In this document: piece by piece, positions 1 to 64,000 of the stretch
Position numbering within the stretch: the stretch's first letter is position 1
Layout of the letters: every line of letters begins with the position of its first letter
Source of the DNA: Phycisphaerae bacterium
Lineage (GTDB): Bacteria; Planctomycetota; Phycisphaerae; Phycisphaerales; SM1A02
Assembly (NCBI GenBank): GCA_002717655.1
Contig: PBAY01000051.1
Coordinates: 62,001-126,000 of the forward strand
Direction of reading: 5' to 3'
Length of the DNA: 64,000 nt
Program-made: the position numbers and the translations under genes
Notes under the pieces: model-generated
Databases searched by the model: none
What the model saw: only the letters and a program-made list of their open reading frames with translations
Told to the model about the DNA's origin: nothing

Positions 1-449
1 ACCAGATCGATTCGCTCAACCACGGCGAGTTCGCCTACGGCCTGGGTGATCTTTCTGTAGAGATCCTGAAGTAGCAGAGATTTCTCGATATCAAGCTGCT
101 GCTGGATATAGTTCCGCCATGCCGCGACCTGGACGAGATGGAGATCCAGCTCTTCTTCAATGGCTTCACGCTCTGCCGGATCCACGACATCAGCCAGCTC
201 CGCCTGAATTTCCTCGATCTTCCGGATGCGTTCGTTGTTCTCAGCCTCGATGTCCTGCGTACGAGCCATCAGGCCGGCTTGAGCATCGACACGCTCTGAA
301 AGCCCTTCGCGGACACGGTTGATGTCAAGTGTGGCGACAATGGTGGGCGAAGCCACTCGACGGGCAGCAGAGGCCGTCAGGGAGAGACCCAGAGAGGCCA
401 CGGTGATGACGAGGCAGACGATGACGAAGAGTCGTTGACGTGTAGTCAT
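1..449 (-). CDS. Skp/OmpH-family periplasmic chaperone (partial, runs off the left edge)
   Basis: The reading frame starts at an ATG whose first base is 449, preceded by GGGAGAA, and stays open to base 1, so the C-terminus is missing. The product begins with a signal peptide (MTTRQRLFVIVCLVITVAS, ending near ASA). A short beta-strand-like segment follows (TIVATLDINRVREGL), then a long Glu/Arg/Gln-rich helix typical of the Skp tentacles. Skp-family proteins hold unfolded outer-membrane proteins in the periplasm. The gene lies 35 bases downstream of bamA on the same strand, the order known from many Gram-negative bacteria, so co-transcription is likely. Sequence identity to known Skp is low, as is normal for this family; the call rests on architecture plus context. 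Confidence 0.8.
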   Translation of the reverse strand, partial: MTTRQRLFVIVCLVITVASLGLSLTASAARRVASPTIVATLDINRVREGLSERVDAQAGLMARTQDIEAENNERIRKIEEIQAELADVVDPAEREAIEEELDLHLVQVAAWRNYIQQQLDIEKSLLLQDLYRKITQAVGELAVVERIDL

Positions 450-484
450 GATTTGGATTTCTCCCGAACGCGTTGAACAAGACA

Positions 485-2866
485 TCAGAAGGGCAACTCA
501 GCTGAGAAGCTGAAAACCTGTGTTTCATCATACTCGCCGGTCATGAGCGGGAAGGCAAAGTCGAAGGCCATTGGGGTAGGCCCCAGCTGTGGCAGGTACA
601 ACCTGACACCAATTCCGACGGACAGTCGATATTCATCGAATCCAACCTGATTGGTTACCGTGCCGGAATCGGTGAAGATGACACCATCAATCGATTCCCC
701 CGCCAGAGGGAACTGGTACTGAGCCCCCAGGAACATCATCCAGTTTCCGCCGACAGGGATGTTGTCAGGGCCGGTGGGTGTACTTGGTGTTCCCTTGGGA
801 CTGACCGTACGGAATTCAAAGCCACGAAGGGTCCGGCCGCCGAGATAGAACTTTTCGTAGGTGGGTGCGTTGCCGCCAAAGATGTATCCAGCCGAGGCAT
901 CCAGACGGAGCGTGGAGGTCCGGCCAAGGAAGTCTCGATCAATCGCCAGATAGGTGGTGTAATCAGCTCGCGTCCGATTGAAGGTCAGATTTCCTGCATA
1001 CAGACCGTAGTTGTCGAAGCCGAAGTCAATGCGGCTTCCGCTGGTCGGACGGGTCATGCGATCAATCGTGGTCCTGGTGATGGAAATCCCGGTGTTGAAG
1101 GCATTGGAAGGACCCGCATCCTCGTAGATCTGAATCGGTGCCCCAATGGCGATGTCATCCAGCTCGATTCTGGCGACATTCATTCGAAGCTCCGCCACCC
1201 AGACATCGCCGAACCGACGATTGACTACTGCACCGGCATAGATCCGGTCCTCGGTGTAATCACGGTAGATGCGACGATACGAGCCCGCCGTGGCACCAGC
1301 CGTATACACCGTGTCGAAGATGTTCGGTTCGGTGAGGGAGATGTCGTAGGCGAAGATCTCGTTGCCTGGCTGGAAGTTGATCGCGAACTTCTGCCCAGCA
1401 CCTCTGAACGCGCGGCCTCGAGCAAGTTCGGTGAAGGTCTCCGGGAAGTCCAGAACATCGAAGTTGTCCTGTCTCAGAGAAATACTGCCCAACACGCCGG
1501 AGTCCGAACCGAAGCCCACGCCGAAGTTGAAGGAGCCAGTGTTCTTCTCCTTTACCTCGACCAAGACATCACGATAACCAGGATTTTCATCCGACTCCTG
1601 CTGCACCGTGACACGGACATCATTGAAGAGTCCAGCCTGCTCGATCCCGGATCTTGCATTCTCGACTTCATTGCCATCGAATCGCCGACCAGGTTCAAGG
1701 TTGATCGGCCGACGGATGATCCGGTCTCTGGTCAGGCTGTTGCCATGCACATTGATCATGCCGACCTTGGAAACCTCACCTTCGCGAACCTCGACCCGAA
1801 CATCCACGACCTGATTACCCTGACCTCGGCGTATGGGAAGAAGCTGGGCCTGCGTATCGAGATATCCCATTGCTCCATAGCTTTTCTCGAGGATCCGTCG
1901 AGACTGCTCCACACGTCTGCGAAGGAAGACATCGCCCTTCTTCAAGGGAATCAAGGCTGATATCTGTTCCGACGCATAGACCTCCAGCGGCGAACCATCC
2001 ATGCTCTGTGCGGTGATCTCACCAACCCGGAAGCGATCACCTTCCTCAAGCAGAAAGATGACCTTGGCTTCCTTCTGATCCGGCGAGATCTCAATGACCC
2101 GGTCGACGCGAATATCGAGATATCCACGATCGCGATAGTACGAATCAAGTGACTTCACATCAGCCAGCAGTTGATTGTTGTCAAGCTCGCCGCGAACCAG
2201 AAACGGGAACCAGGTTCTTGTCGAAATCTCCGCCTGCAGCACCTTGGTCGGGAAGTGCGTATTGCCGACGAATTCAATCTGTCGAACTCGGACGCGTGGA
2301 CCTTCGATGACTTCGAAGATCAGAACATCATTCTGATTCAACTGTTCTTCATCGATGCTCACCGTAGTGAGGAAGTAGCCCCTCTTGCGATAGGCCTCCT
2401 GCATGTCCCGGATGCCGCGTTCAATGAGAAAGTCATCACGAGCCGAGCCGCGACGAAGGCCCGTCGGACCCAACAAGGCGGAGTCACTCAGGACCCTGTT
2501 GCCAACCACCTGGACCTGAGCCAGAAGCTGCTGTTCCTTGAAGAAGTAGGTGAGGCCGACCGTACCGTCCTGAAGAAGTGCGGCCTGGACATCGATGCTT
2601 GAGAAATCTCCCAGTCGAGTCAGACGGGAAACGTCTCCTCGAGCGGTCGAGGGCTCATAGGGTGCACCTACCTTGGAACGGATGTTGTTGTAGATCTTCT
2701 GGGCGGGAACCCGCTCCAAACCCTTCAGGGTGATATTGGAGACGGGGCGATCGACCAGCTGCTCAACCTGGGCAGCAGCGGGTGAGCTCCCGAAATGAAC
2801 GACCCCGAGGAGCAGCAACAAGAGAGACATCACCCGGTGAATCGCGATGGAAGACGAAGATCGCAT
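485..2866 (-). CDS. bamA: Outer-membrane protein assembly factor BamA (Omp85)
   Basis: This is the central Omp85 protein that folds and inserts beta-barrels in the outer membrane. From the N-terminus it has a signal peptide (hydrophobic MSLLLLLLGVV, cleavage near AAAQ) and a series of POTRA repeats over about residues 40-420. The first begins VSNITLKGLERV, and later ones carry VRVRQIEFVGNTHF and VGMINVHGNSLTRD. The C-terminal 16-strand barrel includes the family signature GGRTLRGFEF near residue 690 (normally GG-x-x-x-x-RG-[FY]), and the protein ends in a phenylalanine, the usual barrel signal. The frame could open further upstream at a TTG at 2923. I prefer the ATG at 2866, or the one at 2830, because they place the signal peptide near the N-terminus. 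It is divergent from lpxD, and skp follows downstream. Confidence 0.95.
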   Translation of the reverse strand: MRSSSSIAIHRVMSLLLLLLGVVHFGSSPAAAQVEQLVDRPVSNITLKGLERVPAQKIYNNIRSKVGAPYEPSTARGDVSRLTRLGDFSSIDVQAALLQDGTVGLTYFFKEQQLLAQVQVVGNRVLSDSALLGPTGLRRGSARDDFLIERGIRDMQEAYRKRGYFLTTVSIDEEQLNQNDVLIFEVIEGPRVRVRQIEFVGNTHFPTKVLQAEISTRTWFPFLVRGELDNNQLLADVKSLDSYYRDRGYLDIRVDRVIEISPDQKEAKVIFLLEEGDRFRVGEITAQSMDGSPLEVYASEQISALIPLKKGDVFLRRRVEQSRRILEKSYGAMGYLDTQAQLLPIRRGQGNQVVDVRVEVREGEVSKVGMINVHGNSLTRDRIIRRPINLEPGRRFDGNEVENARSGIEQAGLFNDVRVTVQQESDENPGYRDVLVEVKEKNTGSFNFGVGFGSDSGVLGSISLRQDNFDVLDFPETFTELARGRAFRGAGQKFAINFQPGNEIFAYDISLTEPNIFDTVYTAGATAGSYRRIYRDYTEDRIYAGAVVNRRFGDVWVAELRMNVARIELDDIAIGAPIQIYEDAGPSNAFNTGISITRTTIDRMTRPTSGSRIDFGFDNYGLYAGNLTFNRTRADYTTYLAIDRDFLGRTSTLRLDASAGYIFGGNAPTYEKFYLGGRTLRGFEFRTVSPKGTPSTPTGPDNIPVGGNWMMFLGAQYQFPLAGESIDGVIFTDSGTVTNQVGFDEYRLSVGIGVRLYLPQLGPTPMAFDFAFPLMTGEYDETQVFSFSAELPF

Positions 2867-2985
2867 GAATCGGTCGGAGGATATCCGCCCAACCGGCCTG
2901 ACGCCACGTGACAGCCCTTTCAATCTGAATCCCCGAGTCTGCTACCCTGCCCGCTCAAGGGCCCATCTGGACTGGAGTACCCCAG

Positions 2986-4032
2986 ATGAACCTCTCGGAA
3001 CTCGCTCAACAGGTTGGTGCAGTCATTGAAGGCGACGGCACCCCCGAAATCACCGGTTGTGCCGGCATCAAGGTCGCCAGCCCGGATCAGGTCACTTTTT
3101 TGGCCAATTCCAAATACCTGAGCCATCTGGCAGAGACCAAGGCGGCTGGCGTCTTCATTCGAGAATCGGATCCATGCCCTGAAGGCCTGACTCGGCTGAT
3201 CTGCGATGACCCCTACTTTGCCTTCCGCAATGCGATCGTCGCGCTTCATGGCTTCCGTCAACACCCTGAGGTCATGGAGGATCGTGGCGATGGAATCTCA
3301 AGTCTGGCTGCGATCCACCCGGATGCACAGGTCGGCGAAGGCACACGGGTCCACCCGCATGTGACCATCGAAGCCGGCGCTCGCATCGGCAAGGGCTGCC
3401 ATCTCTATCCGGGCGTGAGCATTGGCCCCAATGCCACGATCGGTGATGACTGCATCCTTTATTCGAACGTCGTGGTCTATGACCATTGCCGCCTGGGTGA
3501 TCGTGTGACGATCCATGCGTGCACCGCGATCGGTAATGATGGCTTCGGATATGCGACTCATGCCGGTGCCCATCACAAGATTCCACAGATCGGAATCGCC
3601 GTCATTGAAGATGACGTCGAACTCGGCGCAAACTGTGCCATTGAACGAGCCACGATGGGTGAAACCGTAGTCGGAGCCGGAACCAAGTTCGCGGATCTGA
3701 TTTCAATTGGTCACGGCACGACCATCGGCAAACACTGCCTCATGGTTTCTCTGGTCGGGATCGCTGGCTCAGTCGAAGTCGGCAACTATGTTGCGCTCGG
3801 GGGACAGACTGGCGTTGCTGGACATCTTCGAATCGGCGATGGCGTTCAGGCGTTGGCCAAGACCGGTATCGCCAGTGACATTCCCGATGGCGCCATCGTC
3901 GGAGGCGCGCCAGCTGTAGATGCCGATGCAGCGAAACGAAATGCACTCGCTGCCATGAACCTCGCTGGACTCGTTCGCAGAGTCCGAAAGCTGGAACGAC
4001 AACTGGAGCGTTCGGCTCAACGCGAAGAATAG
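2986..4032 (+). CDS. lpxD: UDP-3-O-acylglucosamine N-acyltransferase LpxD
   Basis: LpxD adds the N-linked 3-hydroxyacyl chain to UDP-3-O-acyl-glucosamine, the third step of lipid A synthesis, in the cytoplasm. The 348-residue product has the N-terminal uridine-binding domain (residues 1-100, with VTFLANSKYL and AAGVFI). A left-handed parallel beta-helix of hexapeptide repeats follows (about 105-310), then a short C-terminal helix. The histidine in ISIGHGTTIGKHC matches the catalytic His of E. coli LpxD. The length fits the family. The ATG at 2986 has no strong ribosome-binding site; TACCCT at 2942-2947 could be a -10 element. Its 3' end overlaps convergent gcvT by 16 bases. It indicates lipid A synthesis in this organism. 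Confidence 0.95.
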   Translation: MNLSELAQQVGAVIEGDGTPEITGCAGIKVASPDQVTFLANSKYLSHLAETKAAGVFIRESDPCPEGLTRLICDDPYFAFRNAIVALHGFRQHPEVMEDRGDGISSLAAIHPDAQVGEGTRVHPHVTIEAGARIGKGCHLYPGVSIGPNATIGDDCILYSNVVVYDHCRLGDRVTIHACTAIGNDGFGYATHAGAHHKIPQIGIAVIEDDVELGANCAIERATMGETVVGAGTKFADLISIGHGTTIGKHCLMVSLVGIAGSVEVGNYVALGGQTGVAGHLRIGDGVQALAKTGIASDIPDGAIVGGAPAVDADAAKRNALAAMNLAGLVRRVRKLERQLERSAQREE

Positions 4033-5141
4033 AACGGCAACGCCGTCACGGCGCCAGCAGCCTTCTGTCGGCCAAGATCTACCTGCAGCTCGGTTCCCGG
4101 CTCCGCCTGATCAGCATCAATTCGAATGATCGCAATCGGCTTGTCGAGCGTCGGACTCAGGCAACCACTGGTGACCACACCAACCTGCTGATCGTCCGCC
4201 AGTACTGGCATCCCCTGTCTGGGTGCACGCCGACCCTCCAGCACCAGTCCGGTGGTTGTCTGCTTCAGCCCCGACTCATTCAGTCGACGCAATGCTTCCT
4301 GACCGATGAAACACTCGACATCAGGATCATCAATTCCCTTGTCCAGTGAAACGGCAAAGTGGAGATTGGCTGTCAGAGGATCCGTGTCTTCATCGATCTC
4401 ATGGCCATACAACGCCATGCCTGACTCGAGTCTCAGTGAGTCTCTTGCGCCCAGACCACAGGGTTTGACCGTGTCTGGGGAATCCATGTTCTTGAGCATC
4501 ATCTCAACCGCCTTGTTGGCGAACATGGATGGAAGGATGACTTCGACGCCATCTTCGCCCGTGTATCCCGTTCGGGAAACAATGAACTTGACCATGAGAA
4601 GACTCTTGGTCGTTGAGCGGTATCGCTTCAGGTTTGGGATTTCGCTGGAGAAGGCGGACAGCAGATCCATGACCTTCGGCCCCTGCAACGCGATCATGGC
4701 AGTCTTGGTCGTTTCATCGACCTGCTTGAAGACGAACTCACGCTTTTCCACAGCGAAGTGCTGAAGCAGCTTTTCACGGTTCGCTGCATTGCAGACCATC
4801 ATGTATTCATTTTCATCCAGCCTTGTCACCAACGCATCGTCAAGACAGCCACCTCGCTCATTGCAGATGATGGTGTAACGAGCCTGCCCGATGGCTGTCC
4901 CGTGAATCTTTCGAGTACAGATCCGATCAAGAAAGCGGCAGGCATCACGGCCACTGAAACGGATACGGCCCATGTGGGAAACATCGAAGAGTCCCCCGCT
5001 GTTCCTGACCTGCTTGTGTTCCTCGATGATCGAGGAATAGAGCAGCGGCATCTCCCAGCCTGCATACGGCACCATGTTGGCGCCATGTTGCACGTGGTAG
5101 TCATGGAAAGGTGTTCGGGACAGTTCAGCAGTTGTAGACAT
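4017..5141 (-). CDS. gcvT: Aminomethyltransferase, glycine cleavage system T protein
   Basis: GcvT transfers the methylene group from the aminomethyl-lipoyl H protein to tetrahydrofolate, releasing ammonia. The frame opens further upstream, but MSTTAELSRTPFHDYH at 5141 is the expected T-protein N-terminus (L-x-x-x-H). Family signatures follow: GWEMPLLYSS, GLFDVSHMGR near residue 50, SRTGYTGEDGVEV (folate domain) and GLGARDSLRLESGM. The C-terminal barrel domain ends at about residue 374, the normal length. The glycine cleavage genes gcvH and gcvP are not in this window. The end overlaps convergent lpxD, and a UVR-motif gene lies 78 bases upstream on the same strand. Confidence 0.95.
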   Translation of the reverse strand: MSTTAELSRTPFHDYHVQHGANMVPYAGWEMPLLYSSIIEEHKQVRNSGGLFDVSHMGRIRFSGRDACRFLDRICTRKIHGTAIGQARYTIICNERGGCLDDALVTRLDENEYMMVCNAANREKLLQHFAVEKREFVFKQVDETTKTAMIALQGPKVMDLLSAFSSEIPNLKRYRSTTKSLLMVKFIVSRTGYTGEDGVEVILPSMFANKAVEMMLKNMDSPDTVKPCGLGARDSLRLESGMALYGHEIDEDTDPLTANLHFAVSLDKGIDDPDVECFIGQEALRRLNESGLKQTTTGLVLEGRRAPRQGMPVLADDQQVGVVTSGCLSPTLDKPIAIIRIDADQAEPGTELQVDLGRQKAAGAVTALPFYSSR

Positions 5142-5219
5142 TGCGAAAGCGTAGCAGCACCAGAGGAACTTCGCCTCTCTGCAATTCAAACTCCCGCAAG
5201 CACATGCATCTGCGGCCCG

Positions 5220-5960
5220 TCAGGGCATCTGACGCAACTCGTCGCGAAGAATCGCCGCCAGTTCATAGTTCTCGGTATCCAATGCCCGCTGAAGCCGGTC
5301 CTCCAGTTCTGCTCGCTGAGAAGAAGGCAGCTTCGGCACCAACAGATCCCTCATCCCTCTGAGCAGGCTGACTTCGTTGCTCTGCTCGAAATGTTCCGGC
5401 GGGAGTATGTCCTCGAGTTCTTCAAGTCCCTGGTTGATCAGCTTGACCGCTGAACTAGGTTGACTGCTGGCGACGGCCAATTCCGCCTCTGCTCTGGTTC
5501 GCATCGTGATGACCTGTGGCCTGAATGGCTCCAACGCCAGACGGTCCTCATCCGTCGCCCCGTAGTGCTGACAGAGGTTGATGCAATCGAGATTGCGGCT
5601 GGCGTCCCGGACCACATCGCTGAAATGACCCAGATGGAACATGGCGACATAGCGATGGAAGTACTGGGCGGCTTCTTCACGAAGAAGACGGCAGTCATCC
5701 GCTGAAAGCACAAACCCACGGGCTGATCCATGCGCGGCCTGATATTGCTGAAGATCTTCCAGATGGGCGATCAGCCACGATTCTCGATCCCGAGGTCGCT
5801 GCCCATCTGGCCGGCCCACGATCTCCATCTGGAGGATGCCCAGATCAATCCTGATCTGAAGGACCTGACGGCCATCCTGAGCTTCCACCATGCGGACCAG
5901 AAAGCGGCCCGGCTCGTGCGGCCAGTCGCTCATCACACTTGTCAGATCTTTATTCGACAC
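5220..5960 (-). CDS. UvrB/UvrC (UVR) motif-containing protein of unknown function
   Basis: The protein has about 246 residues, with no signal peptide or membrane segment. The final 30 residues (AELEDRLQRALDTENYELA...RDELR) form a UVR motif, the helical hairpin by which UvrB and UvrC bind each other and which also occurs in McsA- and ClpC-type proteins. The body, with YFHRYVAMFHLGHF and a helical stretch at about 150-200, is not one I recognise. No nuclease or helicase motif is visible, so this is not a UvrB or UvrC enzyme. The open frame begins with GTG at 5960; an in-frame ATG at 5933 (MSDWPHEPGRF) is an equally good start. It may be co-transcribed with gcvT, 78 bases away, but no functional link is evident. 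Confidence 0.8.
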   Translation of the reverse strand: MSNKDLTSVMSDWPHEPGRFLVRMVEAQDGRQVLQIRIDLGILQMEIVGRPDGQRPRDRESWLIAHLEDLQQYQAAHGSARGFVLSADDCRLLREEAAQYFHRYVAMFHLGHFSDVVRDASRNLDCINLCQHYGATDEDRLALEPFRPQVITMRTRAEAELAVASSQPSSAVKLINQGLEELEDILPPEHFEQSNEVSLLRGMRDLLVPKLPSSQRAELEDRLQRALDTENYELAAILRDELRQMP

Positions 5961-6357
5961 TTCTGACGCCTATTCCACGTTCCACGGCCTGTCTCTGCTG
6001 GTGGCGAACAAGGTTGGTCTGTACGGCCTGGGGGGGTCAATGTACCCCTGACAGCCTTATTGGCCTGTAAATAGCTGTTGATCCCTTGCTTGAGGGTCAA
6101 GAAGCCCTGTTTGATCACCGATTCTAACGCTCGTCCGAGCTTGATGTTCGTTCAAGATTCACGTTGAGAAGACATGACGGTGCCTGAGGCCCCAGAAATT
6201 GCATCCTCAAATGAATTTTGCACGAATTGATGTTTGGGATGAAAGCTTCCGGGTCGTCCGGACGCAGTATTTGTGGGCCCGGCAAGGGTTTTCGAAGCAG
6301 ACTGTTAAAGAACAGCATGCACCCACCGCTGGGAAAGTATCCGGGAATCATCCTCTT
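5961..6357. other. Intergenic region between divergent UVR-motif and sigma-factor genes
   Basis: These 397 bases hold no convincing gene. Two short inverted repeats are visible near 6030-6110 (GGGGT...ACCCC and CTTGA...TCAAG), without the T-run of a terminator. An in-frame extension of the sigma-factor ORF runs back to 6199, but it has no similarity to sigma-factor N-termini and is probably 5' leader. Promoters of the sigma factor and of the opposite gene must lie here; I could not place them with confidence. Confidence 0.4.
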
Positions 6358-7248
6358 ATGGCCTACCGCACTTCCGATCGCGATCTTGAGACCTACCTCA
6401 AGCAAATCAATCGCACGCCACTTCTGACTCCTGAGGAAGAGAAGGAGTTGGGGTGGCTTGTCATCAATGAAAATGACATGGAAGCCAAGGACCGGATGGT
6501 GCGAGCCAATCTGCGTCTCGTTGTTTCGATCAGCAAACACTACACCCGCAGGGGGCTGACCTTGCCGGATCTGATCGAAGAAGGAAACATCGGACTGATT
6601 CGAGCGGTTGAAGGCTTTGATCCAGCACAAGGGGCACGGTTCTCCACCTACGCCTCCTGGTGGATCAAGCAATCGATCAAGAGAACGCTGATCAATGCGA
6701 TGCAGCCCATTCATATTCCGGCCTACATGGTCGAGCTGATCGGACGCTGGAAACGAACCAGTCAACAGCTTGAAGACGAGCTTGGACGAACACCGACACA
6801 TCAGGAGATGTCCGTTGCCATGGATGTCCCCGTCAAGAAGATCGGAGTCATCGTTCGAGCCCTTCGTGCCTATCAATCATCGCCCAACGCGCCGACCGGC
6901 GAAGACGGGCAGGCCATGGACTTCGCCGACGTCGTGGAAGATCGACGGCACTCCCCGCCATTCGAGCAGGCCGAGAAGACCGAACAGGTCAAGGCCGTAC
7001 TTTCCATGGTGGACGAACTGGAGCCACGTGAAGCACGGGTACTCAAGCTTCGATTCGGTCTTTCCGGACAGGCGCCACTGACCCTCAAGGAAATCGGTGT
7101 GATCGTCGGTCTGACCCGAGAGCGAGTGAGGCAGATCGAAGTCGAAACACTTCGTCGCATCAAGGCTCGATTGAATGATGATCGTCGGAACCTGTTCCGC
7201 CAACTGGCCAAGGGTGCCGATCTTCAGGAAGCCAAGAAGGCGTCCTAG
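6358..7248 (+). CDS. Sigma-70 family RNA polymerase sigma factor (group 2-like, no region 1.1)
   Basis: This promoter-recognition subunit has about 296 residues. Region 1.2 is [16 protein letters not shown]. Region 2 includes the core-binding [13 protein letters not shown] and the -10 recognition segment [15 protein letters not shown]. Region 3 begins [12 protein letters not shown]. Region 4 carries the -35 helix-turn-helix [20 protein letters not shown]. The long acidic region 1.1 of a housekeeping RpoD is missing, which suggests a secondary sigma of the RpoS/SigB-like size class. The frame extends back to 6199, but I chose the ATG at 6358 (MAYRTSDRD) because homology starts there; it lacks a strong ribosome-binding site. 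It overlaps the convergent helical-repeat gene by 4 bases. Confidence 0.9.
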
Positions 7249-9689
7249 TCTGCGACGGTTTCCGCATCCTTCAAGGAAGCAATGAGCAGTGCGAACTGTC
7301 CATCGAACGGCGGCCCGCCAAGCCTCGCATCCTGTTGCCTGAGACGATTCACTCTGGCCAGCACATCAGCTGGATCTCGACCGTTGTCCTTCATCAGTTG
7401 CAGCATTCGCAACTGCGAGGTCCAGAACCTGATCGGATTGGCCACTGGATCAGCCTTGCACAAGCGAGCATAGATCGTGATCAATTCGGCTTGATCCGAA
7501 CCAGACAGCACGTGCATGCATTCCGCCTTGCAGAGCAACGCAGTGGCAAGGTCAGGACTTGATTTGAGAATGCCATTGACTGCCTTCAAGGCCTCGCCTG
7601 GCTCGCCTCCTCGGCGAATCGACTCAACAGCCAGCACAAGATCCGCCTCATCCAGATTTTCCTCGGCCAGCAATGACCTTCCGAGTGAGACACAGGCCAT
7701 CGCCATGGCAGGATCCTCTACTGGATCCAATGGCAATGGCCACCCGATGGAACGCCCGGCAACAGGAAGTACTCCTCTTGCGATCTGCGGCATGAGATCT
7801 TCAGGCAGCGTTTCAATCACCGCACGTACGGCTCCTTCACGACCCGTACCAATCGAGGCCTCGAGTTTGGCGATCTCAATCGGAGCACGCATTTCTGGCT
7901 CGATGACGTCGAGATGCAAAGCAGAGAGTTGGTTCAGCGCCCTGACCGGGCTGTCTTCCATCAAGCTCATTCTGGCTTTGATCCATCCAATCGTGACATG
8001 AACTCGCGCCGCATCCGCAGGACTCTCCTCCGACAGAAGCATGAGTTCTCGATCCATCGATTCAATGCTGGCTGAAATTTCAGGAATGAACTGGGCCCGC
8101 TCCTCGGCAGAAAGACGATCCAGCCCCGCGTACATCATCATGGCCAATTGCCGAATGGCGAAGATTCGTTCAGGCGCATCAGCTTCGATGGATTCGTAAT
8201 GATTGGTGGCTTCCTTGATCTGCCCAATGGCCTGGGCCCACTGCCCTGCCTGAAGTAGCCATTTGTTCAGATTCGGATGGTCCTGAAAATTCGTAAGCAG
8301 GTTGTTGACTGCTGCCGTTCGCCGAGCCAACAGCGACTGTTCCTCGGGGCGATCCATGACTACCTTGGAAGCAAGATCCGCAGCCATTTCAGCGGCGTAC
8401 TGCCCTTCTTGACGAGTGCCTGCCAGCTGTGACCACTCGATGGCGTAATCGATCGCCGCTTCACGATCACCTGAATTCAACGACGCAATGGCCAGTACGG
8501 ACAGAACTCTGGGGCGTTGGCGAGGCACCAGCCCTGGCCTGGCCAGCAATGATTCCAGCATGTCGCGTGCCTGCTGTGCGGTATCAGGTGATTGGGCCAG
8601 CGGGAACGCGAATGCGACCCCCACTGAAGAAGGGAGGTGATCCGCCATTGGATCCGCGAAGTCAAGCCTTCCCAACCTCTGTTCAATCATCAGATCCAAC
8701 AGATGCTGCTGCTGGTCAACAACAATCCCCCCGGTTTCAGGCTGCAGAAGAAGAAATGCCTCAACGGCAGTGAATTCAAGATCCTTTCGCTGTTCCTCGG
8801 CCTGCACCTGGTCATTGACTTTCGCAGCAACTTCCTTGGAAGCCTTGATCCAGTACTGAGCTGCCATCTCGATCAACAGCAGACGCTCGAATGGGTCGTT
8901 GCTTGTTGCTGCTGAAATCTGAGCATCGCCTCCTGCAGCAACCGAACCAGACTCCTTGAATCGCAGATCTACCAATCCAGCTCTCGCTCCAAGAAGATCC
9001 AGCTGCCCTGCACTGGTTGAACGACGTACACCTTCCAACTCGGATCGAGCAAGATCAAGCTCCCCAATCGCCAACTGCGCCAAACCCAGCTGACGTGAGA
9101 TCGTGGCTCGGGATACACCTCGAAGATTTGGCCGGGCCTTTCCCATCAGACCAATGGCTTCGCGGTAGGTGACGTCGGGGTCCTCCGCAAGACCACGGGC
9201 TGCCGCAAGCCCAAGTGCCCAACCACGAAGCCTGGGCCATTGCGTGTCGGCAAGTGACTCAAGACGATCACGTCGACTTGAATTCGGTGCTGCTTCAGCC
9301 AACGCTTGAGGCAGTTCCGCTTCAATGGTCGCAGTCTGATCCAGCGCTTCTCGTATGAGGGCATCCATCAGATCACGTTGTTCCGCTGCAGAGAGGCCAT
9401 GCCTCACGAGCAATTCAACAGCATTGATCTGCAGACCCTCCAGCGCATCCTCGGCCTGTGCCGTCCTCCAGAACAAGACCTCAGGGTCAACCGGATTGGA
9501 AGCAATCAGAATCCGACGATCGGCCAGTACCTGATTGAGAATCTCAGGGAGCAGCTCAGGCGATGTCTCCATCGAACGAAGTTGTTGGCGCAACTGGGCA
9601 ACTGCTGCAGCCTGATCCTGTGCCTGCACGGATGGCATCAACATCAGAATCAGGACACCGACCAATACACCATGGAATCTTGCGGTCAT
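7245..9689 (-). CDS. Large secreted helical-repeat (TPR-like) protein, last gene of the ExbBD/vWA operon
   Basis: The roughly 814-residue protein has a clear signal peptide ([16 protein letters not shown], cleavage near VQAQ). Its body is almost entirely alpha-helical, rich in Ala, Leu and Glu, with spaced A/L/G patterns typical of tetratricopeptide-like repeats. No enzyme motif is seen. It is probably periplasmic. It follows the second exbD with a 26-base gap. The frame could open at a TTG (9719) overlapping exbD, but the ATG at 9689 gives a normal signal peptide and has GGAGAAG upstream. Within this operon it may be a periplasmic or outer-membrane partner of the TonB-like/vWA protein; that role is inference. 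Confidence 0.8.
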
Positions 9690-9715
9690 CGAACTCAACT
9701 TCTCCACTCCAGAGA

Positions 9716-10192
9716 TCAAGGCAGCAATTCAAGTGATACGGCATCGTATCCCGCCCCGACCACGGCGTTGAAGACTCCCACCACATTTCGCCAGCTGCAC
9801 CCGGAGGCCGCCACCACGATGATGGGGTGACGACTGGTAAACAGCCCATTGGATGTGGACAGAGGCCCTTCCATACGGTTTTCTTTGAGCCAATCGCCCA
9901 GTGATTCCGCATCCTTCATGAAGGGCCAGTTTCCATCGAGTTGAAGCTCGTAGCCACCGCCGCCTGATCGAACCAGCATGCGATCCACCAGCGGCTCTTC
10001 AGCCAGATCGAACAATTCCGCATGAGCTTCCTGTTGACGCTGTGGAAGATCCAGTCGGAACACCTCCTCGCCGGGACGGAAATCCGTTGCGACCATGAAG
10101 TAGATCAACAACAGAAAAACCACATCGATCATGGCGGCAAGATTGACACCGATGCGGGAACCCGTGTGTGGCAAGGCATGCCTTCTGTTCAT
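9716..10192 (-). CDS. exbD: ExbD/TolR-family proton-channel subunit (second copy)
   Basis: This 158-residue inner-membrane protein has one N-terminal transmembrane helix preceded by the family motif NLAAMIDVVFLLLIYFMV, including the Asp in MIDVVF that carries protons in ExbD and TolR. A periplasmic domain follows. ExbD with ExbB uses the proton motive force to drive a TonB- or TolA-like transducer. The ATG at 10192 overlaps the stop of the preceding exbD (ATGA), so the two are translationally coupled. Two different ExbD paralogs next to one ExbB is common in planctomycetes and in gliding-type systems. Confidence 0.92.
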   Translation of the reverse strand: MNRRHALPHTGSRIGVNLAAMIDVVFLLLIYFMVATDFRPGEEVFRLDLPQRQQEAHAELFDLAEEPLVDRMLVRSGGGGYELQLDGNWPFMKDAESLGDWLKENRMEGPLSTSNGLFTSRHPIIVVAASGCSWRNVVGVFNAVVGAGYDAVSLELLP

Positions 10193-10656
10193 CGATCACC
10201 GTCCACCGTCAATCGAACCCGTGCAGCTGGCAAAGGTGTTGCCGCTGTCGATGCCGCAAACCGGGCCGCTTCCATCACTGGAGCAACCCATCCCCATGCC
10301 GTGGATTGATCCGCACGGATGTTCACGAACAATTCGGGCGTTCGACTCATTCGGCTCCGCAGATGCTCGATCAGGTCAAGTTGGCCCGATTCATCAGGCA
10401 TGAACAACAAACCATCAACCTGATAACCAAGGCTTGTTCCATCCGGACCGGGCATGACATTCACCACCGCTCGAGGACCTTCCCCGGGTTGATGTGCTGC
10501 AGAAGGACTGGGCGAAGGCAAGTCCATGACGAGCCGATCCTGGTCCACGATCTGTGAAACAGCAACGAAGAACACCACCAGAAGAAAGACGACGTCAATC
10601 ATCGGTGTCAGGCTCGCCTGCGCACGAGCCGGGCCACGTTGATGAATGATGCTCAT
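10189..10656 (-). CDS. exbD: ExbD/TolR-family proton-channel subunit (first copy)
   Basis: The product has about 155 residues. The N-terminal segment SLTPMIDVVFLLVVFFVAV contains the conserved Asp of the ExbD membrane helix. The periplasmic part (about residues 40-155) has the usual alternating strands and helices, ending VRLTVDGDR. The ATG at 10656 overlaps the exbB stop (TGATG); a TTG just before it is less likely. It is diverged from its neighbour, so the pair could form an ExbD heterodimer over a single ExbB pentamer. The role in energising the vWA/TonB-like protein is inferred from the operon. Confidence 0.92.
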   Translation of the reverse strand: MSIIHQRGPARAQASLTPMIDVVFLLVVFFVAVSQIVDQDRLVMDLPSPSPSAAHQPGEGPRAVVNVMPGPDGTSLGYQVDGLLFMPDESGQLDLIEHLRSRMSRTPELFVNIRADQSTAWGWVAPVMEAARFAASTAATPLPAARVRLTVDGDR

Positions 10657-11405
10657 CAATCAGAACCCGATTCCGCAGGACGAAATCTTGAGATCAGCTG
10701 TTCGGCTTCAGCAGTGGCTTCAAGCGTCAGCTCATCAATTCGATTGCGAATCAACGCATAGCCAGCCAATGCCGGTATCGCGACAACCAATCCCCAGAAG
10801 GTCGTGGTCAAGGCCGTACCGATGCCACCGGCGAGCATGACTGGATCCGCTGAACCTCCACTGGCCACAATGGCGCCGAAGGCGAGAATCATCCCATAGA
10901 CCGTTCCAAACAGCCCGATCATCGGGCTGACCTGACCCAGAACATTCAGCAACTCGATTCGACGAAATCGAATCGTGGTTTCCTCCATCGATGACTGTTC
11001 AAGGCCACGGATCATCGCGTCGTATCCGTTTCCAGCCTGCTGCAATGAACTGGAAAGCACTCGACTGAAATAGCTGTCGTCGGCATTTGCTGCAGATATC
11101 GCATCTTCATAACGACCGTCACGAAGATGACGACCTACCTTTTTCGCAATCGTCTCCGGCATGATCGTTTCACGTCGATTGGCAACGGCCATCGATACGA
11201 TCAATCCGATGCCGAAGACCGACAAGGCAAGCAACAGCCAGATCACGGCGCTGCCCAGCACCTCGAGCCCTCCATCAGCACGACGTGCAATGAAGAAGGC
11301 ATCAGCAAAGGTCTGTTCAACTGGCGCCGCTGATGCTGAAGAAGTTGCAAGCACGATGCCCGACACCATCGCCAGGCCGCCAGTCAATGATCCTGTTCTC
11401 ATCAT
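10656..11405 (-). CDS. exbB: MotA/TolQ/ExbB proton channel family protein
   Basis: The roughly 249-residue product starts with a signal-like or extra hydrophobic segment (residues 1-27). A first membrane helix follows at about 55-75 (VIWLLLALSVFGIGLIVSMAV), then a cytoplasmic loop. Two more membrane helices occur, at about 155-180 (ISPMIGLFGTVYGMILAF) and 190-215. The signature G-L-x-G-T-V-x-G-M is that of ExbB, TolQ and MotA. The ATG at 11405 is preceded by AAGGAGA, a good ribosome-binding site, and overlaps the vWA stop codon by one base. It forms the pentameric motor with the downstream ExbD proteins. Confidence 0.93.
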   Translation of the reverse strand: MMRTGSLTGGLAMVSGIVLATSSASAAPVEQTFADAFFIARRADGGLEVLGSAVIWLLLALSVFGIGLIVSMAVANRRETIMPETIAKKVGRHLRDGRYEDAISAANADDSYFSRVLSSSLQQAGNGYDAMIRGLEQSSMEETTIRFRRIELLNVLGQVSPMIGLFGTVYGMILAFGAIVASGGSADPVMLAGGIGTALTTTFWGLVVAIPALAGYALIRNRIDELTLEATAEAEQLISRFRPAESGSD

Positions 11406-12364
11406 CAAGGATCTCCTTTCGGATGGTCCATCAGTTCAGTTCGAGACATGCCGGTCCAGCCATCAGGGCCTCCATGTCGTTCAGCAATCCTCTGCATGAG
11501 GATTCCCGGATTGATCTCATCATCGCCGATCTGGATGCATTGAACACGGGTCCATCTCAGGCCTGATACCGGATCAGCAATCGGATTGAGCTGATCCAGT
11601 CGTTTGATCATGGCGTCATGGTCTCCGACGGAACCTCCCGCACCATCGAGCCCTTCACTCAGAAGGAAGATGACGTCCGGCTCAAGAGACAGGGCTGCCT
11701 CCATCGCCGCCAGAGGATTCGAGTTGCCGCCGGGAATCAGATTCGACCCTTGCTGCGTCCAACCCAGCGTCTCCTTGATTGAACGAGGGCTGACCCGCTG
11801 CAACCTGTTCGCCGGGGGGACTCCAATCGCCTTGCCTCCCTGAAAGAAGAAGACGGCATAACGTTGCGTGCGATCAAGACGATTCAAGGACTGGCTCAAC
11901 GCCTCGAGTACCAGCGGCAACCAGGTGGTCATGCTTCCACTGGCATCAATGACATAGACGATCGAACGTGCGTTGGTCATCTTCGACCCGGCAAAGCTTG
12001 CGCCGGACTCAATAGATGGCCTGTTGGCTACTGATGACGCATTGAGCACGAGTTGCGTCAGATCTACCGGAGCATCCAACTGGAACTCCACGGGTTCTGG
12101 CGGCTCGACGATCTCCGGCGGCAGATCATCAACTGGTTGCGGCTCGATGTCAGGTAATTCATCCACAGGAAGGAATACCTGTGCCCTGAAGTCAGCGACG
12201 ATGGGACGAGGGGGAGGTCTGTCGTCAGTCTGGATGACAGACCAGGTGACCAGCAATGCAGTCACAACCAGTCCAACATGCAACACGACGGAAGCAAGCC
12301 AGGGGATGATTCGACGACGGTCGCCTCCGCGACGCTGCTTCAATGACGAGGGCCTCCTGCCCAT
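11405..12364 (-). CDS. TonB-like transducer with a von Willebrand factor A domain
   Basis: This 319-residue protein has an unusual layout. A basic cytoplasmic N-terminus leads into one membrane helix (PWLASVVLHVGLVVTALLV). Ser25 and His29 sit at the spacing of the Ser16/His20 pair of the TonB membrane helix that contacts ExbB/ExbD. A proline- and acid-rich spacer follows (residues 48-100, many PP and EPP), again as in TonB. In place of the TonB C-terminal domain there is a von Willebrand A domain with the metal-site motif VIDASGSM (Asp140, Ser142, Ser144). The later metal ligand region reads LLSEG rather than the usual L-T-D-G. GGAAGG precedes the ATG. It is the second gene of the operon, directly before exbB. 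An ExbBD-driven force transducer with a ligand-binding vWA head is inferred. Confidence 0.85.
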   Translation of the reverse strand: MGRRPSSLKQRRGGDRRRIIPWLASVVLHVGLVVTALLVTWSVIQTDDRPPPRPIVADFRAQVFLPVDELPDIEPQPVDDLPPEIVEPPEPVEFQLDAPVDLTQLVLNASSVANRPSIESGASFAGSKMTNARSIVYVIDASGSMTTWLPLVLEALSQSLNRLDRTQRYAVFFFQGGKAIGVPPANRLQRVSPRSIKETLGWTQQGSNLIPGGNSNPLAAMEAALSLEPDVIFLLSEGLDGAGGSVGDHDAMIKRLDQLNPIADPVSGLRWTRVQCIQIGDDEINPGILMQRIAERHGGPDGWTGMSRTELMDHPKGDP

Positions 12365-12386
12365 CCCGTCCCTTCCATCCTGTGAC

Positions 12387-13043
12387 TCAGGATCCGGATG
12401 CTGGCGGTTGAGCTGCCACCTTCACCCGTTCTCCAAAGACCAGCTTGTCCAAGGCCAATACACCTGAACCAGTCAACGCCAGACCGAACGCCAGAACGAA
12501 TCCCGCAAGCTGGAAGTACATCTCATGGAATTGAGCTGGCTCACCTCTCCAGTCAAATGGATTCATGCTGAACATCTCATTGGCCCGCACACTGCTGAAG
12601 GCAAAGGTGGCGCCGAGCAGGCAAGCGAGGAGAAATCCCCACAGGCGAGTGAACAAACCAAGCAGAACCAGTGCGCCGGCAATCATCTGGAAGACCACGA
12701 TGCCCCAAGCCAATGGCACGAGACCGCTCTTGACGCCCCAGTCACTTAGATCCATGGCAATGCGATAGACAGCAGGCCTCGCATTGCTGCTTGCCGCAGC
12801 TGCCCTTGGGGTTTCAGGGTCATCGGACAGATCAGCATCCGTACCCTCCTCCCATGCCACTTGATTCACCTGAACCGGAGCTGAGGCAGACGATTTCATC
12901 GCATCGATCCGAGTCAGTTCGGCATCTGAAAAATCCACCTGAGCGAAGCAGTGATACCAACCGGCAAATAGAAAGGCCGTACCAAGGACGATTCGACTCA
13001 GAAGTGGAAGGAATGATGATCCGGCGGACTGGCTGAAGCTCAT
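12387..13043 (-). CDS. DoxX-family integral membrane protein
   Basis: The roughly 218-residue product has the DoxX pattern of four membrane helices: residues 12-32 (PLLSRIVLGTAFLFAGWYH), 110-135, 140-160 and 182-205. A large hydrophilic insert of about 70 residues follows the first helix, longer than in small DoxX proteins. The first helix has the family's R-x-x-L-G-x-x-F-x-x-x-G pattern. The function of such proteins in bacteria is mostly unknown; some relate to redox or sulfur metabolism. The ATG at 13043 has AGGAG nine bases upstream. The vWA gene starts 22 bases after its stop, so it probably heads the ExbBD/vWA operon. Confidence 0.85.
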   Translation of the reverse strand: MSFSQSAGSSFLPLLSRIVLGTAFLFAGWYHCFAQVDFSDAELTRIDAMKSSASAPVQVNQVAWEEGTDADLSDDPETPRAAAASSNARPAVYRIAMDLSDWGVKSGLVPLAWGIVVFQMIAGALVLLGLFTRLWGFLLACLLGATFAFSSVRANEMFSMNPFDWRGEPAQFHEMYFQLAGFVLAFGLALTGSGVLALDKLVFGERVKVAAQPPASGS

Positions 13044-13162
13044 GAAATCTGCTCCTGACAAGATCCGGGCCTTGATCCCGGGCTTCATGACACGAAAGAG
13101 GTACCATTTGACATCATCGACCCAGAAGCCCGTGAGGCTTCACAGGTATCGTGATACACCGT

Positions 13163-13244
13163 GCGGGTGTGGCGGAACTGGCAGACGCGCTGGATTTAGG
13201 TTCCAGTGGGGCAACCCGTGGAGGTTCGAATCCTCTCACCCGTA
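13163..13244 (+). tRNA. tRNA-Leu (anticodon UAG)
   Basis: An 82-base cloverleaf. The acceptor arm is GCGGGTG paired with CACCCGT (with a G-U first pair), and the discriminator is A. The D-arm follows (GCGGAACTGGCAGACGC). The anticodon stem CTGGA/TCCAG encloses the loop TTTAGGT with anticodon TAG. A long class II variable arm (TGGGGCAACCCGT) and a T-arm GAGGTTCGAATCCTC complete it. The long variable arm and the A discriminator identify leucine. CCA is not encoded. It sits 120 bases from the divergent doxX start. Confidence 0.97.
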
Positions 13245-13353
13245 TTTTCAGCCTGCAAGGGGCCTGCAACCAGGCCCTGCTGCTCCCGCGACCCCCGAGC
13301 TGGGACTGGCTATCCGGCGCAACACTGCTCCAGACGCTACTCTCCCACTTCCG

Positions 13354-14721
13354 ATGACACGGAATAATCAATCAGATTGGTCCATCAATTCCTGGCGAGA
13401 ACGCCCGGCCCTGCATCAACCTGAATATCCGGACAAGGAAGCCCTTCGCGAAGCCGCGACTGAACTGGCTGCGTTTCCGCCGCTTGTGACCTCATGGGAA
13501 GTCGAGCGACTCAAGAGTCGTCTGGGCGAGGCCGCAGAAGGCAAGAGATTTCTCCTTCAAGGTGGCGATTGCGCCGAGCAGTTTCAGGGGTGTGATTCAG
13601 AAGTCATCACCGCCAAGCTGAAGATCCTTCTTCAGATGTCACTGGTACTCGTTCAGGGCACCAGATTGCCGGTCATCAGGGTTGGTCGCCTCGGCGGCCA
13701 GTACGCCAAGCCCAGGTCATCCGCGACCGAGACACGCGATGGCGTCGAACTGCCTTCCTACTTCGGCGACATCGTGAATCGCCCTGCCTTTGATGAAGCA
13801 TCACGCCATCCCGACCCCTGGCGACTGCTTCGCGGGTATGAACGGTCCGCGTTGACCATGAATTTCCTGCGAGCGCTGGTCAGTGGTGGATTTGCGGATC
13901 TTCACCACCCGGAATACTGGGATCTTGCCTGGGTCGAACATTCACCCCGAGCTGCTGAATATCAGGAAATGGTGATGCAGCTTTCCGATGCGGTGCAATT
14001 CATGGAAACGCTGACCGGGATCTCGGTCGGCGATCTTTCAAGAGTCGATTTCTTCACCAGCCATGAAGGACTGCTGCTGGAGTATGAATCAGCATTGACT
14101 CGATCCGTGCCTCGTCGAGACGGCTGGTACAACCTTTCAACACACTTCCCGTGGATCGGCATGCGGACCGCTGCTCCAGATGGCGCACACATCGAGTTCT
14201 TCAGTGGCATCCGAAACCCGATCGGCGTGAAGATCGGGCCAAGCCTCGAACCACATGAGATCCGCAGCTTCATCGAACCACTCATCGACCGCCTGCATCC
14301 AGACAATGAACCTGGCAGACTCACTCTGATCCATCGATATGGCGCCGCGAAGGTCGCCGACCATCTACCAGCCTTGATTGAGGCGGTTCGAGCAACTGGG
14401 CGACAGGTCCTCTTCGTCTGTGATCCGATGCATGGCAATACCCGGACCACGGATGCCGGCATCAAGACTCGACGGTTCGACGACATTCTGCTGGAGCTTG
14501 AACAATCGATCGAGATCCATCGGAACAGTGATTCGCACCTTGGTGGCGTTCACTTCGAGCTGACGGGTGAGAATGTCACGGAATGCACCGGTGGCGCCAG
14601 AGGGTTGACCGATGACGATCTAGGTCAGGGATATCGCTCACTCGTTGATCCAAGACTCAATTATGAGCAGGCACTCGAAATGGCGTTGCTGATCGCCAAA
14701 CGCATCGGCAATCACGCCTAG
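13354..14721 (+). CDS. 3-deoxy-7-phosphoheptulonate synthase, class II (plant/AroA-II type)
   Basis: This enzyme condenses phosphoenolpyruvate and erythrose 4-phosphate, the entry step of the shikimate pathway. The frame opens upstream of the tRNA, but homology starts at the ATG at 13354 (MTRNNQSDWSINSW), giving 455 residues, the normal class II size. Class II signatures present are FLLQGGDCAEQF (metal-binding Cys), RVGRLGGQYAKPRS, FFTSHEGLLLEYE, WIGMRT, FVCDPMHGNT and GGVHFELTGENVTECTGG. The metal ligands Cys, His and Glu of the class are therefore all in place. The gene is transcribed away from tRNA-Leu, 109 bases downstream of it. Confidence 0.97.
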   Translation: MTRNNQSDWSINSWRERPALHQPEYPDKEALREAATELAAFPPLVTSWEVERLKSRLGEAAEGKRFLLQGGDCAEQFQGCDSEVITAKLKILLQMSLVLVQGTRLPVIRVGRLGGQYAKPRSSATETRDGVELPSYFGDIVNRPAFDEASRHPDPWRLLRGYERSALTMNFLRALVSGGFADLHHPEYWDLAWVEHSPRAAEYQEMVMQLSDAVQFMETLTGISVGDLSRVDFFTSHEGLLLEYESALTRSVPRRDGWYNLSTHFPWIGMRTAAPDGAHIEFFSGIRNPIGVKIGPSLEPHEIRSFIEPLIDRLHPDNEPGRLTLIHRYGAAKVADHLPALIEAVRATGRQVLFVCDPMHGNTRTTDAGIKTRRFDDILLELEQSIEIHRNSDSHLGGVHFELTGENVTECTGGARGLTDDDLGQGYRSLVDPRLNYEQALEMALLIAKRIGNHA

Positions 14722-14739
14722 ACGCTGTCCAGTCCGCAA

Positions 14740-15081
14740 CTAGAACCATTCCTTTCGACCAACCATGTAGGTGTCGTAGAACTCCTGCTCCGACTTGGTG
14801 AGATAGAGAATGCCTTCGATCAAACCAATGACGCTCATCACGAATGCACAGGTGCCCAGAGTCAAGACGGAGACCAGAAGCATGATCAAGCCGGTGCTGG
14901 TGTACCCAAGAATGAACTTGTGAATACCCAATGCCCCCATGATGATGCCGAAGATTCCGCACAACAGCTTCTTCTGTTGAACTTCCTCTTGAATGAACGG
15001 AATGATCTGCAGTGGCTCGGAATCAAGCTGAGCTTCGGAATCCAAAGGACTCATGGGTTCAAGTGGTTGATGCTCATTCAT
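14740..15081 (-). CDS. TM2 domain-containing membrane protein
   Basis: A 113-residue product whose second half is a TM2 domain: two closely spaced membrane helices with the sequence LCGIFGIIMGALGIHKFILGYTS...GLIMLLVS. It includes the typical G-x-x-G-x-H-x-F-Y/I-L-G motif near residues 45-55. The N-terminal 35 residues are acidic and disordered-looking. The C-terminus continues with a short helix (GLIEGILYLTKSEQEFYDTYM). The start is the ATG at 15081; an upstream start would add 13 residues. TM2 proteins have no well-defined bacterial function. It is convergent with the DAHP synthase gene, 18 bases apart. Confidence 0.85.
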   Translation of the reverse strand: MNEHQPLEPMSPLDSEAQLDSEPLQIIPFIQEEVQQKKLLCGIFGIIMGALGIHKFILGYTSTGLIMLLVSVLTLGTCAFVMSVIGLIEGILYLTKSEQEFYDTYMVGRKEWF

Positions 15082-15437
15082 GGCGTATGGACCTTGTCGA
15101 CAAACATGTGCTGGACTCAACTGCTCCTCGATGGCAGCAAGATGCTAGCACGCCATGTTCCGTGGATGAACTCGATGAGGACAAGCGGGTCTGAGAACAT
15201 CTCCAACCGATGTTGCGTACCAAACGCCTGATTTCAAAGCTGAATTCGACTGCCAGCTGACACGACGAGACGGATGCAGGACAACCAGAATCAGCATCGC
15301 CAGACCACCAGTGGCTGGTTCATCCAGCAGTGATGACATCCAAGAGGCCTTGGATGCCGCAGGTCGACCCTCCTCCATGAGGAGTCTGCAGCATTGAGCG
15401 AGACAACAGATGAATCCTGCGGATACACTGCGTCCCC
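15082..15437. other. Intergenic region between TM2 and ketosynthase genes
   Basis: These 356 bases hold no supported gene; the open frames are short and have no start signals. TACACT at 15424-15429 resembles a -10 element and lies only 9 bases before the ketosynthase ATG, so that transcript may have a very short leader. Confidence 0.3.
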
Positions 15438-16754
15438 ATGAGCGCTTCAGTCGTGATTTCAGGCATCGGACCCGTCTCTGCATTGGGACTCGGAATCGAG
15501 CCAACCTGGGATGCAATGACCCAGGGCCGAACCGGCCTCAGCCCCATCACAGGGTTTGATGCCACGGGGTTTCCATGCACGATCGCAGGTGAAGTCGACA
15601 ACGAAACCTTCTCGATTCGCAAACTCGTCCCGAAGTCCTATCGCAAGGCCACCAAGGTCATGTGTCGCGACATCGAACTCGCCATCGGCGCAGCTGCTGC
15701 CGCGGTCGAAGATGCCGGCCTGATCACTGCTGCTGATGCAGAAGGTCGTGAACCGACCATTGATCCAACCAGAATGGGATGTCATATCGGCGCTGGATTG
15801 ATCTGCTCCGATGTCAATGAACTTGCCGCAGCCCTCTGGCCCAGCCGAGGAGAAGATGGAAACTTCGATCTCCACCACTGGGGCGAACAGGGCATGGAGA
15901 ACCTGACACCACTCTGGTTGCTGAAGTATCTCCCGAACATGCTGGCCTGCCACGTGACCATCGTTCATGAATGTCGTGGTCCGAGCAATACGATCACCTG
16001 CTGCGAATCGAGCAGTGCGCTTTCACTCGGCGAGTCGCTTCGCGTGATTGAACGAGGTGACGCCGACGCCTGCCTGACCGGCGGAGCTGAAAGCCGGCTC
16101 AATCCCATGGCCTTCTATCGACAATGGTGCTCGAACAGGCTCATCGGAACCACGGCTGATGATGATCCGGGTTCACTGGTACGACCGTTCGCCTCGGATG
16201 CCCAAGGCACGTTGCTTGGCGAAGGTGGAGGCATCCTCGTTCTTGAATCCGCTGAATCGGTTGCCAATCGCAATGGCAATGTCCGAGCCACGGTCGAAGC
16301 CTTTGCCTGCACCCAGACCTGCGACGACAACGAATTCGGCGCCTCGCCGATGTCCATCGGGGACGCCATGGATTTCGCCATGCAGTCGGCTGGATGCACC
16401 CCGGACGATCTTGACGCGATCATTCCTCTGGGAAGTGGAATTCCAGCCATCGATGCAGCAGAACGTGAGGCCATGCAGAACATCCTCGGCGATCGAGCAG
16501 GTTCGATCCCGATCATCTGCACCATTCCCTATACCGGCAACTGCACGGCAGGCAACGGGGCGATCGGACTCTGTGTCGCCGCGGCGGCACTGAGCAAGCA
16601 GCAACTTCCGGCTCGACTCAACGGGGGATCGCCCGATGGCCTTCAGGCGGGAACAGCCCCTGCGACCGATGCCTCGCTGAATCGCATCATGGTGACCAGC
16701 GCCAGTCAGGGTGGTCAGAACACCGCCGTCATTCTGGGGAGGGCGGGCACATGA
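15438..16754 (+). CDS. Beta-ketoacyl synthase-like protein lacking both catalytic histidines
   Basis: The 438-residue protein has the full two-half thiolase fold of a KAS II-type synthase. It begins VVISGIGPVSALG, and RGDADACLTGGAES, LGEGGGILVLES and a terminal SASQGGQNTAVIL are recognisable. The acyl-accepting cysteine is kept (Cys189 in ITCCESS). The first catalytic His (normally A-H-G-T-x-T) is replaced by Leu331 (IIPLGSGIP). In the second motif (normally T-K-S-x-x-G-H) Lys becomes Ile363 and His becomes Asn368 (CTIPYTGNCT). It cannot condense acyl chains by the normal mechanism. It overlaps the following intact fabF-type gene by 4 bases, so the two are probably made in equal amounts and may form a heterodimer like the KS-alpha/chain-length-factor pairs. 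The partner role is inference. Confidence 0.88.
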   Translation: MSASVVISGIGPVSALGLGIEPTWDAMTQGRTGLSPITGFDATGFPCTIAGEVDNETFSIRKLVPKSYRKATKVMCRDIELAIGAAAAAVEDAGLITAADAEGREPTIDPTRMGCHIGAGLICSDVNELAAALWPSRGEDGNFDLHHWGEQGMENLTPLWLLKYLPNMLACHVTIVHECRGPSNTITCCESSSALSLGESLRVIERGDADACLTGGAESRLNPMAFYRQWCSNRLIGTTADDDPGSLVRPFASDAQGTLLGEGGGILVLESAESVANRNGNVRATVEAFACTQTCDDNEFGASPMSIGDAMDFAMQSAGCTPDDLDAIIPLGSGIPAIDAAEREAMQNILGDRAGSIPIICTIPYTGNCTAGNGAIGLCVAAAALSKQQLPARLNGGSPDGLQAGTAPATDASLNRIMVTSASQGGQNTAVILGRAGT

Positions 16755-18061
16755 GTGGACGAATCGTCATCACCGGCGGCGGATGGATTACGCCACTTGG
16801 CCATGATCTTGAATCGGTCTGGAAGCGACTGGTGGCCGGAGAAACGGCCGTCGACACGATTCGTCGTTTCGATGCCTCGACGTTCCCGACACAGTTCGCT
16901 TCACAGATCAAGGATTACGACTGGCGGGACTATGTCGATGACGCTTCGATTCACGGCAATCCCGGCAAGCACACCTCGTTCGCGCTGGGCGCCGCGCGTC
17001 AGGCCTGGGAGATGGCTGGACTGGGCGACTTCACGGATCTGGATCGTCGACGCGTCGGACTGTATCTCGGCGCCGGAGAAGGTGTCCTTAACTTCGACTC
17101 GTATCAGAAGACTTCGCTGGCTGGATGGGATCAGGAAAAACGCACCGTCCTTGGACAGGAGTGGATCGATGCCGCTCGTGAACACATCGACGGCGCCGAT
17201 GAACTGGCCCAGGAACCGAACATGCCGGTGTGCCACATCGCTCGCGAGTTCGGACTGCGTGGCCCGTCGTTCAACTGCCTGACGGCCTGCGCCGCCAGCA
17301 CACAGGCGATCGGGGAAGCCTGGACGATTCTTCGTCGTGGTGATGCCGATGTGATGGTCAGTGGCGGAACCCACACCATGCTTCATGTGCTTGGACTCAC
17401 CGGCTTCAATCGCCTGACCGCGCTCTCGACACGCAATGACGACTTCATGCACGCTTCCCGCCCCTTCAGCCGATCTCGCGATGGCTTCGTCATGGGCGAA
17501 GGCTCCGGAATCGTCATTCTGGAAACGCTCGAACATGCCCAAGCCCGCGGCGCGAACATTCTGGCCGAGATCATCGGCTACGGAAGCAGTGCCGATGCCT
17601 ATCGCATCACTGACATCCATCCGGAAGGACGAGGACCCGCCGCGGCCATGGAACTGGCGCTGCATCGTGCCGGTATCGATCCGCATGACCAAGGCGATCC
17701 TGCACCGGTGCAGTACATCTCGGCACATGGAACCAGCACCAAGGAAAATGATTCGATCGAAACACTCGCAGTCAAACGCGTATTCGGCGACAACGCGCCA
17801 CGTATCCCCATGACCAGCATCAAATCGATGATGGGACATCTGATCGCAGCCGCTGGTGCGGTCGAATGCATCGCCGCCCTGCTCACGATGCGGGACGGCA
17901 TCATTCCTCCGACGATCAATCTCACCGAACCGGACCCTGCACTTGATCTTGACTATGTTCCAAATGAAGCACGTCACACACCGGTCACGACCTGCCTGAG
18001 CAACTCGTTCGGCTTCGGTGGACAGAACGATACGCTTGTTCTTCATCGACCGGATTTCTGA
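16751..18061 (+). CDS. Beta-ketoacyl-ACP synthase II-type
   Basis: A 436-residue condensing enzyme with the complete catalytic triad: Cys in CLTACAAST, first His in SAHGTSTKEND and second His in KSMMGHLIAAAGAVE. The C-terminal signature CLSNSFGFGGQNDTLVL is also present. It elongates acyl-ACP with malonyl-ACP in fatty-acid or polyketide synthesis. The start codon overlaps the preceding pseudo-ketosynthase stop (ATGA). No acyl carrier protein, acyltransferase or ketoreductase gene is adjacent, so whether it is the housekeeping FabF or serves a special lipid with its partner cannot be read from here. panC follows after 42 bases. Confidence 0.92.
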   Translation: MSGRIVITGGGWITPLGHDLESVWKRLVAGETAVDTIRRFDASTFPTQFASQIKDYDWRDYVDDASIHGNPGKHTSFALGAARQAWEMAGLGDFTDLDRRRVGLYLGAGEGVLNFDSYQKTSLAGWDQEKRTVLGQEWIDAAREHIDGADELAQEPNMPVCHIAREFGLRGPSFNCLTACAASTQAIGEAWTILRRGDADVMVSGGTHTMLHVLGLTGFNRLTALSTRNDDFMHASRPFSRSRDGFVMGEGSGIVILETLEHAQARGANILAEIIGYGSSADAYRITDIHPEGRGPAAAMELALHRAGIDPHDQGDPAPVQYISAHGTSTKENDSIETLAVKRVFGDNAPRIPMTSIKSMMGHLIAAAGAVECIAALLTMRDGIIPPTINLTEPDPALDLDYVPNEARHTPVTTCLSNSFGFGGQNDTLVLHRPDF

Positions 18062-18103
18062 TTCAAGCGAAGGAGTCCTTCGACTTCTTCTTCCCTTCTC
18101 AAC

Positions 18104-18925
18104 ATGAGTCTTCGTGTCATCAACGACATCCCGGAACTGGCTGACGTCCAGGGTCTGACCTTCGTTCCGACGATGGGCGCCCTGCATGACGGACATCTGT
18201 CTCTGGTTCGCGCCGGTCTCGAGTACGGCGAACCGGTCGTCATGAGCATCTATGTGAATCCGACACAGTTCGCGCCGGGTGAAGATTTCGAAACCTATCC
18301 GAGACCGGTCGAAGTCGATCTTGAGAAAGCAGAAGCCGCCGGCGCTTCGATCGTCTTCCTTCCGGATCACGAGGTGATGTATCCCAAGGAAGACCTGCCG
18401 GTCTGTCCCCCACTTCCTGCGATTGCCACTGAACCGAAACTTGAAGACTGTTTCCGTCCGCACTTCTTTACCGGTGTCTGCACCGTGGTGGCAAGACTGC
18501 TTGATCTGGTCCAACCGGGTCGCATGATCATGGGCGAAAAGGATTATCAGCAGTTGCGTGTCTTGCAGGAGATGGTGGCCGCCGATCGGAATCGATGGCC
18601 GGAGGTTCAGGTGCTCGGCAGCCCCACGATTCGTGAACCTGACGGCCTGGCGATGAGCAGTCGCAACGCGTATCTCGCAGAGCGCGATCGCGAACGTGCG
18701 CTGGGTCTGGTTCGTGCCATCGAAGCTGCTCGATCGCAGGACGATGCAGGCTCAGCTGAAGCACGCATGTGTCAGGTACTCGAGGATCATGATCTTCGCG
18801 TCGACTACGCCGTAGTCCGCGATGCGGACTCACTCCTGCCGGTCACCGGATCTCCCTCGAACCATCGTGCCTTGATCGCCGCTCATCTGGATGCAGTTCG
18901 CCTGATTGACAATCAGGCGTTGTGA
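18104..18925 (+). CDS. panC: Pantothenate synthetase (pantoate-beta-alanine ligase)
   Basis: PanC joins pantoate and beta-alanine using ATP, making pantothenate for coenzyme A. The 273-residue product has the nucleotidyltransferase-fold motif VPTMGALHDGHLSLVR with the HxGH-like D-G-H, then MSIYVNPTQF. The substrate-binding stretch HFFTGVCTVVARLLDLVQP and the KMSKS-equivalent MGEKDYQQL follow, and REPDGLAMSSRNAYL is typical of the family. Length and motif order are normal. It may be read with the ketosynthase pair 42 bases upstream, which would couple CoA supply with acyl-chain synthesis; the link is only positional. Confidence 0.97.
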   Translation: MSLRVINDIPELADVQGLTFVPTMGALHDGHLSLVRAGLEYGEPVVMSIYVNPTQFAPGEDFETYPRPVEVDLEKAEAAGASIVFLPDHEVMYPKEDLPVCPPLPAIATEPKLEDCFRPHFFTGVCTVVARLLDLVQPGRMIMGEKDYQQLRVLQEMVAADRNRWPEVQVLGSPTIREPDGLAMSSRNAYLAERDRERALGLVRAIEAARSQDDAGSAEARMCQVLEDHDLRVDYAVVRDADSLLPVTGSPSNHRALIAAHLDAVRLIDNQAL

Positions 18926-18931
18926 TCCAAC

Positions 18932-19801
18932 TCAACTGGACTCGAACAGCCCCTTGTTCGCGACAGCCCAGTCCTCCACCGACCATGCCTTGCGGCCCAT
19001 GATCTCTTCATAGGTGTCGGTGACCAGTTTCGCCTTGCCGTTTCTGATCTGTCGGAAATGACACAGCACCTGAAGTTCGAGATCCTCGGCAGGGAATCCC
19101 GCTTCGATCGCACCCTGTGCGAATTCCTCTTCGGTCAGGTCGACATATTCGATCGTCTCACCCCATGCGGAAGACAACTGCTCCGCGATCTGTGCGTAGG
19201 TGACGGCTTCCGGCCCGGTGATCTGAAGATTCCTCGCCTGGAAACGATCGACTGGTTCCTGCAGAACCGTGGCGGCAATCTCCGCACAATTCACCGCGGA
19301 CACGATCCCCATCGGTCCTTCTCCAGCACAGGCATAGAGTTGTTTTTCCTGCTTGATGCTCGGCAACTGAGCCATGAGATGCGATTCAATTACCGTCTGA
19401 GGTGAAACAAGACACCAGGACAAACCGCTGGCTTTCAGTGCATCAATGGCCATCCAATGCTGGACATCAAGTGGATCACCTTCATGCTCGACTGAACCAT
19501 AGAGCTTGACCACCTGTTTGAGATTCGCCTGTCTGGCACATTCGATCGCCGCACATTCCCGCGCACCAAGATCTGCGTGCATGGGACTAAGCAGGAACAT
19601 TCGATCCACCTGCGCGAGCAATGGCTCAAGGGAATCAGGATCATCCATGTCTCCAACGACACCTGTGACAGACCCCGAGGTCAGCGACTCCGCTCGCTCC
19701 TGACTGCGTGTCATCGCCATGACGGGGACTTCCGCCTTGCAGAGCAGCTCCGTGATCAACGTACCGAACATCCCCGTTGCACCGGTTACCAGTACCGACA
19801 T
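18932..19801 (-). CDS. NmrA-like NAD(P)-binding protein (SDR superfamily, atypical)
   Basis: A 289-residue product begins with a Rossmann motif MSVLVTGATGMFGTLI (G-A-T-G-x-x-G), the pattern of NmrA/HSCARG-like proteins and NAD(P)H-dependent quinone reductases of that group. Further family-like stretches are VPVMAMTRSQERAESL and YGSVEHEGDPLDVQHW. The SDR catalytic Y-x-x-x-K is absent, as usual for NmrA-like members, so it may sense or use NAD(P)H rather than act as a classical dehydrogenase. The ATG at 19801 has AGGAGGT seven bases upstream, which decides the start over an earlier TTG. It is convergent with panC and divergent from the aldehyde dehydrogenase gene. Confidence 0.85.
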   Translation of the reverse strand: MSVLVTGATGMFGTLITELLCKAEVPVMAMTRSQERAESLTSGSVTGVVGDMDDPDSLEPLLAQVDRMFLLSPMHADLGARECAAIECARQANLKQVVKLYGSVEHEGDPLDVQHWMAIDALKASGLSWCLVSPQTVIESHLMAQLPSIKQEKQLYACAGEGPMGIVSAVNCAEIAATVLQEPVDRFQARNLQITGPEAVTYAQIAEQLSSAWGETIEYVDLTEEEFAQGAIEAGFPAEDLELQVLCHFRQIRNGKAKLVTDTYEEIMGRKAWSVEDWAVANKGLFESS

Positions 19802-19861
19802 CGCCAAACCTCCTGCCTGAAGCCCTTGAATCGATCTCCCCGGTCACCGGACCGCTTCGCT

Positions 19862-19869
19862 TATACAAT
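19862..19869 (+). promoter_or_regulatory. Probable -10 element (TATACAAT)
   Basis: TATACAAT lies 38-45 bases upstream of the aldehyde dehydrogenase ATG at 19907. It resembles a sigma-70 -10 box; no clear -35 box is seen at the standard spacing. GGGAGAAG before the ATG serves as ribosome-binding site. Confidence 0.4.
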
Positions 19870-19906
19870 GCTCGATCAGCCTTGAAACGTACTCCGGGAG
19901 AAGACC

Positions 19907-21277
19907 ATGATAACCGCCACCAATGAAATGACTTCCTTCAATCCCGCCACCGGCGAGCCGGTCGGCACGGTTCCGGTCACGCCGGTCGAAGAGATCGACG
20001 AGATCGTTGCACGATCACGAACAGCGCAGGAAGCCTGGGCGGCACGCACACTTGCCGATCGCGTGGAGATTCTTCGAAAGGCCGTTCCGCTCATGAAGGA
20101 ACGACAGGAGCTCATGGCCGAGCAGCTCACGGCCGAGATGGGCAAGCCGCTGAAGGAAGCCAATGGTGAAATCGGCTACGGCATCTCCGGCTATGAAGAC
20201 GAACTCAAGGAGATCGCGGAAGCACTCGAGCCCGATCGACATGAGGATGACAACACCACCTCGACGCTCTTCTACGATCCACTCGGCGTCTGCGCCGCCA
20301 TCACACCCTGGAACTTTCCGTTTCTCATGCCAATGCAGGTAGTCATCCCCGCGCTGGTCGCCGGCAACACCGTCGTCATGAAACCATCCGAGGAGACACC
20401 GTTGACCGGGCAGGCCTTCGCCGAGATCTTCATGGACATTCTTCCGACCGATGTGCTTCAGATCATTCATGGCAGTGATGATCAGGGCAAGGCACTGGTC
20501 AAGTCCGATGTGAATCTCATCGGATTCGTCGGATCACGCGCTGCAGGCCAGCACATCCTGTCCACCGCCGGCGCTGATCTCAAACGTGTCGTACTGGAAC
20601 TCGGCGGCAAGGATCCGATGATCGTCCTGAAGAATGCGAACATCGATGATGCCGCCGACTTCGCGGTCCGGAACTCCTTCCGCAACTGCGGCCAGGTCTG
20701 CGTCAGCACCGAACGCATCTATGTCGAAGATGACATCGCCGACGACTTCGAGAAAGCCGTCCTTGAACGAACCGCAGCCCTGAAGGTCGGCGATGGTGCT
20801 CTTGAAGAAACCACCATCGGACCCATGATCAGTCGGGAACAAAAGGATCATGTCATCGCCCAGCTGGAACGGGCCAAGCAACAGGGCGCGACCGTCGCCT
20901 GTGGAGATACCCCGGCAGACGGCAACTTCGTCACCCCGACCGTGCTGACCGGACTGTCGCATGAGATGGAGATCATGCGGGATGAAACCTTCGGGCCGGT
21001 CGCCTGCATCGTCCGGGTGAAGGATGACAAGGAAGCCGTCAGCCTCGCCAATGACACTCCGTATGGCCTTGGTGCCGCCGTCTTCGGCGAGACCTCACGT
21101 GCCGCGGAGGTTGCCCGGCAACTTACCGCTGGCATGATCGGCATCAATCAAGGCTGTGGTGGAGCGACCGGCACGCCATGGGTCGGCGCCCAGCAGAGTG
21201 GTTATGGCTATCACAGTGGTCGTGATGGACATCGACAATTCACTCAGGTTCGTGTTCTGAGTCAACCCAGGTCCTAG
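19907..21277 (+). CDS. NAD(P)-dependent aldehyde dehydrogenase, succinate-semialdehyde dehydrogenase-like
   Basis: A 456-residue enzyme of the aldehyde dehydrogenase superfamily. Visible motifs are the cofactor-fold ITPWNFPFLMPMQVVIPAL and NTVVMKPSEETPLTG, the general base Glu in VVLELGGKDPMIVL, the nucleophile Cys in NCGQVCVSTERIYV, and the late DETFGPVACIVRV. The order and spacing match succinate-semialdehyde dehydrogenases (GabD/Sad-like), which oxidise succinate semialdehyde to succinate, but substrate cannot be fixed from sequence alone. It stands alone between nadD (12 bases downstream) and the divergent NmrA-like gene. No GABA transaminase is nearby. Confidence 0.9.
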   Translation: MITATNEMTSFNPATGEPVGTVPVTPVEEIDEIVARSRTAQEAWAARTLADRVEILRKAVPLMKERQELMAEQLTAEMGKPLKEANGEIGYGISGYEDELKEIAEALEPDRHEDDNTTSTLFYDPLGVCAAITPWNFPFLMPMQVVIPALVAGNTVVMKPSEETPLTGQAFAEIFMDILPTDVLQIIHGSDDQGKALVKSDVNLIGFVGSRAAGQHILSTAGADLKRVVLELGGKDPMIVLKNANIDDAADFAVRNSFRNCGQVCVSTERIYVEDDIADDFEKAVLERTAALKVGDGALEETTIGPMISREQKDHVIAQLERAKQQGATVACGDTPADGNFVTPTVLTGLSHEMEIMRDETFGPVACIVRVKDDKEAVSLANDTPYGLGAAVFGETSRAAEVARQLTAGMIGINQGCGGATGTPWVGAQQSGYGYHSGRDGHRQFTQVRVLSQPRS

Positions 21278-21289
21278 ACTGTCTGCATC

Positions 21290-21922
21290 ATGTCCGCCCC
21301 GATCATCATCTTCGGGGGCAGCTTCGATCCGCCCACCATCGCACACCGCGTTCTACCCTTGAAGGCGGCGGAGATCATCGGCGCTCAACGCATCATCTAC
21401 GTGCCGGCAGCCATCAGTCCGCACAAACTCGATACTCCGCCGACTGCTGCCGCGCATCGTCTGGCCATGCTTGAACTGGTTCTGCATGATGCCTCTTCCG
21501 TCTGCATTGATCAGATTGAACTTGATCGTGAAGGTCCCAGTTATTCCATCGATACGGTACGGACGCTGCGGAAACAGTTTGATTCGGATGTCCCGTTGAG
21601 ACTGCTGATCGGAGACGATCAAGCCGTTGCCTTTCATCGATGGAAGGACTGGAAGGCGATCATTGAACTCGCTGAACCACTGGTTCTGCCACGACTGCAT
21701 GAGTCAGCTGAAGCATTCTCAGCCGCACTGGAACAGGAACAGATCTGGAGTCCGGGACAGATTGACGACTGGTGTCGCTGGCGTCTGGACCTGCCGATCA
21801 TGGAAGTCCAGGCCACGATCATCCGTCAGCGGCTGGAACGTGGCGAAGCGGTCGAGGAACTCGTGGATGCAGATGTTCTGCACTACATCCACACCAACCA
21901 TCTCTACAACTGCACCGCCTGA
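21290..21922 (+). CDS. nadD: Nicotinate-nucleotide adenylyltransferase (NadD) with an atypical HxGH motif
   Basis: NadD adenylates nicotinate mononucleotide in NAD synthesis. The 210-residue product starts IIIFGGSFDPPTIAHRV. The family's phosphate-binding FDP-x-HxGH has become FDPPTIAH, so the first His is a Thr and the Gly an Ala, while the second His is kept. Other motifs are normal: YVPAAISPHKLD (substrate loop), SYSIDTVRTLR, LLIGDDQAVAFHRWKDW and the C-terminal ATIIRQRLERGE (ISSTxIR-like). Length is normal. The altered motif may reflect planctomycete divergence; the call is still firm. Its 3' end overlaps the convergent small secreted protein gene by 19 bases. Confidence 0.9.
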   Translation: MSAPIIIFGGSFDPPTIAHRVLPLKAAEIIGAQRIIYVPAAISPHKLDTPPTAAAHRLAMLELVLHDASSVCIDQIELDREGPSYSIDTVRTLRKQFDSDVPLRLLIGDDQAVAFHRWKDWKAIIELAEPLVLPRLHESAEAFSAALEQEQIWSPGQIDDWCRWRLDLPIMEVQATIIRQRLERGEAVEELVDADVLHYIHTNHLYNCTA

Positions 21923-22347
21923 GTCTGGGTCGGCAGTACCGGACAATCGCAGCCTTCGTCCCAGACCAACTCGCCGGAATCAAGATCCGCTTCCAGTCGA
22001 TCCCTGAGGAAATCAACGGCCTTGACCGCCTGTTCATCCGTGGCACGTGCCAGAACAGGTGCGACGGCGGCCACCAGAAGGCAATGCCGGCCACGGCGGG
22101 TGGACTCATCCAGATCTCTGGAGGCCACCCAGAGGTCGACCCAGTGATCAACCGCCACGTCGACTGGCTCGAAGGTGAAGACAGCCGAGCTCTTGAGCAT
22201 GGCCCGGCGGAATGAGGAGTCATCGGAGATCTCAAAGGTGCTGGCGGCAGAACCGATTCCACTGCCAAGAGTCAGAACCGCTGATCCAGCCAGAAGCAGG
22301 GCCAGGACCGCGTGAAGGGGTTTCATTCTGTGGAAGCCAAACATCAT
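21904..22347 (-). CDS. Small secreted protein of unknown function
   Basis: A roughly 147-residue product with a signal peptide (MKPLHAVLALLLAGSAVLT, cleavage near GSAAS) that I do not recognise. The mature part (about 110 residues) has an acidic beginning and the segment FEPVDVAVDHWVDLWVASRDLDESTRRGRHCLL. A helical part and a C-terminus with a Cys pair (EGCDCPVLP) follow. The start is chosen at 22347, where GGAGATGTG precedes two adjacent ATG codons; an upstream GTG is less likely. It overlaps convergent nadD and is transcribed away from rimO. Confidence 0.7.
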   Translation of the reverse strand: MMFGFHRMKPLHAVLALLLAGSAVLTLGSGIGSAASTFEISDDSSFRRAMLKSSAVFTFEPVDVAVDHWVDLWVASRDLDESTRRGRHCLLVAAVAPVLARATDEQAVKAVDFLRDRLEADLDSGELVWDEGCDCPVLPTQTQAVQL

Positions 22348-22498
22348 CACATCTCCAAACAGGGCTTGGCCGATAGGGCACAAGCGGACCACCAGCCTCC
22401 GTGGCTGGAAAACGCTCTCCTCACCTGATCTGCGACCGCTTCAGGGGCGATCTCACAGTCAGAAACAGCCTTTGTGATGAATTTCCTGCTTCTGCCCG

Positions 22499-22504
22499 TA
22501 CAAT
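22499..22504 (+). promoter_or_regulatory. Possible -10 element (TACAAT) before rimO
   Basis: TACAAT lies 72 bases before the rimO ATG in an otherwise gene-free stretch. No matching -35 box could be identified. The same hexamer occurs before the aldehyde dehydrogenase and acyl-CoA mutase genes. Confidence 0.35.
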
Positions 22505-22575
22505 CCACGTTTGCCCGCTCCGAGCCCCTTGATCCCTGAAACCCCCACTCACGGTCCCACAGGGCCATATTCCCC

Positions 22576-24168
22576 ATGTCCAGCCTGATCCCACATCCCG
22601 GTTCAACCGCCAACCAGACCAACCCCGAGGTCAGGAAATTGGCCTTTGTGAGCCTTGGCTGCCCCAAAAACCTCGTGGACTCCGAGGCCATGCTGGGAAC
22701 GCTGGTGGAAGCTGGATTTGAAGTCGTCCCCGAAGCTGAGCCTCACGATGCCATCGTGGTCAATACCTGTGGCTTTCTTGAGGCAAGCAAGGACGAATCG
22801 CTTTCCGTCATCAAGGAGGCGATTGAACGAAAGAAGGAAGGCGAGCTCAAACGTGTGGTCGTCGCCGGATGTCTGGTCCAACGACATCGAGCCAAGATGC
22901 TTGACTGGGCTCCTGGCATCGACGCCATGATCGGCGTCTTCGACCGTGACCATGTGATCGAGGCCGTCTCAGGTACACCGGAACGACCAGGTCTCGAAGA
23001 AGCTTCAGATGGACCGAAATACTGGATTGCCGGCAATGCCCTGCAGGCCGCTCGAGCCAGAGGCCTGGATACGACCAACCTCACGGTCCATGGCAAGGAT
23101 GGCAAGGGCATCGGCTACTTCGAAGGCGATGGTGCCCGCCTGCGACTGACACCTCGACACTGGGCCTATCTGCGCATGAGTGAAGGCTGCAATCAACGAT
23201 GCGCCTTCTGCACCATTCCATCCATCCGCGGCAAGATGCGCAGCAAACCGATGGAACACATTCTGTCGGAAGCCGGAGCCCTGCTGGCGGACGGGGCCTT
23301 CGAACTGAACATCATCGGTCAGGACACGAACAACTGGGGACGCGACATCGGTGATGATCGCGGACTCGTGGGTCTGCTGACTGAACTGAACAACACGGTG
23401 GCGCGTCATGGCAATGGCTGGGTACGCCTCATGTACGCGTATCCAACCAACTTCACGGATGAAATGATCGACACGATCGCATCACTTGATCACATCGCGA
23501 ACTACATCGACATTCCCCTGCAGCACATGTCCGACAACATGCTGACGGCCATGCGTCGTGGACTGCTTCGCAAAGAGCAGGAGGATCTGATGTACCGGCT
23601 GCGGGAACGTATTCCGGGACTTGCGATCCGCACCACCTTCATCACGGGTTTCCCCGGCGAAACCGAAGATGATCATCAGCAACTCCTTGAATTCGTACGC
23701 GACTTCCAGTTCGACATGATGGGTGTCTTCAAGTACAGCCATGAAGATGGCACCGTCGCCGCCACGATGGAAGATGATCCGGACCTCCGGGTTCCTGAAG
23801 AAGTAAAGGAACGTCGCGAAGAGGAACTCATGCTCGCTCAGCAGGAGGTGGCCTGGGAGAACGCGGCTTATCTCGCGGAAGAAGACGCCGTCTTCGACGT
23901 CCTGATCGATGAACGTGATCATGAACGGGAAGTAACCGAAGATGAGGTCGCACTGCCCACCTATCAAGGCCGCTGCTACCACCAGGCGCCTGAAGTCGAT
24001 TCCATCACGCTGGTCGCAAGCCAGCATGAACTGGCACCCGGTGAACTGGTTCGCTGTCGAATCGTCGGTTCTGCGGAATACGACCTGATTGCCAGACCAG
24101 TTGCTGATCTGGAACGATCAACCAGCCTTCCTGTGATCGGCTCCTCACCAGGAGGCTGTTCCATATGA
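22576..24168 (+). CDS. rimO: Ribosomal protein S12 methylthiotransferase RimO
   Basis: RimO is a radical-SAM enzyme that methylthiolates a conserved aspartate of ribosomal protein S12. The 530-residue product has the N-terminal UPF0004 domain (VSLGCPKNLVDSEAML, with the first cluster Cys residues, then NTCGFLEASKDE and VAGCLVQRH). The radical-SAM motif is C-x3-C-x2-C in SEGCNQRCAFCTIPSIRGKMRS. The C-terminal part resembles a TRAM domain (VALPTYQGRCYHQAPEVD). It is about 80-90 residues longer than most RimO. The extra length lies mainly between the two Fe-S domains, with an insert around residues 140-195 (KYWIAGNALQAARARGLD). The stop overlaps the next start (ATGA). Confidence 0.93.
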   Translation: MSSLIPHPGSTANQTNPEVRKLAFVSLGCPKNLVDSEAMLGTLVEAGFEVVPEAEPHDAIVVNTCGFLEASKDESLSVIKEAIERKKEGELKRVVVAGCLVQRHRAKMLDWAPGIDAMIGVFDRDHVIEAVSGTPERPGLEEASDGPKYWIAGNALQAARARGLDTTNLTVHGKDGKGIGYFEGDGARLRLTPRHWAYLRMSEGCNQRCAFCTIPSIRGKMRSKPMEHILSEAGALLADGAFELNIIGQDTNNWGRDIGDDRGLVGLLTELNNTVARHGNGWVRLMYAYPTNFTDEMIDTIASLDHIANYIDIPLQHMSDNMLTAMRRGLLRKEQEDLMYRLRERIPGLAIRTTFITGFPGETEDDHQQLLEFVRDFQFDMMGVFKYSHEDGTVAATMEDDPDLRVPEEVKERREEELMLAQQEVAWENAAYLAEEDAVFDVLIDERDHEREVTEDEVALPTYQGRCYHQAPEVDSITLVASQHELAPGELVRCRIVGSAEYDLIARPVADLERSTSLPVIGSSPGGCSI

Positions 24169-25226
24169 CCGAGCTGCTGACGATCCTCGATGGCCACAAC
24201 GATACGTTGACCCGTGTCTTTCCTCCAAAGGATGAGACCACTCGATCACTGGTGAAACGCGATACTCAGGGCCATATCGATCTTCCTCGAGCGAGGGAAG
24301 GTGGCCTCGCCGGAGGCTTCTTCGCGGTCTTCATTCCCAGTGAGACCAAGAGTGAAGTACGCCCCATCACGGCCAATGACGGAACACAGATCGATGCCCT
24401 GTGCGCTGATCCAGTCAGCCGGGATATCGCTCGTGCTCAGACGGAAAGCGTTCTCCGTCGTACCGCCGAGATGTTCAATGAAGCCGATGGAGCCATTCGG
24501 CTGGTCCGGACCGTCGAGGACATCGAAGGTTGTCTGGCTGATGAGGTCGTCGCCTGCATCCTTCATTACGAAGGCGTCGAGATGCTCCGCGAGGATCTCT
24601 CGGATCTGGAATCGGACTATCAAAGAGGACTGCGATCACTTGGCCCCGTGTGGAGTCGATCCAACGCCTTCGCTCATGGCGTCCCTTTCGCCCATCCCTG
24701 CACTCCGGACATCGGACCGGGTCTGACGGATGCCGGCAAGGAACTGGTTCGTCGATGCAATGATCTGGGCATCATGCTGGATGTCTCCCATCTGAACTAC
24801 CGCGGCTTCATGGATCTTGCTGAACTGACGACGGCCCCCGTCGTCGCGACGCATTGCGGTGTTCATGCGATCTGTGCTTCCTCACGCAATCTGCTTGATG
24901 ATCAGTTGACGATCATCAAGGAGACGAACGGCATCGTCGGCGTGAACTTCCATGTCGAGTTCCTTCGACCTGATGGCCAGGAAAAAGCGGATGTGCCACT
25001 CACCGTGATCGCCGATCATCTCGACTACATGGTCGATCATATGGGGATCGAACATGTTGCGATGGGCAGCGACTTCGACGGCGCCACCATGCCGGATGAA
25101 CTCGGCGACTGTGCCGGCCTGCCGCGACTGGTCGACGTCCTGCGCGATCGTGGCTGGTCCGAAGAGGACCTGCTGGCCATGGCGCACCGCAACTGGCTGC
25201 GGGTACTGGGTGACAGCTGGCGATAG
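24165..25226 (+). CDS. Membrane dipeptidase-like peptidase M19
   Basis: A 353-residue protein of the renal-dipeptidase family M19, a metal-dependent TIM-barrel hydrolase of dipeptides. Motifs are the N-terminal DGHNDTLTRVF (first metal ligands), the bridging Glu in CILHYEGVEML, LTDAGKELVRRCNDLGIMLDVSHL, APVVATHCGVHAICASSRNLLD and the late HVAMGSDFDGAT (D-F-D-G). No signal peptide is visible, so it is probably cytoplasmic. AGGAGGC precedes the ATG, which overlaps the rimO stop, so the two genes are translationally coupled though functionally unrelated as far as is known. Confidence 0.93.
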   Translation: MTELLTILDGHNDTLTRVFPPKDETTRSLVKRDTQGHIDLPRAREGGLAGGFFAVFIPSETKSEVRPITANDGTQIDALCADPVSRDIARAQTESVLRRTAEMFNEADGAIRLVRTVEDIEGCLADEVVACILHYEGVEMLREDLSDLESDYQRGLRSLGPVWSRSNAFAHGVPFAHPCTPDIGPGLTDAGKELVRRCNDLGIMLDVSHLNYRGFMDLAELTTAPVVATHCGVHAICASSRNLLDDQLTIIKETNGIVGVNFHVEFLRPDGQEKADVPLTVIADHLDYMVDHMGIEHVAMGSDFDGATMPDELGDCAGLPRLVDVLRDRGWSEEDLLAMAHRNWLRVLGDSWR

Positions 25227-25329
25227 GCGGCAAATGGCCTCCCTGCCCTGCTGCATCTGGAGTGCGGGCTGATACCGTTCTTTTGACTCTGAATTCAATG
25301 ATTCCTTCTATAGGATGGAATGAGACCGG

Positions 25330-25354
25330 CTCATGAACATCTCATGCTCATGAG
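25330..25354. repeat. Inverted repeat CTCATGA-11-TCATGAG
   Basis: A perfect 7-base inverted repeat with an 11-base spacer that itself contains CTCATG lies about 130 bases upstream of the dockerin-tailed gene at 25480. It has no T-run, so it is more likely an operator or leader element than a terminator. Confidence 0.4.
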
Positions 25355-25479
25355 AATTCGCCCGCTGTATGAAATTCAGCCGCCAATACGGTCGTGGGTG
25401 AAAGTGATGCTAGATTTAACAGTGAGGTGAGTGTGAAACGTATTGCGAATTCGTGTCACACCAGATGTCCAAGGATTCA

Positions 25480-27990
25480 ATGATGACAGCCTCTCCTTCA
25501 ATTTTCGCTTCACTTCGGGCCCTGCCTGTTCTGTCGATGATGTTCTGCATGTTCATCACGGTGGCGGTACTGGCTGGCGATGACCTCGACTGCGACCCGG
25601 TCGAAGTGGCCGTGCCGTATGACGGGACGGATTCGACCGCTGTAGACATCGCCTTGAACGGTGATTCGCTCGCGATCCTTCAAGGCTACTCCGGAGCAGA
25701 CGGCGTCTTCACGCATGAGGTTCTCTTCTACCAACGTTTAAATGGAGACTGGATCCCGGGAGAGGTACTTCCATACAGACACGACACCGCCACCGTGGTC
25801 TGGCCCAAGAAGTCGCTGGACATGTCATCCGATACGTTGATTGCCGGTATCGCCAACTACACCGACAGCGAAGCAGCACTGGTGACCATCTATGGCAAGA
25901 CTGATGCGGGATGGCAGAATCTGGTGGACATCCACGGTGATGGAAACCGGTACTTCGGCGTCAGTGTCGCCATCACGGATGACTTTGCTGCCATCTCATC
26001 ACCTGCAGGTGAAGATCCCGAAGATGACAACAAGGTGCTGATCTATCGGCGATATGGAACAACCTGGTCGCTGCAGCAGATTCTTCGCAAACCAGAGACT
26101 ACCTGGTTCGGGACTGAGGTCGCCATCGATGGCTCATCCATGATGGTCAGCAGCATCGCTGGCGGAGTCTGGTTCTACGAGTTCATCGATGAATCCTGGA
26201 TTGAAACCCAGTCCTTCGAGTCGGGACTTGACGACGCGCCGCTGGCCGGATCAGTCGATCTGACTGGTGATCTTGCGATCGCTGGCGGCTACTGGAGCAA
26301 TGACCAGAACATTGCACAGATCTTCAGAAGAACAGATGGTGTCTGGGCACTTGAAGCGGCGCTGGAATCATTGTTTGAGCCGACCGATGACATCACCGGA
26401 CTTGGAGGCAAGGTGAAGATCCAGGAAAATCTGGCGGTCGCCTCTTCCGGAAGACAGACTCAGACGGAATCCATCCGGCGAGTACATGTCTTTGAATTGA
26501 ACGAGACGCAATGGGAGCAGATCTCCGTTGTTCAAAGCATCCATCCAAGCAAGGATGGATTCTACTACCCCGCTGAACTCTCACTTTCAGATCGACAGGT
26601 CGCCACTGGCTTCGTCCAGGGGCCGATGGGCGACGAGTTCGGCGTCGTGACGCTTCCGGTCCAACTTGATGGCGACTCCATCGACTGCGATACCAATGGC
26701 CGTTGCGATGCACTGGATCTGGCCGATGGCAACGGACAGGATTGTGACGGCAACGGGATTCTGGACCGCTGCGATATCGACAACGGCCTGTATCCGGATG
26801 TCGATCTCGATGGTGTGCCCGATGTCTGTGAATCCGATTGCGACGGCGATCTCGTTCCGGATGACTATGAACTGGAACAGGGTCAGGAACTCGACTGCAA
26901 CAGCAACGGCATTCCCGACAGCTGTGATCTACAGTCAGGATCATCATCCGATGACAATGGTGATGGCGTACCTGATGAATGCGGGGCTGGCGTCGTCATC
27001 ACCGTGGCGACCGATGGAACTGCGATGTTCACGGAGATCCAGTCCGCCATCGATGCCTCCTACCCGGGCGCCACGATTGAAGTCGGATCAGGCACCTACC
27101 AAGGCCCGGTCGTCTTCCCCGCTCACCCGCTCACGCTGATCTCCGTGAATGGGCCCGACCAGACCATCCTGATCGGTTCCAGCGGGCAGTACGCAATCCA
27201 TATCGGCGAAGGACACGCCTCCGAAACCGTCCTTGATGGATTCACCGTGACGAATACTTCATCGCAACTCGGCGGCGGTCTTCTGATCTCACAATCAAGG
27301 CCACGAATTCACGATTGCCTCATCAAAGACAATCACGGTCTTCAAGGTGCTGGCCTTGGGATCCTGTCCGCTGCGCCCGTCATCGAGAACTGCAGGTTCC
27401 TGAACAACTTCGCCGAGCGTGGTGGTGGCATGAATGTTCTGGGAACACACGACAGCGGTGAAGCAGTCGTCGTCAGCAACTGCCTCTTCGAATCCAATCA
27501 TTCCAATGGTTCAGATCAGACTTCCGGCAGCGGAGGCGGGCTGGCCATGACGAATGCACTGGCAGAGATCGCCAACTGTGAATTCAACGGCAATACCTCG
27601 GAGTTCACTGGCGGCGGATTGGTCGTCAACAACTCGAACGCCACGATCACAGGCAGCCGCTTCCTGCGGAATGTCGCCGACTTCCCTGGTGGTGCCGGTG
27701 CACGCATCACGGGCAATCTGTCCATTCAAGACAGTGAGTTCTGCCAGAATGCGCCAACCGATCTGCTGGGAACCTGGATCGATCTTGGCGGCAACAGCTT
27801 CAATGATGCGTGCGAATGCCCTGATGCCAATGGCGATGGCGAGATCGATGTCAATGACATTCTCATCATCATTGACGCTTGGGGCGATTGTGTCCCGGAT
27901 CAGAAGTGCCCTGCTGATGTTGATGCTGACGGCTTCGTGAACGTGAATGATGTGCTTCTGGTCATCAGCGGCTGGGGTCTCTGCGAATAG
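25480..27990 (+). CDS. Large secreted protein with calcium-binding repeats, beta-helix and dockerin-like tail
   Basis: The protein has about 836 residues. A signal peptide (hydrophobic LRALPVLSMMFCMFITVAVLA) is followed by a region of FG-GAP/propeller-like repeats (about 40-400, with SLDMSSDTLIAGIANY, AITDDFAAISSPAGEDP and VDLTGDLAIAGGY). Next come thrombospondin-type-3-like acidic repeats (about 400-500, D-C-D-x-N-G-x-x-D-x-C-D). A right-handed beta-helix region follows (about 505-770, GGGL and NCxF repeats). The end is a tandem dockerin-like pair (ANGDGEIDVNDILIIIDAWGDC and a second copy). It is probably an extracellular or surface calcium-binding protein. Starts at 25453 (GTG), 25465 and 25480 are all possible; I took 25480, which has AAGGA just upstream. 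The substrate is unknown. Confidence 0.85.
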   Translation: MMTASPSIFASLRALPVLSMMFCMFITVAVLAGDDLDCDPVEVAVPYDGTDSTAVDIALNGDSLAILQGYSGADGVFTHEVLFYQRLNGDWIPGEVLPYRHDTATVVWPKKSLDMSSDTLIAGIANYTDSEAALVTIYGKTDAGWQNLVDIHGDGNRYFGVSVAITDDFAAISSPAGEDPEDDNKVLIYRRYGTTWSLQQILRKPETTWFGTEVAIDGSSMMVSSIAGGVWFYEFIDESWIETQSFESGLDDAPLAGSVDLTGDLAIAGGYWSNDQNIAQIFRRTDGVWALEAALESLFEPTDDITGLGGKVKIQENLAVASSGRQTQTESIRRVHVFELNETQWEQISVVQSIHPSKDGFYYPAELSLSDRQVATGFVQGPMGDEFGVVTLPVQLDGDSIDCDTNGRCDALDLADGNGQDCDGNGILDRCDIDNGLYPDVDLDGVPDVCESDCDGDLVPDDYELEQGQELDCNSNGIPDSCDLQSGSSSDDNGDGVPDECGAGVVITVATDGTAMFTEIQSAIDASYPGATIEVGSGTYQGPVVFPAHPLTLISVNGPDQTILIGSSGQYAIHIGEGHASETVLDGFTVTNTSSQLGGGLLISQSRPRIHDCLIKDNHGLQGAGLGILSAAPVIENCRFLNNFAERGGGMNVLGTHDSGEAVVVSNCLFESNHSNGSDQTSGSGGGLAMTNALAEIANCEFNGNTSEFTGGGLVVNNSNATITGSRFLRNVADFPGGAGARITGNLSIQDSEFCQNAPTDLLGTWIDLGGNSFNDACECPDANGDGEIDVNDILIIIDAWGDCVPDQKCPADVDADGFVNVNDVLLVISGWGLCE

Positions 27991-28175
27991 ATTCCGCCCT
28001 ATACGCCCATGCCAACGCCCCTGAATGGGTCAAAAACACAGCTGACCCGCTTCACTGGACCTTTATCCGGGTTTTTTGGGCATGTCTCGCGCCGGAAGAG
28101 GTCGTAAACGTCTTTTTTGATCGCGTCGAGTGAACCAAAGAGTACGTTCCAAGTACCAATAGGAGGAGTGCCAAG

Positions 28176-29003
28176 ATGATGCGGATGAGGACCTTTGAGG
28201 GAATCGGTACCTGCCTGGCCTGTACAGCGCTGAGCCTGACTGCCACTGCGGATACGACCGTCACCCTCATGGACCAGATCGGTGCCCAGGACGGCGCCAA
28301 TGTCACCGCAAGCAACTCCTATACGAACCAACTCTTTGAAGCAGGGTTTGCCGTCTACGACGTGGCCGCGATCGATGATTTCGACAACAGCGATGGAGCA
28401 ACCATCAAACAAGTCGAAGTCGTCATCACGGGGTGGAATGGCTACTCCGGCGTTGATGGAATCCAGGGTGTCCAGGTCAACTTCTATGATCACTACAGTG
28501 ACGTAGCCGAGACCGGACTTCAAGGCTATGTCAGCCAGAACCTCATGGGCGTTCCCACCACCGATACCTATTGGGGTGGTGCGGGTCACTTGATCGTGGC
28601 TTCCTCAGAAGCCGGTTGGGAACTCCATGATGGCACCCAGTACGTCTCCATGATCCCCTTCAATGAATACGGCAACAATGGTCAGGTTGCCGTTCTGGGA
28701 TCAAACCTCGGCAATGGTGTGGCCTGGCAGGCCAATCCCGGTTTCGGATTCGGCAACGGTCCGTACTGGCAGCTTGAAGCGAATCTGGCCTACCGAATAA
28801 CCGGTACCGATGAGCCTGATGACATCGACTGTCCTGACACCAATGGCGACGGACGTGTGGATGTCAACGACATGCTGGCCGTTCTGGAATCATGGGGCGA
28901 CTGCCCTGCTGAAGGTTCCTGCGATGGCGATGTGAACCGAGATGGTGTCGTCAATGTGAACGACACCCTGATGGTGATCGGACGATGGGGCAATTGCCAG
29001 TAG
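28176..29003 (+). CDS. Secreted protein with dockerin-like C-terminus
   Basis: A 275-residue product. A signal peptide (TFEGIGTCLACTALSLTATA) is followed by about 190 residues with a beta-rich, sandwich-like pattern (VTLMDQIGAQDGANV, AIDDFDNSDGATIKQVEVVITGW, GNGVAWQANPGFGFGNGPYWQLEANLAYRITGT). The tail has two calcium-loop repeats (TNGDGRVDVNDMLAVLESWG and RDGVVNVNDTLMVIGRWGNC). The body resembles carbohydrate-binding or PEP-CTERM-type jelly-roll modules, but no family is certain. AGGAGGAG lies eight bases before the ATG and fixes the start. It ends 12 bases from the convergent subtilase gene. Confidence 0.85.
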   Translation: MMRMRTFEGIGTCLACTALSLTATADTTVTLMDQIGAQDGANVTASNSYTNQLFEAGFAVYDVAAIDDFDNSDGATIKQVEVVITGWNGYSGVDGIQGVQVNFYDHYSDVAETGLQGYVSQNLMGVPTTDTYWGGAGHLIVASSEAGWELHDGTQYVSMIPFNEYGNNGQVAVLGSNLGNGVAWQANPGFGFGNGPYWQLEANLAYRITGTDEPDDIDCPDTNGDGRVDVNDMLAVLESWGDCPAEGSCDGDVNRDGVVNVNDTLMVIGRWGNCQ

Positions 29004-29015
29004 TTCGAGTCCAGA

Positions 29016-31715
29016 TCACGGGCACGGTATGGCGTAGGCGGCGATCATCGTCAACAGATCGTCGATGTCAACCAGACCATTCTGGTTGAAGTCGGCCGGC
29101 GCATACTCGAGTCCGTAGTACCACAGCAGCAACAGAAGATCGTCGACATCAACCACATTGTCATCATTGGCGATGTCGGCTGGGCAGTCGTCCAGTTCTT
29201 CTACACAAGCCTCTTGAATCTCAATCCATTCAATCATTGCATCGGTTGGCATGCCAGTCGTGTCTGTGATTGAAAACTTGAGGTGGAACGAATCCGTAGG
29301 ACCAATGCCCGGATAACCAGTCAAGTCCTGCGTGTAGTTTTCGTAGCAAGGCCAGTATTGGGGCGGATACGAACCACACTGAAATTCCACAAGCTCATTC
29401 CACACTTGTCCGCCATCTACCGAGTAATGAACTTCAAGAGGCTGTAGAACAGCGATGTTTGACTCCCAATAACCATAGTTGAATGAAAGCAACGGTGAAT
29501 AGGTTTGCAGACGTATTGGCGGGCTGATTGCTTCTACGAAACCACCCAGAAACCTCTGGCAAGAACTTTGAGTATGAAGCCTGGTGTCATCCCAATCGCC
29601 ATCCCAACAATAGTCATATGTCAATCTCCAGTTTCCTGACTCCGCTTTGTCCACGAAGCTCCAACCCAGATCGGATTGAAAATCGTCGTAATAAATTATC
29701 GAAGAAGGCGAAGGGGCGGTCAGTTCAATGGGATTGACGTCGCCATCGGGTGGCCCGAGATTCCAACCCGACAACGTGGATTCCGCTTTTGCATACATCT
29801 GAATCGTGGAACCGCATGGGATTGGAGGAAGCAGCGTGAAGAACTGCCCTGGCTCGGTGTACTGCAACAGAATGACTTCGATCGGCGAGCCATCGTCGAT
29901 GCTGTATACGAGTCTGGGTGAAGACAGAATCAATTCCTCACCATCAGTATTGATGTTCACGATGACCGGCAGAGATGCATCTTCCGGGAAGGATTCAGGC
30001 AGTTCTTCAAAATGAATCAGGGTGCCTGACTGAGAGATCCCATCGGCCATCAGACTGTATAACTGGGATTCAGTTGAAACCGAGGTGCCGATCACGATGA
30101 TGTTCCACTCACCTGGCGTCGGATCATCAACCAGAACCTGCTCGATCACATTGACATGATCAGAAGTGTTGCGTTGAGCCGCCGCATCCGGATTCGAAGA
30201 GTCAAGGGTCCACGGATAATGCAATGAGCCATCCGGAGCCTGCAGGATGAGGTCGAGATCATTGACAAGCCCACCGCCAGGCTGGTCATCCCAGGCCATC
30301 GTCACCTTGAGAGGTGGCATATCGCCACTTGTCGAGGGCACGGTGATTGGAATCACCTGTTGCTGAGATTGTGAGAGTGAATATTCTGACCAGTAACGCA
30401 TGGCCATGGCACGTACGGCAGCTTCTGCATCCACAAGCCCCCAACCCATCTTGTAATCGGGACCGACATTACCGATATCAATGGCGGTATGGCACAGAAC
30501 CATTCGAATGGTTGAAGGCAGTGGGCTGGCTTCATCGGCAACTGATGCTGCCACATGGGCCTGTTCCATCAAGGCGACGACGCCACTGACAATAGGTGCA
30601 GCCATCGATGTCCCTTGACGAACTTCATAGCCACCTCCCATTGCACAGGATCTGATTCCACCATCTCCACCCAATTGACTTCCAGAAGCCACCACATCGG
30701 GTTTGATACGGCCAGTATCGGTTGGGCCCCAACTGCTGAAGGAGGTCATCGTTGCCGTATCACTGTAGATCGCGCCTACCGAAATAATGTTCTTGGCTGC
30801 AGCCGGTGGGCCGATCGAACCAAACTCCTGCGTGCATCCATCGTACGCTCGCTCATTCCCTGCAGACCAGACGCTGACCACAGGTTGACCCAATGAACCG
30901 AGTACGATGTTGTCCAGCAAGGCCGATGTCACGCCATACCCCCCATACAAGGAACAGGGATAACCGTTCAAGGCCACATTGCTTCCCATGGATTGGTTGA
31001 AAACCGCTGGCTCACTTGTATTCAGGGTTGATTGGTATCTACTTTCCAGACCTCCTGGATCCGTGTAGAAAATGACCTCCAATCCACTGAAGTAAACGGT
31101 GCTGCTGTAAAGGGTTGCCTCAGGAGCAACACCTCTATAGGTGCCACCACCCTGAGATCCATCTCCAATCATCGTCCCGGCGACATGAGTGACATGGCCA
31201 CCGGTTGAACCGGTTCCGATCTTGATGATTCGACTGCTCATGTCTGGATGAGTGACATCAGGATGAGCTGTTTCAATGATGGCAGCCTCAACGCCCCTTC
31301 CATTGAAACTCCATGGGTAGTCGTGCACCACATCAACCAGACTTGCGGCCCTCGCTCCATTGTTGGTCGGCGTCAATGGAGGGAGCGCAGGCTCGATCCA
31401 AGTGACAAGATCAGAGCGTGCCAGAGCCTCAAGCCCTTCACTTGGAATCTCGACCACAAGTGCCTTGAGTGTGTTGATTCTGCTGATGACCTGGCCTTCG
31501 ACCGCCCCGATCAACTGCTCACCTGCTTTCCAGGAAGCGTCTTTGGACAGCACGACGTAGAGGGCCAAACCGGGCTCGCCAAGGATCGACTCGTTGGCTT
31601 CCAGCTCAAACCACTGGTCACCCTCGAGTGTGAGAAGCCTCGAATCAAGATGTGCGGCTTCGATCGAGACCGAAAGCGAGATGGCCACGACGAGTTCCAT
31701 CAGGCAATACCACAT
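29016..31715 (-). CDS. Secreted subtilisin-like (S8) protein with altered Asp and His motifs and dockerin-like tail
   Basis: The protein has about 899 residues. The ATG at 31715 is chosen because GGGAGGGG precedes it and it gives a normal signal peptide (MWYCLMELVVAISLSVSI). After a propeptide-like region (30-115) comes an S8 domain (about 135-450). The Ser motif GTSMAAPIVSGVVAL and the oxyanion Asn (VWSAGNE) are intact. The Asp motif, normally V-I-D-T-G, reads IIETA with Glu148, and the His motif, normally H-G-T-H, reads HVTH (His174). Beta-rich domains follow, and the C-terminus has two calcium loops (DDNVVDVDDLLLLLWYYG and FNQNGLVDIDDLLTMIAAY). Reduced or altered peptidase activity is possible. 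It is exported and probably cell-surface or extracellular. Confidence 0.88.
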   Translation of the reverse strand: MWYCLMELVVAISLSVSIEAAHLDSRLLTLEGDQWFELEANESILGEPGLALYVVLSKDASWKAGEQLIGAVEGQVISRINTLKALVVEIPSEGLEALARSDLVTWIEPALPPLTPTNNGARAASLVDVVHDYPWSFNGRGVEAAIIETAHPDVTHPDMSSRIIKIGTGSTGGHVTHVAGTMIGDGSQGGGTYRGVAPEATLYSSTVYFSGLEVIFYTDPGGLESRYQSTLNTSEPAVFNQSMGSNVALNGYPCSLYGGYGVTSALLDNIVLGSLGQPVVSVWSAGNERAYDGCTQEFGSIGPPAAAKNIISVGAIYSDTATMTSFSSWGPTDTGRIKPDVVASGSQLGGDGGIRSCAMGGGYEVRQGTSMAAPIVSGVVALMEQAHVAASVADEASPLPSTIRMVLCHTAIDIGNVGPDYKMGWGLVDAEAAVRAMAMRYWSEYSLSQSQQQVIPITVPSTSGDMPPLKVTMAWDDQPGGGLVNDLDLILQAPDGSLHYPWTLDSSNPDAAAQRNTSDHVNVIEQVLVDDPTPGEWNIIVIGTSVSTESQLYSLMADGISQSGTLIHFEELPESFPEDASLPVIVNINTDGEELILSSPRLVYSIDDGSPIEVILLQYTEPGQFFTLLPPIPCGSTIQMYAKAESTLSGWNLGPPDGDVNPIELTAPSPSSIIYYDDFQSDLGWSFVDKAESGNWRLTYDYCWDGDWDDTRLHTQSSCQRFLGGFVEAISPPIRLQTYSPLLSFNYGYWESNIAVLQPLEVHYSVDGGQVWNELVEFQCGSYPPQYWPCYENYTQDLTGYPGIGPTDSFHLKFSITDTTGMPTDAMIEWIEIQEACVEELDDCPADIANDDNVVDVDDLLLLLWYYGLEYAPADFNQNGLVDIDDLLTMIAAYAIPCP

Positions 31716-32027
31716 GTGACGGCCCCTCCCAGAAGTCCTCATACCGATGAATAACTCTATCAACCAGAGGCTTCTAAACGCCTTAAAACCACGTGATTAA
31801 CTGAATTTCATCCGATAAGACAGCTCATCCAAATGAGCTGGGCACGCGTTGCATCTTTCAGATGGCTTTTGGTCTCGATCAACCATCCAGATGCCAGTGG
31901 GCGAAGCATATTCAACCTTCCATAAAAAAGACTCCGGCCCGCCGGGGGAGACGGGCCGGAGCAACAAACTGATCAAAGATCAGCAGGTCTTATCACATGC
32001 AGTGCGAAGCGAACCTCGCACTCAGAC
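31716..32027. other. Intergenic region between the subtilase and beta-helix paralog 1
   Basis: These 312 bases hold the upstream region of the subtilase gene, a perfect hairpin AGCTCAT-CCAA-ATGAGCT at 31822-31839 without a T-run, and the terminator of the neighbouring gene at 31923-31961. No coding sequence is supported. Confidence 0.5.
31923..31961 (-). terminator. Rho-independent terminator for beta-helix paralog 1
   Basis: Read on the minus strand, a GC-rich stem (CTCCGGCCCG paired with CGGGCCGGAG, bases 31932-31941 with 31952-31961) is followed by a run of six T. It lies about 65 bases after the stop at 32028. A smaller hairpin (GTGCGA...TCGCAC), also present after the second paralog, sits between stop and terminator. 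Confidence 0.9.
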
Positions 32028-33503
32028 TCACTGGCAGGTGCTGCCGTAAGCCGCGATCACACCGAGGAGGTCCTCGATATTGATGGAGCCATTGAGGTCG
32101 CCATCGTAGTCACAGGTGCCAAGAGCAGCCTGGAGCTCTGCGAGGTCAGCTGCGTCGGTCGTACCGTCGCCATTGACATCGGTGGTGCCACCACTGACAG
32201 GAACGTCATTTGGAGCGGTTGGAGCAGCGGTGCTGAAGCTACGAGCGATACGGGCATATGGATGCCAATCAGAGGCAACACTCATGAAGTTGCCATTGCC
32301 ATTGGCCTGATAGCCATTGGCACCGGAAATGTTGTTGTTCTGTGCGCCACAATCAGAGAAGTTGATCAGTGGACGATCGCCAGCGACAGCGCCGTCAACC
32401 CAGGCCATACCACCAGCTGGGAAGCCGTTTGAGCCACCATAGGTGTTGGCGGTCTGGTTATCGGTGAAGTTGCAACGCATGAAGTTGCAGTAACCACCAG
32501 CTTCAGTTGCGCCAGTAGCATCCCAGTAGAAGGTGCCGAAACGGGAGGTGTTGGTGTCAAGGACGACACGACTCATGTTGACGCGGGTGTCTGCACCACT
32601 GGCCCAGACAGTGCCGTCTGAAGCCCATGCTGTGCAGTTGCTGATGGTGTAGTTGTCAAAGGTGGTTGTTCCACCAGTGAGTCGGACGATGCCGTCGCTA
32701 CCTGCAGCACAGGGGTTCGGGCCACCGATGTTACCACCAGCGAACAGAGGCCTACCACCAGTGACGGTGATCACGTTGCAGGCAGGACCAGTTGTGCCGT
32801 CAGCGAGCTTCAGAGGATTACCAGTAGCAATCATGTCACTGAAGACACAGTCGACGAACTGAGTGGTGTTAGTAGCACCAGTGACGATGACACCACCGCC
32901 GAAGCCCTGAGCCGTGGAGATCGTGCAGTTCTGGAAGGTGCCCTGGGAATCAGTGGCGTAGATCGCAACGTTGTCGATTGAACGGCTGTTGATGTTGAAA
33001 CCCATGCCGGTGATAGCGGGTGCACCAGCAGCTGGGGCGCTCAATGCGTAATTGCTGGAAGAGTTGCAGTTCAGTACTACTGTTGTGGTCTCCTGACCAT
33101 TGCCAAGCTGCGTGAACTGACGGTAGGAACCAACGTAGCTGTTTCCTGATCCAGTCATGCGGATGGCATAACCGTTGGCATTGTTGAATCCCTCAGTAGG
33201 ATTGACGAAAGTCACAAGGTCAGCAGGGCGGGTACCACCAGCTACTTCAACACAAGGAACAAGAGTGATGTCCTTGTTGTTGATGTGGATGCTTTCCACA
33301 TACTCACCTGCGCCGACCATGATGATGTCACCATCGGAAGCGGCGTTGACCGCATCACCGATGTCGGGATACTGGGTGTTGTTACCAGCGAACCAGATCT
33401 GGGTGCCGTTGGTAGTCCAGACTGGATTGTTGGCAGGAACGCCGAGAGCCGTACCAGCCAGAGTCGTTGCAGCTGCTGCTGCGAACATGTTCGAAAGCTT
33501 CAT
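32028..33503 (-). CDS. Secreted beta-helix-like protein with dockerin-like tail (paralog 1)
   Basis: A 491-residue product starting at MKLSNMFAAAAATTLAG, a signal peptide with cleavage near LGVPA; AGGAGA upstream fixes the start at 33503, and the longer frame is rejected. The mature protein is a repeat-rich beta-solenoid: an opening TQYPDIGDAVNAASDGDI that resembles pectate-lyase or right-handed beta-helix proteins, then strands such as SIDNVAIYATDSQGTFQNC and MSRVVLDTNTSRFGTFYWD. The tail contains calcium loops (DVNGDGTTDAADLAELQAAL and LNGSINIEDLLGVIAAYGSTC). No catalytic residues of pectate lyases are evident. It is the first of three tandem paralogs; its middle is diverged while the ends are near-identical to paralog 2. 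Confidence 0.87.
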   Translation of the reverse strand: MKLSNMFAAAAATTLAGTALGVPANNPVWTTNGTQIWFAGNNTQYPDIGDAVNAASDGDIIMVGAGEYVESIHINNKDITLVPCVEVAGGTRPADLVTFVNPTEGFNNANGYAIRMTGSGNSYVGSYRQFTQLGNGQETTTVVLNCNSSSNYALSAPAAGAPAITGMGFNINSRSIDNVAIYATDSQGTFQNCTISTAQGFGGGVIVTGATNTTQFVDCVFSDMIATGNPLKLADGTTGPACNVITVTGGRPLFAGGNIGGPNPCAAGSDGIVRLTGGTTTFDNYTISNCTAWASDGTVWASGADTRVNMSRVVLDTNTSRFGTFYWDATGATEAGGYCNFMRCNFTDNQTANTYGGSNGFPAGGMAWVDGAVAGDRPLINFSDCGAQNNNISGANGYQANGNGNFMSVASDWHPYARIARSFSTAAPTAPNDVPVSGGTTDVNGDGTTDAADLAELQAALGTCDYDGDLNGSINIEDLLGVIAAYGSTCQ

Positions 33504-34234
33504 TCTCGTTCTCCTCTCGTTGCACCTAGAAGTGCAATCGCTTTGAAACGGCCAGTTCATGGCAGACATTGACATGAAGACCAGCCACAAAACGGAGGGA
33601 ACACGATTCCCCCCCACAAATCAGGAGCCATTGATACCGAGAGCAAGAATGAGAAACAAGAGTGAGATGCAAGTCGCAGATTGTTGTTGATACAGGATTT
33701 ACGTTCATCGATTGAACAGCCAATGCATTCACCCCTGCCACATGTTTCGATTCGAACTGATGGTCACAATTGGATTTTTCATCACCCGAACATGGGTGAG
33801 ATTCAAGAAGCAGAGGACACACAGCCTTGGTAGGAATGTTGATCCTGGTAAGCAGCGAAGCCTGCAGGTCTTTGGCGAGTTGCCGCAATCTGTGTATCAA
33901 CTGATCAAAGACTGAGCTGAAAAACACGCAAACGATTTCTCAACAATGACTTAGGACAAAATTGGAAAATTTGTCCAATAATCCAATAAACCTGTGCTCA
34001 GAAGGGGCTTAGAAGCCAATCGCCCCAATGAGTCGTGAAACATCCCCTGCCTGCCTGGTCCAGATAATGGCATTCCAGTGGGGCCTGACAGGATCTGCTT
34101 GTCACCTTCTAGGAATAGCCAGCCGAGACCATTCAAAAAGAACACCGACCCGCCAGATGGCGGGTCGGTGCAGCAAACAGATCAAAGATCCGATGATCTT
34201 CAGTTGCCGTGCGAAGCGAACTTCGCACTCGGAC
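33504..34234. other. Intergenic region upstream of paralog 1, with terminator of paralog 2
   Basis: These 731 bases have low coding signal and contain the terminator at 34135-34170. Ribosome-binding AGGAGA upstream of 33503 is shared with paralog 2. AT-rich sequence at 33940-34000 (TTGGAAAATTTGTCC) may include the promoter of paralog 1. No gene is supported. Confidence 0.5.
34135..34170 (-). terminator. Rho-independent terminator for beta-helix paralog 2
   Basis: On the minus strand a perfect 12-base stem (CACCGACCCGCC with GGCGGGTCGGTG, loop of four bases, 34143-34170) is followed by a T-run (bases 34135-34139 are AAAAA on the plus strand). It sits about 65 bases after the stop at 34235, like its counterpart after paralog 1. 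Confidence 0.93.
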
Positions 34235-35707
34235 TCACTGGCAAGTGCTGCCGTAAGCTGCAATTACACCGAGAAGGTCATCGATGTTGACGGAACCATC
34301 GAGATCACCGTCGTAGGTGCAGGTGCCAAGAGCAGCCTGCAACTCTGCGAGGTCAGCTGCGTCGGTCGTGCCGTCGCCGTTGACATCGGTGCCACCACTG
34401 ACAGGAGCGTCATTGGGAGCGATTGGCGCGGTCATGTTGAATGGACGAGCGATTCGAGCATATGGATGCCACTCGGAGCAGACATCCATGTAGTTGACGT
34501 CGCCATTGGCCTGATAACCATCCATCATGGACTGGTTGTTGTCCTGTGCGCCACAATCAGAGTAATTGATCAGCGGACGGTCACCAGCGACAGCGCCGTC
34601 AACCCATGCGAGACCACCAGCTGGGAAGCCGTTTGAGCCACCATAGGTATTGGCGGTCTGATTACGCTCGAAGTTGCAACGCATGAAGTTGCAGTAACCA
34701 CCTGCTTCAGTGGCACCACTGGCATCCCAGTAGAAGGTGCCGAAGCGGGAAGTGTTGTCGAGAATCTGACAACGACTCATGTTGACGCGTGTATCAGCAC
34801 CACTGCACCAGATGGTGCCATTGGAAGCCCAGGCCAGGTTGTTGCTGATGGTGACATTGTCAAAGGTCGTGGTTCCACCTGTGCAACGAACGATGCCATC
34901 AGAACCTGCTGCATTCTGGGTCACACCGACTGTTCCGCCTGCGAAGAGTGATTCGCCACCCGTGACCGTGATGACGTTTACAGCGGGACCGGTCGTGCCG
35001 TCGGCAAGCTGCAGAGGATTGCCGGTAGCAATCATGTCATCAAAGTCGATATCGATGAACTGCGTCATGTTGGTGTCACCACTGGCGATCACGCCACCAC
35101 CATAACCCTGGAAGGTTGAGATCCACATGTTGCTGAATGTGCCCTGTGCATCTGTTGCGTAGATGGCGACATTGTCGATCGAACGGCTTTCGATATCAAA
35201 GGTGCGAAGCGTATTGTTCGCGTAAGCAGCGATGCCCTGAAGCGGAACACCAGGAGCATTCATGGACCAGTCAGCCGCCACAGGCATGATGACCGTGCTG
35301 GTCTCCTGACCATTGGAGAGCTGCGTGAACTGACGGTACATGCCGACATAACTGTTGCCGGAGCCGCTCATGCGGATGGCATAACCATTGGCATTGTTGA
35401 AACCCTCGGTTGGATTCACAAAATCAACGTCATCGAATCCGGTGCTGGTGCGATAGCAGGGAACCACCGTGACGTCATTGTTGTTGATATGGAGGCTGGT
35501 AACGTATTCACCGGCGTTGATCATGATGATGTCGCCATCCGAGGCAGCATTGATCGCATCGTCGATGTCGGGATACTGGGTGTCATTACCAGCGAACCAG
35601 ACCTGGGTGCCGTTGGCGATCCAGACTGGATTGTTGGCGGGAACGGCAAACGCCGTACCGGCCAGGGTCGTTGCAGCTGCTGCTGCGAACATATTCGAAA
35701 GCTTCAT
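34235..35707 (-). CDS. Secreted beta-helix-like protein with dockerin-like tail (paralog 2)
   Basis: A 490-residue tandem duplicate of the gene at 32028. The signal peptide (MKLSNMFAAAAATTLAGTA) differs from paralog 1 only at its end, and the opening (VWFAGNDTQYPDIDDAI) and the tail (DVNGDGTTDAADLAELQAAL, DGSVNIDDLLGVIAAYGSTC) are nearly the same. The solenoid middle is diverged but keeps markers such as SIDNVAIYATDAQGTF, ATGNPLQLADGTTGP and GGYCNFMRCNF. AGGAGA precedes the ATG at 35707. It is presumably an exported surface or extracellular protein; the function of this family is unknown. Gene conversion between the two copies is possible because their ends are so alike. Confidence 0.87.
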   Translation of the reverse strand: MKLSNMFAAAAATTLAGTAFAVPANNPVWIANGTQVWFAGNDTQYPDIDDAINAASDGDIIMINAGEYVTSLHINNNDVTVVPCYRTSTGFDDVDFVNPTEGFNNANGYAIRMSGSGNSYVGMYRQFTQLSNGQETSTVIMPVAADWSMNAPGVPLQGIAAYANNTLRTFDIESRSIDNVAIYATDAQGTFSNMWISTFQGYGGGVIASGDTNMTQFIDIDFDDMIATGNPLQLADGTTGPAVNVITVTGGESLFAGGTVGVTQNAAGSDGIVRCTGGTTTFDNVTISNNLAWASNGTIWCSGADTRVNMSRCQILDNTSRFGTFYWDASGATEAGGYCNFMRCNFERNQTANTYGGSNGFPAGGLAWVDGAVAGDRPLINYSDCGAQDNNQSMMDGYQANGDVNYMDVCSEWHPYARIARPFNMTAPIAPNDAPVSGGTDVNGDGTTDAADLAELQAALGTCTYDGDLDGSVNIDDLLGVIAAYGSTCQ

Positions 35708-35894
35708 TCTCGTTCTCCTCTTGCTTGCACGGCTCGTGCAATCGCTTTGAACTTGTCAGCCCGCTACGCAGGCGGAACTGGACACAAAACGGAGGGACAA
35801 CAAGCCCCCCCCATGAACGCGGACGACCTGACATCCGCATAAAAGTCGCTTGAAAATTCAACGTGAATCTCTGAGTTGCTCGATTGAGGCGTGA

Positions 35895-37358
35895 TCATTG
35901 ACACACACCTCCATACATCTGTATGAAGCCAAGCAGATCTTCAACATCAACTACCCCGTTGAAATCACTGTCATGGATGCAGGTGCCAAGATTCGTCATG
36001 AGCTCCTGCAAGTCGCTCGTGTCAACCAGACCGTCACCTGTGAGGTCGCCGGTCAACAGATCACCATCGATGTCCACACCAGGCACTACGCCGTTCAAAC
36101 GCAGATCGTTGCCGATACGGAACATGGGGTAATACGGTGTCCACACGTCAAACTGGGTCCACCCGCCGGGCGGTGCCAGCATTTCCTGATTCTGGCGGAA
36201 ACCGCAGTCTGAAAGCAGAATCCTGGGGGGCTGGTCTTCACAGTCATCGCACTCCACCCAGGCCACGGCGCCATGAATGACATCCGCGGTCTGACATCGG
36301 ATGAAGTTGCATTGATAGAAGCCCAGATAGTCCGGACCGGCAATACCCGTCGATTCCCAGAAGACCGTTCCCTTCCACGAGGTCAGATCCTCGAACCGAC
36401 ACCTCGTGAACAACGGCATGCTCTGAATGCAAACGATGTTGCCTGGGCAAGCCGGAGCGAAGTTGTTGATGAACCGACAGTCTTCCCAATGTGTCGTACT
36501 ACCGACGTCATAGATGACCCCGGTCGGACCTCCCGCAACGTTGTTCTCGAATGTGCAGTCGATGAACTTCGGGCTGCCGCCTTCGATCGTTGCCACCGTG
36601 ACCGGTGGTCCCAACGTGCCATCTGCAAAGCGAAGTGGATTTCCAGTCGCAATGGACCACTCGAAATCACACTTGATGAACTCGATTGAGGAGTCATCGC
36701 CCACAACCGAAACACCACCACCGTAGCCCTGAGCGGTACTGAAGGCGCAGCTCTGGAATGTACCTCTGCCATTCTCGGAATAGACAGCGACGTTGTCGAT
36801 TGAACGACTCTGAAACCTCATCGCCTGTCGAGCCAGCCGGGGGTCGGTCAATTGAAGCCGAGTGATCGTGCTCGGTCTTTGCGGCAACGCACCTGGAGCC
36901 GGATCGTATTCACCTGGTTGAACTTCGGTAATCCAGGTCTCGCCATTGGGCAATTCAACGATCTGACGTGGCTCGCCTACATAGGTGTTGGCACAATCCG
37001 ACATGCTGATCGCATAGCCGTTGGCATTTTCGAATCCCTCGGTCGGATTGATGAACACCACATCCGCCCAGTGCCCGATGCCGCCGGGCAGAGGCGGCAT
37101 ACAGAACGGCCGCAGGGTGACATCGGTTGCGACCATCTGAATACTCATCACGTATTCACCTTCGGTCACGACCAGGATGTCTCCGTCACCACAGGCATCC
37201 AACGCTGATTGAATGTATGGATACTGAGTGTTGTTTCCGACGTACCAGATGTAGGTGCCGTAATCGGTTGGAACTGGATTGACAGGAGGTACCGCCCAGG
37301 CTGAGCCTGACAGGCAGATGGTCATCAACACGATGTTGATAGCCCTGGCAATCCCCAT
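35895..37358 (-). CDS. Secreted beta-helix-like protein with dockerin-like tail (paralog 3, diverged)
   Basis: A 487-residue third member of the tandem family. The signal peptide differs (INIVLMTICLSGSAWAVPP), but the mature start keeps the family pattern (WYVGNNTQYPYIQSALDACG and GDILVVTEGEYVMSIQM). Conserved markers also include FINPTEGFENANGYAISMS, RSIDNVAVYSENGRGTFQSC, STAQGYGGGVSV and ATGNPLRFADGTLGPP. The tail has two calcium loops (LTGDGLVDTSDLQELMTNLG, FNGVVDVEDLLGFIQMYGGVC). It is clearly the oldest split of the three. No intrinsic terminator follows it, unlike its two neighbours. Function is unknown. Confidence 0.87.
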   Translation of the reverse strand: MGIARAINIVLMTICLSGSAWAVPPVNPVPTDYGTYIWYVGNNTQYPYIQSALDACGDGDILVVTEGEYVMSIQMVATDVTLRPFCMPPLPGGIGHWADVVFINPTEGFENANGYAISMSDCANTYVGEPRQIVELPNGETWITEVQPGEYDPAPGALPQRPSTITRLQLTDPRLARQAMRFQSRSIDNVAVYSENGRGTFQSCAFSTAQGYGGGVSVVGDDSSIEFIKCDFEWSIATGNPLRFADGTLGPPVTVATIEGGSPKFIDCTFENNVAGGPTGVIYDVGSTTHWEDCRFINNFAPACPGNIVCIQSMPLFTRCRFEDLTSWKGTVFWESTGIAGPDYLGFYQCNFIRCQTADVIHGAVAWVECDDCEDQPPRILLSDCGFRQNQEMLAPPGGWTQFDVWTPYYPMFRIGNDLRLNGVVPGVDIDGDLLTGDLTGDGLVDTSDLQELMTNLGTCIHDSDFNGVVDVEDLLGFIQMYGGVCQ

Positions 37359-37778
37359 GTCTCAGTTCCCCCTTGGAAGCTGTTGGAACAACACGCCCCG
37401 CCTACGAATCACATGACCCAGCCTTGCAAAGGTGTAAATCTCTGCGAATAAATGGCTTACGAAGAGACAGTATTAACAGCTCTGAAATCAGGCTTCAAGA
37501 CCCAAAAAACGTCTAAATACATGTGCCTAATAGACTTATGCAAATGTATCCGGTCGTACTTGCAAGTCTGTGCAAGTGATACCAATTGGTGTGAGCAGAT
37601 CAAAGGCATCTCATCACCTGATTGAGCCTGACGATCTGGGTTTAAGAAGATCAAATGACTTGCACAGGATGGGTTATCCAGGAGGTCTGGTTAATTTAGG
37701 GAAGACAGGGGTCGTCTCAGCAGCCCTAAAAAATTATGGAATATAGTTCGCAAGCTACTGTTGATAAATTGTTTACAA

Positions 37779-37809
37779 ACAGAGCCCGCAGCGGCGCTGC
37801 GGGCTCTGT
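37779..37809 (-). terminator. Probable terminator hairpin downstream of the hydrolase-like gene
   Basis: A perfect 14-base stem (ACAGAGCCCGCAGC with GCTGCGGGCTCTGT) with a three-base loop. On the minus strand it is followed by a modest T-rich stretch (TTGTAAACAATT). It lies about 200 bases after the stop at 38014, so its assignment is uncertain. Confidence 0.55.
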
Positions 37810-37912
37810 TCGAAATGAAATCAACTTGCTGAGACACTCGTTGAGACTAGATACCAAGGAGGATCCAGGAACGAGATGAGGGGCGACCATCGCGCAACTG
37901 CCCCGATGGATT

Positions 37913-37935
37913 CATTCAGCATTTCGTGCTGAATG
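37913..37935. repeat. Perfect 9-base inverted repeat CATTCAGCA/TGCTGAATG
   Basis: CATTCAGCA is followed after five bases by TGCTGAATG. No T-run flanks it on either strand. It is in the 3' region of the hydrolase-like gene and may be a processing hairpin or protein site. Confidence 0.4.
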
Positions 37936-38013
37936 CACCCCCCCAATCCTCGAACGCGTCTGCTTGGCCAAGGTCACGCCTTGCCACTCTGGAGCACAAC
38001 GATCAGAGGAGGT

Positions 38014-40467
38014 TCAAGGCTGGGTGGCAAGGGTCCAGTTTCGATCGAAACTGCCGGACTTATGCATCCCTGACTTGAATGATGCCCGATCCATGATCAG
38101 CCAATCCGGCAATTGAACCATGGGATCCGTGACGAACACATGCTGCGCCAGACGTCGGCCTACATCACCAGATGAACCTATTGCCCCAACAAGCCCTTTA
38201 GGATCACCGGGAAGAGGTTGCAGGAAGAAGACGGCCAGATCTTCTCCAGTTCTGACTTCGTCACCGATCAGCAGCTCACCCGTACCGATCTTGATGGGTG
38301 CATCAGGCAGATAGGTATTCCAGACCTTGTTCGTATCCTCGTTACCGTAGAGAACGACATTCATGCCCTCGAGCATCTCATCAGTAACGGCTGTATCAGC
38401 CACGACTCGACCAGGCCCATCAGCCTTGCTCCAGAAGAATTCCGAATCAAAGCGGGCATGGCCCCACAGCTCCCGATCAGACTCATCATCACCTGCCGTA
38501 CCGTAGACCAGCAACAGAGGGCGGCTGAAGAGATGATCATGACCAGATCGAAGTCTGGTCTTCCCATTGACTTCACACGCCTCTGCGACTTCCCATCCGT
38601 CATCATTTCTGACCAGACAGAGTTCACCGGAGGCGGAGTCGACAGAGAGCAATTCATCATCGATATTGATGACAACGGAATCCTTGAACTGAAGCGCTTT
38701 ATTGCGCAGCAGTACCTGGCGAACATTCTCCGTCGAGATCACCGCCTGACCATCGACCATAGATGCTCGCAATCGAGCAGGGTGTTCGTAACTCAACCTT
38801 TGATGAATGATCGCCCAGTGTTCAGGGTGTGCCGTGACACATTCATCCTGAATGACATCAATCGTATTGATGTCAGGACGCCCATCACCTTCTCGCAGCA
38901 GATAATCAAGCATGGTGGAGTCAGAAATGGTTCCCGCACCCCACCAGCGTTCTTTCTCAGGCACGATCTCGAGCGTTGTACGGCCACTGGCGGATTGGCG
39001 GAACCCATCGACGTGCGAAACGCCTGACTTGATCGTGGGGTCAAACTGACCATGGCGATACATGAGATCCACGTCGGACACATTGCCGATCATTGGCATC
39101 TCTTCCAGCTGCGGCATGTCGATGCCGATGCAACCGACTCCCGAGAATACGCCGGGCCTGTTCATCGCCAGATCCCAGGCATCAATGCCCGCATCAGCAA
39201 ATCCATTGATAGCGACACGATCTTCATTGATCCCATGAAGGCTTCTGGCCAGTTCAAGTGCCTCGATGACATTGTTTCGCCCAAGTCCACTCTGCGCCAG
39301 ACCTAGACGTCTCGTGTTTGGAACCAGAATGAGTTCTTCCGTCTCACGCTCCTTCTCAAAGGCGTAGGAGACATCGATGATCCCGGACTTCAGGAGAGTC
39401 GGCATGGCCACCAGCACTTCATGCTCATTATTGGGCCCATCACCCAGGGTCCACTCCGGCGCAAGAATCACGCACTGCTGAACCGTACCCAGATCGTCCA
39501 CCCAGGTTCTCAGAAAGTGATCACCAATATTGCGTGAACTCACATTCATCACATAGGAGGCGAGCACCTCACCATCCGAGGCACGCTGAAGCTCCAGATC
39601 CACCGTATATGGAATGCCTGATCGTTTATGGGGTGGAGGACCGGCCAAACGGTACGGTACGCTGACGACGGAGTTGGCAGGCATGTATTCAACGTCGGTG
39701 TATTCCCACTCACCTGGCACGGCATCATCCGGATAGTCAGCCCAGTGGTTCAACGGCTCAAAACGAGTCTTCGTCGCAATGCGAAGATCACTCACAGGCT
39801 CCATGCCCTGATGTGAAATGAGCATCGAAGCGACCACATCAACTGGCTCGAGATGAACCAGCCACGGAAGCTTCTTGTCGTAGTGGCTGAATTCAAAGAG
39901 CGGCTTCTCCTGATCATGAGGCCTGACTCTGACGTAGACTTTTTCACTACTTGCCTGCACGAGAATCTCGTTGACACCGTCCTGCAGTTCAATGGGATAG
40001 GCCAGCGTCCCGCTTGAGTGTGGTTTGGCAGGACGCGGCAATCCGTTGACATAGAACTTGCTGTAACCATTGAGGTCGATGAGACCTGGACCAGCTGGCA
40101 GGTCTTCAACAGAGAAATACAGCCAACTACCCGGAGTCGTGCTGAATTCGTAGTCACGACCTTCAAGCGTGACCTCACTCCAGTTGGATTCCATACCACT
40201 ACCGCAGTCGACCACCTCGCCAGGAGCTGGCATGCCCAGGCGTTGATCCACGAGCATCAACTCTATTTCCTTAGCAATGCAGTCTGAATGGGCCGGATTG
40301 GCAACGGGAAGGTGCAGGGCCTGTCGAAGCTTGAAGTCGCCAATTGGCTGCGCGGTTTGAACTGATTCAACTGCCAACGCCAAACCCGACGAAACTACGA
40401 ACGTGAAAGCTCCACAGATCCAGCTTTTCACAGTGTTCATTTGGATACTGAAATGGGATGACAACAT
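38014..40467 (-). CDS. Secreted alpha/beta-hydrolase-like protein lacking the nucleophile serine
   Basis: A roughly 817-residue exported protein. GGGGGAG before the ATG at 40467 decides the start; the signal peptide is near residues 12-33 (VKSWICGAFTFVVSSGLALA). The first half is beta-rich (YVNGLPRPAKPHSSG, GVNEILVQASSEKVYVRV). The centre (about 340-520) resembles an alpha/beta hydrolase of the polyhydroxybutyrate-depolymerase/prolyl-oligopeptidase type. It includes the usual lead-in INEDRVAINGFADAG, but the nucleophile elbow G-x-S-x-G-G reads G-F-A-D-A-G, with Ala424 where Ser should be. The C-terminal part continues LLLVYGTAGDDESDR and ends with a strand-rich module. It is thus probably a non-catalytic binding protein. 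A regulator gene lies 48 bases upstream. Confidence 0.78.
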   Translation of the reverse strand: MLSSHFSIQMNTVKSWICGAFTFVVSSGLALAVESVQTAQPIGDFKLRQALHLPVANPAHSDCIAKEIELMLVDQRLGMPAPGEVVDCGSGMESNWSEVTLEGRDYEFSTTPGSWLYFSVEDLPAGPGLIDLNGYSKFYVNGLPRPAKPHSSGTLAYPIELQDGVNEILVQASSEKVYVRVRPHDQEKPLFEFSHYDKKLPWLVHLEPVDVVASMLISHQGMEPVSDLRIATKTRFEPLNHWADYPDDAVPGEWEYTDVEYMPANSVVSVPYRLAGPPPHKRSGIPYTVDLELQRASDGEVLASYVMNVSSRNIGDHFLRTWVDDLGTVQQCVILAPEWTLGDGPNNEHEVLVAMPTLLKSGIIDVSYAFEKERETEELILVPNTRRLGLAQSGLGRNNVIEALELARSLHGINEDRVAINGFADAGIDAWDLAMNRPGVFSGVGCIGIDMPQLEEMPMIGNVSDVDLMYRHGQFDPTIKSGVSHVDGFRQSASGRTTLEIVPEKERWWGAGTISDSTMLDYLLREGDGRPDINTIDVIQDECVTAHPEHWAIIHQRLSYEHPARLRASMVDGQAVISTENVRQVLLRNKALQFKDSVVINIDDELLSVDSASGELCLVRNDDGWEVAEACEVNGKTRLRSGHDHLFSRPLLLVYGTAGDDESDRELWGHARFDSEFFWSKADGPGRVVADTAVTDEMLEGMNVVLYGNEDTNKVWNTYLPDAPIKIGTGELLIGDEVRTGEDLAVFFLQPLPGDPKGLVGAIGSSGDVGRRLAQHVFVTDPMVQLPDWLIMDRASFKSGMHKSGSFDRNWTLATQP

Positions 40468-40515
40468 TATGCAAACTCCCCCTTGCCGCAAGACCATCCA
40501 GACTTCGGATCAAAC

Positions 40516-41151
40516 TCAGATATTGACGGCTGATCTCAACACTTCACTGAATTCATTCATCTGCAGTGGCTTGCGAATGAAGTATTTCACTCCAATGGCC
40601 TCATACTGCTTCATTTCTTCACTACGGAACTTGTTCGCCAGCAACATGACTCTTGTGCCAGTTTCACCATTGGCGATTCGAACTGATCTGCAGACTGCAG
40701 CAACATCCAGATCTGGGAGACGAAGATTGATGACCAGCACTTCAGGCTCAAGTTTGGCGGTGAGGACTCCTGCCTCATAGGCATTCGTCGCAACATGCAT
40801 CGAATACCCACCAATGGTCTGGGCAATACGTTCAATATCCTCAACGGTTTCCTGTTCATTCTCCACGAGCAACATGACCGTTTCACTTTCACCAAGGGCA
40901 TCAAGTGGCATGTGATGACCCTTCATGAACCTGATCAGTTCCCCTCGAGGAATTCGACGCGTGCGACTGCCAGGGACTCTGTAACCACGGAGTCGACCTG
41001 AATCAAAACAGCGAATGATGGTCTGCTGTGAAAGATTGCACAGACGTGCTGCTTCACCTGTCGTGAACACCTGCTTGCCGGCACCGGTGGCTTTCGCCTC
41101 TACAGATGCAGACAAATTGGGTCCGGAACCATTCGAAAAACCCCCCTGCAT
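40516..41151 (-). CDS. HTH DNA-binding protein fused to a degenerate response-regulator receiver domain
   Basis: About 211 residues. The start at 41151 (MQGGFSNGSG) has GGAGGGGGG just upstream; the longer start at 41169 lacks such a site. An N-terminal excisionase/MerR-like HTH (about 32-82: FTTGEAARLCNLSQQTIIRCF, then SGRLRGYRVPGSRTRRIPRGEL) is followed by a CheY-like domain (about 93-208). The receiver's acid pair is VENE rather than DD. The phosphoacceptor position in VLVINLRLPDLDV is Asn instead of Asp, while the Lys in FIRKPLQ is kept. It therefore probably does not take phosphate by the usual route. It may regulate the neighbouring exported protein 48 bases downstream. Confidence 0.82.
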   Translation of the reverse strand: MQGGFSNGSGPNLSASVEAKATGAGKQVFTTGEAARLCNLSQQTIIRCFDSGRLRGYRVPGSRTRRIPRGELIRFMKGHHMPLDALGESETVMLLVENEQETVEDIERIAQTIGGYSMHVATNAYEAGVLTAKLEPEVLVINLRLPDLDVAAVCRSVRIANGETGTRVMLLANKFRSEEMKQYEAIGVKYFIRKPLQMNEFSEVLRSAVNI

Positions 41152-41805
41152 GCCGTAGCCCCCCTCCATTACCTAGGTGATCTCAAAGTCAAAGCTTGCC
41201 CGTTGTAGCAAGCCACATCCAAGATGACGAGGTTAAAATCAGGCTTTTTGAGCCATAAACCTATTAATGACAATGGCTTCTGGTTAGGCCGCTCATCGAA
41301 TGAGGCCTTCATTCCAGATGGAATCACAGGTGATGGAATACCTTCTTAAAGCTGGATTTCCGGCTTTATGTCACCTTCAGCGGTCTTTTTTGTGCCCTGT
41401 AACCGAGTTGCCCCAGGGGAACTCTGGCAATCTGGGAAGCTTGTGTAATCTGCGAAGGAAGGCCTTGGGAGGCTGTCTGCTGCAATTCTCTGCCATAAAT
41501 AAAGTTACGAATCCTGGCGTTATCCACAAGTCATGCCCTATGGCCAACGGCCTGTGCTGGGAATCTACCCACGCGAGACCCTCTTCTGAGCAGGATTTCA
41601 AGATGCTGTCAAATGGTCATGCTCACCTGTCTGACTGATGCTCACTCCTGAGTTGGATCAACGGCAGATCACAAACGAGTCACCTACGGGAGACCTTCAG
41701 GCCACAAGTTGAGTTGTCACTCACCCTTCCAATTCATCCAACCAGATGTCAGCACCTATAATCATGTACCTCCCGCGGCTTCCTGTGGTCCGCCGGACCG
41801 CCACA
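41152..41805. other. Intergenic region between regulator and lepA
   Basis: These 654 bases hold no supported gene. A weak hairpin (AAAGCTGG...CCGGCTTT) lies near 41349-41368. A 112-codon frame (41300-41638) has no ribosome-binding site and no family resemblance. TATAAT at 41757-41762 is a perfect -10 box for lepA. Confidence 0.45.
41757..41762 (+). promoter_or_regulatory. -10 element TATAAT upstream of lepA
   Basis: A perfect sigma-70 -10 hexamer, 44 bases before the ATG at 41806. It lies inside the longer reading frame that opens at 41746, so if it is active that longer start cannot be translated from this promoter. No convincing -35 box is seen. Confidence 0.5.
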
Positions 41806-43620
41806 ATGCCCATTCGCAACTTTTCCATCATCGCCCACATTGATCACGGCAAGAGCACCCTTGCCGATCGGCTGCTGCAGGCCACCCGCGCTGTCAGTGA
41901 TCGCGAGCGAAGAGACCAGATGCTCGACTCGATGGATCTTGAACGGGAACGTGGGATCACCATCAAGGCTTCCGCCGTCACGGTTGAACATGAGTGTGAT
42001 GGTGAAGTCTTCCAGTTGAATTTCATTGATACCCCCGGTCATGTGGACTTCGCCTATGAAGTATCGCGGGCGCTCACCGCATGCGAAGGAGCATTGCTGG
42101 TCGTGGATTCAACCCAGGGAGTTGAAGCCCAGACCGTCGCGAATGCCTATCTCGCCGTGACCAACGATCTTGAACTGATTCCAGTCGTCAACAAGATCGA
42201 CCTGCCCGCCGCAGACCCTGATCGAGTGGCCATGGAAATTGAATCCGTGCTGGGCCTTCCCGCAGAAGACTGCATCTACTGCTCCGCGAAGACCGGCGAG
42301 GGAATCAGTGAACTCCTCGATGCGATCTGCCGTCAACTCCCCCCGCCACCTGAACCGGTGATCGAGGAGACCCGCGCACTCATCTTTGACAGCCATTACG
42401 ACGACTATCGTGGTGTCATCGTCTACTTCAGGATCTTCGACGGGAGTCTCTCCGTCGGAGACAAGATTCGCATGATGGGGACAGGACGAACCTTCACCAT
42501 CACCGAACTCGGGCGATACCGACCACAAGCTGAAAAGACCAAGAAGATTGATACCAATGAGGTGGGCTACATGGTGGCTGCCATCAAGACCCTGGCGGAT
42601 GTCCGGGTCGGTGACACCATCACGCTGGAAGCTCATCCCGCAGCGGAAGCGCTGCCCGGCTATGAAGAACCCAAGCAGATGGTCTTCTGTGACTTCTATC
42701 CCGCAACCGCCAGTGGAGATGAGGGATCAGGCCGCAAAGCAGACTTTGAAGCCTTGCGTGAAGCGGTCGAGAAGCTGCAGTTGAATGATGCGTCGTTCAC
42801 CTTCGATGTCCAGCATTCCGAAGCGCTTGGATTCGGATATCGCTGCGGATTCCTCGGACTCTTGCACATGGAAATCGTGCAGGAACGCCTGGAACGAGAA
42901 GGCGGAGTCGAGATCGTCCAGACGGCACCCACCGTCACCTATCAGGTGGCCACGACTGATGGGCAGGTCATGGAGATCCACAACCCTTCGGAACTTCCCG
43001 ATCCAACCCATATCGCTGAAATCCGTGAACCAATCGTCAAGATCGAGATCATCTGTCCTGATGGAAACATCGGTGATCTGATGACCCTCTGCGACAGCCG
43101 ACGTGGCATCTTCCGCGGACAGGTCTTCATTTCCACCGGCCGCCAGATGCTCACCTACGAGATACCGCTCGCCGAGATCATCTACGACTTCTACGACAAG
43201 TTGAAATCGATCACCCGAGGCTATGGAACGATGGATTATGAAATCATCGAGTTCCGAGCCGACAATCTCGTCAAGGTTCAGATTCTGGTCAATGAAAGAC
43301 CTGTGGAAGCCTTGAGCCTCATCTGCCATCGGGACAATGGCGAGAAGCGAAGCCGCGTGATCCTGCAGAAACTTCGCAAACAGATCGATCGACATCAGTT
43401 CGAAATTCCCCTTCAAGCCGCAGTCGGGGGCAAGATCATCGCCCGCGAGACAATCAAGGCCGTACGCAAGAACGTGACAGCCAAGTGCTATGGCGGCGAT
43501 ATCACCCGAAAGCGCAAGCTTCTTGAGAAACAAAAGGCCGGCAAGCGACGTATGAAAACTGTCGGCTCCGTGACCATCCCGCAGGAAGCCTTTCTCTCGA
43601 TTCTTGATCAATCAGAATGA
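41806..43620 (+). CDS. lepA: Translation elongation factor 4 (LepA)
   Basis: LepA is a ribosome-binding GTPase that back-translocates or remodels stalled ribosomes. The 604-residue product starts MPIRNFSIIAHIDHGKSTLADRLL, identical in register to known LepA N-termini (G1 HIDHGKST), then RERGITI (G2 region), DTPGHVDF (G3) and VVNKIDLPAADP (G4). The LepA-specific C-terminal domain has GYGTMDYE, REDN-like FRADNLVKVQILVN and KAVRKNVTAKCYGGDITRKRKLLEKQK. Length is normal. I use the ATG at 41806, not 41746, because homology begins there and TATAAT lies between the two starts. The second Skp-like gene begins 22 bases after its stop. Confidence 0.97.
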   Translation: MPIRNFSIIAHIDHGKSTLADRLLQATRAVSDRERRDQMLDSMDLERERGITIKASAVTVEHECDGEVFQLNFIDTPGHVDFAYEVSRALTACEGALLVVDSTQGVEAQTVANAYLAVTNDLELIPVVNKIDLPAADPDRVAMEIESVLGLPAEDCIYCSAKTGEGISELLDAICRQLPPPPEPVIEETRALIFDSHYDDYRGVIVYFRIFDGSLSVGDKIRMMGTGRTFTITELGRYRPQAEKTKKIDTNEVGYMVAAIKTLADVRVGDTITLEAHPAAEALPGYEEPKQMVFCDFYPATASGDEGSGRKADFEALREAVEKLQLNDASFTFDVQHSEALGFGYRCGFLGLLHMEIVQERLEREGGVEIVQTAPTVTYQVATTDGQVMEIHNPSELPDPTHIAEIREPIVKIEIICPDGNIGDLMTLCDSRRGIFRGQVFISTGRQMLTYEIPLAEIIYDFYDKLKSITRGYGTMDYEIIEFRADNLVKVQILVNERPVEALSLICHRDNGEKRSRVILQKLRKQIDRHQFEIPLQAAVGGKIIARETIKAVRKNVTAKCYGGDITRKRKLLEKQKAGKRRMKTVGSVTIPQEAFLSILDQSE

Positions 43621-43642
43621 ACTCAACTCAACGGAGCATGTC

Positions 43643-44368
43643 ATGACGCACCGCGAACGCCTACTCATCTGGTCGAATCTCGCAGCGCTGGTCGTGCTGA
43701 TCTCAATTGCTTTTCTCAGGCCCTCCAGTGTGATTGCCGAGGATGAAACCAAGGCGCCGGCACTGGGTCCTGCTTCATCACTTGATCTGGTCGAAGAAGA
43801 TGGAAAGTCAATCGAGTTGAAAGCCGTTGATGGGCGCCTCTCCTGGGGCGATGAGCCACAGCAGCAGATTCACTCCGTCGCCTATGTTCATATCGGGGCC
43901 CTTCTGTCACCGCTCATGGATGCCGAGGAGCGTGCTGAAGAACGTCGGACACTGGCTGAACGAATTCAGGAAGATGCTCAGGTCATGATTGATGAACTGG
44001 ACAGCCTTCAAGCTGAAATCGAAGGTCTGGATACCGCGGAAGGCGAAGGACAGGAACTCATCCAGAGAGGCCAGCAGCTTGCCCAGCAACTTCAAGCCTT
44101 CCGCCAGCAGGCTCAAGCAGTTCAGGAAGCTTCGATGGCTCAGCAACTCGAGCAGTGCTACAAGGAAATCGTCACCGGCGTGAATGTCGTTGCCGACCGG
44201 AAGAACATCGACACCGTGTATCGGTTCATTCCGACGGAGGATGAATTCTCCATCCAGGACATCAACAGTGCGATGACACAGATCCGCCTGCGTGCAGTCC
44301 TTCGTTACCCGGAAGATTCGGACATCACCGAAGAAGTCGCCGAGGAACTCAACATCGTTCTTGAATAG
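43643..44368 (+). CDS. Skp/OmpH-like periplasmic chaperone, second copy
   Basis: A roughly 241-residue product. A signal anchor or signal peptide (LLIWSNLAALVVLISIAF) is followed by an acidic segment and then VAYVHIGALLSPLMDAEERAEER, which resembles the first strand and helix start of OmpH proteins. A long Glu/Gln-rich coiled coil (about 105-185, many Q and A at heptad spacing) leads to the C-terminal strands NVVADRKNIDTVYRFI. The start is the ATG at 43643, with ACGGAG eight bases upstream. It is larger than classic Skp and not next to bamA, so it may serve another export task. It overlaps convergent lipB by 20 bases. Confidence 0.72.
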   Translation: MTHRERLLIWSNLAALVVLISIAFLRPSSVIAEDETKAPALGPASSLDLVEEDGKSIELKAVDGRLSWGDEPQQQIHSVAYVHIGALLSPLMDAEERAEERRTLAERIQEDAQVMIDELDSLQAEIEGLDTAEGEGQELIQRGQQLAQQLQAFRQQAQAVQEASMAQQLEQCYKEIVTGVNVVADRKNIDTVYRFIPTEDEFSIQDINSAMTQIRLRAVLRYPEDSDITEEVAEELNIVLE

Positions 44369-45059
44369 TCGCCGACAGCGCTTCGCGGAATTGTGATTGA
44401 AGAATGTCGAGGACCTCATCAAACGTCGGGCCTGCGCCACCCAGTTCAGCGTTGATGCTGGTCACGCCACGATCCACCAGTCCACAGGGAACGATGAGAT
44501 TGAAGAAGGACAGATCAGGGTTCACATTCAAGGCAAGACCATGCATGGTGACCCAGCGGCTCACACGCACCCCGAAAGCGCAGATCTTCCGAGCTGGATC
44601 TCCAACCCACACACCGGTTGCATCCGGATCACGATGCCCCTCAATTCCATAATGTGACAGGGTCTTGATGACCACGTCCTCAAGCCATCTCAGATAACAA
44701 TGAAGCCGAAGCCCCAGTCGATTCAGATCGAGGATCGGATACATCACGATCTGCCCCGGCCCATGCCAGGTGATATCCCCTCCCCGGTCAGTTGCCTGGA
44801 TCTCCACGCCTCGATCTCGAAGCTGCTCATCGGTAGCCAGGAGATGGTCGCGTGCACCCGGGCGATTCGAGATCGTAATCACCGGAGGGTCATGCTCCAC
44901 GACCAGCAGATCCATTCGAGGAGTTGTTGATTGCCGATCCGCGATGACCTCCTGCTGTCGCCGTCGCTGCTCGGCAAGCGCCTGGACATACGACATGCGA
45001 CCGAGATTGATCACCTCGATACGAATATCCGCTTGCTGAAGTAGGGTCTGCTTGTTCAC
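44349..45059 (-). CDS. lipB: Octanoyltransferase LipB
   Basis: LipB moves octanoyl from acyl carrier protein to the lipoyl domains of dehydrogenases and glycine cleavage H protein. The product has about 236 residues with motifs LLVVEHDPPVITISNR, TDRGGDITWHGPGQIVMYPILDL, the catalytic Lys in DPARKICAFGVR and the acyl-accepting Cys in NLIVPCGLVDRGV. The initiation codon is probably GTG at 45059, since upstream residues show no similarity and would run into lpxA; no strong ribosome-binding site decides it. It overlaps convergent skp-like sequence by 20 bases and is divergent from lpxA across 54 bases. GcvT in this window belongs to a lipoyl-dependent system. Confidence 0.93.
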   Translation of the reverse strand: MNKQTLLQQADIRIEVINLGRMSYVQALAEQRRRQQEVIADRQSTTPRMDLLVVEHDPPVITISNRPGARDHLLATDEQLRDRGVEIQATDRGGDITWHGPGQIVMYPILDLNRLGLRLHCYLRWLEDVVIKTLSHYGIEGHRDPDATGVWVGDPARKICAFGVRVSRWVTMHGLALNVNPDLSFFNLIVPCGLVDRGVTSINAELGGAGPTFDEVLDILQSQFREALSATIQERC

Positions 45060-45113
45060 GAGATTGCTTTGACGGCTCCGATGTACACCATGATAGGATG
45101 CCCGGCAATTCCC

Positions 45114-45929
45114 ATGACCCAGACTGCAACCATCCATCCCAGTGCTGTGATCGAAGATGATGTCCATCTTGATGAAGATGTCATCATCGGACCACATTGC
45201 ATCATCTCGGGGCCTGTACGCATCAAGTCAGGCACACGGCTGATGGGGCAGAACTGGATCGAGGGAAAAACGGAAATCGGCCATGGCAATGTGCTCTACC
45301 CCGGTGCAAGGCTCGGGGGGCCTCCGCAGGATCTTGGATTCGATGCCTCGAACCCGGAGCCTGGACTGGTCGTCGGTGATGAAAATACCTTCAGAGAAGG
45401 CTTCACCGCCCATCGAGGCAAGACGGACGAACCAACCCGAATCGGCAACAAAAACTATTTCATGACCAATACCCATGTGGGCCATGACAGTCAGCTCGGT
45501 GATCACATCACCATCGCCACGGGCGCCTGCCTGGGTGGACATGTCATCATCGAAGACCGGGTCATCATCGGAGGCAACACGGCAGTCGGCCAGTTCGTAC
45601 GAGTTGGCAGAGGCGCGTTTCTCACCGGTGGATATGCCACTTCGCAAAGTGTGCTGCCCTGGTTCATGATGACCTCAACCGGCGTATGTGGAGCCGTCAA
45701 CGCCGTTGGCATGCGTCGCTTCAACATGACCAACGAGGAAATCGCCCGGCGGAAATGGGTCTACAAGGTCATCCATCGAATGGGCCTGTCGATCGTTCAG
45801 GCAACCCGGATGCTCGAAGAAGAATCCAGTGATCCCGTCGTTCAGGAATATCTCGAGTTCCTCAGAATCAACGACCGTCCCATCTGCCATAACGCACTGC
45901 GACCCATCCGCGGTGGCAGCCGATCATGA
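45114..45929 (+). CDS. lpxA: UDP-N-acetylglucosamine O-acyltransferase LpxA
   Basis: LpxA adds the first 3-hydroxyacyl chain to UDP-GlcNAc, starting lipid A synthesis. The roughly 271-residue product is a left-handed beta-helix of hexapeptide repeats (IHPSAVIEDDVHLDEDVIIGPH...) with the LpxA segment LGGPPQDLGFD. The catalytic His lies in NTHVGHDSQLGDH, equivalent to E. coli His125. The downstream markers are NAVGMRRFNMTNEEI. The C-terminal helices are as in LpxA. The ATG at 45114 (MTQTATIHPSAV) is chosen; a TTG further upstream is rejected. It overlaps the next gene by 4 bases. Together with lpxD this shows that lipid A can be made. Confidence 0.95.
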   Translation: MTQTATIHPSAVIEDDVHLDEDVIIGPHCIISGPVRIKSGTRLMGQNWIEGKTEIGHGNVLYPGARLGGPPQDLGFDASNPEPGLVVGDENTFREGFTAHRGKTDEPTRIGNKNYFMTNTHVGHDSQLGDHITIATGACLGGHVIIEDRVIIGGNTAVGQFVRVGRGAFLTGGYATSQSVLPWFMMTSTGVCGAVNAVGMRRFNMTNEEIARRKWVYKVIHRMGLSIVQATRMLEEESSDPVVQEYLEFLRINDRPICHNALRPIRGGSRS

Positions 45930-46738
45930 ACAACGGATTCAACTTCGCCATTCTTGGCAGTGGATCACGTGGCAACTGCTCGGTCATTCAGATCGAATCC
46001 ATCCTCTATCTCGTCGACTGTGGATTGTCTCTGCGGCAGACCAGACTTCGAATGGAGACGCTTGGATTGAAGATGGAAGATGTGCAGGGCATCTTCCTGA
46101 CCCATCTTGACCGAGATCATTTCAACACAAGCTGGGTGGGACAGGTCAAACGCCAACGTATCCGTGTACACGCAGGCCCGATGCACATCACCGGCGTAGC
46201 CAAGGCAGGCTTGCCTGAATGGTGCCTGCATCCGGTGCACCAGGAAATGCGACTCATGCATGAGGAACTCGCTGTTCAACGTGTCGATGTCGCTCATGAT
46301 GAGGCAGGTTGTTCCTCATTCATCTTTCAGGCCAATGACTGTCGACTGGGGTGGGCTACTGACATCGGGCATGTGCCTTCGCATCTGCTGGATGCCTTCA
46401 TCGAACTTGATGCCATCGCCTTTGAATCCAACTATGACCGACGGATGCAGGAACAATCCGATCGACCTGCCTTTCTGAAGCAACGGATCATGGGTGGGCA
46501 GGGACATCTCTCCAACCGCGAAGCACTTGAAGCCGTCACCTCGGTATCTGATCGATCACGCCTTCAGCACATCGCCATGCTCCATCTTTCACAGCAATGC
46601 AATGATCCGGACCGCCTGCTGCGACTCTGGCAGGAGGAAGCACCTCAACTTCATGAAAGACTGGTGCTCTCCCGACAGAACACCCCGACGGATCTGCTTC
46701 GAATACAACCCGCCACGACGGAACTGCTCACGGGCTGA
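45926..46738 (+). CDS. Metallo-beta-lactamase-fold hydrolase (YycJ/WalJ-like)
   Basis: A 270-residue MBL-fold protein. It opens FAILGSGSRGNCSVIQIE, the signature of the YycJ/WalJ group linked with DNA metabolism or cell-wall regulation in Firmicutes. The metal motif is THLDRDH (H-x-D-x-D-H), so the second His of the usual H-x-H-x-D-H is Asp. Later ligands are WATDIGHVPS and the FESNYD segment. AIMLHLS-like and HIAMLHLSQQCND at the end complete the fold. The start overlaps the lpxA stop, so the two are coupled, although no functional connection is known. Its end overlaps the convergent gene by 11 bases. Confidence 0.85.
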   Translation: MNNGFNFAILGSGSRGNCSVIQIESILYLVDCGLSLRQTRLRMETLGLKMEDVQGIFLTHLDRDHFNTSWVGQVKRQRIRVHAGPMHITGVAKAGLPEWCLHPVHQEMRLMHEELAVQRVDVAHDEAGCSSFIFQANDCRLGWATDIGHVPSHLLDAFIELDAIAFESNYDRRMQEQSDRPAFLKQRIMGGQGHLSNREALEAVTSVSDRSRLQHIAMLHLSQQCNDPDRLLRLWQEEAPQLHERLVLSRQNTPTDLLRIQPATTELLTG

Positions 46739-47510
46739 GATCCAACCGGACTGGAATACATTTCATGCCCAGACGCTGGGCATAGAACGAAGCGACATCG
46801 CCGGGGCTGGGCAAAGGATCGCTCAACGGGATCCCCTCCAGCACTCGAGGAACCAGAAGCGGAAGCGCCTGTTCATGTTCAGCATCCAAGGACGTCACGA
46901 CATCTTCCGTGAAGACATCCTGCTCATCCCAATGCCGCCAGACCTGAATCGGTGACTGCCACAATTCAAGAATCCCCGGCAGTTCAAGACTTCGCAGTTG
47001 ATCGAAATCAACTTCGGACCACCAGGCAATGGGCGCTCCTGGCATGACGGTTGTTCCAGCTGCAACAACCGCGCTGGCCCCCAGCGGTTCCAGCAATGGA
47101 ACCGAAGGCATCAATGAAGGTGCCCCGGCTTCAGCGACCAGAACAGGTGTAAACCGATCAATGACATCCGTCAGCGCCGACTCTGCTGATTGAATCGTCT
47201 CCAGAACTGAAGAGGGAAGATCAGGACCCCAGCATTCATCCAGTTCAATGCTGGCCTGATCGACAAGCAATTCGCCGCGGTCCCAGCCCAGCAAACGCTG
47301 GGATGCCTCGACCTGTTCCAACTCGGCCATGGCGAAGGTGATCCCCTGAAGCGTGATCATGGGGGCAACGGAAGCCCGCCACTGGTGCCCCTCCACTGTG
47401 TCTGGGAGCACCGTGGAAGCCTTGGCAAAATCCATCCACTTGCCGAGCAAAGCGGCCCAGGACAGATTTCCGGGTTGGAGTGATTCGGTCATGAATACGG
47501 ATTGTGCCAT
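46728..47510 (-). CDS. Conserved-looking protein of unknown function
   Basis: A 260-residue, acidic, cytoplasmic-looking product without signal peptide or membrane segment. I do not recognise a domain. Visible are a helical N-terminal part (WAALLGKWMDFAKAS), a beta-alpha segment (ASVAPMITLQGITFAMAELEQVEA), a Ser/Leu/Glu-rich helix (SVLETIQSAESALTDVIDR) and a C-terminal hydrophobic stretch with many prolines (ALPLLVPRVLEGIPLSDPLPS). It is divergent from ftsK, with 86 bases between them, and convergent with the MBL gene. Confidence 0.65.
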   Translation of the reverse strand: MAQSVFMTESLQPGNLSWAALLGKWMDFAKASTVLPDTVEGHQWRASVAPMITLQGITFAMAELEQVEASQRLLGWDRGELLVDQASIELDECWGPDLPSSVLETIQSAESALTDVIDRFTPVLVAEAGAPSLMPSVPLLEPLGASAVVAAGTTVMPGAPIAWWSEVDFDQLRSLELPGILELWQSPIQVWRHWDEQDVFTEDVVTSLDAEHEQALPLLVPRVLEGIPLSDPLPSPGDVASFYAQRLGMKCIPVRLDLSP

Positions 47511-47596
47511 CCAAACCGCCTTCAGTGGGGCCTTGAGGCCGGCTGGACCTCGTTTCCTGTGTCATCAGGGGGGTTTCTGCCGATAGAGGGAGACTT

Positions 47597-50146
47597 ATGG
47601 CACGACGAAAAACAACGACCAAGACCAAATCCGCCGCTCAGGCGAAATCCTGCGAAACCCCCCTGCCCCAGGCCATTCAATGGTGCCTCTGGGTCATGAG
47701 CGGAGGGCTTTGGCTCTTCATCACGACTGCGTTGGTGAGCTTCGATGCCGCTGACTGGCCTTCACATCTGGTCGCCGTCCACAACAGTGATGTTTCAAAT
47801 CTCTGCGGAGCGACCGGAGCATGGTTTGCCTATTGGGCCTACCGACTGCTTGGCCTCAGTGTCTGGGTTGCCGTCATCGGTGCAGGAATCTGGTTCGTCA
47901 TGCGAGCCAGTGGTCGACGCCCCTCACATCCTGGGCTTCGACTTGCCGGCCTGTTTGTCGTAGCCATTGCACTTTCTGGACTGCATGCCTTGATCTTCCC
48001 CAACTGGGGTCTGATTGCCGGTGCGCCTGCTGGCCTGCTGGCTCATGCAGCGACCAACGGACTGGTGCCGTTGTTCTCCACGTTTGGCTCGATGTTGATC
48101 CTGCTTGCCGTGATGCTCATTGGCGCCATCATTGCAGCAGATGAGTTCGTTCTCGGTCTACCACGACGAATCGTGGAACTCTGCGGTACGGAGAATCGTG
48201 CCCGCCAAAGCAGAAAGTCGGGAATGCTGTCTTCACTCTGGTCACGTCCAGAACGAAGTCAGCCGGCGACCGCAGGTGGACCCGCTGTCCTTGAGCCTGA
48301 TGAAGAAGTACTCGATGGAGAGTACGACGATGATGACTATGAAGACGAAGATGAAGGCTATGAGGACGAGTATGAATATGTAGACGGTGAAGAAGAAGAC
48401 GAAGAAGAATACGAAGATGATGAGGAAGAGGAAGAAGACGAAGAGTACGACGAAGATGAATATGAAGAAGAGGAACAGCCAAAGCTGAGCATGTCACAGC
48501 TTCGGGACAAGATTGCCAAACTTCCACTCCGAATGGCCAACCGCAAGACGCAGCTGGCGACTGACCAGGATATTCAGCGTGAAGATTACGAAGGCTACAC
48601 CTTCCCTTCCGTCGAACTTCTCACGGAACCAGAAGACGACTTCTCCAAACAAGCCGAAGCAACGGTGCGTCGCCAGGCGGAATCCCTTGTCAAATCACTT
48701 GATGTCTATGGCATCGAGGGATCGGTTGTCGGCATTGATTCCGGACCTACCGTCACGCTGTTCTCCGTTGAACTCGAACCAGGAACAAAGGTCTCGAAAC
48801 TCAACGCCATCTCACGCGATCTGGCACGAAGTCTCCGCGCACAGAACATCCGCATCGTTCCGACGATGGCTGGCAAGACTGCCGTAGGCATCGAAGTTCC
48901 CAATGAAAAGCGGGAAAAAGTGCGTATGCGTGAATTGATCTCCAGTGGTGCAGCCGAAGGCATGGTGCTGCCCATGTTCCTGGGCAAGGACTCCAGTGGC
49001 GAGCCTCTTGTTGCAGACCTCACCAGAATGCCTCATGTCCTGATTGCCGGAACCACCGGCTCCGGCAAGAGCGTGTGCATCAACACGGTGATCATGTCAT
49101 GGCTTTTCATGAAGCGGCCTGATGAACTCAAGATGATTCTGGTCGATCCCAAGATGGTCGAACTGAGTCAGTTCGGTGAAATACCTCATCTGGCCTGCCC
49201 CGTCATCACCGAAACAGGCAAAGCTGCGGCTTCACTGCAATGGGCCGTGAACAAGATGGAAGAGCGATACGAACTCCTGCGTGAAGCTGGTGTACGGGAT
49301 CTGCCTTCGTACAACAACATCCCCTGGGAGGAGAAGAAGGAGATCTTCAACCCTGCCACGGAAATGGATGAAGCCAAGATCCCGAGAAAGCTTCCGTACA
49401 TCGTCTTCGTGATCGATGAACTTGCGGATCTCATGATGTCGGCCAAGGAAGTCGAACAGCACATCGTTCGAATCGCACAGAAGGCTCGTGCAGTGGGTAT
49501 CCATCTCATTCTTGCAACTCAACGGCCACAGGCAAACGTCGTCACCGGCCTGATCAAGTCGAACATGCCATGTCGCATGTCCTTCAAGGTGGCCAGCGGC
49601 ATGGACAGCCGCATCGTTCTGGATACGAAAGGCGCCGAACTTCTTCTGGGCCATGGCGACATGATGATGGTCACACCTCAGAATGCGGAACCATGTCGCG
49701 TACAGGGCACACTCGTTGATGATGCCGAAACACGCAAAGTGGTCCGCTTCCTCAAGGATGTCGCTGGCCCGACGTTTGAACGAAGTCTGATTCAGGTCAG
49801 GCCCGAAGGTGCTGCTGGCGGACAGGATCCGAAGGAACGTGATCCTCTGTTCGATGAGGCTGTTCGGATCATCATTGAATCCGGTCGAGGGTCCGTGTCG
49901 CTCGTCCAACGTCGACTGTCGATTGGCTACAGCCGGGCTTCAAGACTGGTGGATCAGATGGGCATGGCCGGGATTCTGGGCGAACACAAGGGATCAAAGG
50001 CCCGCGAAGTCCTCATTTCCATGGATGACTGGGAGCGGATGCAGGCCATGGAGTCAGGAGACAGCCAGGAACTGGTATACGACGACGATCCTGACGGCCT
50101 TGACGGACCCGTTCCGGATGAGGATGACGGCGATTACCTCCGATGA
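47597..50146 (+). CDS. ftsK: DNA translocase FtsK/SpoIIIE
   Basis: FtsK pumps chromosomal DNA at the division septum. The 849-residue product has four N-terminal membrane helices (about 32-55, 85-105, 110-130 and 155-185). A low-complexity linker of Asp, Glu and Tyr follows (about 232-292), then the alpha/beta ATPase motor (about 330-740). The Walker A motif is VLIAGTTGSGKSVC, Walker B is YIVFVIDELADLMM, and LATQRPQANVVTGLIKSN is typical. The C-terminal gamma winged helix recognises DNA (GRGSVSLVQRRLSIGYSRASRLVDQMGMAGIL). GAGGGAGA precedes the ATG. The linker is much more acidic and tyrosine-rich than the usual FtsK linker. Confidence 0.96.
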   Translation: MARRKTTTKTKSAAQAKSCETPLPQAIQWCLWVMSGGLWLFITTALVSFDAADWPSHLVAVHNSDVSNLCGATGAWFAYWAYRLLGLSVWVAVIGAGIWFVMRASGRRPSHPGLRLAGLFVVAIALSGLHALIFPNWGLIAGAPAGLLAHAATNGLVPLFSTFGSMLILLAVMLIGAIIAADEFVLGLPRRIVELCGTENRARQSRKSGMLSSLWSRPERSQPATAGGPAVLEPDEEVLDGEYDDDDYEDEDEGYEDEYEYVDGEEEDEEEYEDDEEEEEDEEYDEDEYEEEEQPKLSMSQLRDKIAKLPLRMANRKTQLATDQDIQREDYEGYTFPSVELLTEPEDDFSKQAEATVRRQAESLVKSLDVYGIEGSVVGIDSGPTVTLFSVELEPGTKVSKLNAISRDLARSLRAQNIRIVPTMAGKTAVGIEVPNEKREKVRMRELISSGAAEGMVLPMFLGKDSSGEPLVADLTRMPHVLIAGTTGSGKSVCINTVIMSWLFMKRPDELKMILVDPKMVELSQFGEIPHLACPVITETGKAAASLQWAVNKMEERYELLREAGVRDLPSYNNIPWEEKKEIFNPATEMDEAKIPRKLPYIVFVIDELADLMMSAKEVEQHIVRIAQKARAVGIHLILATQRPQANVVTGLIKSNMPCRMSFKVASGMDSRIVLDTKGAELLLGHGDMMMVTPQNAEPCRVQGTLVDDAETRKVVRFLKDVAGPTFERSLIQVRPEGAAGGQDPKERDPLFDEAVRIIIESGRGSVSLVQRRLSIGYSRASRLVDQMGMAGILGEHKGSKAREVLISMDDWERMQAMESGDSQELVYDDDPDGLDGPVPDEDDGDYLR

Positions 50147-50205
50147 TTCCGTTCATGAGGTTGGAATCCAGGCCCCTGATCTGGAATTTCTGGCCGCATC
50201 GCGCC

Positions 50206-50211
50206 TAGACT
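50206..50211 (+). promoter_or_regulatory. Possible -10 element (TAGACT) for the leader or small RNA
   Basis: TAGACT about 60 bases after the ftsK stop would place a transcript start near 50218, giving a roughly 330-base RNA up to the terminator at 50545. TAGACT also lies before nadD. No -35 box was identified. Confidence 0.3.
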
Positions 50212-50263
50212 GGCGATAGATTGAAGTATTACGGGGCTTTGCTCCTGTTGCTGATTGAGTCCT

Positions 50264-50416
50264 ATGGCCAGTGGCAGACCCGTAACGACCGTGGGCAGCA
50301 TGCTCGCGGGCGATGTGCCCTCTGGGACGCCGGAGGTGTCAAGAACCCGGCGGCTGGTCATCACTACCGGTGACGGCTGGGAAGGCTGGACTCATGAAAG
50401 GAGGTGGTCTAGATGA
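50264..50416 (+). CDS. Putative 50-residue small protein, doubtful
   Basis: An ATG-started frame of 50 codons lies in the region after ftsK. The product is basic, with Arg-rich ends (SRTRRLVITTG, HERRWSR). It has no recognisable family, no strong ribosome-binding site, and codon choices (AGG AGG, AGA, CGG CGG) unlike the neighbouring genes, so it may not be translated. Its stop overlaps the ATG of the next micro-ORF (ATGA), and its last codons contain the AAAGGAGGTG that would serve that micro-ORF. It may equally be part of a non-coding structured RNA. Confidence 0.3.
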   Translation: MASGRPVTTVGSMLAGDVPSGTPEVSRTRRLVITTGDGWEGWTHERRWSR

Positions 50417-50454
50417 TTAATGAATGTGACTGTATGAGAGGGTCGCACTGCTAA
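50413..50454 (+). CDS. Putative 13-residue cysteine-rich leader peptide
   Basis: The micro-ORF reads MINECDCMRGSHC followed by TAA, with three Cys codons in 13. Upstream lies GAAAGGAGGTG, almost the full complement of the 16S rRNA 3' end, at 8 bases from the ATG. Part of the ORF lies within the left arm of a hairpin (GAGGGTCGCAC...GTGCGATCCCTC), and a strong terminator begins 54 bases later. This is the layout of a leader peptide in a transcription attenuator, but the downstream gene is a carboxyltransferase with no obvious cysteine link. It might instead be chance. Confidence 0.4.
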   Translation: MINECDCMRGSHC

Positions 50455-50497
50455 CCCGTGCGATTGACGGGTTGCACGGGCGTGCGATCCCTCAGCA

Positions 50498-50545
50498 GAA
50501 AAAACCCCCGACGGACGGCATTTCGATGTCGTCCGTCGGTTTTTG
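50498..50545 (+). terminator. Strong rho-independent terminator before the carboxyltransferase gene
   Basis: A 13-base stem (left arm 50508-50520 CCGACGGACGGCA, right arm 50527-50539 TGTCGTCCGTCGG, one G-U pair) with a six-base loop is followed by TTTTT and preceded by a run of A. It is a textbook intrinsic terminator. It may end the ftsK transcript, about 360 bases from its stop, or the leader/small RNA, or act as an attenuator for the gene starting 61 bases downstream. Confidence 0.93.
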
Positions 50546-50605
50546 TATCCCAAACATGAAATTCAAAGTGACGCCGATGAGCCTTTGCTCCGCTATTCTG
50601 CACCC

Positions 50606-52237
50606 ATGCCCGAAACGCCACTTCAGACCGCGACTACGGAATTCATCGCTCAAGCTTCACAGATCCGCGAAGGCGGTGGCAGCAAAGGCGTTGAACGTCA
50701 ACATCGACATGGGCGGTTGACCGCCCGAGAACGAATTGAAATGCTAGCGGACGAGGGCCACCCCGCTTTTGAATGTGGGCTTTTCTCGGCCTGGAACATG
50801 TATCAGGAATATGGCGGGGCGCCTGCCGCAGGCGTCATCACCACCATTGCATCCGTTGGTGGAAAGCTGTGCATGATCGTAGCCAATGATGCCACGGTGA
50901 AAGCCGGCGCCTTCTTCCCGATGACCTGCAAGAAGATCATTCGGGCTCAGGAAATTGCACAGCGAGCGAGACTTCCTCTTCTTTATCTTGTTGATTCAGC
51001 CGGCGTCTTCCTGCCGCTTCAGGAAGATGTCTTTCCTGATACGGATGACTTTGGAAGAATCTTCCGGAACAATGCCGTGATCTCGGCTGATGGGATCCCG
51101 CAGATGGCGGCCATCATGGGCAACTGCGTCGCGGGCGGCGGCTACCTCCCGGTGCTGTGCGACACCCTGCTCATGACGGAGGGCAGCGGCCTGTATCTGG
51201 CAGGACCTGCACTCGTCAAGGCGGCAATCGGTCAGGAAGTAAGCACTGAAGATCTCGGTGGTGCTGAAATGCATGCGAGCGTTTCCGGAACCATCGACTT
51301 CCATGAGCCGGATGATGAATCCTGTCTGAAGAGACTTCGCTCACTCGTACAGGCCGACATGGCGGTTGCACCAGCTCAGACTCCGCCGTTTGAATCAATG
51401 GCTCCAGCTCGAGCACCTGAAGATATCTATGGCATCTTCACAGACAAGCCCGGCAGTCAATATGACGTCAAGGAACTTCTTGAATGTGTCGTCGATCGGG
51501 ATTCATTCAATGAGTACAAGTCGGACTACGGCGCCTCGATCGTCTGTGGCTATGCAAGAATTGATGGTTGGCCATGCGGAATCGTCGCCAACCAGCATCA
51601 GTTGACGCAACGAAAGATGCCCGGCGGCAAGGCTGGACCATCAACCGCTACGAACATGCCTGCGGTCATCTACACGGACTCCGCCGACAAGTCTGCTCGA
51701 TTCATCATGGATTGCAACCAGAAGCGGATACCACTGGTCTTCGTTCATGACACAACCGGCTTCATGGTCGGTCGAGACAGTGAACAGGCCGGGATCATCC
51801 GCAGCGGTGCCAAGATGGTCAACGCCATGAGCAACAGTATCGTTCCGAAGATCTCACTGATCACCGGGGGCAGTTATGGAGCCGGCAATTATGCGATGTG
51901 CGGGAGAGCCTTCGACCCATTCCTGACACTTGCCTGGCCGGGATCGCGGTGCGCGGTCATGGGCGCTCAATCCGCAGCCAACACACTTCTTCAGATCGAT
52001 CTTGCTGCTCGAAAGAGAAGAGGCGAAGAACCGAATGAAGAAGAACGACAGCAACTGCTGGATGCCATCACCAACTCATACACCGACCAGCAGGACATTC
52101 TGTATGGCGCGGCAAGGGGCTGGCTTGATCGCATGATCGAACCTGACAAGACGAGGGATGAACTTGCTTTGGCGCTTCGGATCGCATCCACCTTTCCAAC
52201 TGATGCACCCTTCAAGACCGGTGTACTTCAGACCTGA
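50606..52237 (+). CDS. Acyl-CoA carboxylase carboxyltransferase subunit (beta, MccB/PccB-type)
   Basis: The roughly 543-residue subunit moves carboxyl from carboxybiotin to an acyl-CoA (methylcrotonyl-, geranyl-, propionyl- or acetyl-CoA). The start is the ATG at 50606 (MPETPLQT); the open frame extends back to 50543 without similarity. N-terminal motifs are GGGSKGVERQHRHGRLTARERI, VANDATVKAGAFFPMTCKKIIRAQEIA, LLYLVDSAGVFLPLQ and MGNCVAGGGYLPVLCD. The C-terminal half has IPLVFVHDTTGFMVG and ITGGSYGAGNYAMCGRAFDPFL. The overall layout, including QEVFPD-like DVFPDTDDFGRIFRN, matches methylcrotonyl-CoA-type subunits best. The biotin subunit is not in this window. TATTCT at 50594-50599 could be a -10 box giving an almost leaderless message. 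An SDR follows 17 bases on. Confidence 0.9.
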   Translation: MPETPLQTATTEFIAQASQIREGGGSKGVERQHRHGRLTARERIEMLADEGHPAFECGLFSAWNMYQEYGGAPAAGVITTIASVGGKLCMIVANDATVKAGAFFPMTCKKIIRAQEIAQRARLPLLYLVDSAGVFLPLQEDVFPDTDDFGRIFRNNAVISADGIPQMAAIMGNCVAGGGYLPVLCDTLLMTEGSGLYLAGPALVKAAIGQEVSTEDLGGAEMHASVSGTIDFHEPDDESCLKRLRSLVQADMAVAPAQTPPFESMAPARAPEDIYGIFTDKPGSQYDVKELLECVVDRDSFNEYKSDYGASIVCGYARIDGWPCGIVANQHQLTQRKMPGGKAGPSTATNMPAVIYTDSADKSARFIMDCNQKRIPLVFVHDTTGFMVGRDSEQAGIIRSGAKMVNAMSNSIVPKISLITGGSYGAGNYAMCGRAFDPFLTLAWPGSRCAVMGAQSAANTLLQIDLAARKRRGEEPNEEERQQLLDAITNSYTDQQDILYGAARGWLDRMIEPDKTRDELALALRIASTFPTDAPFKTGVLQT

Positions 52238-52254
52238 TCCACGAGATCCCCACC

Positions 52255-53079
52255 ATGGCCATTGATCTGCAAGGCAAAAGCATCATCATCACCGGTGGTG
52301 GAAGTGGAATCGGCGCGGCAACCGCCATCGCAGCTGCGAAAGCAGGCATGTCGGTCTGCGTCGCTGGTCGAAGAGAATCGCAACTGGAAGAAGTCGTGAA
52401 GACCATCAAGCAGGATGGCGGTGTTGCGATCGCAGTCCCCTGCGATGTAACCGAAGCAGACAGTGAATCTCGACTTCTCGATGCAGCCGAATCGGAACTT
52501 GGTCCTGCCTGGGCGGTATTCGCCAATGCTGGAAGAGGCCTTGATCGCACGGTGCATGAAACCAACCAGCAGGAGATGCTGGATATCTTCGAAGTCAATT
52601 TCTTCGCCACTCATCTTCTCATGGCCGAGGCTGCTCGCCGCATGATTGCCCGTTCAAGCGGTGGACACCTGCTGGCCTGCGCCTCATGTCTTTCCCGCTT
52701 CAGCATCCCGAATCATGCGGCATATTCGGCAACCAAAGCGTCACAGGACATCCTCTGCCAATCCATGCGTCTTGAATTGAAACATCATGGCATTCATGTT
52801 TCAAGCGTCCATCCCATTACGACTCGTACTGAATTCTTCGAGAAATCAGCCGAATACAGCGGGAATTCAGAACATCGCGTTCTGGAGGAAACCCCTTCGA
52901 TCTTCGTACAGACGTCAGAACGAGTTGCCGACGCGATCATCCGCTGCCTGCGAAGGCCACGGGCTGAAGTCTGGACCAGTCAGATCGTTCGAATGACGGC
53001 GATTGCTCGCAATCTTTTCCCACGAATTCTTGATCGACGTCTTCGGTCAATGGTGAAGGAAACGTCTCAGCGTCGCTGA
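52255..53079 (+). CDS. Short-chain dehydrogenase/reductase
   Basis: A 274-residue classical SDR oxidoreductase. Motifs are the cofactor site TGGGSGIGAATAIAAAKAG, the NAG-type motif FANAGRG, the catalytic Tyr and Lys in YSATKASQDIL with the Ser in ACASCLSRFS, and a C-terminal substrate loop. The preference for NADH or NADPH is not clear, and the substrate is unknown. The gene begins 17 bases after the carboxyltransferase stop and is probably in the same operon, so it may reduce an acyl-CoA-derived or branched-chain intermediate; this is inferred only from position. It is convergent with the TPR/metallopeptidase gene. Confidence 0.9.
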   Translation: MAIDLQGKSIIITGGGSGIGAATAIAAAKAGMSVCVAGRRESQLEEVVKTIKQDGGVAIAVPCDVTEADSESRLLDAAESELGPAWAVFANAGRGLDRTVHETNQQEMLDIFEVNFFATHLLMAEAARRMIARSSGGHLLACASCLSRFSIPNHAAYSATKASQDILCQSMRLELKHHGIHVSSVHPITTRTEFFEKSAEYSGNSEHRVLEETPSIFVQTSERVADAIIRCLRRPRAEVWTSQIVRMTAIARNLFPRILDRRLRSMVKETSQRR

Positions 53080-53085
53080 CGCTGA

Positions 53086-55716
53086 TCAACGTGACATCAT
53101 CTGTCGAAGCGCCTTCAACCTTCGTTGATGAAGCGGCTCATCCGGCTCAAGCATGCTGAGTGCTTCAAGATGACGCAATGCTGCATCGAACTCTTCCGCT
53201 TCGATGGCTGCCGCCGCAGCCTCTTCTCGAAGAGACGGGTCATAGGGACTGATGCCGACGGAACGCTCCATGGCAACCAGGCCTTCAGAGGCCTGACCTG
53301 ACAACCGCAACGCCATGGAAAGTCGTCGTGGGACCTGAGGGTCATACTCCTCCTGGCTGGCCAGAACTGCGAGCGGACCCACTGCAAGCTCCGGCTGATC
53401 CTGTTCCAGCCACCAATCAGCCAGAACCTGATGCCCTAGAGGATCGATTGGACGCAGTTCCACGTATTCCTTCGCACGCTCAATGAGATCTTCATCCGGG
53501 AAAACGCCACCTTGAAGCAGACGGTTGATCAGTGCCTGAACGACATCAGGGTGATCGGGATGGGAGACCCGAAGGCGATCGAGGAGATCATCGTCCTCAA
53601 TGCTTTCCGGCAGGCGCAACTCCGGCAGGCCGGATCTGCTTCCACCTTCCGGTTGGCCGATGGAATCACGCATTTGACGAAGTCGGTACTCGATCTCTGC
53701 TGATTGTCGGTCGGCAAGCAGTTGCTGTTGACCTGCAGCGGTCTGATCACTCAACAGCTCCGCCAGGGATGGCTCCGGCATCAGGCCCCATGATTTGACC
53801 TGCGACCGTGCCCAGACCTTGAATTCATCGAAGAGCGTGTCTTCATCCACACCCAGTACGAATTCAAATGCCTCTGTTGCGTTGCGACCACTGCGAAAGG
53901 CATCCATGATCCGTGCCAGCGAATCAATACCCCACTTCTCGATGATGAACTCGAGCATCCAATTGCTCTGCGCGTAGGCCAGCGATCGATCCTGAGGACG
54001 TCGGGGCCGGACAAAGGCCCATGAAATCTCTTCCATGGAAAGCAGCGTGCCAGCCTTGAGTTCCTGCGCAAGCATGAGGCACGTCTGCCATTTTCTTGGG
54101 CCAGGTTCCATCCAGACCGCTGCCGCCTCCGTGAACCACAACGGAACTCGATAATCCGTTTGATCCAGATTCACCGTATGTGCAAACTCATGTCGCAGCA
54201 CCCGTTCCCAGTCATAGGGACCCAGATTGGTTCCAGCGACACCCAGTCGAGGAACCTCCATGGCTACACAGGGGCCGGTGCAGGCCGCAACCGTATGAAG
54301 ATCCGGCATGCCTACGATTCGAACGGCAAACTGTTCATGATCAGGAAAGAGTTCGATGATCGTACGACGTTCCGGTTTCCAGCCGAAGGCCGTGACCGTG
54401 TCCTCATGAATCGATTCAAGACGAGGGACCATCTCCCGTACCAGCAACTCGTCGACACCTGATTTGTATCTCAGAATGAACTCAGGGGTCTCGATGACTT
54501 CGTAATCAGCCAGTTCCTCAAGAAGTTTCAATGAGTTGAAGGCGCGATGATTGAAATCATCCAGTTCGACCGCCTTCCGCAGTGTTGCGGTAGCGTCTTC
54601 CATGCGGGCATCCTGCCATTGCATCAAGCCAAGCTCGATCCATGGCGCCGGCCATTCAGGTCGAATGTCGATGGCTCTTCGCAGCCATGTGTCGGACTCG
54701 GGATACTGACGCTGAAAGGAAAGCGCATCTCCAACGCGATAGGCAGCCAGAGGACTCCCGGGGAAACGTGACTCGAATCGAGTCATTGCTTCATCCAACT
54801 CGGGATCCTCCATGACCGCCATGATGGACAGTTCCAGACACATGGCTTCGGGCCACCATGGCAGTTCCTCACGGAGCCCTCGTGCCAGCGACAGCGCCTG
54901 CCGGATTTCATCCTGCATCAACAACGACTCACCTTCGAGAAGATCCGCCATTGGATGATCCGGAACCAGATCACGCAGTGCTGAAACAGCATCGTCGGCA
55001 CCATCAAAATCAAATCGCATCAATGCCAGACGCCCCAGATAAAGCCAGGCCTCACCCAATCGTGGATTGAGTTCGAGCACCTCTCGGACAGCCTTGTACG
55101 CATCAGCAGGATCATTCTTCTCCAACAGGAGATCCGCCTCCTGCATTCGAGCCTGCCAATCAAGAGGATCGGCAGAACGAACTGCTGCGTATTGATCCAT
55201 CAGTCGCTGGTAGGCGCCACTGCGGGCGGCATTCATCTCGGCAAGACGACGGCTTGCCGTGACGACCGCTGTCTGGTTGGATGACGATCCATCCGGCTCG
55301 GCAGCGGCATAGGACGTACCGGCCTCTTCGCGACGACCCAACGCTCGAAGGAGATCCCCCTTCAGCAGATTGCCACGCGCATCGAGATCCTGATCCTGAA
55401 GCCGTTGCAAAGCCAGTTCAAATTCACCACGTGCCTGCAGCCAACGTGCGGCGTGATACGGGGACACCTCGGTTGTCAGGAGTCCATCATCACGCACATC
55501 ACCAATCAACAACGCAGCCAGGATTCGATCGTCATCATGACGCAGGTCCTGGTCATCCCAGAGTCCATGAGCTCGATGGAGGGACGATCGTTCCTCGGGC
55601 TTGAGCCATTCGACATCAAGCGCCTGCCTCAGCGATGGCCGTGGAACACCGGGCTCACTCCAGGCCTGAACTGGAAGAAAGCAGACGATGGCCAGACAGC
55701 CGATGAATCGAATCAT
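53086..55716 (-). CDS. Secreted TPR protein with a gluzincin (peptidase MA-like) domain
   Basis: The roughly 876-residue protein has a signal peptide (MIRFIGCLAIVCFLPVQAWS). Helical tetratricopeptide-like repeats fill about residues 90-400. A zinc-metallopeptidase-like domain lies in the middle, with HEFAH near residue 508 and the second-helix Glu in PLWFTEAAAVWMEP, then ILEFIIEKWGIDSLARIMDAF. The C-terminal part is again TPR-like (AKEYVELRPIDPLGHQVLADWW, QALINRLLQGG). HEFAH plus a downstream Glu is the pattern of the peptidase MA family. The ATG at 55716 overlaps the stop of the upstream gene; a longer start is less likely. It is the last gene of an ispF operon and may be periplasmic. Confidence 0.85.
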   Translation of the reverse strand: MIRFIGCLAIVCFLPVQAWSEPGVPRPSLRQALDVEWLKPEERSSLHRAHGLWDDQDLRHDDDRILAALLIGDVRDDGLLTTEVSPYHAARWLQARGEFELALQRLQDQDLDARGNLLKGDLLRALGRREEAGTSYAAAEPDGSSSNQTAVVTASRRLAEMNAARSGAYQRLMDQYAAVRSADPLDWQARMQEADLLLEKNDPADAYKAVREVLELNPRLGEAWLYLGRLALMRFDFDGADDAVSALRDLVPDHPMADLLEGESLLMQDEIRQALSLARGLREELPWWPEAMCLELSIMAVMEDPELDEAMTRFESRFPGSPLAAYRVGDALSFQRQYPESDTWLRRAIDIRPEWPAPWIELGLMQWQDARMEDATATLRKAVELDDFNHRAFNSLKLLEELADYEVIETPEFILRYKSGVDELLVREMVPRLESIHEDTVTAFGWKPERRTIIELFPDHEQFAVRIVGMPDLHTVAACTGPCVAMEVPRLGVAGTNLGPYDWERVLRHEFAHTVNLDQTDYRVPLWFTEAAAVWMEPGPRKWQTCLMLAQELKAGTLLSMEEISWAFVRPRRPQDRSLAYAQSNWMLEFIIEKWGIDSLARIMDAFRSGRNATEAFEFVLGVDEDTLFDEFKVWARSQVKSWGLMPEPSLAELLSDQTAAGQQQLLADRQSAEIEYRLRQMRDSIGQPEGGSRSGLPELRLPESIEDDDLLDRLRVSHPDHPDVVQALINRLLQGGVFPDEDLIERAKEYVELRPIDPLGHQVLADWWLEQDQPELAVGPLAVLASQEEYDPQVPRRLSMALRLSGQASEGLVAMERSVGISPYDPSLREEAAAAAIEAEEFDAALRHLEALSMLEPDEPLHQRRLKALRQMMSR

Positions 55717-56678
55717 CGAACGCCCTCGGGCGATGGCGACGCGAGCGGCTCCACATGCACCTTCCATCCTGACGGAACAGGTGAGGGCATGCCACGAAGC
55801 AGTTTGCTTCTGGTTTGATCATCCAGCTCAGGATCAATCTCGACATCAGAGAGCCTGAACAGTTTCCTGTTGCCGTTCATCTGGGTATCGATGATGGCTG
55901 CAGGAAGCAGTGAATCCAGATCAAAGACGACTTCTATCGAAGTCGTATCACCTGGATCGGATGCTTCAATTCGAGGCTTGAATCGAAGCCCTCTGACTGG
56001 ACGACCGCCTTCGGCAAGCGATTGCGTCCACTGATCAGTGGCAGGATCGAATTCACTGATGTCATATCGCTTCATCAACATCTCACGGCTATGACCGGCC
56101 AATAATGGAATTGGTCCGCCGCCTTCAAGATCAATGGGCTGGCCTTCGGGCGCAAGTTGCCTGCGAATGATGGTCTTCCGATCTTCATCAAGCTCAGTCA
56201 ACCAGATGCCATCGAAGACATATTCCCGTTTACGAGGTCTTCGTACATTGTTGACCAGCAGCTGATCAAACCGAACAGCAAGTCGCTCCGGAGCATCCTC
56301 ATGACGAGCCTGATAGAGGAATGAACCCGTTCTGGTTTCGTGTCGATTCAGAAGTGAATCCACCTTGCGATAGATGATCAGGCCGGAAAGTGTTGAAATA
56401 GTCTTGCCATGTGCCTCCAGTCGATCAACGAAGGCTATAACGGAGTCCGGCTGTGAATCGGGGACAACCTCCACGACTTCTTGATCGTCTTCGACGTCTT
56501 CGACCGTTTCAGCATCCGCCGGAGCAGGGTCCGTTCGGGTCTGAGGAGCATCTGGGGGGTCGGATGCAGGGGTCGATTGACAGGCGTAGCCCGTCAAGGA
56601 CATGAGGATCAACACTGTGGCAATCATTGAAAACATGGTTGGGAAGTATTGTCCTGAATTGTCCGGATGTCGAGTCAT
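55713..56678 (-). CDS. Exported LolA-like protein, possible lipoprotein
   Basis: A 321-residue protein. An N-terminal hydrophobic segment (MFSMIATVLILMSLTGYAC) ends in a Cys that could be a weak lipobox (G-Y-A-C). A proline- and acid-rich linker (about 35-80) follows. The body (about 80-320) has repeated beta-strand patterns resembling the LolA/LppX sheet: STLSGLIIYRKVDSLLNRHETRTGSFLYQ, YVFDGIWLTELDEDRKTIIRRQLA and later VFDLDSLLPAAIIDTQMNG. LolA-type proteins carry lipoproteins or lipids across the periplasm. The start at 56678 overlaps the ispF stop by 4 bases and the end overlaps the next gene by 4, so the three genes are coupled. The fold call is by pattern only. Confidence 0.7.
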   Translation of the reverse strand: MTRHPDNSGQYFPTMFSMIATVLILMSLTGYACQSTPASDPPDAPQTRTDPAPADAETVEDVEDDQEVVEVVPDSQPDSVIAFVDRLEAHGKTISTLSGLIIYRKVDSLLNRHETRTGSFLYQARHEDAPERLAVRFDQLLVNNVRRPRKREYVFDGIWLTELDEDRKTIIRRQLAPEGQPIDLEGGGPIPLLAGHSREMLMKRYDISEFDPATDQWTQSLAEGGRPVRGLRFKPRIEASDPGDTTSIEVVFDLDSLLPAAIIDTQMNGNRKLFRLSDVEIDPELDDQTRSKLLRGMPSPVPSGWKVHVEPLASPSPEGVR

Positions 56679-57172
56679 TCCGTCATGGGTTCCAGCAAGA
56701 TGACCACATGGACCTCGATGGCTCGCCCTTCGCCCACCGCGTCGACTTTCTCGTGAGTCTTACCCTTGAGATTCACCCGATCAGGTCCACATTTCAACCA
56801 ATCAGCAAGTCTTGCCCTCAATTCCTCGACATGCGGCGAGATCTTCGGCTGCTCACAGATGATGGTCACGTCCATGTTCCCGACCACGAAACCTCTGGAA
56901 GCCATTCGTCTGACAGCTTCCACCAGAAAGATCGACGAATCGGCACCATCATGGCGTGGATCGTCATCGGGAAACAAGCGGCCGATGTCCGGTTCACCCA
57001 ACGCACCCAGAATCGCATCGGTTACGGCATGCAGAAGGACATCCCCATCGGAATGACCGACTGGACCCATTGGATGCTCCAAGTGAAGACCGCCAAGGAT
57101 GAAAGGTCTGCCTCGCCCCTCCGGAGGTGGAGGCTCAAGCCTGTGCAGGTCATAACCATGTCCGATTCGCAT
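56675..57172 (-). CDS. ispF: 2-C-methyl-D-erythritol 2,4-cyclodiphosphate synthase
   Basis: IspF makes the cyclic diphosphate intermediate of the MEP isoprenoid pathway in the cytoplasm. The product has about 165 residues. The metal ligands Asp and His are in GYDLHRL and the third in VGHSDGDVLLHAVTDAI. LGEPDIGRLFPDDDP and FVVGNMDVTIICEQPKI follow, and the C-terminal VNLKGKTHEKVDAVGEGRAIEVHVVILL is typical. The ATG at 57172 (MRIGHGYDLH) is the homologous start; the longer frame is rejected. IspD is not adjacent. It overlaps the LolA-like gene by 4 bases and heads an ispF-lolA-like-TPR operon. The start region is divergent from the small lipoprotein gene. Confidence 0.96.
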   Translation of the reverse strand: MRIGHGYDLHRLEPPPPEGRGRPFILGGLHLEHPMGPVGHSDGDVLLHAVTDAILGALGEPDIGRLFPDDDPRHDGADSSIFLVEAVRRMASRGFVVGNMDVTIICEQPKISPHVEELRARLADWLKCGPDRVNLKGKTHEKVDAVGEGRAIEVHVVILLEPMTE

Positions 57173-57267
57173 GGCACAAGTGTACCCGTTGCCCCACACG
57201 ATCCACTGCACTTCGGGCCCCCAAAGCCGAACGAACCCTCAAGACGACCCCACACAGCAGTCAGGGC

Positions 57268-57273
57268 TATGAT
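57268..57273 (+). promoter_or_regulatory. Possible -10 element (TATGAT)
   Basis: TATGAT lies 34 bases before the GTG start of the small lipoprotein gene. The -35 region is not recognisable. Confidence 0.35.
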
Positions 57274-57306
57274 GTGCATCAGGACAACTCACCATGGAGG
57301 CCGGTC

Positions 57307-57819
57307 GTGAACCCACGCTTGCTCACTGGAATTTCCGCTCTTGTCATGCTCGTGTGTGCTGTTGGCTGCACTTACCAGCCCAGCGGTGGCTTGATGGCAG
57401 GCAGCAATACGCCGTTCACGTACTACTCCACGGCCGAGTATCCCAAGACATTCGTCGTTGTTGATACCCGTAATGGTGACAACATCTTTGAAATGCACAT
57501 TCCTCCAGGCAAGGCCCTTGTGGTCAAGTTCGTCAAGGGCCAGGGAGATGATGCCGTCGAAACACCTGACATCATGCGTTACAGCGTCTTTCCGATCAGT
57601 GATGTCAGCGGCGTCCTTTCATCGTCGATCACCGTCCCTGATCCCTACTCACGCCGAATCGATGTTTTCGTGACCGAAGGCGAGACCTACACGCCACCGG
57701 ATCCCAATCGTGAGATCCGTACCGATGAGAAAAGTGATCGGCCCCCTGGCTGGACCAGCGAAGGCGGACCCAGCAAGGACGTGGGCTCAGACGCCATGAA
57801 GTTCTACGACCCCTCCTGA
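57307..57819 (+). CDS. Small lipoprotein of unknown function
   Basis: A 170-residue product beginning at a GTG with GGAGG seven bases upstream; the longer frame through the ispF region is rejected. The N-terminus (VNPRLLTGISALVMLVCAVGC) is a lipoprotein signal with lipobox A-V-G-C, so the mature protein starts at Cys21. The rest is soluble, with a beta-rich section (TFVVVDTRNGDNIFEMHIPPGKALVVKF) and a charged, disordered-looking C-terminus (NREIRTDEKSDRPPGWTSEGG). No known family is evident. It is probably attached to a membrane facing the periplasm. Confidence 0.85.
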   Translation: MNPRLLTGISALVMLVCAVGCTYQPSGGLMAGSNTPFTYYSTAEYPKTFVVVDTRNGDNIFEMHIPPGKALVVKFVKGQGDDAVETPDIMRYSVFPISDVSGVLSSSITVPDPYSRRIDVFVTEGETYTPPDPNREIRTDEKSDRPPGWTSEGGPSKDVGSDAMKFYDPS

Positions 57820-57867
57820 GGGGTCCCTGATACCTATTCGAGAGGTGAATCAAGCCGCGGACTGTCC

Positions 57868-57873
57868 TACAAT
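57868..57873 (+). promoter_or_regulatory. Possible -10 element (TACAAT) before the acyl-CoA mutase
   Basis: TACAAT lies 51 bases before the TTG start at 57924 and could be its promoter. The same hexamer precedes rimO and, as part of TATACAAT, the aldehyde dehydrogenase gene. Confidence 0.4.
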
Positions 57874-57923
57874 GCAGTCTGTTCGCGACCAATTTCACAT
57901 ACTCTCAATGCGGATCCGGTGCC

Positions 57924-59585
57924 TTGACAACGATACCCAACAAGCCTGAACGACTCGGCGACAACGATGTAGATCCCGCAACCGTGACGCTTTCCGGTTA
58001 CGCGGTGCCCAACCACTATGGTCCCGCTGAAGTCAGAACGACTGACCCGGAGAATCCGAGCCAGCCTGATTCCCGAATCGGCGAGCCAGGGGAGTATCCC
58101 TACACCAGAGGCATCCACCCCGGCATGTATCGCAAGCGGCTCTGGACCATGCGCCAGTTTGCCGGCTTTGGTTCCGCCGATGACACCAATGCCCGCTTCA
58201 AGTATCTGCTCGAAAATGCAAAGGGAACCAATACCGGCCTCTCCACCGCATTTGATCTGCCGACCCTCATGGGCCGCGACAGCGATGATCCACTGAGTGC
58301 CGGTGAAGTCGGACGATGTGGCGTGGCGATTGACACCATCGAGGACATGCACCGTCTCTATGCAGACATTCCAGTTGATGAAGTCACGGTCAGTCAGACG
58401 ATCAATGGGCCCGCCTGTGTGATCTGGGCCATGTACATCGCCATGGCTCAGCAACGCAACATGGATCCTGCCCGACTTGGTGGCACGCTGCAGAATGACA
58501 TTCTCAAGGAATTCCATTCTCAGAACGAATTCATCTATCCACCTGAAGCTTCGGTGAAGCTCGTCGTGGACACCATCGAGTACGCCATGAACCACCTCCC
58601 GAAGTGGAACAGCGTCTCGATCAGCGGCTATCACATCCGTGAAGCAGGTTCGACCGCGACCCAGGAACTGGCTTTCACGCTTCGTGACGGCATGGAATAT
58701 GTCCATGCCGCCATTGAGCGAGGACTGCCCGTTGATTCCTTCGCACCACGACTCTCTTTCTTCTTCAACTCGCACAACGAGTTCTTCGAGGAGATCTGCA
58801 AACTCAGAGCCGCACGTCGCATCTGGTCGACCGCCATGCGTGATCGCTACGGGGCCAAGAACGATCGATCACTGCTCATGCGGACTCATGTCCAGACCGC
58901 TGGCTGCTCACTGACCGAACAGCAACCGCTGAACAACATCATCCGTGTCGCCTATCAGGCGATGGCCGGTGTACTCGGAGGCTGCCAGAGTCTGCATACC
59001 GATTCCATGGATGAAACCCTTGGCCTGCCTACGGAACAGGCGGTCCGAGTCGCCCTTCGCACCCAGCAGGTGCTCGCCTATGAAACCGGTGTGACACGAA
59101 CAGTCGACCCGCTGGCGGGCTCCTGGTTCGTCGAAGGTCTGACGGACCAGATGGAAACCGATGCCAACGCGATGATTCATGAAATCGATGACATGGGTGG
59201 GGTGGTCGAAGGCATCCACCGAGGCTACTTCCGTCGGTCAATCGCCGAAGCCAGTTATCGATTCGGTCAGGAAATGGAAGCCGGCGACCGAATCATCGTC
59301 GGCGTCAATGCCTTCCCTGATGGCAACGATCAGCATCAGGTCGAGATTCTGCAGATCGCCGCTGATGTCGAGACCAAGCAGTGCGAGCGGCTCGATGAAT
59401 TCAAGAAGAAAAGAGATGGCGATGCCGTCAACAAGGCGCTCGAGGCCATTCGATCTGCTGCTCGTGACAACGCGAATGTCATGCCTGCGCTGATCGACGC
59501 CTCGCATGCCAACTGTACGCTTGGTGAAATGGTCCGAGCCATGGCGGACATCTTCGGCCGCTACACCGGCGGACCTGAGTGGTAG
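57924..59585 (+). CDS. Coenzyme-B12-dependent acyl-CoA mutase large subunit, isobutyryl-CoA mutase type
   Basis: The 553-residue protein is the substrate-binding barrel of the methylmalonyl-CoA mutase family without the C-terminal B12-binding domain, so a separate small subunit must exist outside this window. Motifs are GMYRKRLWTMRQFAGFGSADDTNARF, FDLPTLMGRDSDDP, WNSVSISGYHIREAG (His237) and QPLNNIIRVAYQAMAGVLGGCQSLHTDSMDE. In methylmalonyl-CoA mutase the substrate pocket has Tyr89 and Arg207; here the positions are Phe79 (RQFAGF) and Gln200 (HSQNEF), the pair found in isobutyryl/butyryl-CoA mutases (IcmA). The predicted substrate is therefore isobutyryl- or n-butyryl-CoA. The initiation codon is TTG, since no ATG fits. 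The carboxyltransferase gene at 50606 may act in a related branched-chain pathway. Confidence 0.88.
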   Translation: MTTIPNKPERLGDNDVDPATVTLSGYAVPNHYGPAEVRTTDPENPSQPDSRIGEPGEYPYTRGIHPGMYRKRLWTMRQFAGFGSADDTNARFKYLLENAKGTNTGLSTAFDLPTLMGRDSDDPLSAGEVGRCGVAIDTIEDMHRLYADIPVDEVTVSQTINGPACVIWAMYIAMAQQRNMDPARLGGTLQNDILKEFHSQNEFIYPPEASVKLVVDTIEYAMNHLPKWNSVSISGYHIREAGSTATQELAFTLRDGMEYVHAAIERGLPVDSFAPRLSFFFNSHNEFFEEICKLRAARRIWSTAMRDRYGAKNDRSLLMRTHVQTAGCSLTEQQPLNNIIRVAYQAMAGVLGGCQSLHTDSMDETLGLPTEQAVRVALRTQQVLAYETGVTRTVDPLAGSWFVEGLTDQMETDANAMIHEIDDMGGVVEGIHRGYFRRSIAEASYRFGQEMEAGDRIIVGVNAFPDGNDQHQVEILQIAADVETKQCERLDEFKKKRDGDAVNKALEAIRSAARDNANVMPALIDASHANCTLGEMVRAMADIFGRYTGGPEW

Positions 59586-59600
59586 AGACGAACGATCGAC

Positions 59601-61160
59601 TCAGTCGCAGAGTCCCCATTGATCGACAACCTGAAGGATGTCATCGACATTGGTCTGTCCATCCCCCTGGACATCACCTGCGCCGGTACCCCAGGAGTTG
59701 ATGACTGCCAGCAGATCATCGACCGCAACGAGTCCATCGCCATCAAGATCCGGCAGACATGGTCCATTGTAGATCTCGATCGGCAGACCAGGCGTCATGT
59801 CCTTGCCGACAAAGCCGGGGAAGTCGACCCCATACCGACTTGAACGGAAGGTTCTGTTGTTGGTTGACATCCCACCCTGCATGTCAGGCAGTTCACCTTG
59901 TGAGAGGATGCCATTACTGGTGACCGGATTGTGATAGAACCACACGGTTTCACCCGATGGCGTCACTTCGAAGAACTCACCCCATGGCCCGCTGCAGATG
60001 AGCGTGTTTCCATTGGGCTGGCGTTCCGCGCCTGAGATGAACGGTGCGTAGAAGTCAGTGGGGAGATCGGCAATGTAGACGATTTCGGATGCCGCAGGAC
60101 CATAGATGCCGGAACTGTCCAGGTCGTAGGTGCCATCAGCAAGGAGCGGAGGAACGATCTCTTCGACCGTCGTATAGGCGCCATCGGGTCGATTGCGGCC
60201 ATTGTTGAACACAAGGATGTTGCCGGCACCGGGGTAGCCCTCCGGGATCCAACGAGCGTCATGCTGACCCCAGAACACTCGATCCTCAGGCTCCGCAAAT
60301 CGCGAATAGACATTCGGGTTGCCCCAACGATACAGAATGTCACCCGCAGGTCCCGCTGCTTCTTCCGTCGTCGTGGCGTGATCAATGATCCAGAACTCGC
60401 CCAGACGGTGCATGTTGATCATGATCTGATCCAGATCAGGGTTGTAATGCAATGCATTGGCATGAAGCCAGTCCCCGTCATTCAGACCCGTGTCATAGTT
60501 GATATGCATTCTGCCCGGATAGTCGGATGGCTCGCCGTAATTCGGCAAGGTCGCGTTGTAGTTCTGAATCAGATGATCCCAGGTATTCCACTCCCAGACG
60601 ATCTCTCCCGAGTCGAAGCCATCAGGTGCAACCTCGATCACACGCTCCGGCCAGAGTTCACCATCCTGCATGGTTCCAGGTTCACGGCCTGCTGCAATGC
60701 ATTGTTCCTCTGTCCTCATCTCCCAGGCGAGAATCAGCACATTCCCGTTGGGAAGTGGCTCGACATCATGGTGAGCTTTGTATTGACCTTCTTCTGAATA
60801 ACGGAATGACCATTCGAGTGTGCCGTTCCAGTTGAATCGTTCCACCTGACCACCCTGACCGCCAGCGACAAAGTCGGAGTTTCCACTGGCTTGCCCTGTA
60901 CGCAGCAGGGAGCCATCTTCCTGAAGATAGACCGACACTCCGGGAAGAAAGTCGGATTCCCATTGATTGATGACGCGGCCATCATTGTCGATCAGATACG
61001 TCGTGTAACTGTTCATCGGCGCAAACAGGGTGTACCCCACCTGAGCTGCCGAATCATGGGTCAGAATTCCAACGGTACGTTCAGCCTGAACTGCACTTGC
61101 CGGGAACATGGCCACTGCGGCCACTGACATGGCAGTCATCAACACACGAATCTTGAACAT
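59601..61160 (-). CDS. Secreted arylsulfotransferase-like protein with dockerin-like tail
   Basis: The roughly 519-residue protein has a signal peptide (MFKIRVLMTAMSVAAVAMFPASA, cleavage near VQAE). A beta-propeller with the ASST (PF05935) pattern follows: HHDVEPLPNGNVLILAWEM, GDWLHANALHYNPDLDQIMI, HRLGEFWIIDHATTTEEA, GQHDARWIPEG and FVTPSGETVWFYHNPV. Bacterial ASST enzymes move sulfate between aryl compounds. The C-terminus carries two dockerin-type loops (LDGDGLVAVDDLLAVINSWG and GDGQTNVDDILQVVDQWGLC). The start is the ATG at 61160, though 61178 is possible. It is convergent with the acyl-CoA mutase gene, 15 bases apart. Substrates are unknown. Confidence 0.83.
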   Translation of the reverse strand: MFKIRVLMTAMSVAAVAMFPASAVQAERTVGILTHDSAAQVGYTLFAPMNSYTTYLIDNDGRVINQWESDFLPGVSVYLQEDGSLLRTGQASGNSDFVAGGQGGQVERFNWNGTLEWSFRYSEEGQYKAHHDVEPLPNGNVLILAWEMRTEEQCIAAGREPGTMQDGELWPERVIEVAPDGFDSGEIVWEWNTWDHLIQNYNATLPNYGEPSDYPGRMHINYDTGLNDGDWLHANALHYNPDLDQIMINMHRLGEFWIIDHATTTEEAAGPAGDILYRWGNPNVYSRFAEPEDRVFWGQHDARWIPEGYPGAGNILVFNNGRNRPDGAYTTVEEIVPPLLADGTYDLDSSGIYGPAASEIVYIADLPTDFYAPFISGAERQPNGNTLICSGPWGEFFEVTPSGETVWFYHNPVTSNGILSQGELPDMQGGMSTNNRTFRSSRYGVDFPGFVGKDMTPGLPIEIYNGPCLPDLDGDGLVAVDDLLAVINSWGTGAGDVQGDGQTNVDDILQVVDQWGLCD

Positions 61161-61563
61161 CTTTCTCTGTCTCTCCATCAAGCACCGACCACCTTGGCCG
61201 ACACTTAGATATTCACCAAAAACAGGATTGGAGATGCTCAAAGACGGTATTTCATCACAATTTCAGGTCAGGCCAGCCATTCAAACCACACTTGGAACTC
61301 CACCAACCAAAGCACGACACACCTGCTTGGGGTATCAAAATCGCTGTTTCAAGGATTTCCAAGGGCATTTTGCCCCCAAATCGGCTCCCATCAGCCTTCC
61401 ACGGGTGCCCGGAGGCAATACGAAGAATATTGACATGTAGGGCCTTCCCATAAAGCCATTGGTTCCGGTAATTTGGATGGGTTATCGGAGGGGGCCTAAG
61501 GGGGGAACGCCGACGTCGGTGGTCCTTTGCTTGGCCATTGAGAGAGAAGAGAAAGAGGCGTAC
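61161..61563. other. Divergent intergenic region with palindrome and possible promoter
   Basis: These 403 bases hold no gene. TTGACA at 61430-61435 could be a -35 box for the gene at 61564, with an A/T-rich stretch ATAAAG shortly after. A perfect 10-base palindrome CCGACGTCGG lies at 61510-61519, about 45 bases before the start, a possible operator. Confidence 0.45.
61510..61519. promoter_or_regulatory. Palindrome CCGACGTCGG (possible operator)
   Basis: A perfect 10-base inverted sequence upstream of the calcium-repeat protein gene. It could bind a dimeric regulator; nothing else supports this. Confidence 0.3.
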
Positions 61564-64000
61564 ATGTCTATCAAGAGGACAGGAATCGCTGCCGCGGTTG
61601 CCGCAGGCGCCCTGATTGCTACCCCAGCTATGGGGAACCCAACAGGGATGAGTTTTGACTATGTCGGATCGAATCTGGTTGGTGAAGTGACGGACGCCAA
61701 CTGGACTGTCCGTGTCTACCTGGATCTACCCAGTGGCGAACGGCTTGATGCCGTGGCAGGTAACTCTGCTCAGAGCAAGATCGTGTCAACGACTGAGACT
61801 TTCTATCAGAATGCAAGTGGTGGTCCAACCTCTCAGTCGATCAATAGCGCCTTCTTCGCTTTCGTCCCTGACATGGAATGGGATTCCTATGTGACCATTG
61901 GCTGCCTCTACTCCGATGGCACCCCTTTCGGCAGCAACGCGCTGAACGATGTAGGCATCGACTGGTCCATTTTCGAAGCAGGTGGAACGCTTGATGTGAA
62001 CGATGGCACCTGGTTCGTCACCGCTGATGATGAACAAGGTGAAGAACAAAGCGGAAGAGTTCTGGTCGGCCAATTCACGATTATTGGTGATGCCAGCTCC
62101 TCCATGTCCTTCGAAGCACTCTTTCAAGGCCGACTGGCTGATGGCACGACAAGTTGGCAGGAATCTGCCTCAATCACGATCCCTGCACCTGCAGGCCCTG
62201 TGGACTGCAACGACAACGGTGTCGAAGATGCCGATGACATCGCCAATGGCACCAGCCAGGACTGCAATGGCAACGGTGTTCCCGATGAATGCGATCTCGA
62301 TGACGGCAACAGCCAGGACTGCGACAACAACGGCACGCCTGATGAATGTCAGGGTGACGATTGTGATGGCAATGGCGTTCCCGACTCCTGCGATCTCGCT
62401 GGTGGCGCCGCTGACTGCAACAACAATGGCGTGATCGACAGCTGTGACATCAATGATGGAACCTCTAATGACTGCGACAACAACGGTACTCCGGATGAAT
62501 GCCAGAACGACGATTGCGATGGCAATGGCGTACCTGACTCATGCGATCTTGCTGGCGGCGCTGGTGACTGCAACAACAATGGTGTGATCGACAGCTGCGA
62601 TATCGCCGACGAATCCTCCGAGGACTGCGATGGCGACGGCACCCCTGACGAGTGCGAGACCGACTCCGACGGTGACGGCACCATCGATGACTGCGAGTAC
62701 ACCGCATACCTGAATGTCGAAACCGGCGTCACCTATGACACCTTCGACGATGCAGCTGCGGATGCTGGAAACACAGACCGCATCGACGCGGACTTCGAAG
62801 CAATCAATGCCGAGACCCATGTCGACTTCCGTGGCAAGGCCCTCGAAGTAACCGTCATCAACGGTGAACTGGCGATGGCTATCGGTACCTCCATGAACCT
62901 TGGCAATGGAAGTCGCCTCGAAGCTGGTGCTGATGCATCCTTCGCAGGCAGTGTCCGAACCAATGGAACGCATGCCGAGATTCTGGCAAGTGGTTCCATT
63001 ACGGTTGCTGACGCAGGCTCCATGACGGTCCGGGAGAACATGGCACTTGAGCTCATGACTCCAGCCATGACCAACGAAGGCGAAATGACCGTTCGTGATG
63101 GTGGCGATCTGGACATGAACATGACCGGCAGCTTCGTCAACAATGGAACGCTCCATTGCTACGGCGCCTGTGCCGTCTATGTCGATGCATTCGAGAATGC
63201 CGGCGACATGACTGCATCCGGCCACTTCTATGGTGATCTGGCCAACAGCGCTGCTGCCTCACTGCAGATGACCGCCAACACGGTTCTCTCAGGCGATCTC
63301 AACAATGATGGCTATGTCAATGCCAATGTTGGTTCCCTTTATGTACTTGGGAACATCACCAACAACGGCACCATCGTCGGCGACGTGTCTTCCGGTTTGA
63401 CTGACGTACTGGGCAACCTCCGTGTTGCTGGTGACTATGTCTCTGGTGCTGATTCCAGCCTCATCCTGCCTAGCAACTGGCAGCTGACGGTTGGTGGCGA
63501 CTTCGATATCGCGATCAATGACAGCAGTCGACTGCTGATCATCGATGCAGCCGTTCGTATGGCAGCAGGCCTCCCCGGCATCGATACCGTTGAAGCCATG
63601 AGTGCCGATCTGGGTGAAACCCTGGATGGCATCGACGCCTCCAACTTCGCCTATGGCGATCTGGTCATCGGCATGGGCAACTCCGTCCAGGTCGTTGACA
63701 ACCATGTCAATGGTGCCGGCAATGAGATCATGTATGTCCGAACCCTGACCATCGAGCCCGGCGCCACCTTCGACGCCAACGGCAAGACCGTCTGGTGCGA
63801 GGAACTCATCAATGAGGGAACCTACCTCGGCGATGTCAATGTGATCGACCCTGTCATCCCATGTGATGGCAACCTGAATGGTGATGATTTCGTCAACATC
63901 GACGACCTGCTCATCATTCTTGGAGACTGGGGCGGCACTGGCGGCGATGCCAACGGTGATGGTGCAACCAACATCGATGACATCCTTGTCGTCCTCAGCA
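61564..64000 (+). CDS. Secreted protein with calcium-binding repeats and dockerin-like tail (partial, runs off the right edge)
   Basis: The frame starts at the ATG at 61564, with AGAGAAAGAGG upstream, and stays open to the end of the window (812 codons). The product has a signal peptide (SIKRTGIAAAVAAGALIATPA). An N-terminal beta-rich domain fills about 20-215. Thrombospondin-type-3-like repeats rich in Asp, Asn, Cys and Gly follow (about 217-380; units DCDNNGTPDEC, DCDGNGVPDSCDL). Next comes a long beta-solenoid of short repeats (about 385-755, many NNGT and G-D-L motifs), and then the start of a dockerin-like tail (GNLNGDDFVNIDDLLIILGDWG). It is an extracellular or surface protein; function is unknown. 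Two 153-base segments at 62317-62622 are tandem copies. Confidence 0.88.
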   Translation, partial: MSIKRTGIAAAVAAGALIATPAMGNPTGMSFDYVGSNLVGEVTDANWTVRVYLDLPSGERLDAVAGNSAQSKIVSTTETFYQNASGGPTSQSINSAFFAFVPDMEWDSYVTIGCLYSDGTPFGSNALNDVGIDWSIFEAGGTLDVNDGTWFVTADDEQGEEQSGRVLVGQFTIIGDASSSMSFEALFQGRLADGTTSWQESASITIPAPAGPVDCNDNGVEDADDIANGTSQDCNGNGVPDECDLDDGNSQDCDNNGTPDECQGDDCDGNGVPDSCDLAGGAADCNNNGVIDSCDINDGTSNDCDNNGTPDECQNDDCDGNGVPDSCDLAGGAGDCNNNGVIDSCDIADESSEDCDGDGTPDECETDSDGDGTIDDCEYTAYLNVETGVTYDTFDDAAADAGNTDRIDADFEAINAETHVDFRGKALEVTVINGELAMAIGTSMNLGNGSRLEAGADASFAGSVRTNGTHAEILASGSITVADAGSMTVRENMALELMTPAMTNEGEMTVRDGGDLDMNMTGSFVNNGTLHCYGACAVYVDAFENAGDMTASGHFYGDLANSAAASLQMTANTVLSGDLNNDGYVNANVGSLYVLGNITNNGTIVGDVSSGLTDVLGNLRVAGDYVSGADSSLILPSNWQLTVGGDFDIAINDSSRLLIIDAAVRMAAGLPGIDTVEAMSADLGETLDGIDASNFAYGDLVIGMGNSVQVVDNHVNGAGNEIMYVRTLTIEPGATFDANGKTVWCEELINEGTYLGDVNVIDPVIPCDGNLNGDDFVNIDDLLIILGDWGGTGGDANGDGATNIDDILVVLS
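62317..62622 (+). repeat. Tandem 153-base duplication encoding calcium-binding repeats
   Basis: Bases 62317-62469 and 62470-62622 encode two 51-residue units that are near-identical (start DCDNNGTPDEC, then DCDGNGVPDSCDLAGGA, DCNNNGVIDSCDI). Most differences are at silent third positions, suggesting a relatively recent duplication. The unit stays in frame. Confidence 0.85.

Follow-up and report, generated by a model that had tools for sequence, protein, structure and literature searches.

Two Rfam families of bacterial small RNA come closest to the locus described here. CC2171 (RF01867) is a Caulobacter sRNA of unknown function; most intergenic ncRNAs in that organism are untranslated according to the Caulobacter authors, who do not name CC2171 in this context (PMC4117421). 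Ms_IGR-5 (RF02471), an actinobacterial sRNA, is reported to be protected by ribosomes in M. abscessus and M. smegmatis (PMC4974804) and has been detected by RNA-seq in Streptomyces (PMC8079986, PMC8780764). Direct engagement of the ribosome has been reported for the small RNA SprF1, which binds via a purine-rich segment and attenuates initiation (PMC8158120). Extended Shine-Dalgarno (SD) sequences are preferred by ribosomes lacking bS21 in Flavobacterium (PMC9976891), and E. coli bS21 has been proposed to block extension of the SD helix on its start-proximal side (PMC13009471). Here we describe a region of a 64,000-nucleotide stretch of planctomycete DNA (the whole stretch is hereinafter designated the window) that, on the evidence of sequence comparison, holds a real and conserved RNA gene at 50206-50545.

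Results

A structured RNA gene between ftsK and a carboxyltransferase gene

The RNA sits between ftsK (end 50146), identified by Pfam FtsK domains, and a carboxyltransferase gene (start near 50606), identified by PF01039, in agreement with a preliminary description of the window; the SD, 13-codon ORF, stem across the ORF end and terminator that it listed are all present (Table 1). Its –10 box survives as a promoter-like element but not as the TAGACT at 50206, the conserved element being GATAGA at 50215-50220. Elements of the GCGATAnT type usually lie 65-80 nt before the GACGACC motif in relatives, and from this conservation we infer a promoter, although a simple scan found no match to the sigma-70 consensus at the element.

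Table 1 Features of the RNA locus, in window coordinates
Feature	Position	Strand	Basis
Putative –10-like promoter element GATAGA (family consensus GCGATAnT)	50215..50220	+	conserved ahead of the RNA across relatives
Structured RNA gene of about 318 nt, with putative 5′ end	50228..50545	+	conserved block, fold z –4.6, covariation
Closing helix P0, TACGGG (50230-50235) with CCCGTA (50279-50284)	50230..50284	+	own arms pair better than swapped arms
Helix P1, 50286-50297 with 50301-50312	50286..50312	+	7/10 pairs change on both sides
Helix P2, invariant GACG tetraloop (50326-50329)	50318..50337	+	two-sided change in 7/8 pairs; same loop in 19/19
Helices P3/P4, conserved GACG bulge	50346..50381	+	7/12 pairs change on both sides
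SD core GAAAGGAGGTG	50396-50406	+	sequence
Extended SD, 17-nt complement of the 16S rRNA 3′ end	50396..50412	+	own 16S tail GCGGCTGGATCACCTCCTTTCT; –30.4 kcal/mol
Micro-ORF, 13 codons + stop (ATG..TAA), MINECDCMRGSHC, three Cys	50413..50454	+	intact in 66/66 readable relatives
GACTGTA motif (Asp-Cys codons), ahead of the stem at constant spacing	50428..50434	+	UGU 60, AGU 4, UGC 0
Stem P5, begins inside the ORF and closes past the stop; inner hairpin with GACG	50438..50493	+	4/8 counted pairs change on both sides
Intrinsic terminator, 14-bp stem (50508-50539) + T-run	50508..50544	+	

The 318 nt fold at –143.3 kcal/mol, with none of 100 shuffles as good (z = –4.6). Helices P1-P5 are common to 19 aligned sequences, in which 95.2% of cells are standard pairs (98% for P5) and 25 of 44 pairs show two-sided changes (127 cells), a level that 0 of 500 shuffles reach; since many of the sequences are related, these and the other counts given here overstate the number of independent events. 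Sliding the partner by one base reduces pairing to about 40-42%. For the closing helix P0, compared across 34 relatives, the mean energy is –8.36 kcal/mol with a sequence’s own arms versus –7.13 kcal/mol with swapped arms (2 of 5000 permutations). A CUGGAC/GUCUAG stem around the SD, present in the fold of the window sequence, is not kept even within the genus and was set aside.

GACG or a near-GACG sequence recurs along the RNA and is invariant or nearly so in the 19 relatives: in the GACGACC junction (50286-50289), the P2 tetraloop, the P3/P4 bulge (50372-50375) and the P5 inner hairpin (50466-50469). These sites look like recurrent elements for protein binding or tertiary contacts.

Every Rfam model scores below its gathering threshold at the locus, and the order shows only sub-threshold matches to the two families introduced above: CC2171 scores 17.9 bits in the window and 20-33 bits in relatives against a gathering score of 75, and Ms_IGR-5 scores 21.7 bits (E 0.0065) in the window and 26.2 bits in one relative (L005) against 45. 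Matches to GlsR14, ceN101, Cyano-2 and MIR1858 lie far below their cut-offs and are attributed to chance. The preliminary description rightly set aside tmRNA and RNase P RNA, whose covariance models find nothing at the locus and match elsewhere in the same genome. For tmRNA, two matches in this genome are above threshold (G000:C51:971-1320 and G000:C16:87-438), representing either two genes or some sequence of a second strain within the assembly.

An extended SD precedes a micro-ORF

The 16S rRNA gene of the genome ends GCGGCTGGATCACCTCCTTTCTAAGG (L213), and its tail pairs with the extended SD over 17 contiguous base pairs, including two G-U pairs. The SD had been called almost ideal, which is correct but understated, as the complement continues through GGTCTAG. 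The median energy of this duplex over relatives is –29.3 kcal/mol; the best ordinary SD among the 50 window ORFs of at least 200 aa, with many candidate starts considered, reaches –17.2 kcal/mol. In 201 genomes of the order, the pattern AGGAGGTGRTCNNGTG occurs about 90 times, mostly at the RNA’s own site, and its reverse about a dozen times. A second GGAGGTGATC in the window, at 8633, has no suitably spaced start codon after it. The extended SD may be no more than an ordinary SD at its maximum.

Both the stems and the micro-ORF are kept in relatives, where the in-frame ORF is 10-14 codons long at all 66 readable loci and the distance from the start to GACTGTA is 3, 6, 9 or 12 nt, always whole codons (the few exceptions in this count are matches to shorter motifs). 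Such whole-codon differences in N-terminal length speak for translation. The conserved Cys codon, which precedes the stem by exactly three codons in 64 of 66 relatives, is never UGC and is replaced by Ser AGU in four, against a background in which UGU makes up 25% of Cys codons in neighboring genes; of the three Cys codons of the window ORF, it is the only one kept. The last codons of the micro-ORF form one side of a stem (GAGGGTCGCAC/GTGCGATCCCTC), within which pairs 312-361 and 313-360 swap CTG and TCG (Leu/Ser) with compensation outside the ORF. The exclusive use of UGU for Cys, the AGU substitutes and the compensated stem swaps indicate that the nucleotides themselves are constrained. Across the aligned relatives, translation and RNA shape are thus kept, and the peptide less so. 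The spacing of GAC UGU, six bases and the stem appears to resemble that of ribosome-pausing elements.

Distribution within the order

When 60 relatives were searched at the DNA level, the region was recovered from 18 further genomes, together with one short match that lacks the RNA. A covariance model (hereinafter designated R1) built on the SD, ORF and stem detects the RNA in 156 of 301 genomes from the order, as a single copy in 155 and as two copies in the remaining one, and also matches in other families of the class. The figure of 156 is a lower bound because R1, at the cut-off applied, misses divergent members such as that of G042 (L217, minus strand, 1380-1780), which retains the 5′ domain and has an 18-codon ORF with a different peptide, MSYFSQDLEQRSNDGSLR. 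While ftsK lies upstream in 15-17 of 64 loci, the downstream genes of 65 relatives fall into 47 clusters, on the same strand in 26 and on the opposite strand in 39, and this variable and mostly opposite-strand neighborhood argues that the RNA is an independent gene.

Similar loci in other phyla

A scan of GTDB genomes with the exact motif AAGGAGGTGATCCAGTG, which samples one spelling only, found at least 117 places. An ORF of at most 30 codons is opened by 113 of the 117 matches listed, compared with about 17-38% for other SD-like spellings at the same loci, and a terminator-like site lies within 270 nt of the start in 100 of 115 matches listed versus 3 of 115 random windows. According to record titles, the matches listed come from Alphaproteobacteria (most), Phycisphaerales, one Planctomycetaceae, Krumholzibacteriia, Myxococcota and Acidobacteria, that is, by phylum or class, from Alphaproteobacteria, Planctomycetota, Myxococcota, Krumholzibacteriota and Acidobacteriota. 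Beyond the class, R1 scores 33.5 bits in the Planctomycetaceae locus L114 and 26.9 bits in the Acidobacteria locus L125; elsewhere its matches are weak and mostly of SD length.

The peptides are lineage-specific: MSRVILERGVGT... in Rhodobacteraceae, MSYLKRCHLAGIAR in Bradyrhizobium, MSHCHQ... in Brevundimonas, Methylobacterium and Bosea, ..GLVEVASLH in Krumholzibacteriia, ..CTYTAGEVVHF in Myxococcota and ..STCPTEVASS in Acidobacteria. We define an extended-SD micro-ORF RNA class by the parts in common. The window RNA fits this class, having a 17-bp 16S-tail complement directly before the start, a 13-codon ORF, its own terminator and no constant downstream gene. A literature search found no paper describing such a class, and the planctomycete RNA looks like the local version of an unrecognized kind of RNA found in several phyla.

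Some features are peculiar to individual lineages. In L146, L135, L132, L159 and other Rhizobiales and Methylobacterium loci, a 16S-tail copy, CTGGATC, lies within the micro-ORF about 50 nt past the SD; it could pair with the RNA’s own GATCCAG and hide the extended SD. In L113, L125, L127, L137 and L150 (Krumholzibacteriia, Acidobacteria and Myxococcota), the ORF contains GAGGTGGC/GAGGTGGT, for which CGCCACC/ACTACC some 90 nt downstream is a possible pairing partner, and the Ms_IGR-5 model is similar. The Rhodobacteraceae RNAs (L091-L207, 24 loci listed) often follow a gene whose product we take to resemble a queuosine-precursor (YhhQ-like) transporter.

Discussion

The arrangement of a covarying 5′ domain, a 16S-tail complement of up to 17 nt, a micro-ORF and a terminator leads us to favor, with a probability of about 0.55, an independent structured RNA gene, present as a single copy, that acts through ribosome engagement and is conserved for its translation rather than for its peptide. 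As pictured from these sequence data, initiation would follow the binding of free 30S subunits to the extended SD. The ribosome would reach the stem while decoding GAC-UGU, where it might melt the stem or, as a guess, pause, and would terminate just inside the stem. Translation of the micro-ORF would in this way remodel the RNA, and the state of the RNA (exposure of the 5′ domain, stability, partner binding via GACG) would be set by the ease of 30S engagement; any effector further downstream is a guess. The extended pairing may favor 30S subunits with an unusually accessible 3′ tail, for instance those lacking bS21, by analogy with bacteroidal rpsU. Because ribosomes without bS21 prefer extended SDs and bS21 is proposed to exert a block in E. 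coli, a sensor of the 30S state would be plausible.

A noncoding decoy that sequesters the 16S 3′ tail or the 30S subunit for attenuation or hibernation, with the ORF incidental, would account for a 17-bp complement far in excess of need and has a precedent in the reported activity of SprF1 (PMC8158120). However, frame, start spacing and stop are kept everywhere and would be unneeded for a mere decoy, and we regard this explanation as unlikely. Less probable still is that the peptide is itself the effector and the RNA an mRNA encoding a conserved Cys/His micropeptide of 10-14 residues, for instance one that binds metal or acts on membranes. The strong SD, the frame and stop kept in 66 of 66 relatives and the Asp-Cys-x-x-Gly-Leu/Ser-His/Arg sequence common to most of them are what such an mRNA would display, but the invariance lies at the nucleotide level (UGU never becomes UGC, and AGU, a Ser codon, is tolerated), Gly-Leu-His is dictated by the stem and varies with its 3′ side, and in some relatives, such as L217, the same RNA carries a wholly different peptide.

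We give very little credence to a guide or checkpoint RNA for 16S 3′-end maturation that would match 3′ ends only while they are immature or unfolded. Full pairing extends towards helix 45, the complement includes CUGGAUCA, which presumably corresponds to sequence partly in or next to that helix, and in relatives with a GTG start the complement takes in the first base of the start codon; yet the distal GATCCAG varies in the order, whereas GGAGGTGAT is kept. The least credible reading is the cysteine-codon attenuation that the preliminary description had proposed, a cis-acting leader of the carboxyltransferase gene, whose ATG lies about 60 nt away on the same strand in the window and which stays with the RNA in several relatives of the family, as the downstream gene differs in most relatives, with 39 of 65 on the opposite strand, a single Cys codon is kept and is Ser AGT in four relatives, the terminator is complete and ends the transcript, and the predicted fold contains no antiterminator pairing that we could see.

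The small RNA named as the other alternative in that description is supported, given the covarying structure, the one copy per genome, the RNA’s own terminator and the variable neighbors, so that its interpretation is partly supported overall. Going beyond the favored reading of an independent, ribosome-engaging RNA gene, we tentatively suggest that these RNAs may be widespread, housekeeping-like elements sensing or tuning the pool of 30S subunits that are free or of special composition, with the 16S tail as ligand and translation of a dispensable micropeptide as readout, and that CC2171 and Ms_IGR-5 may be unrecognized members. One testable feature, a near-complete 16S-tail complement before a micro-ORF, links several unexplained RNAs of distant phyla and suggests a general RNA device for reading ribosome availability. 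If the 30S 3′ tail is the ligand, this would bear on the measurement of translation capacity and on specialized ribosomes.

Comparison with known systems

Leader-peptide attenuators likewise have a micro-ORF that ends in a stem and is followed by a terminator, but here neither a constant regulated gene nor a run of codons is present. SprF1 of Staphylococcus aureus differs in being a type I antitoxin without a conserved micro-ORF of this kind. The bacteroidal rpsU mRNA, which underlies bS21 autoregulation, has in common an exceptionally strong pairing with the 16S tail that is read by ribosomes lacking bS21 (PMC9976891); it is a ribosomal-protein mRNA, in contrast to the stand-alone structured RNA with a micro-ORF described here.

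The Ms_IGR-5 model starts with GGAAGGAGGUGGUC and has a terminator after an ORF-like part, within which a possible 12-codon frame, read from the consensus alone, ends in TCEVAAR-stop inside a stem. Ms_IGR-5 looks alike in the order of its parts. CC2171 shares the extended SD, the micro-ORF (with a GTG start) and the terminator, and differs in its peptide, MSHCHQ..., and in lacking both the planctomycete 5′ domain and the GACUGUA-stem arrangement. At the other scanned loci tested, no Rfam family was found at the site, and in Brevundimonas, Bosea, Methylobacterium and Falsiroseomonas the CC2171 model scores above its gathering threshold exactly on the scanned sites. CC2171 represents the class in Alphaproteobacteria.
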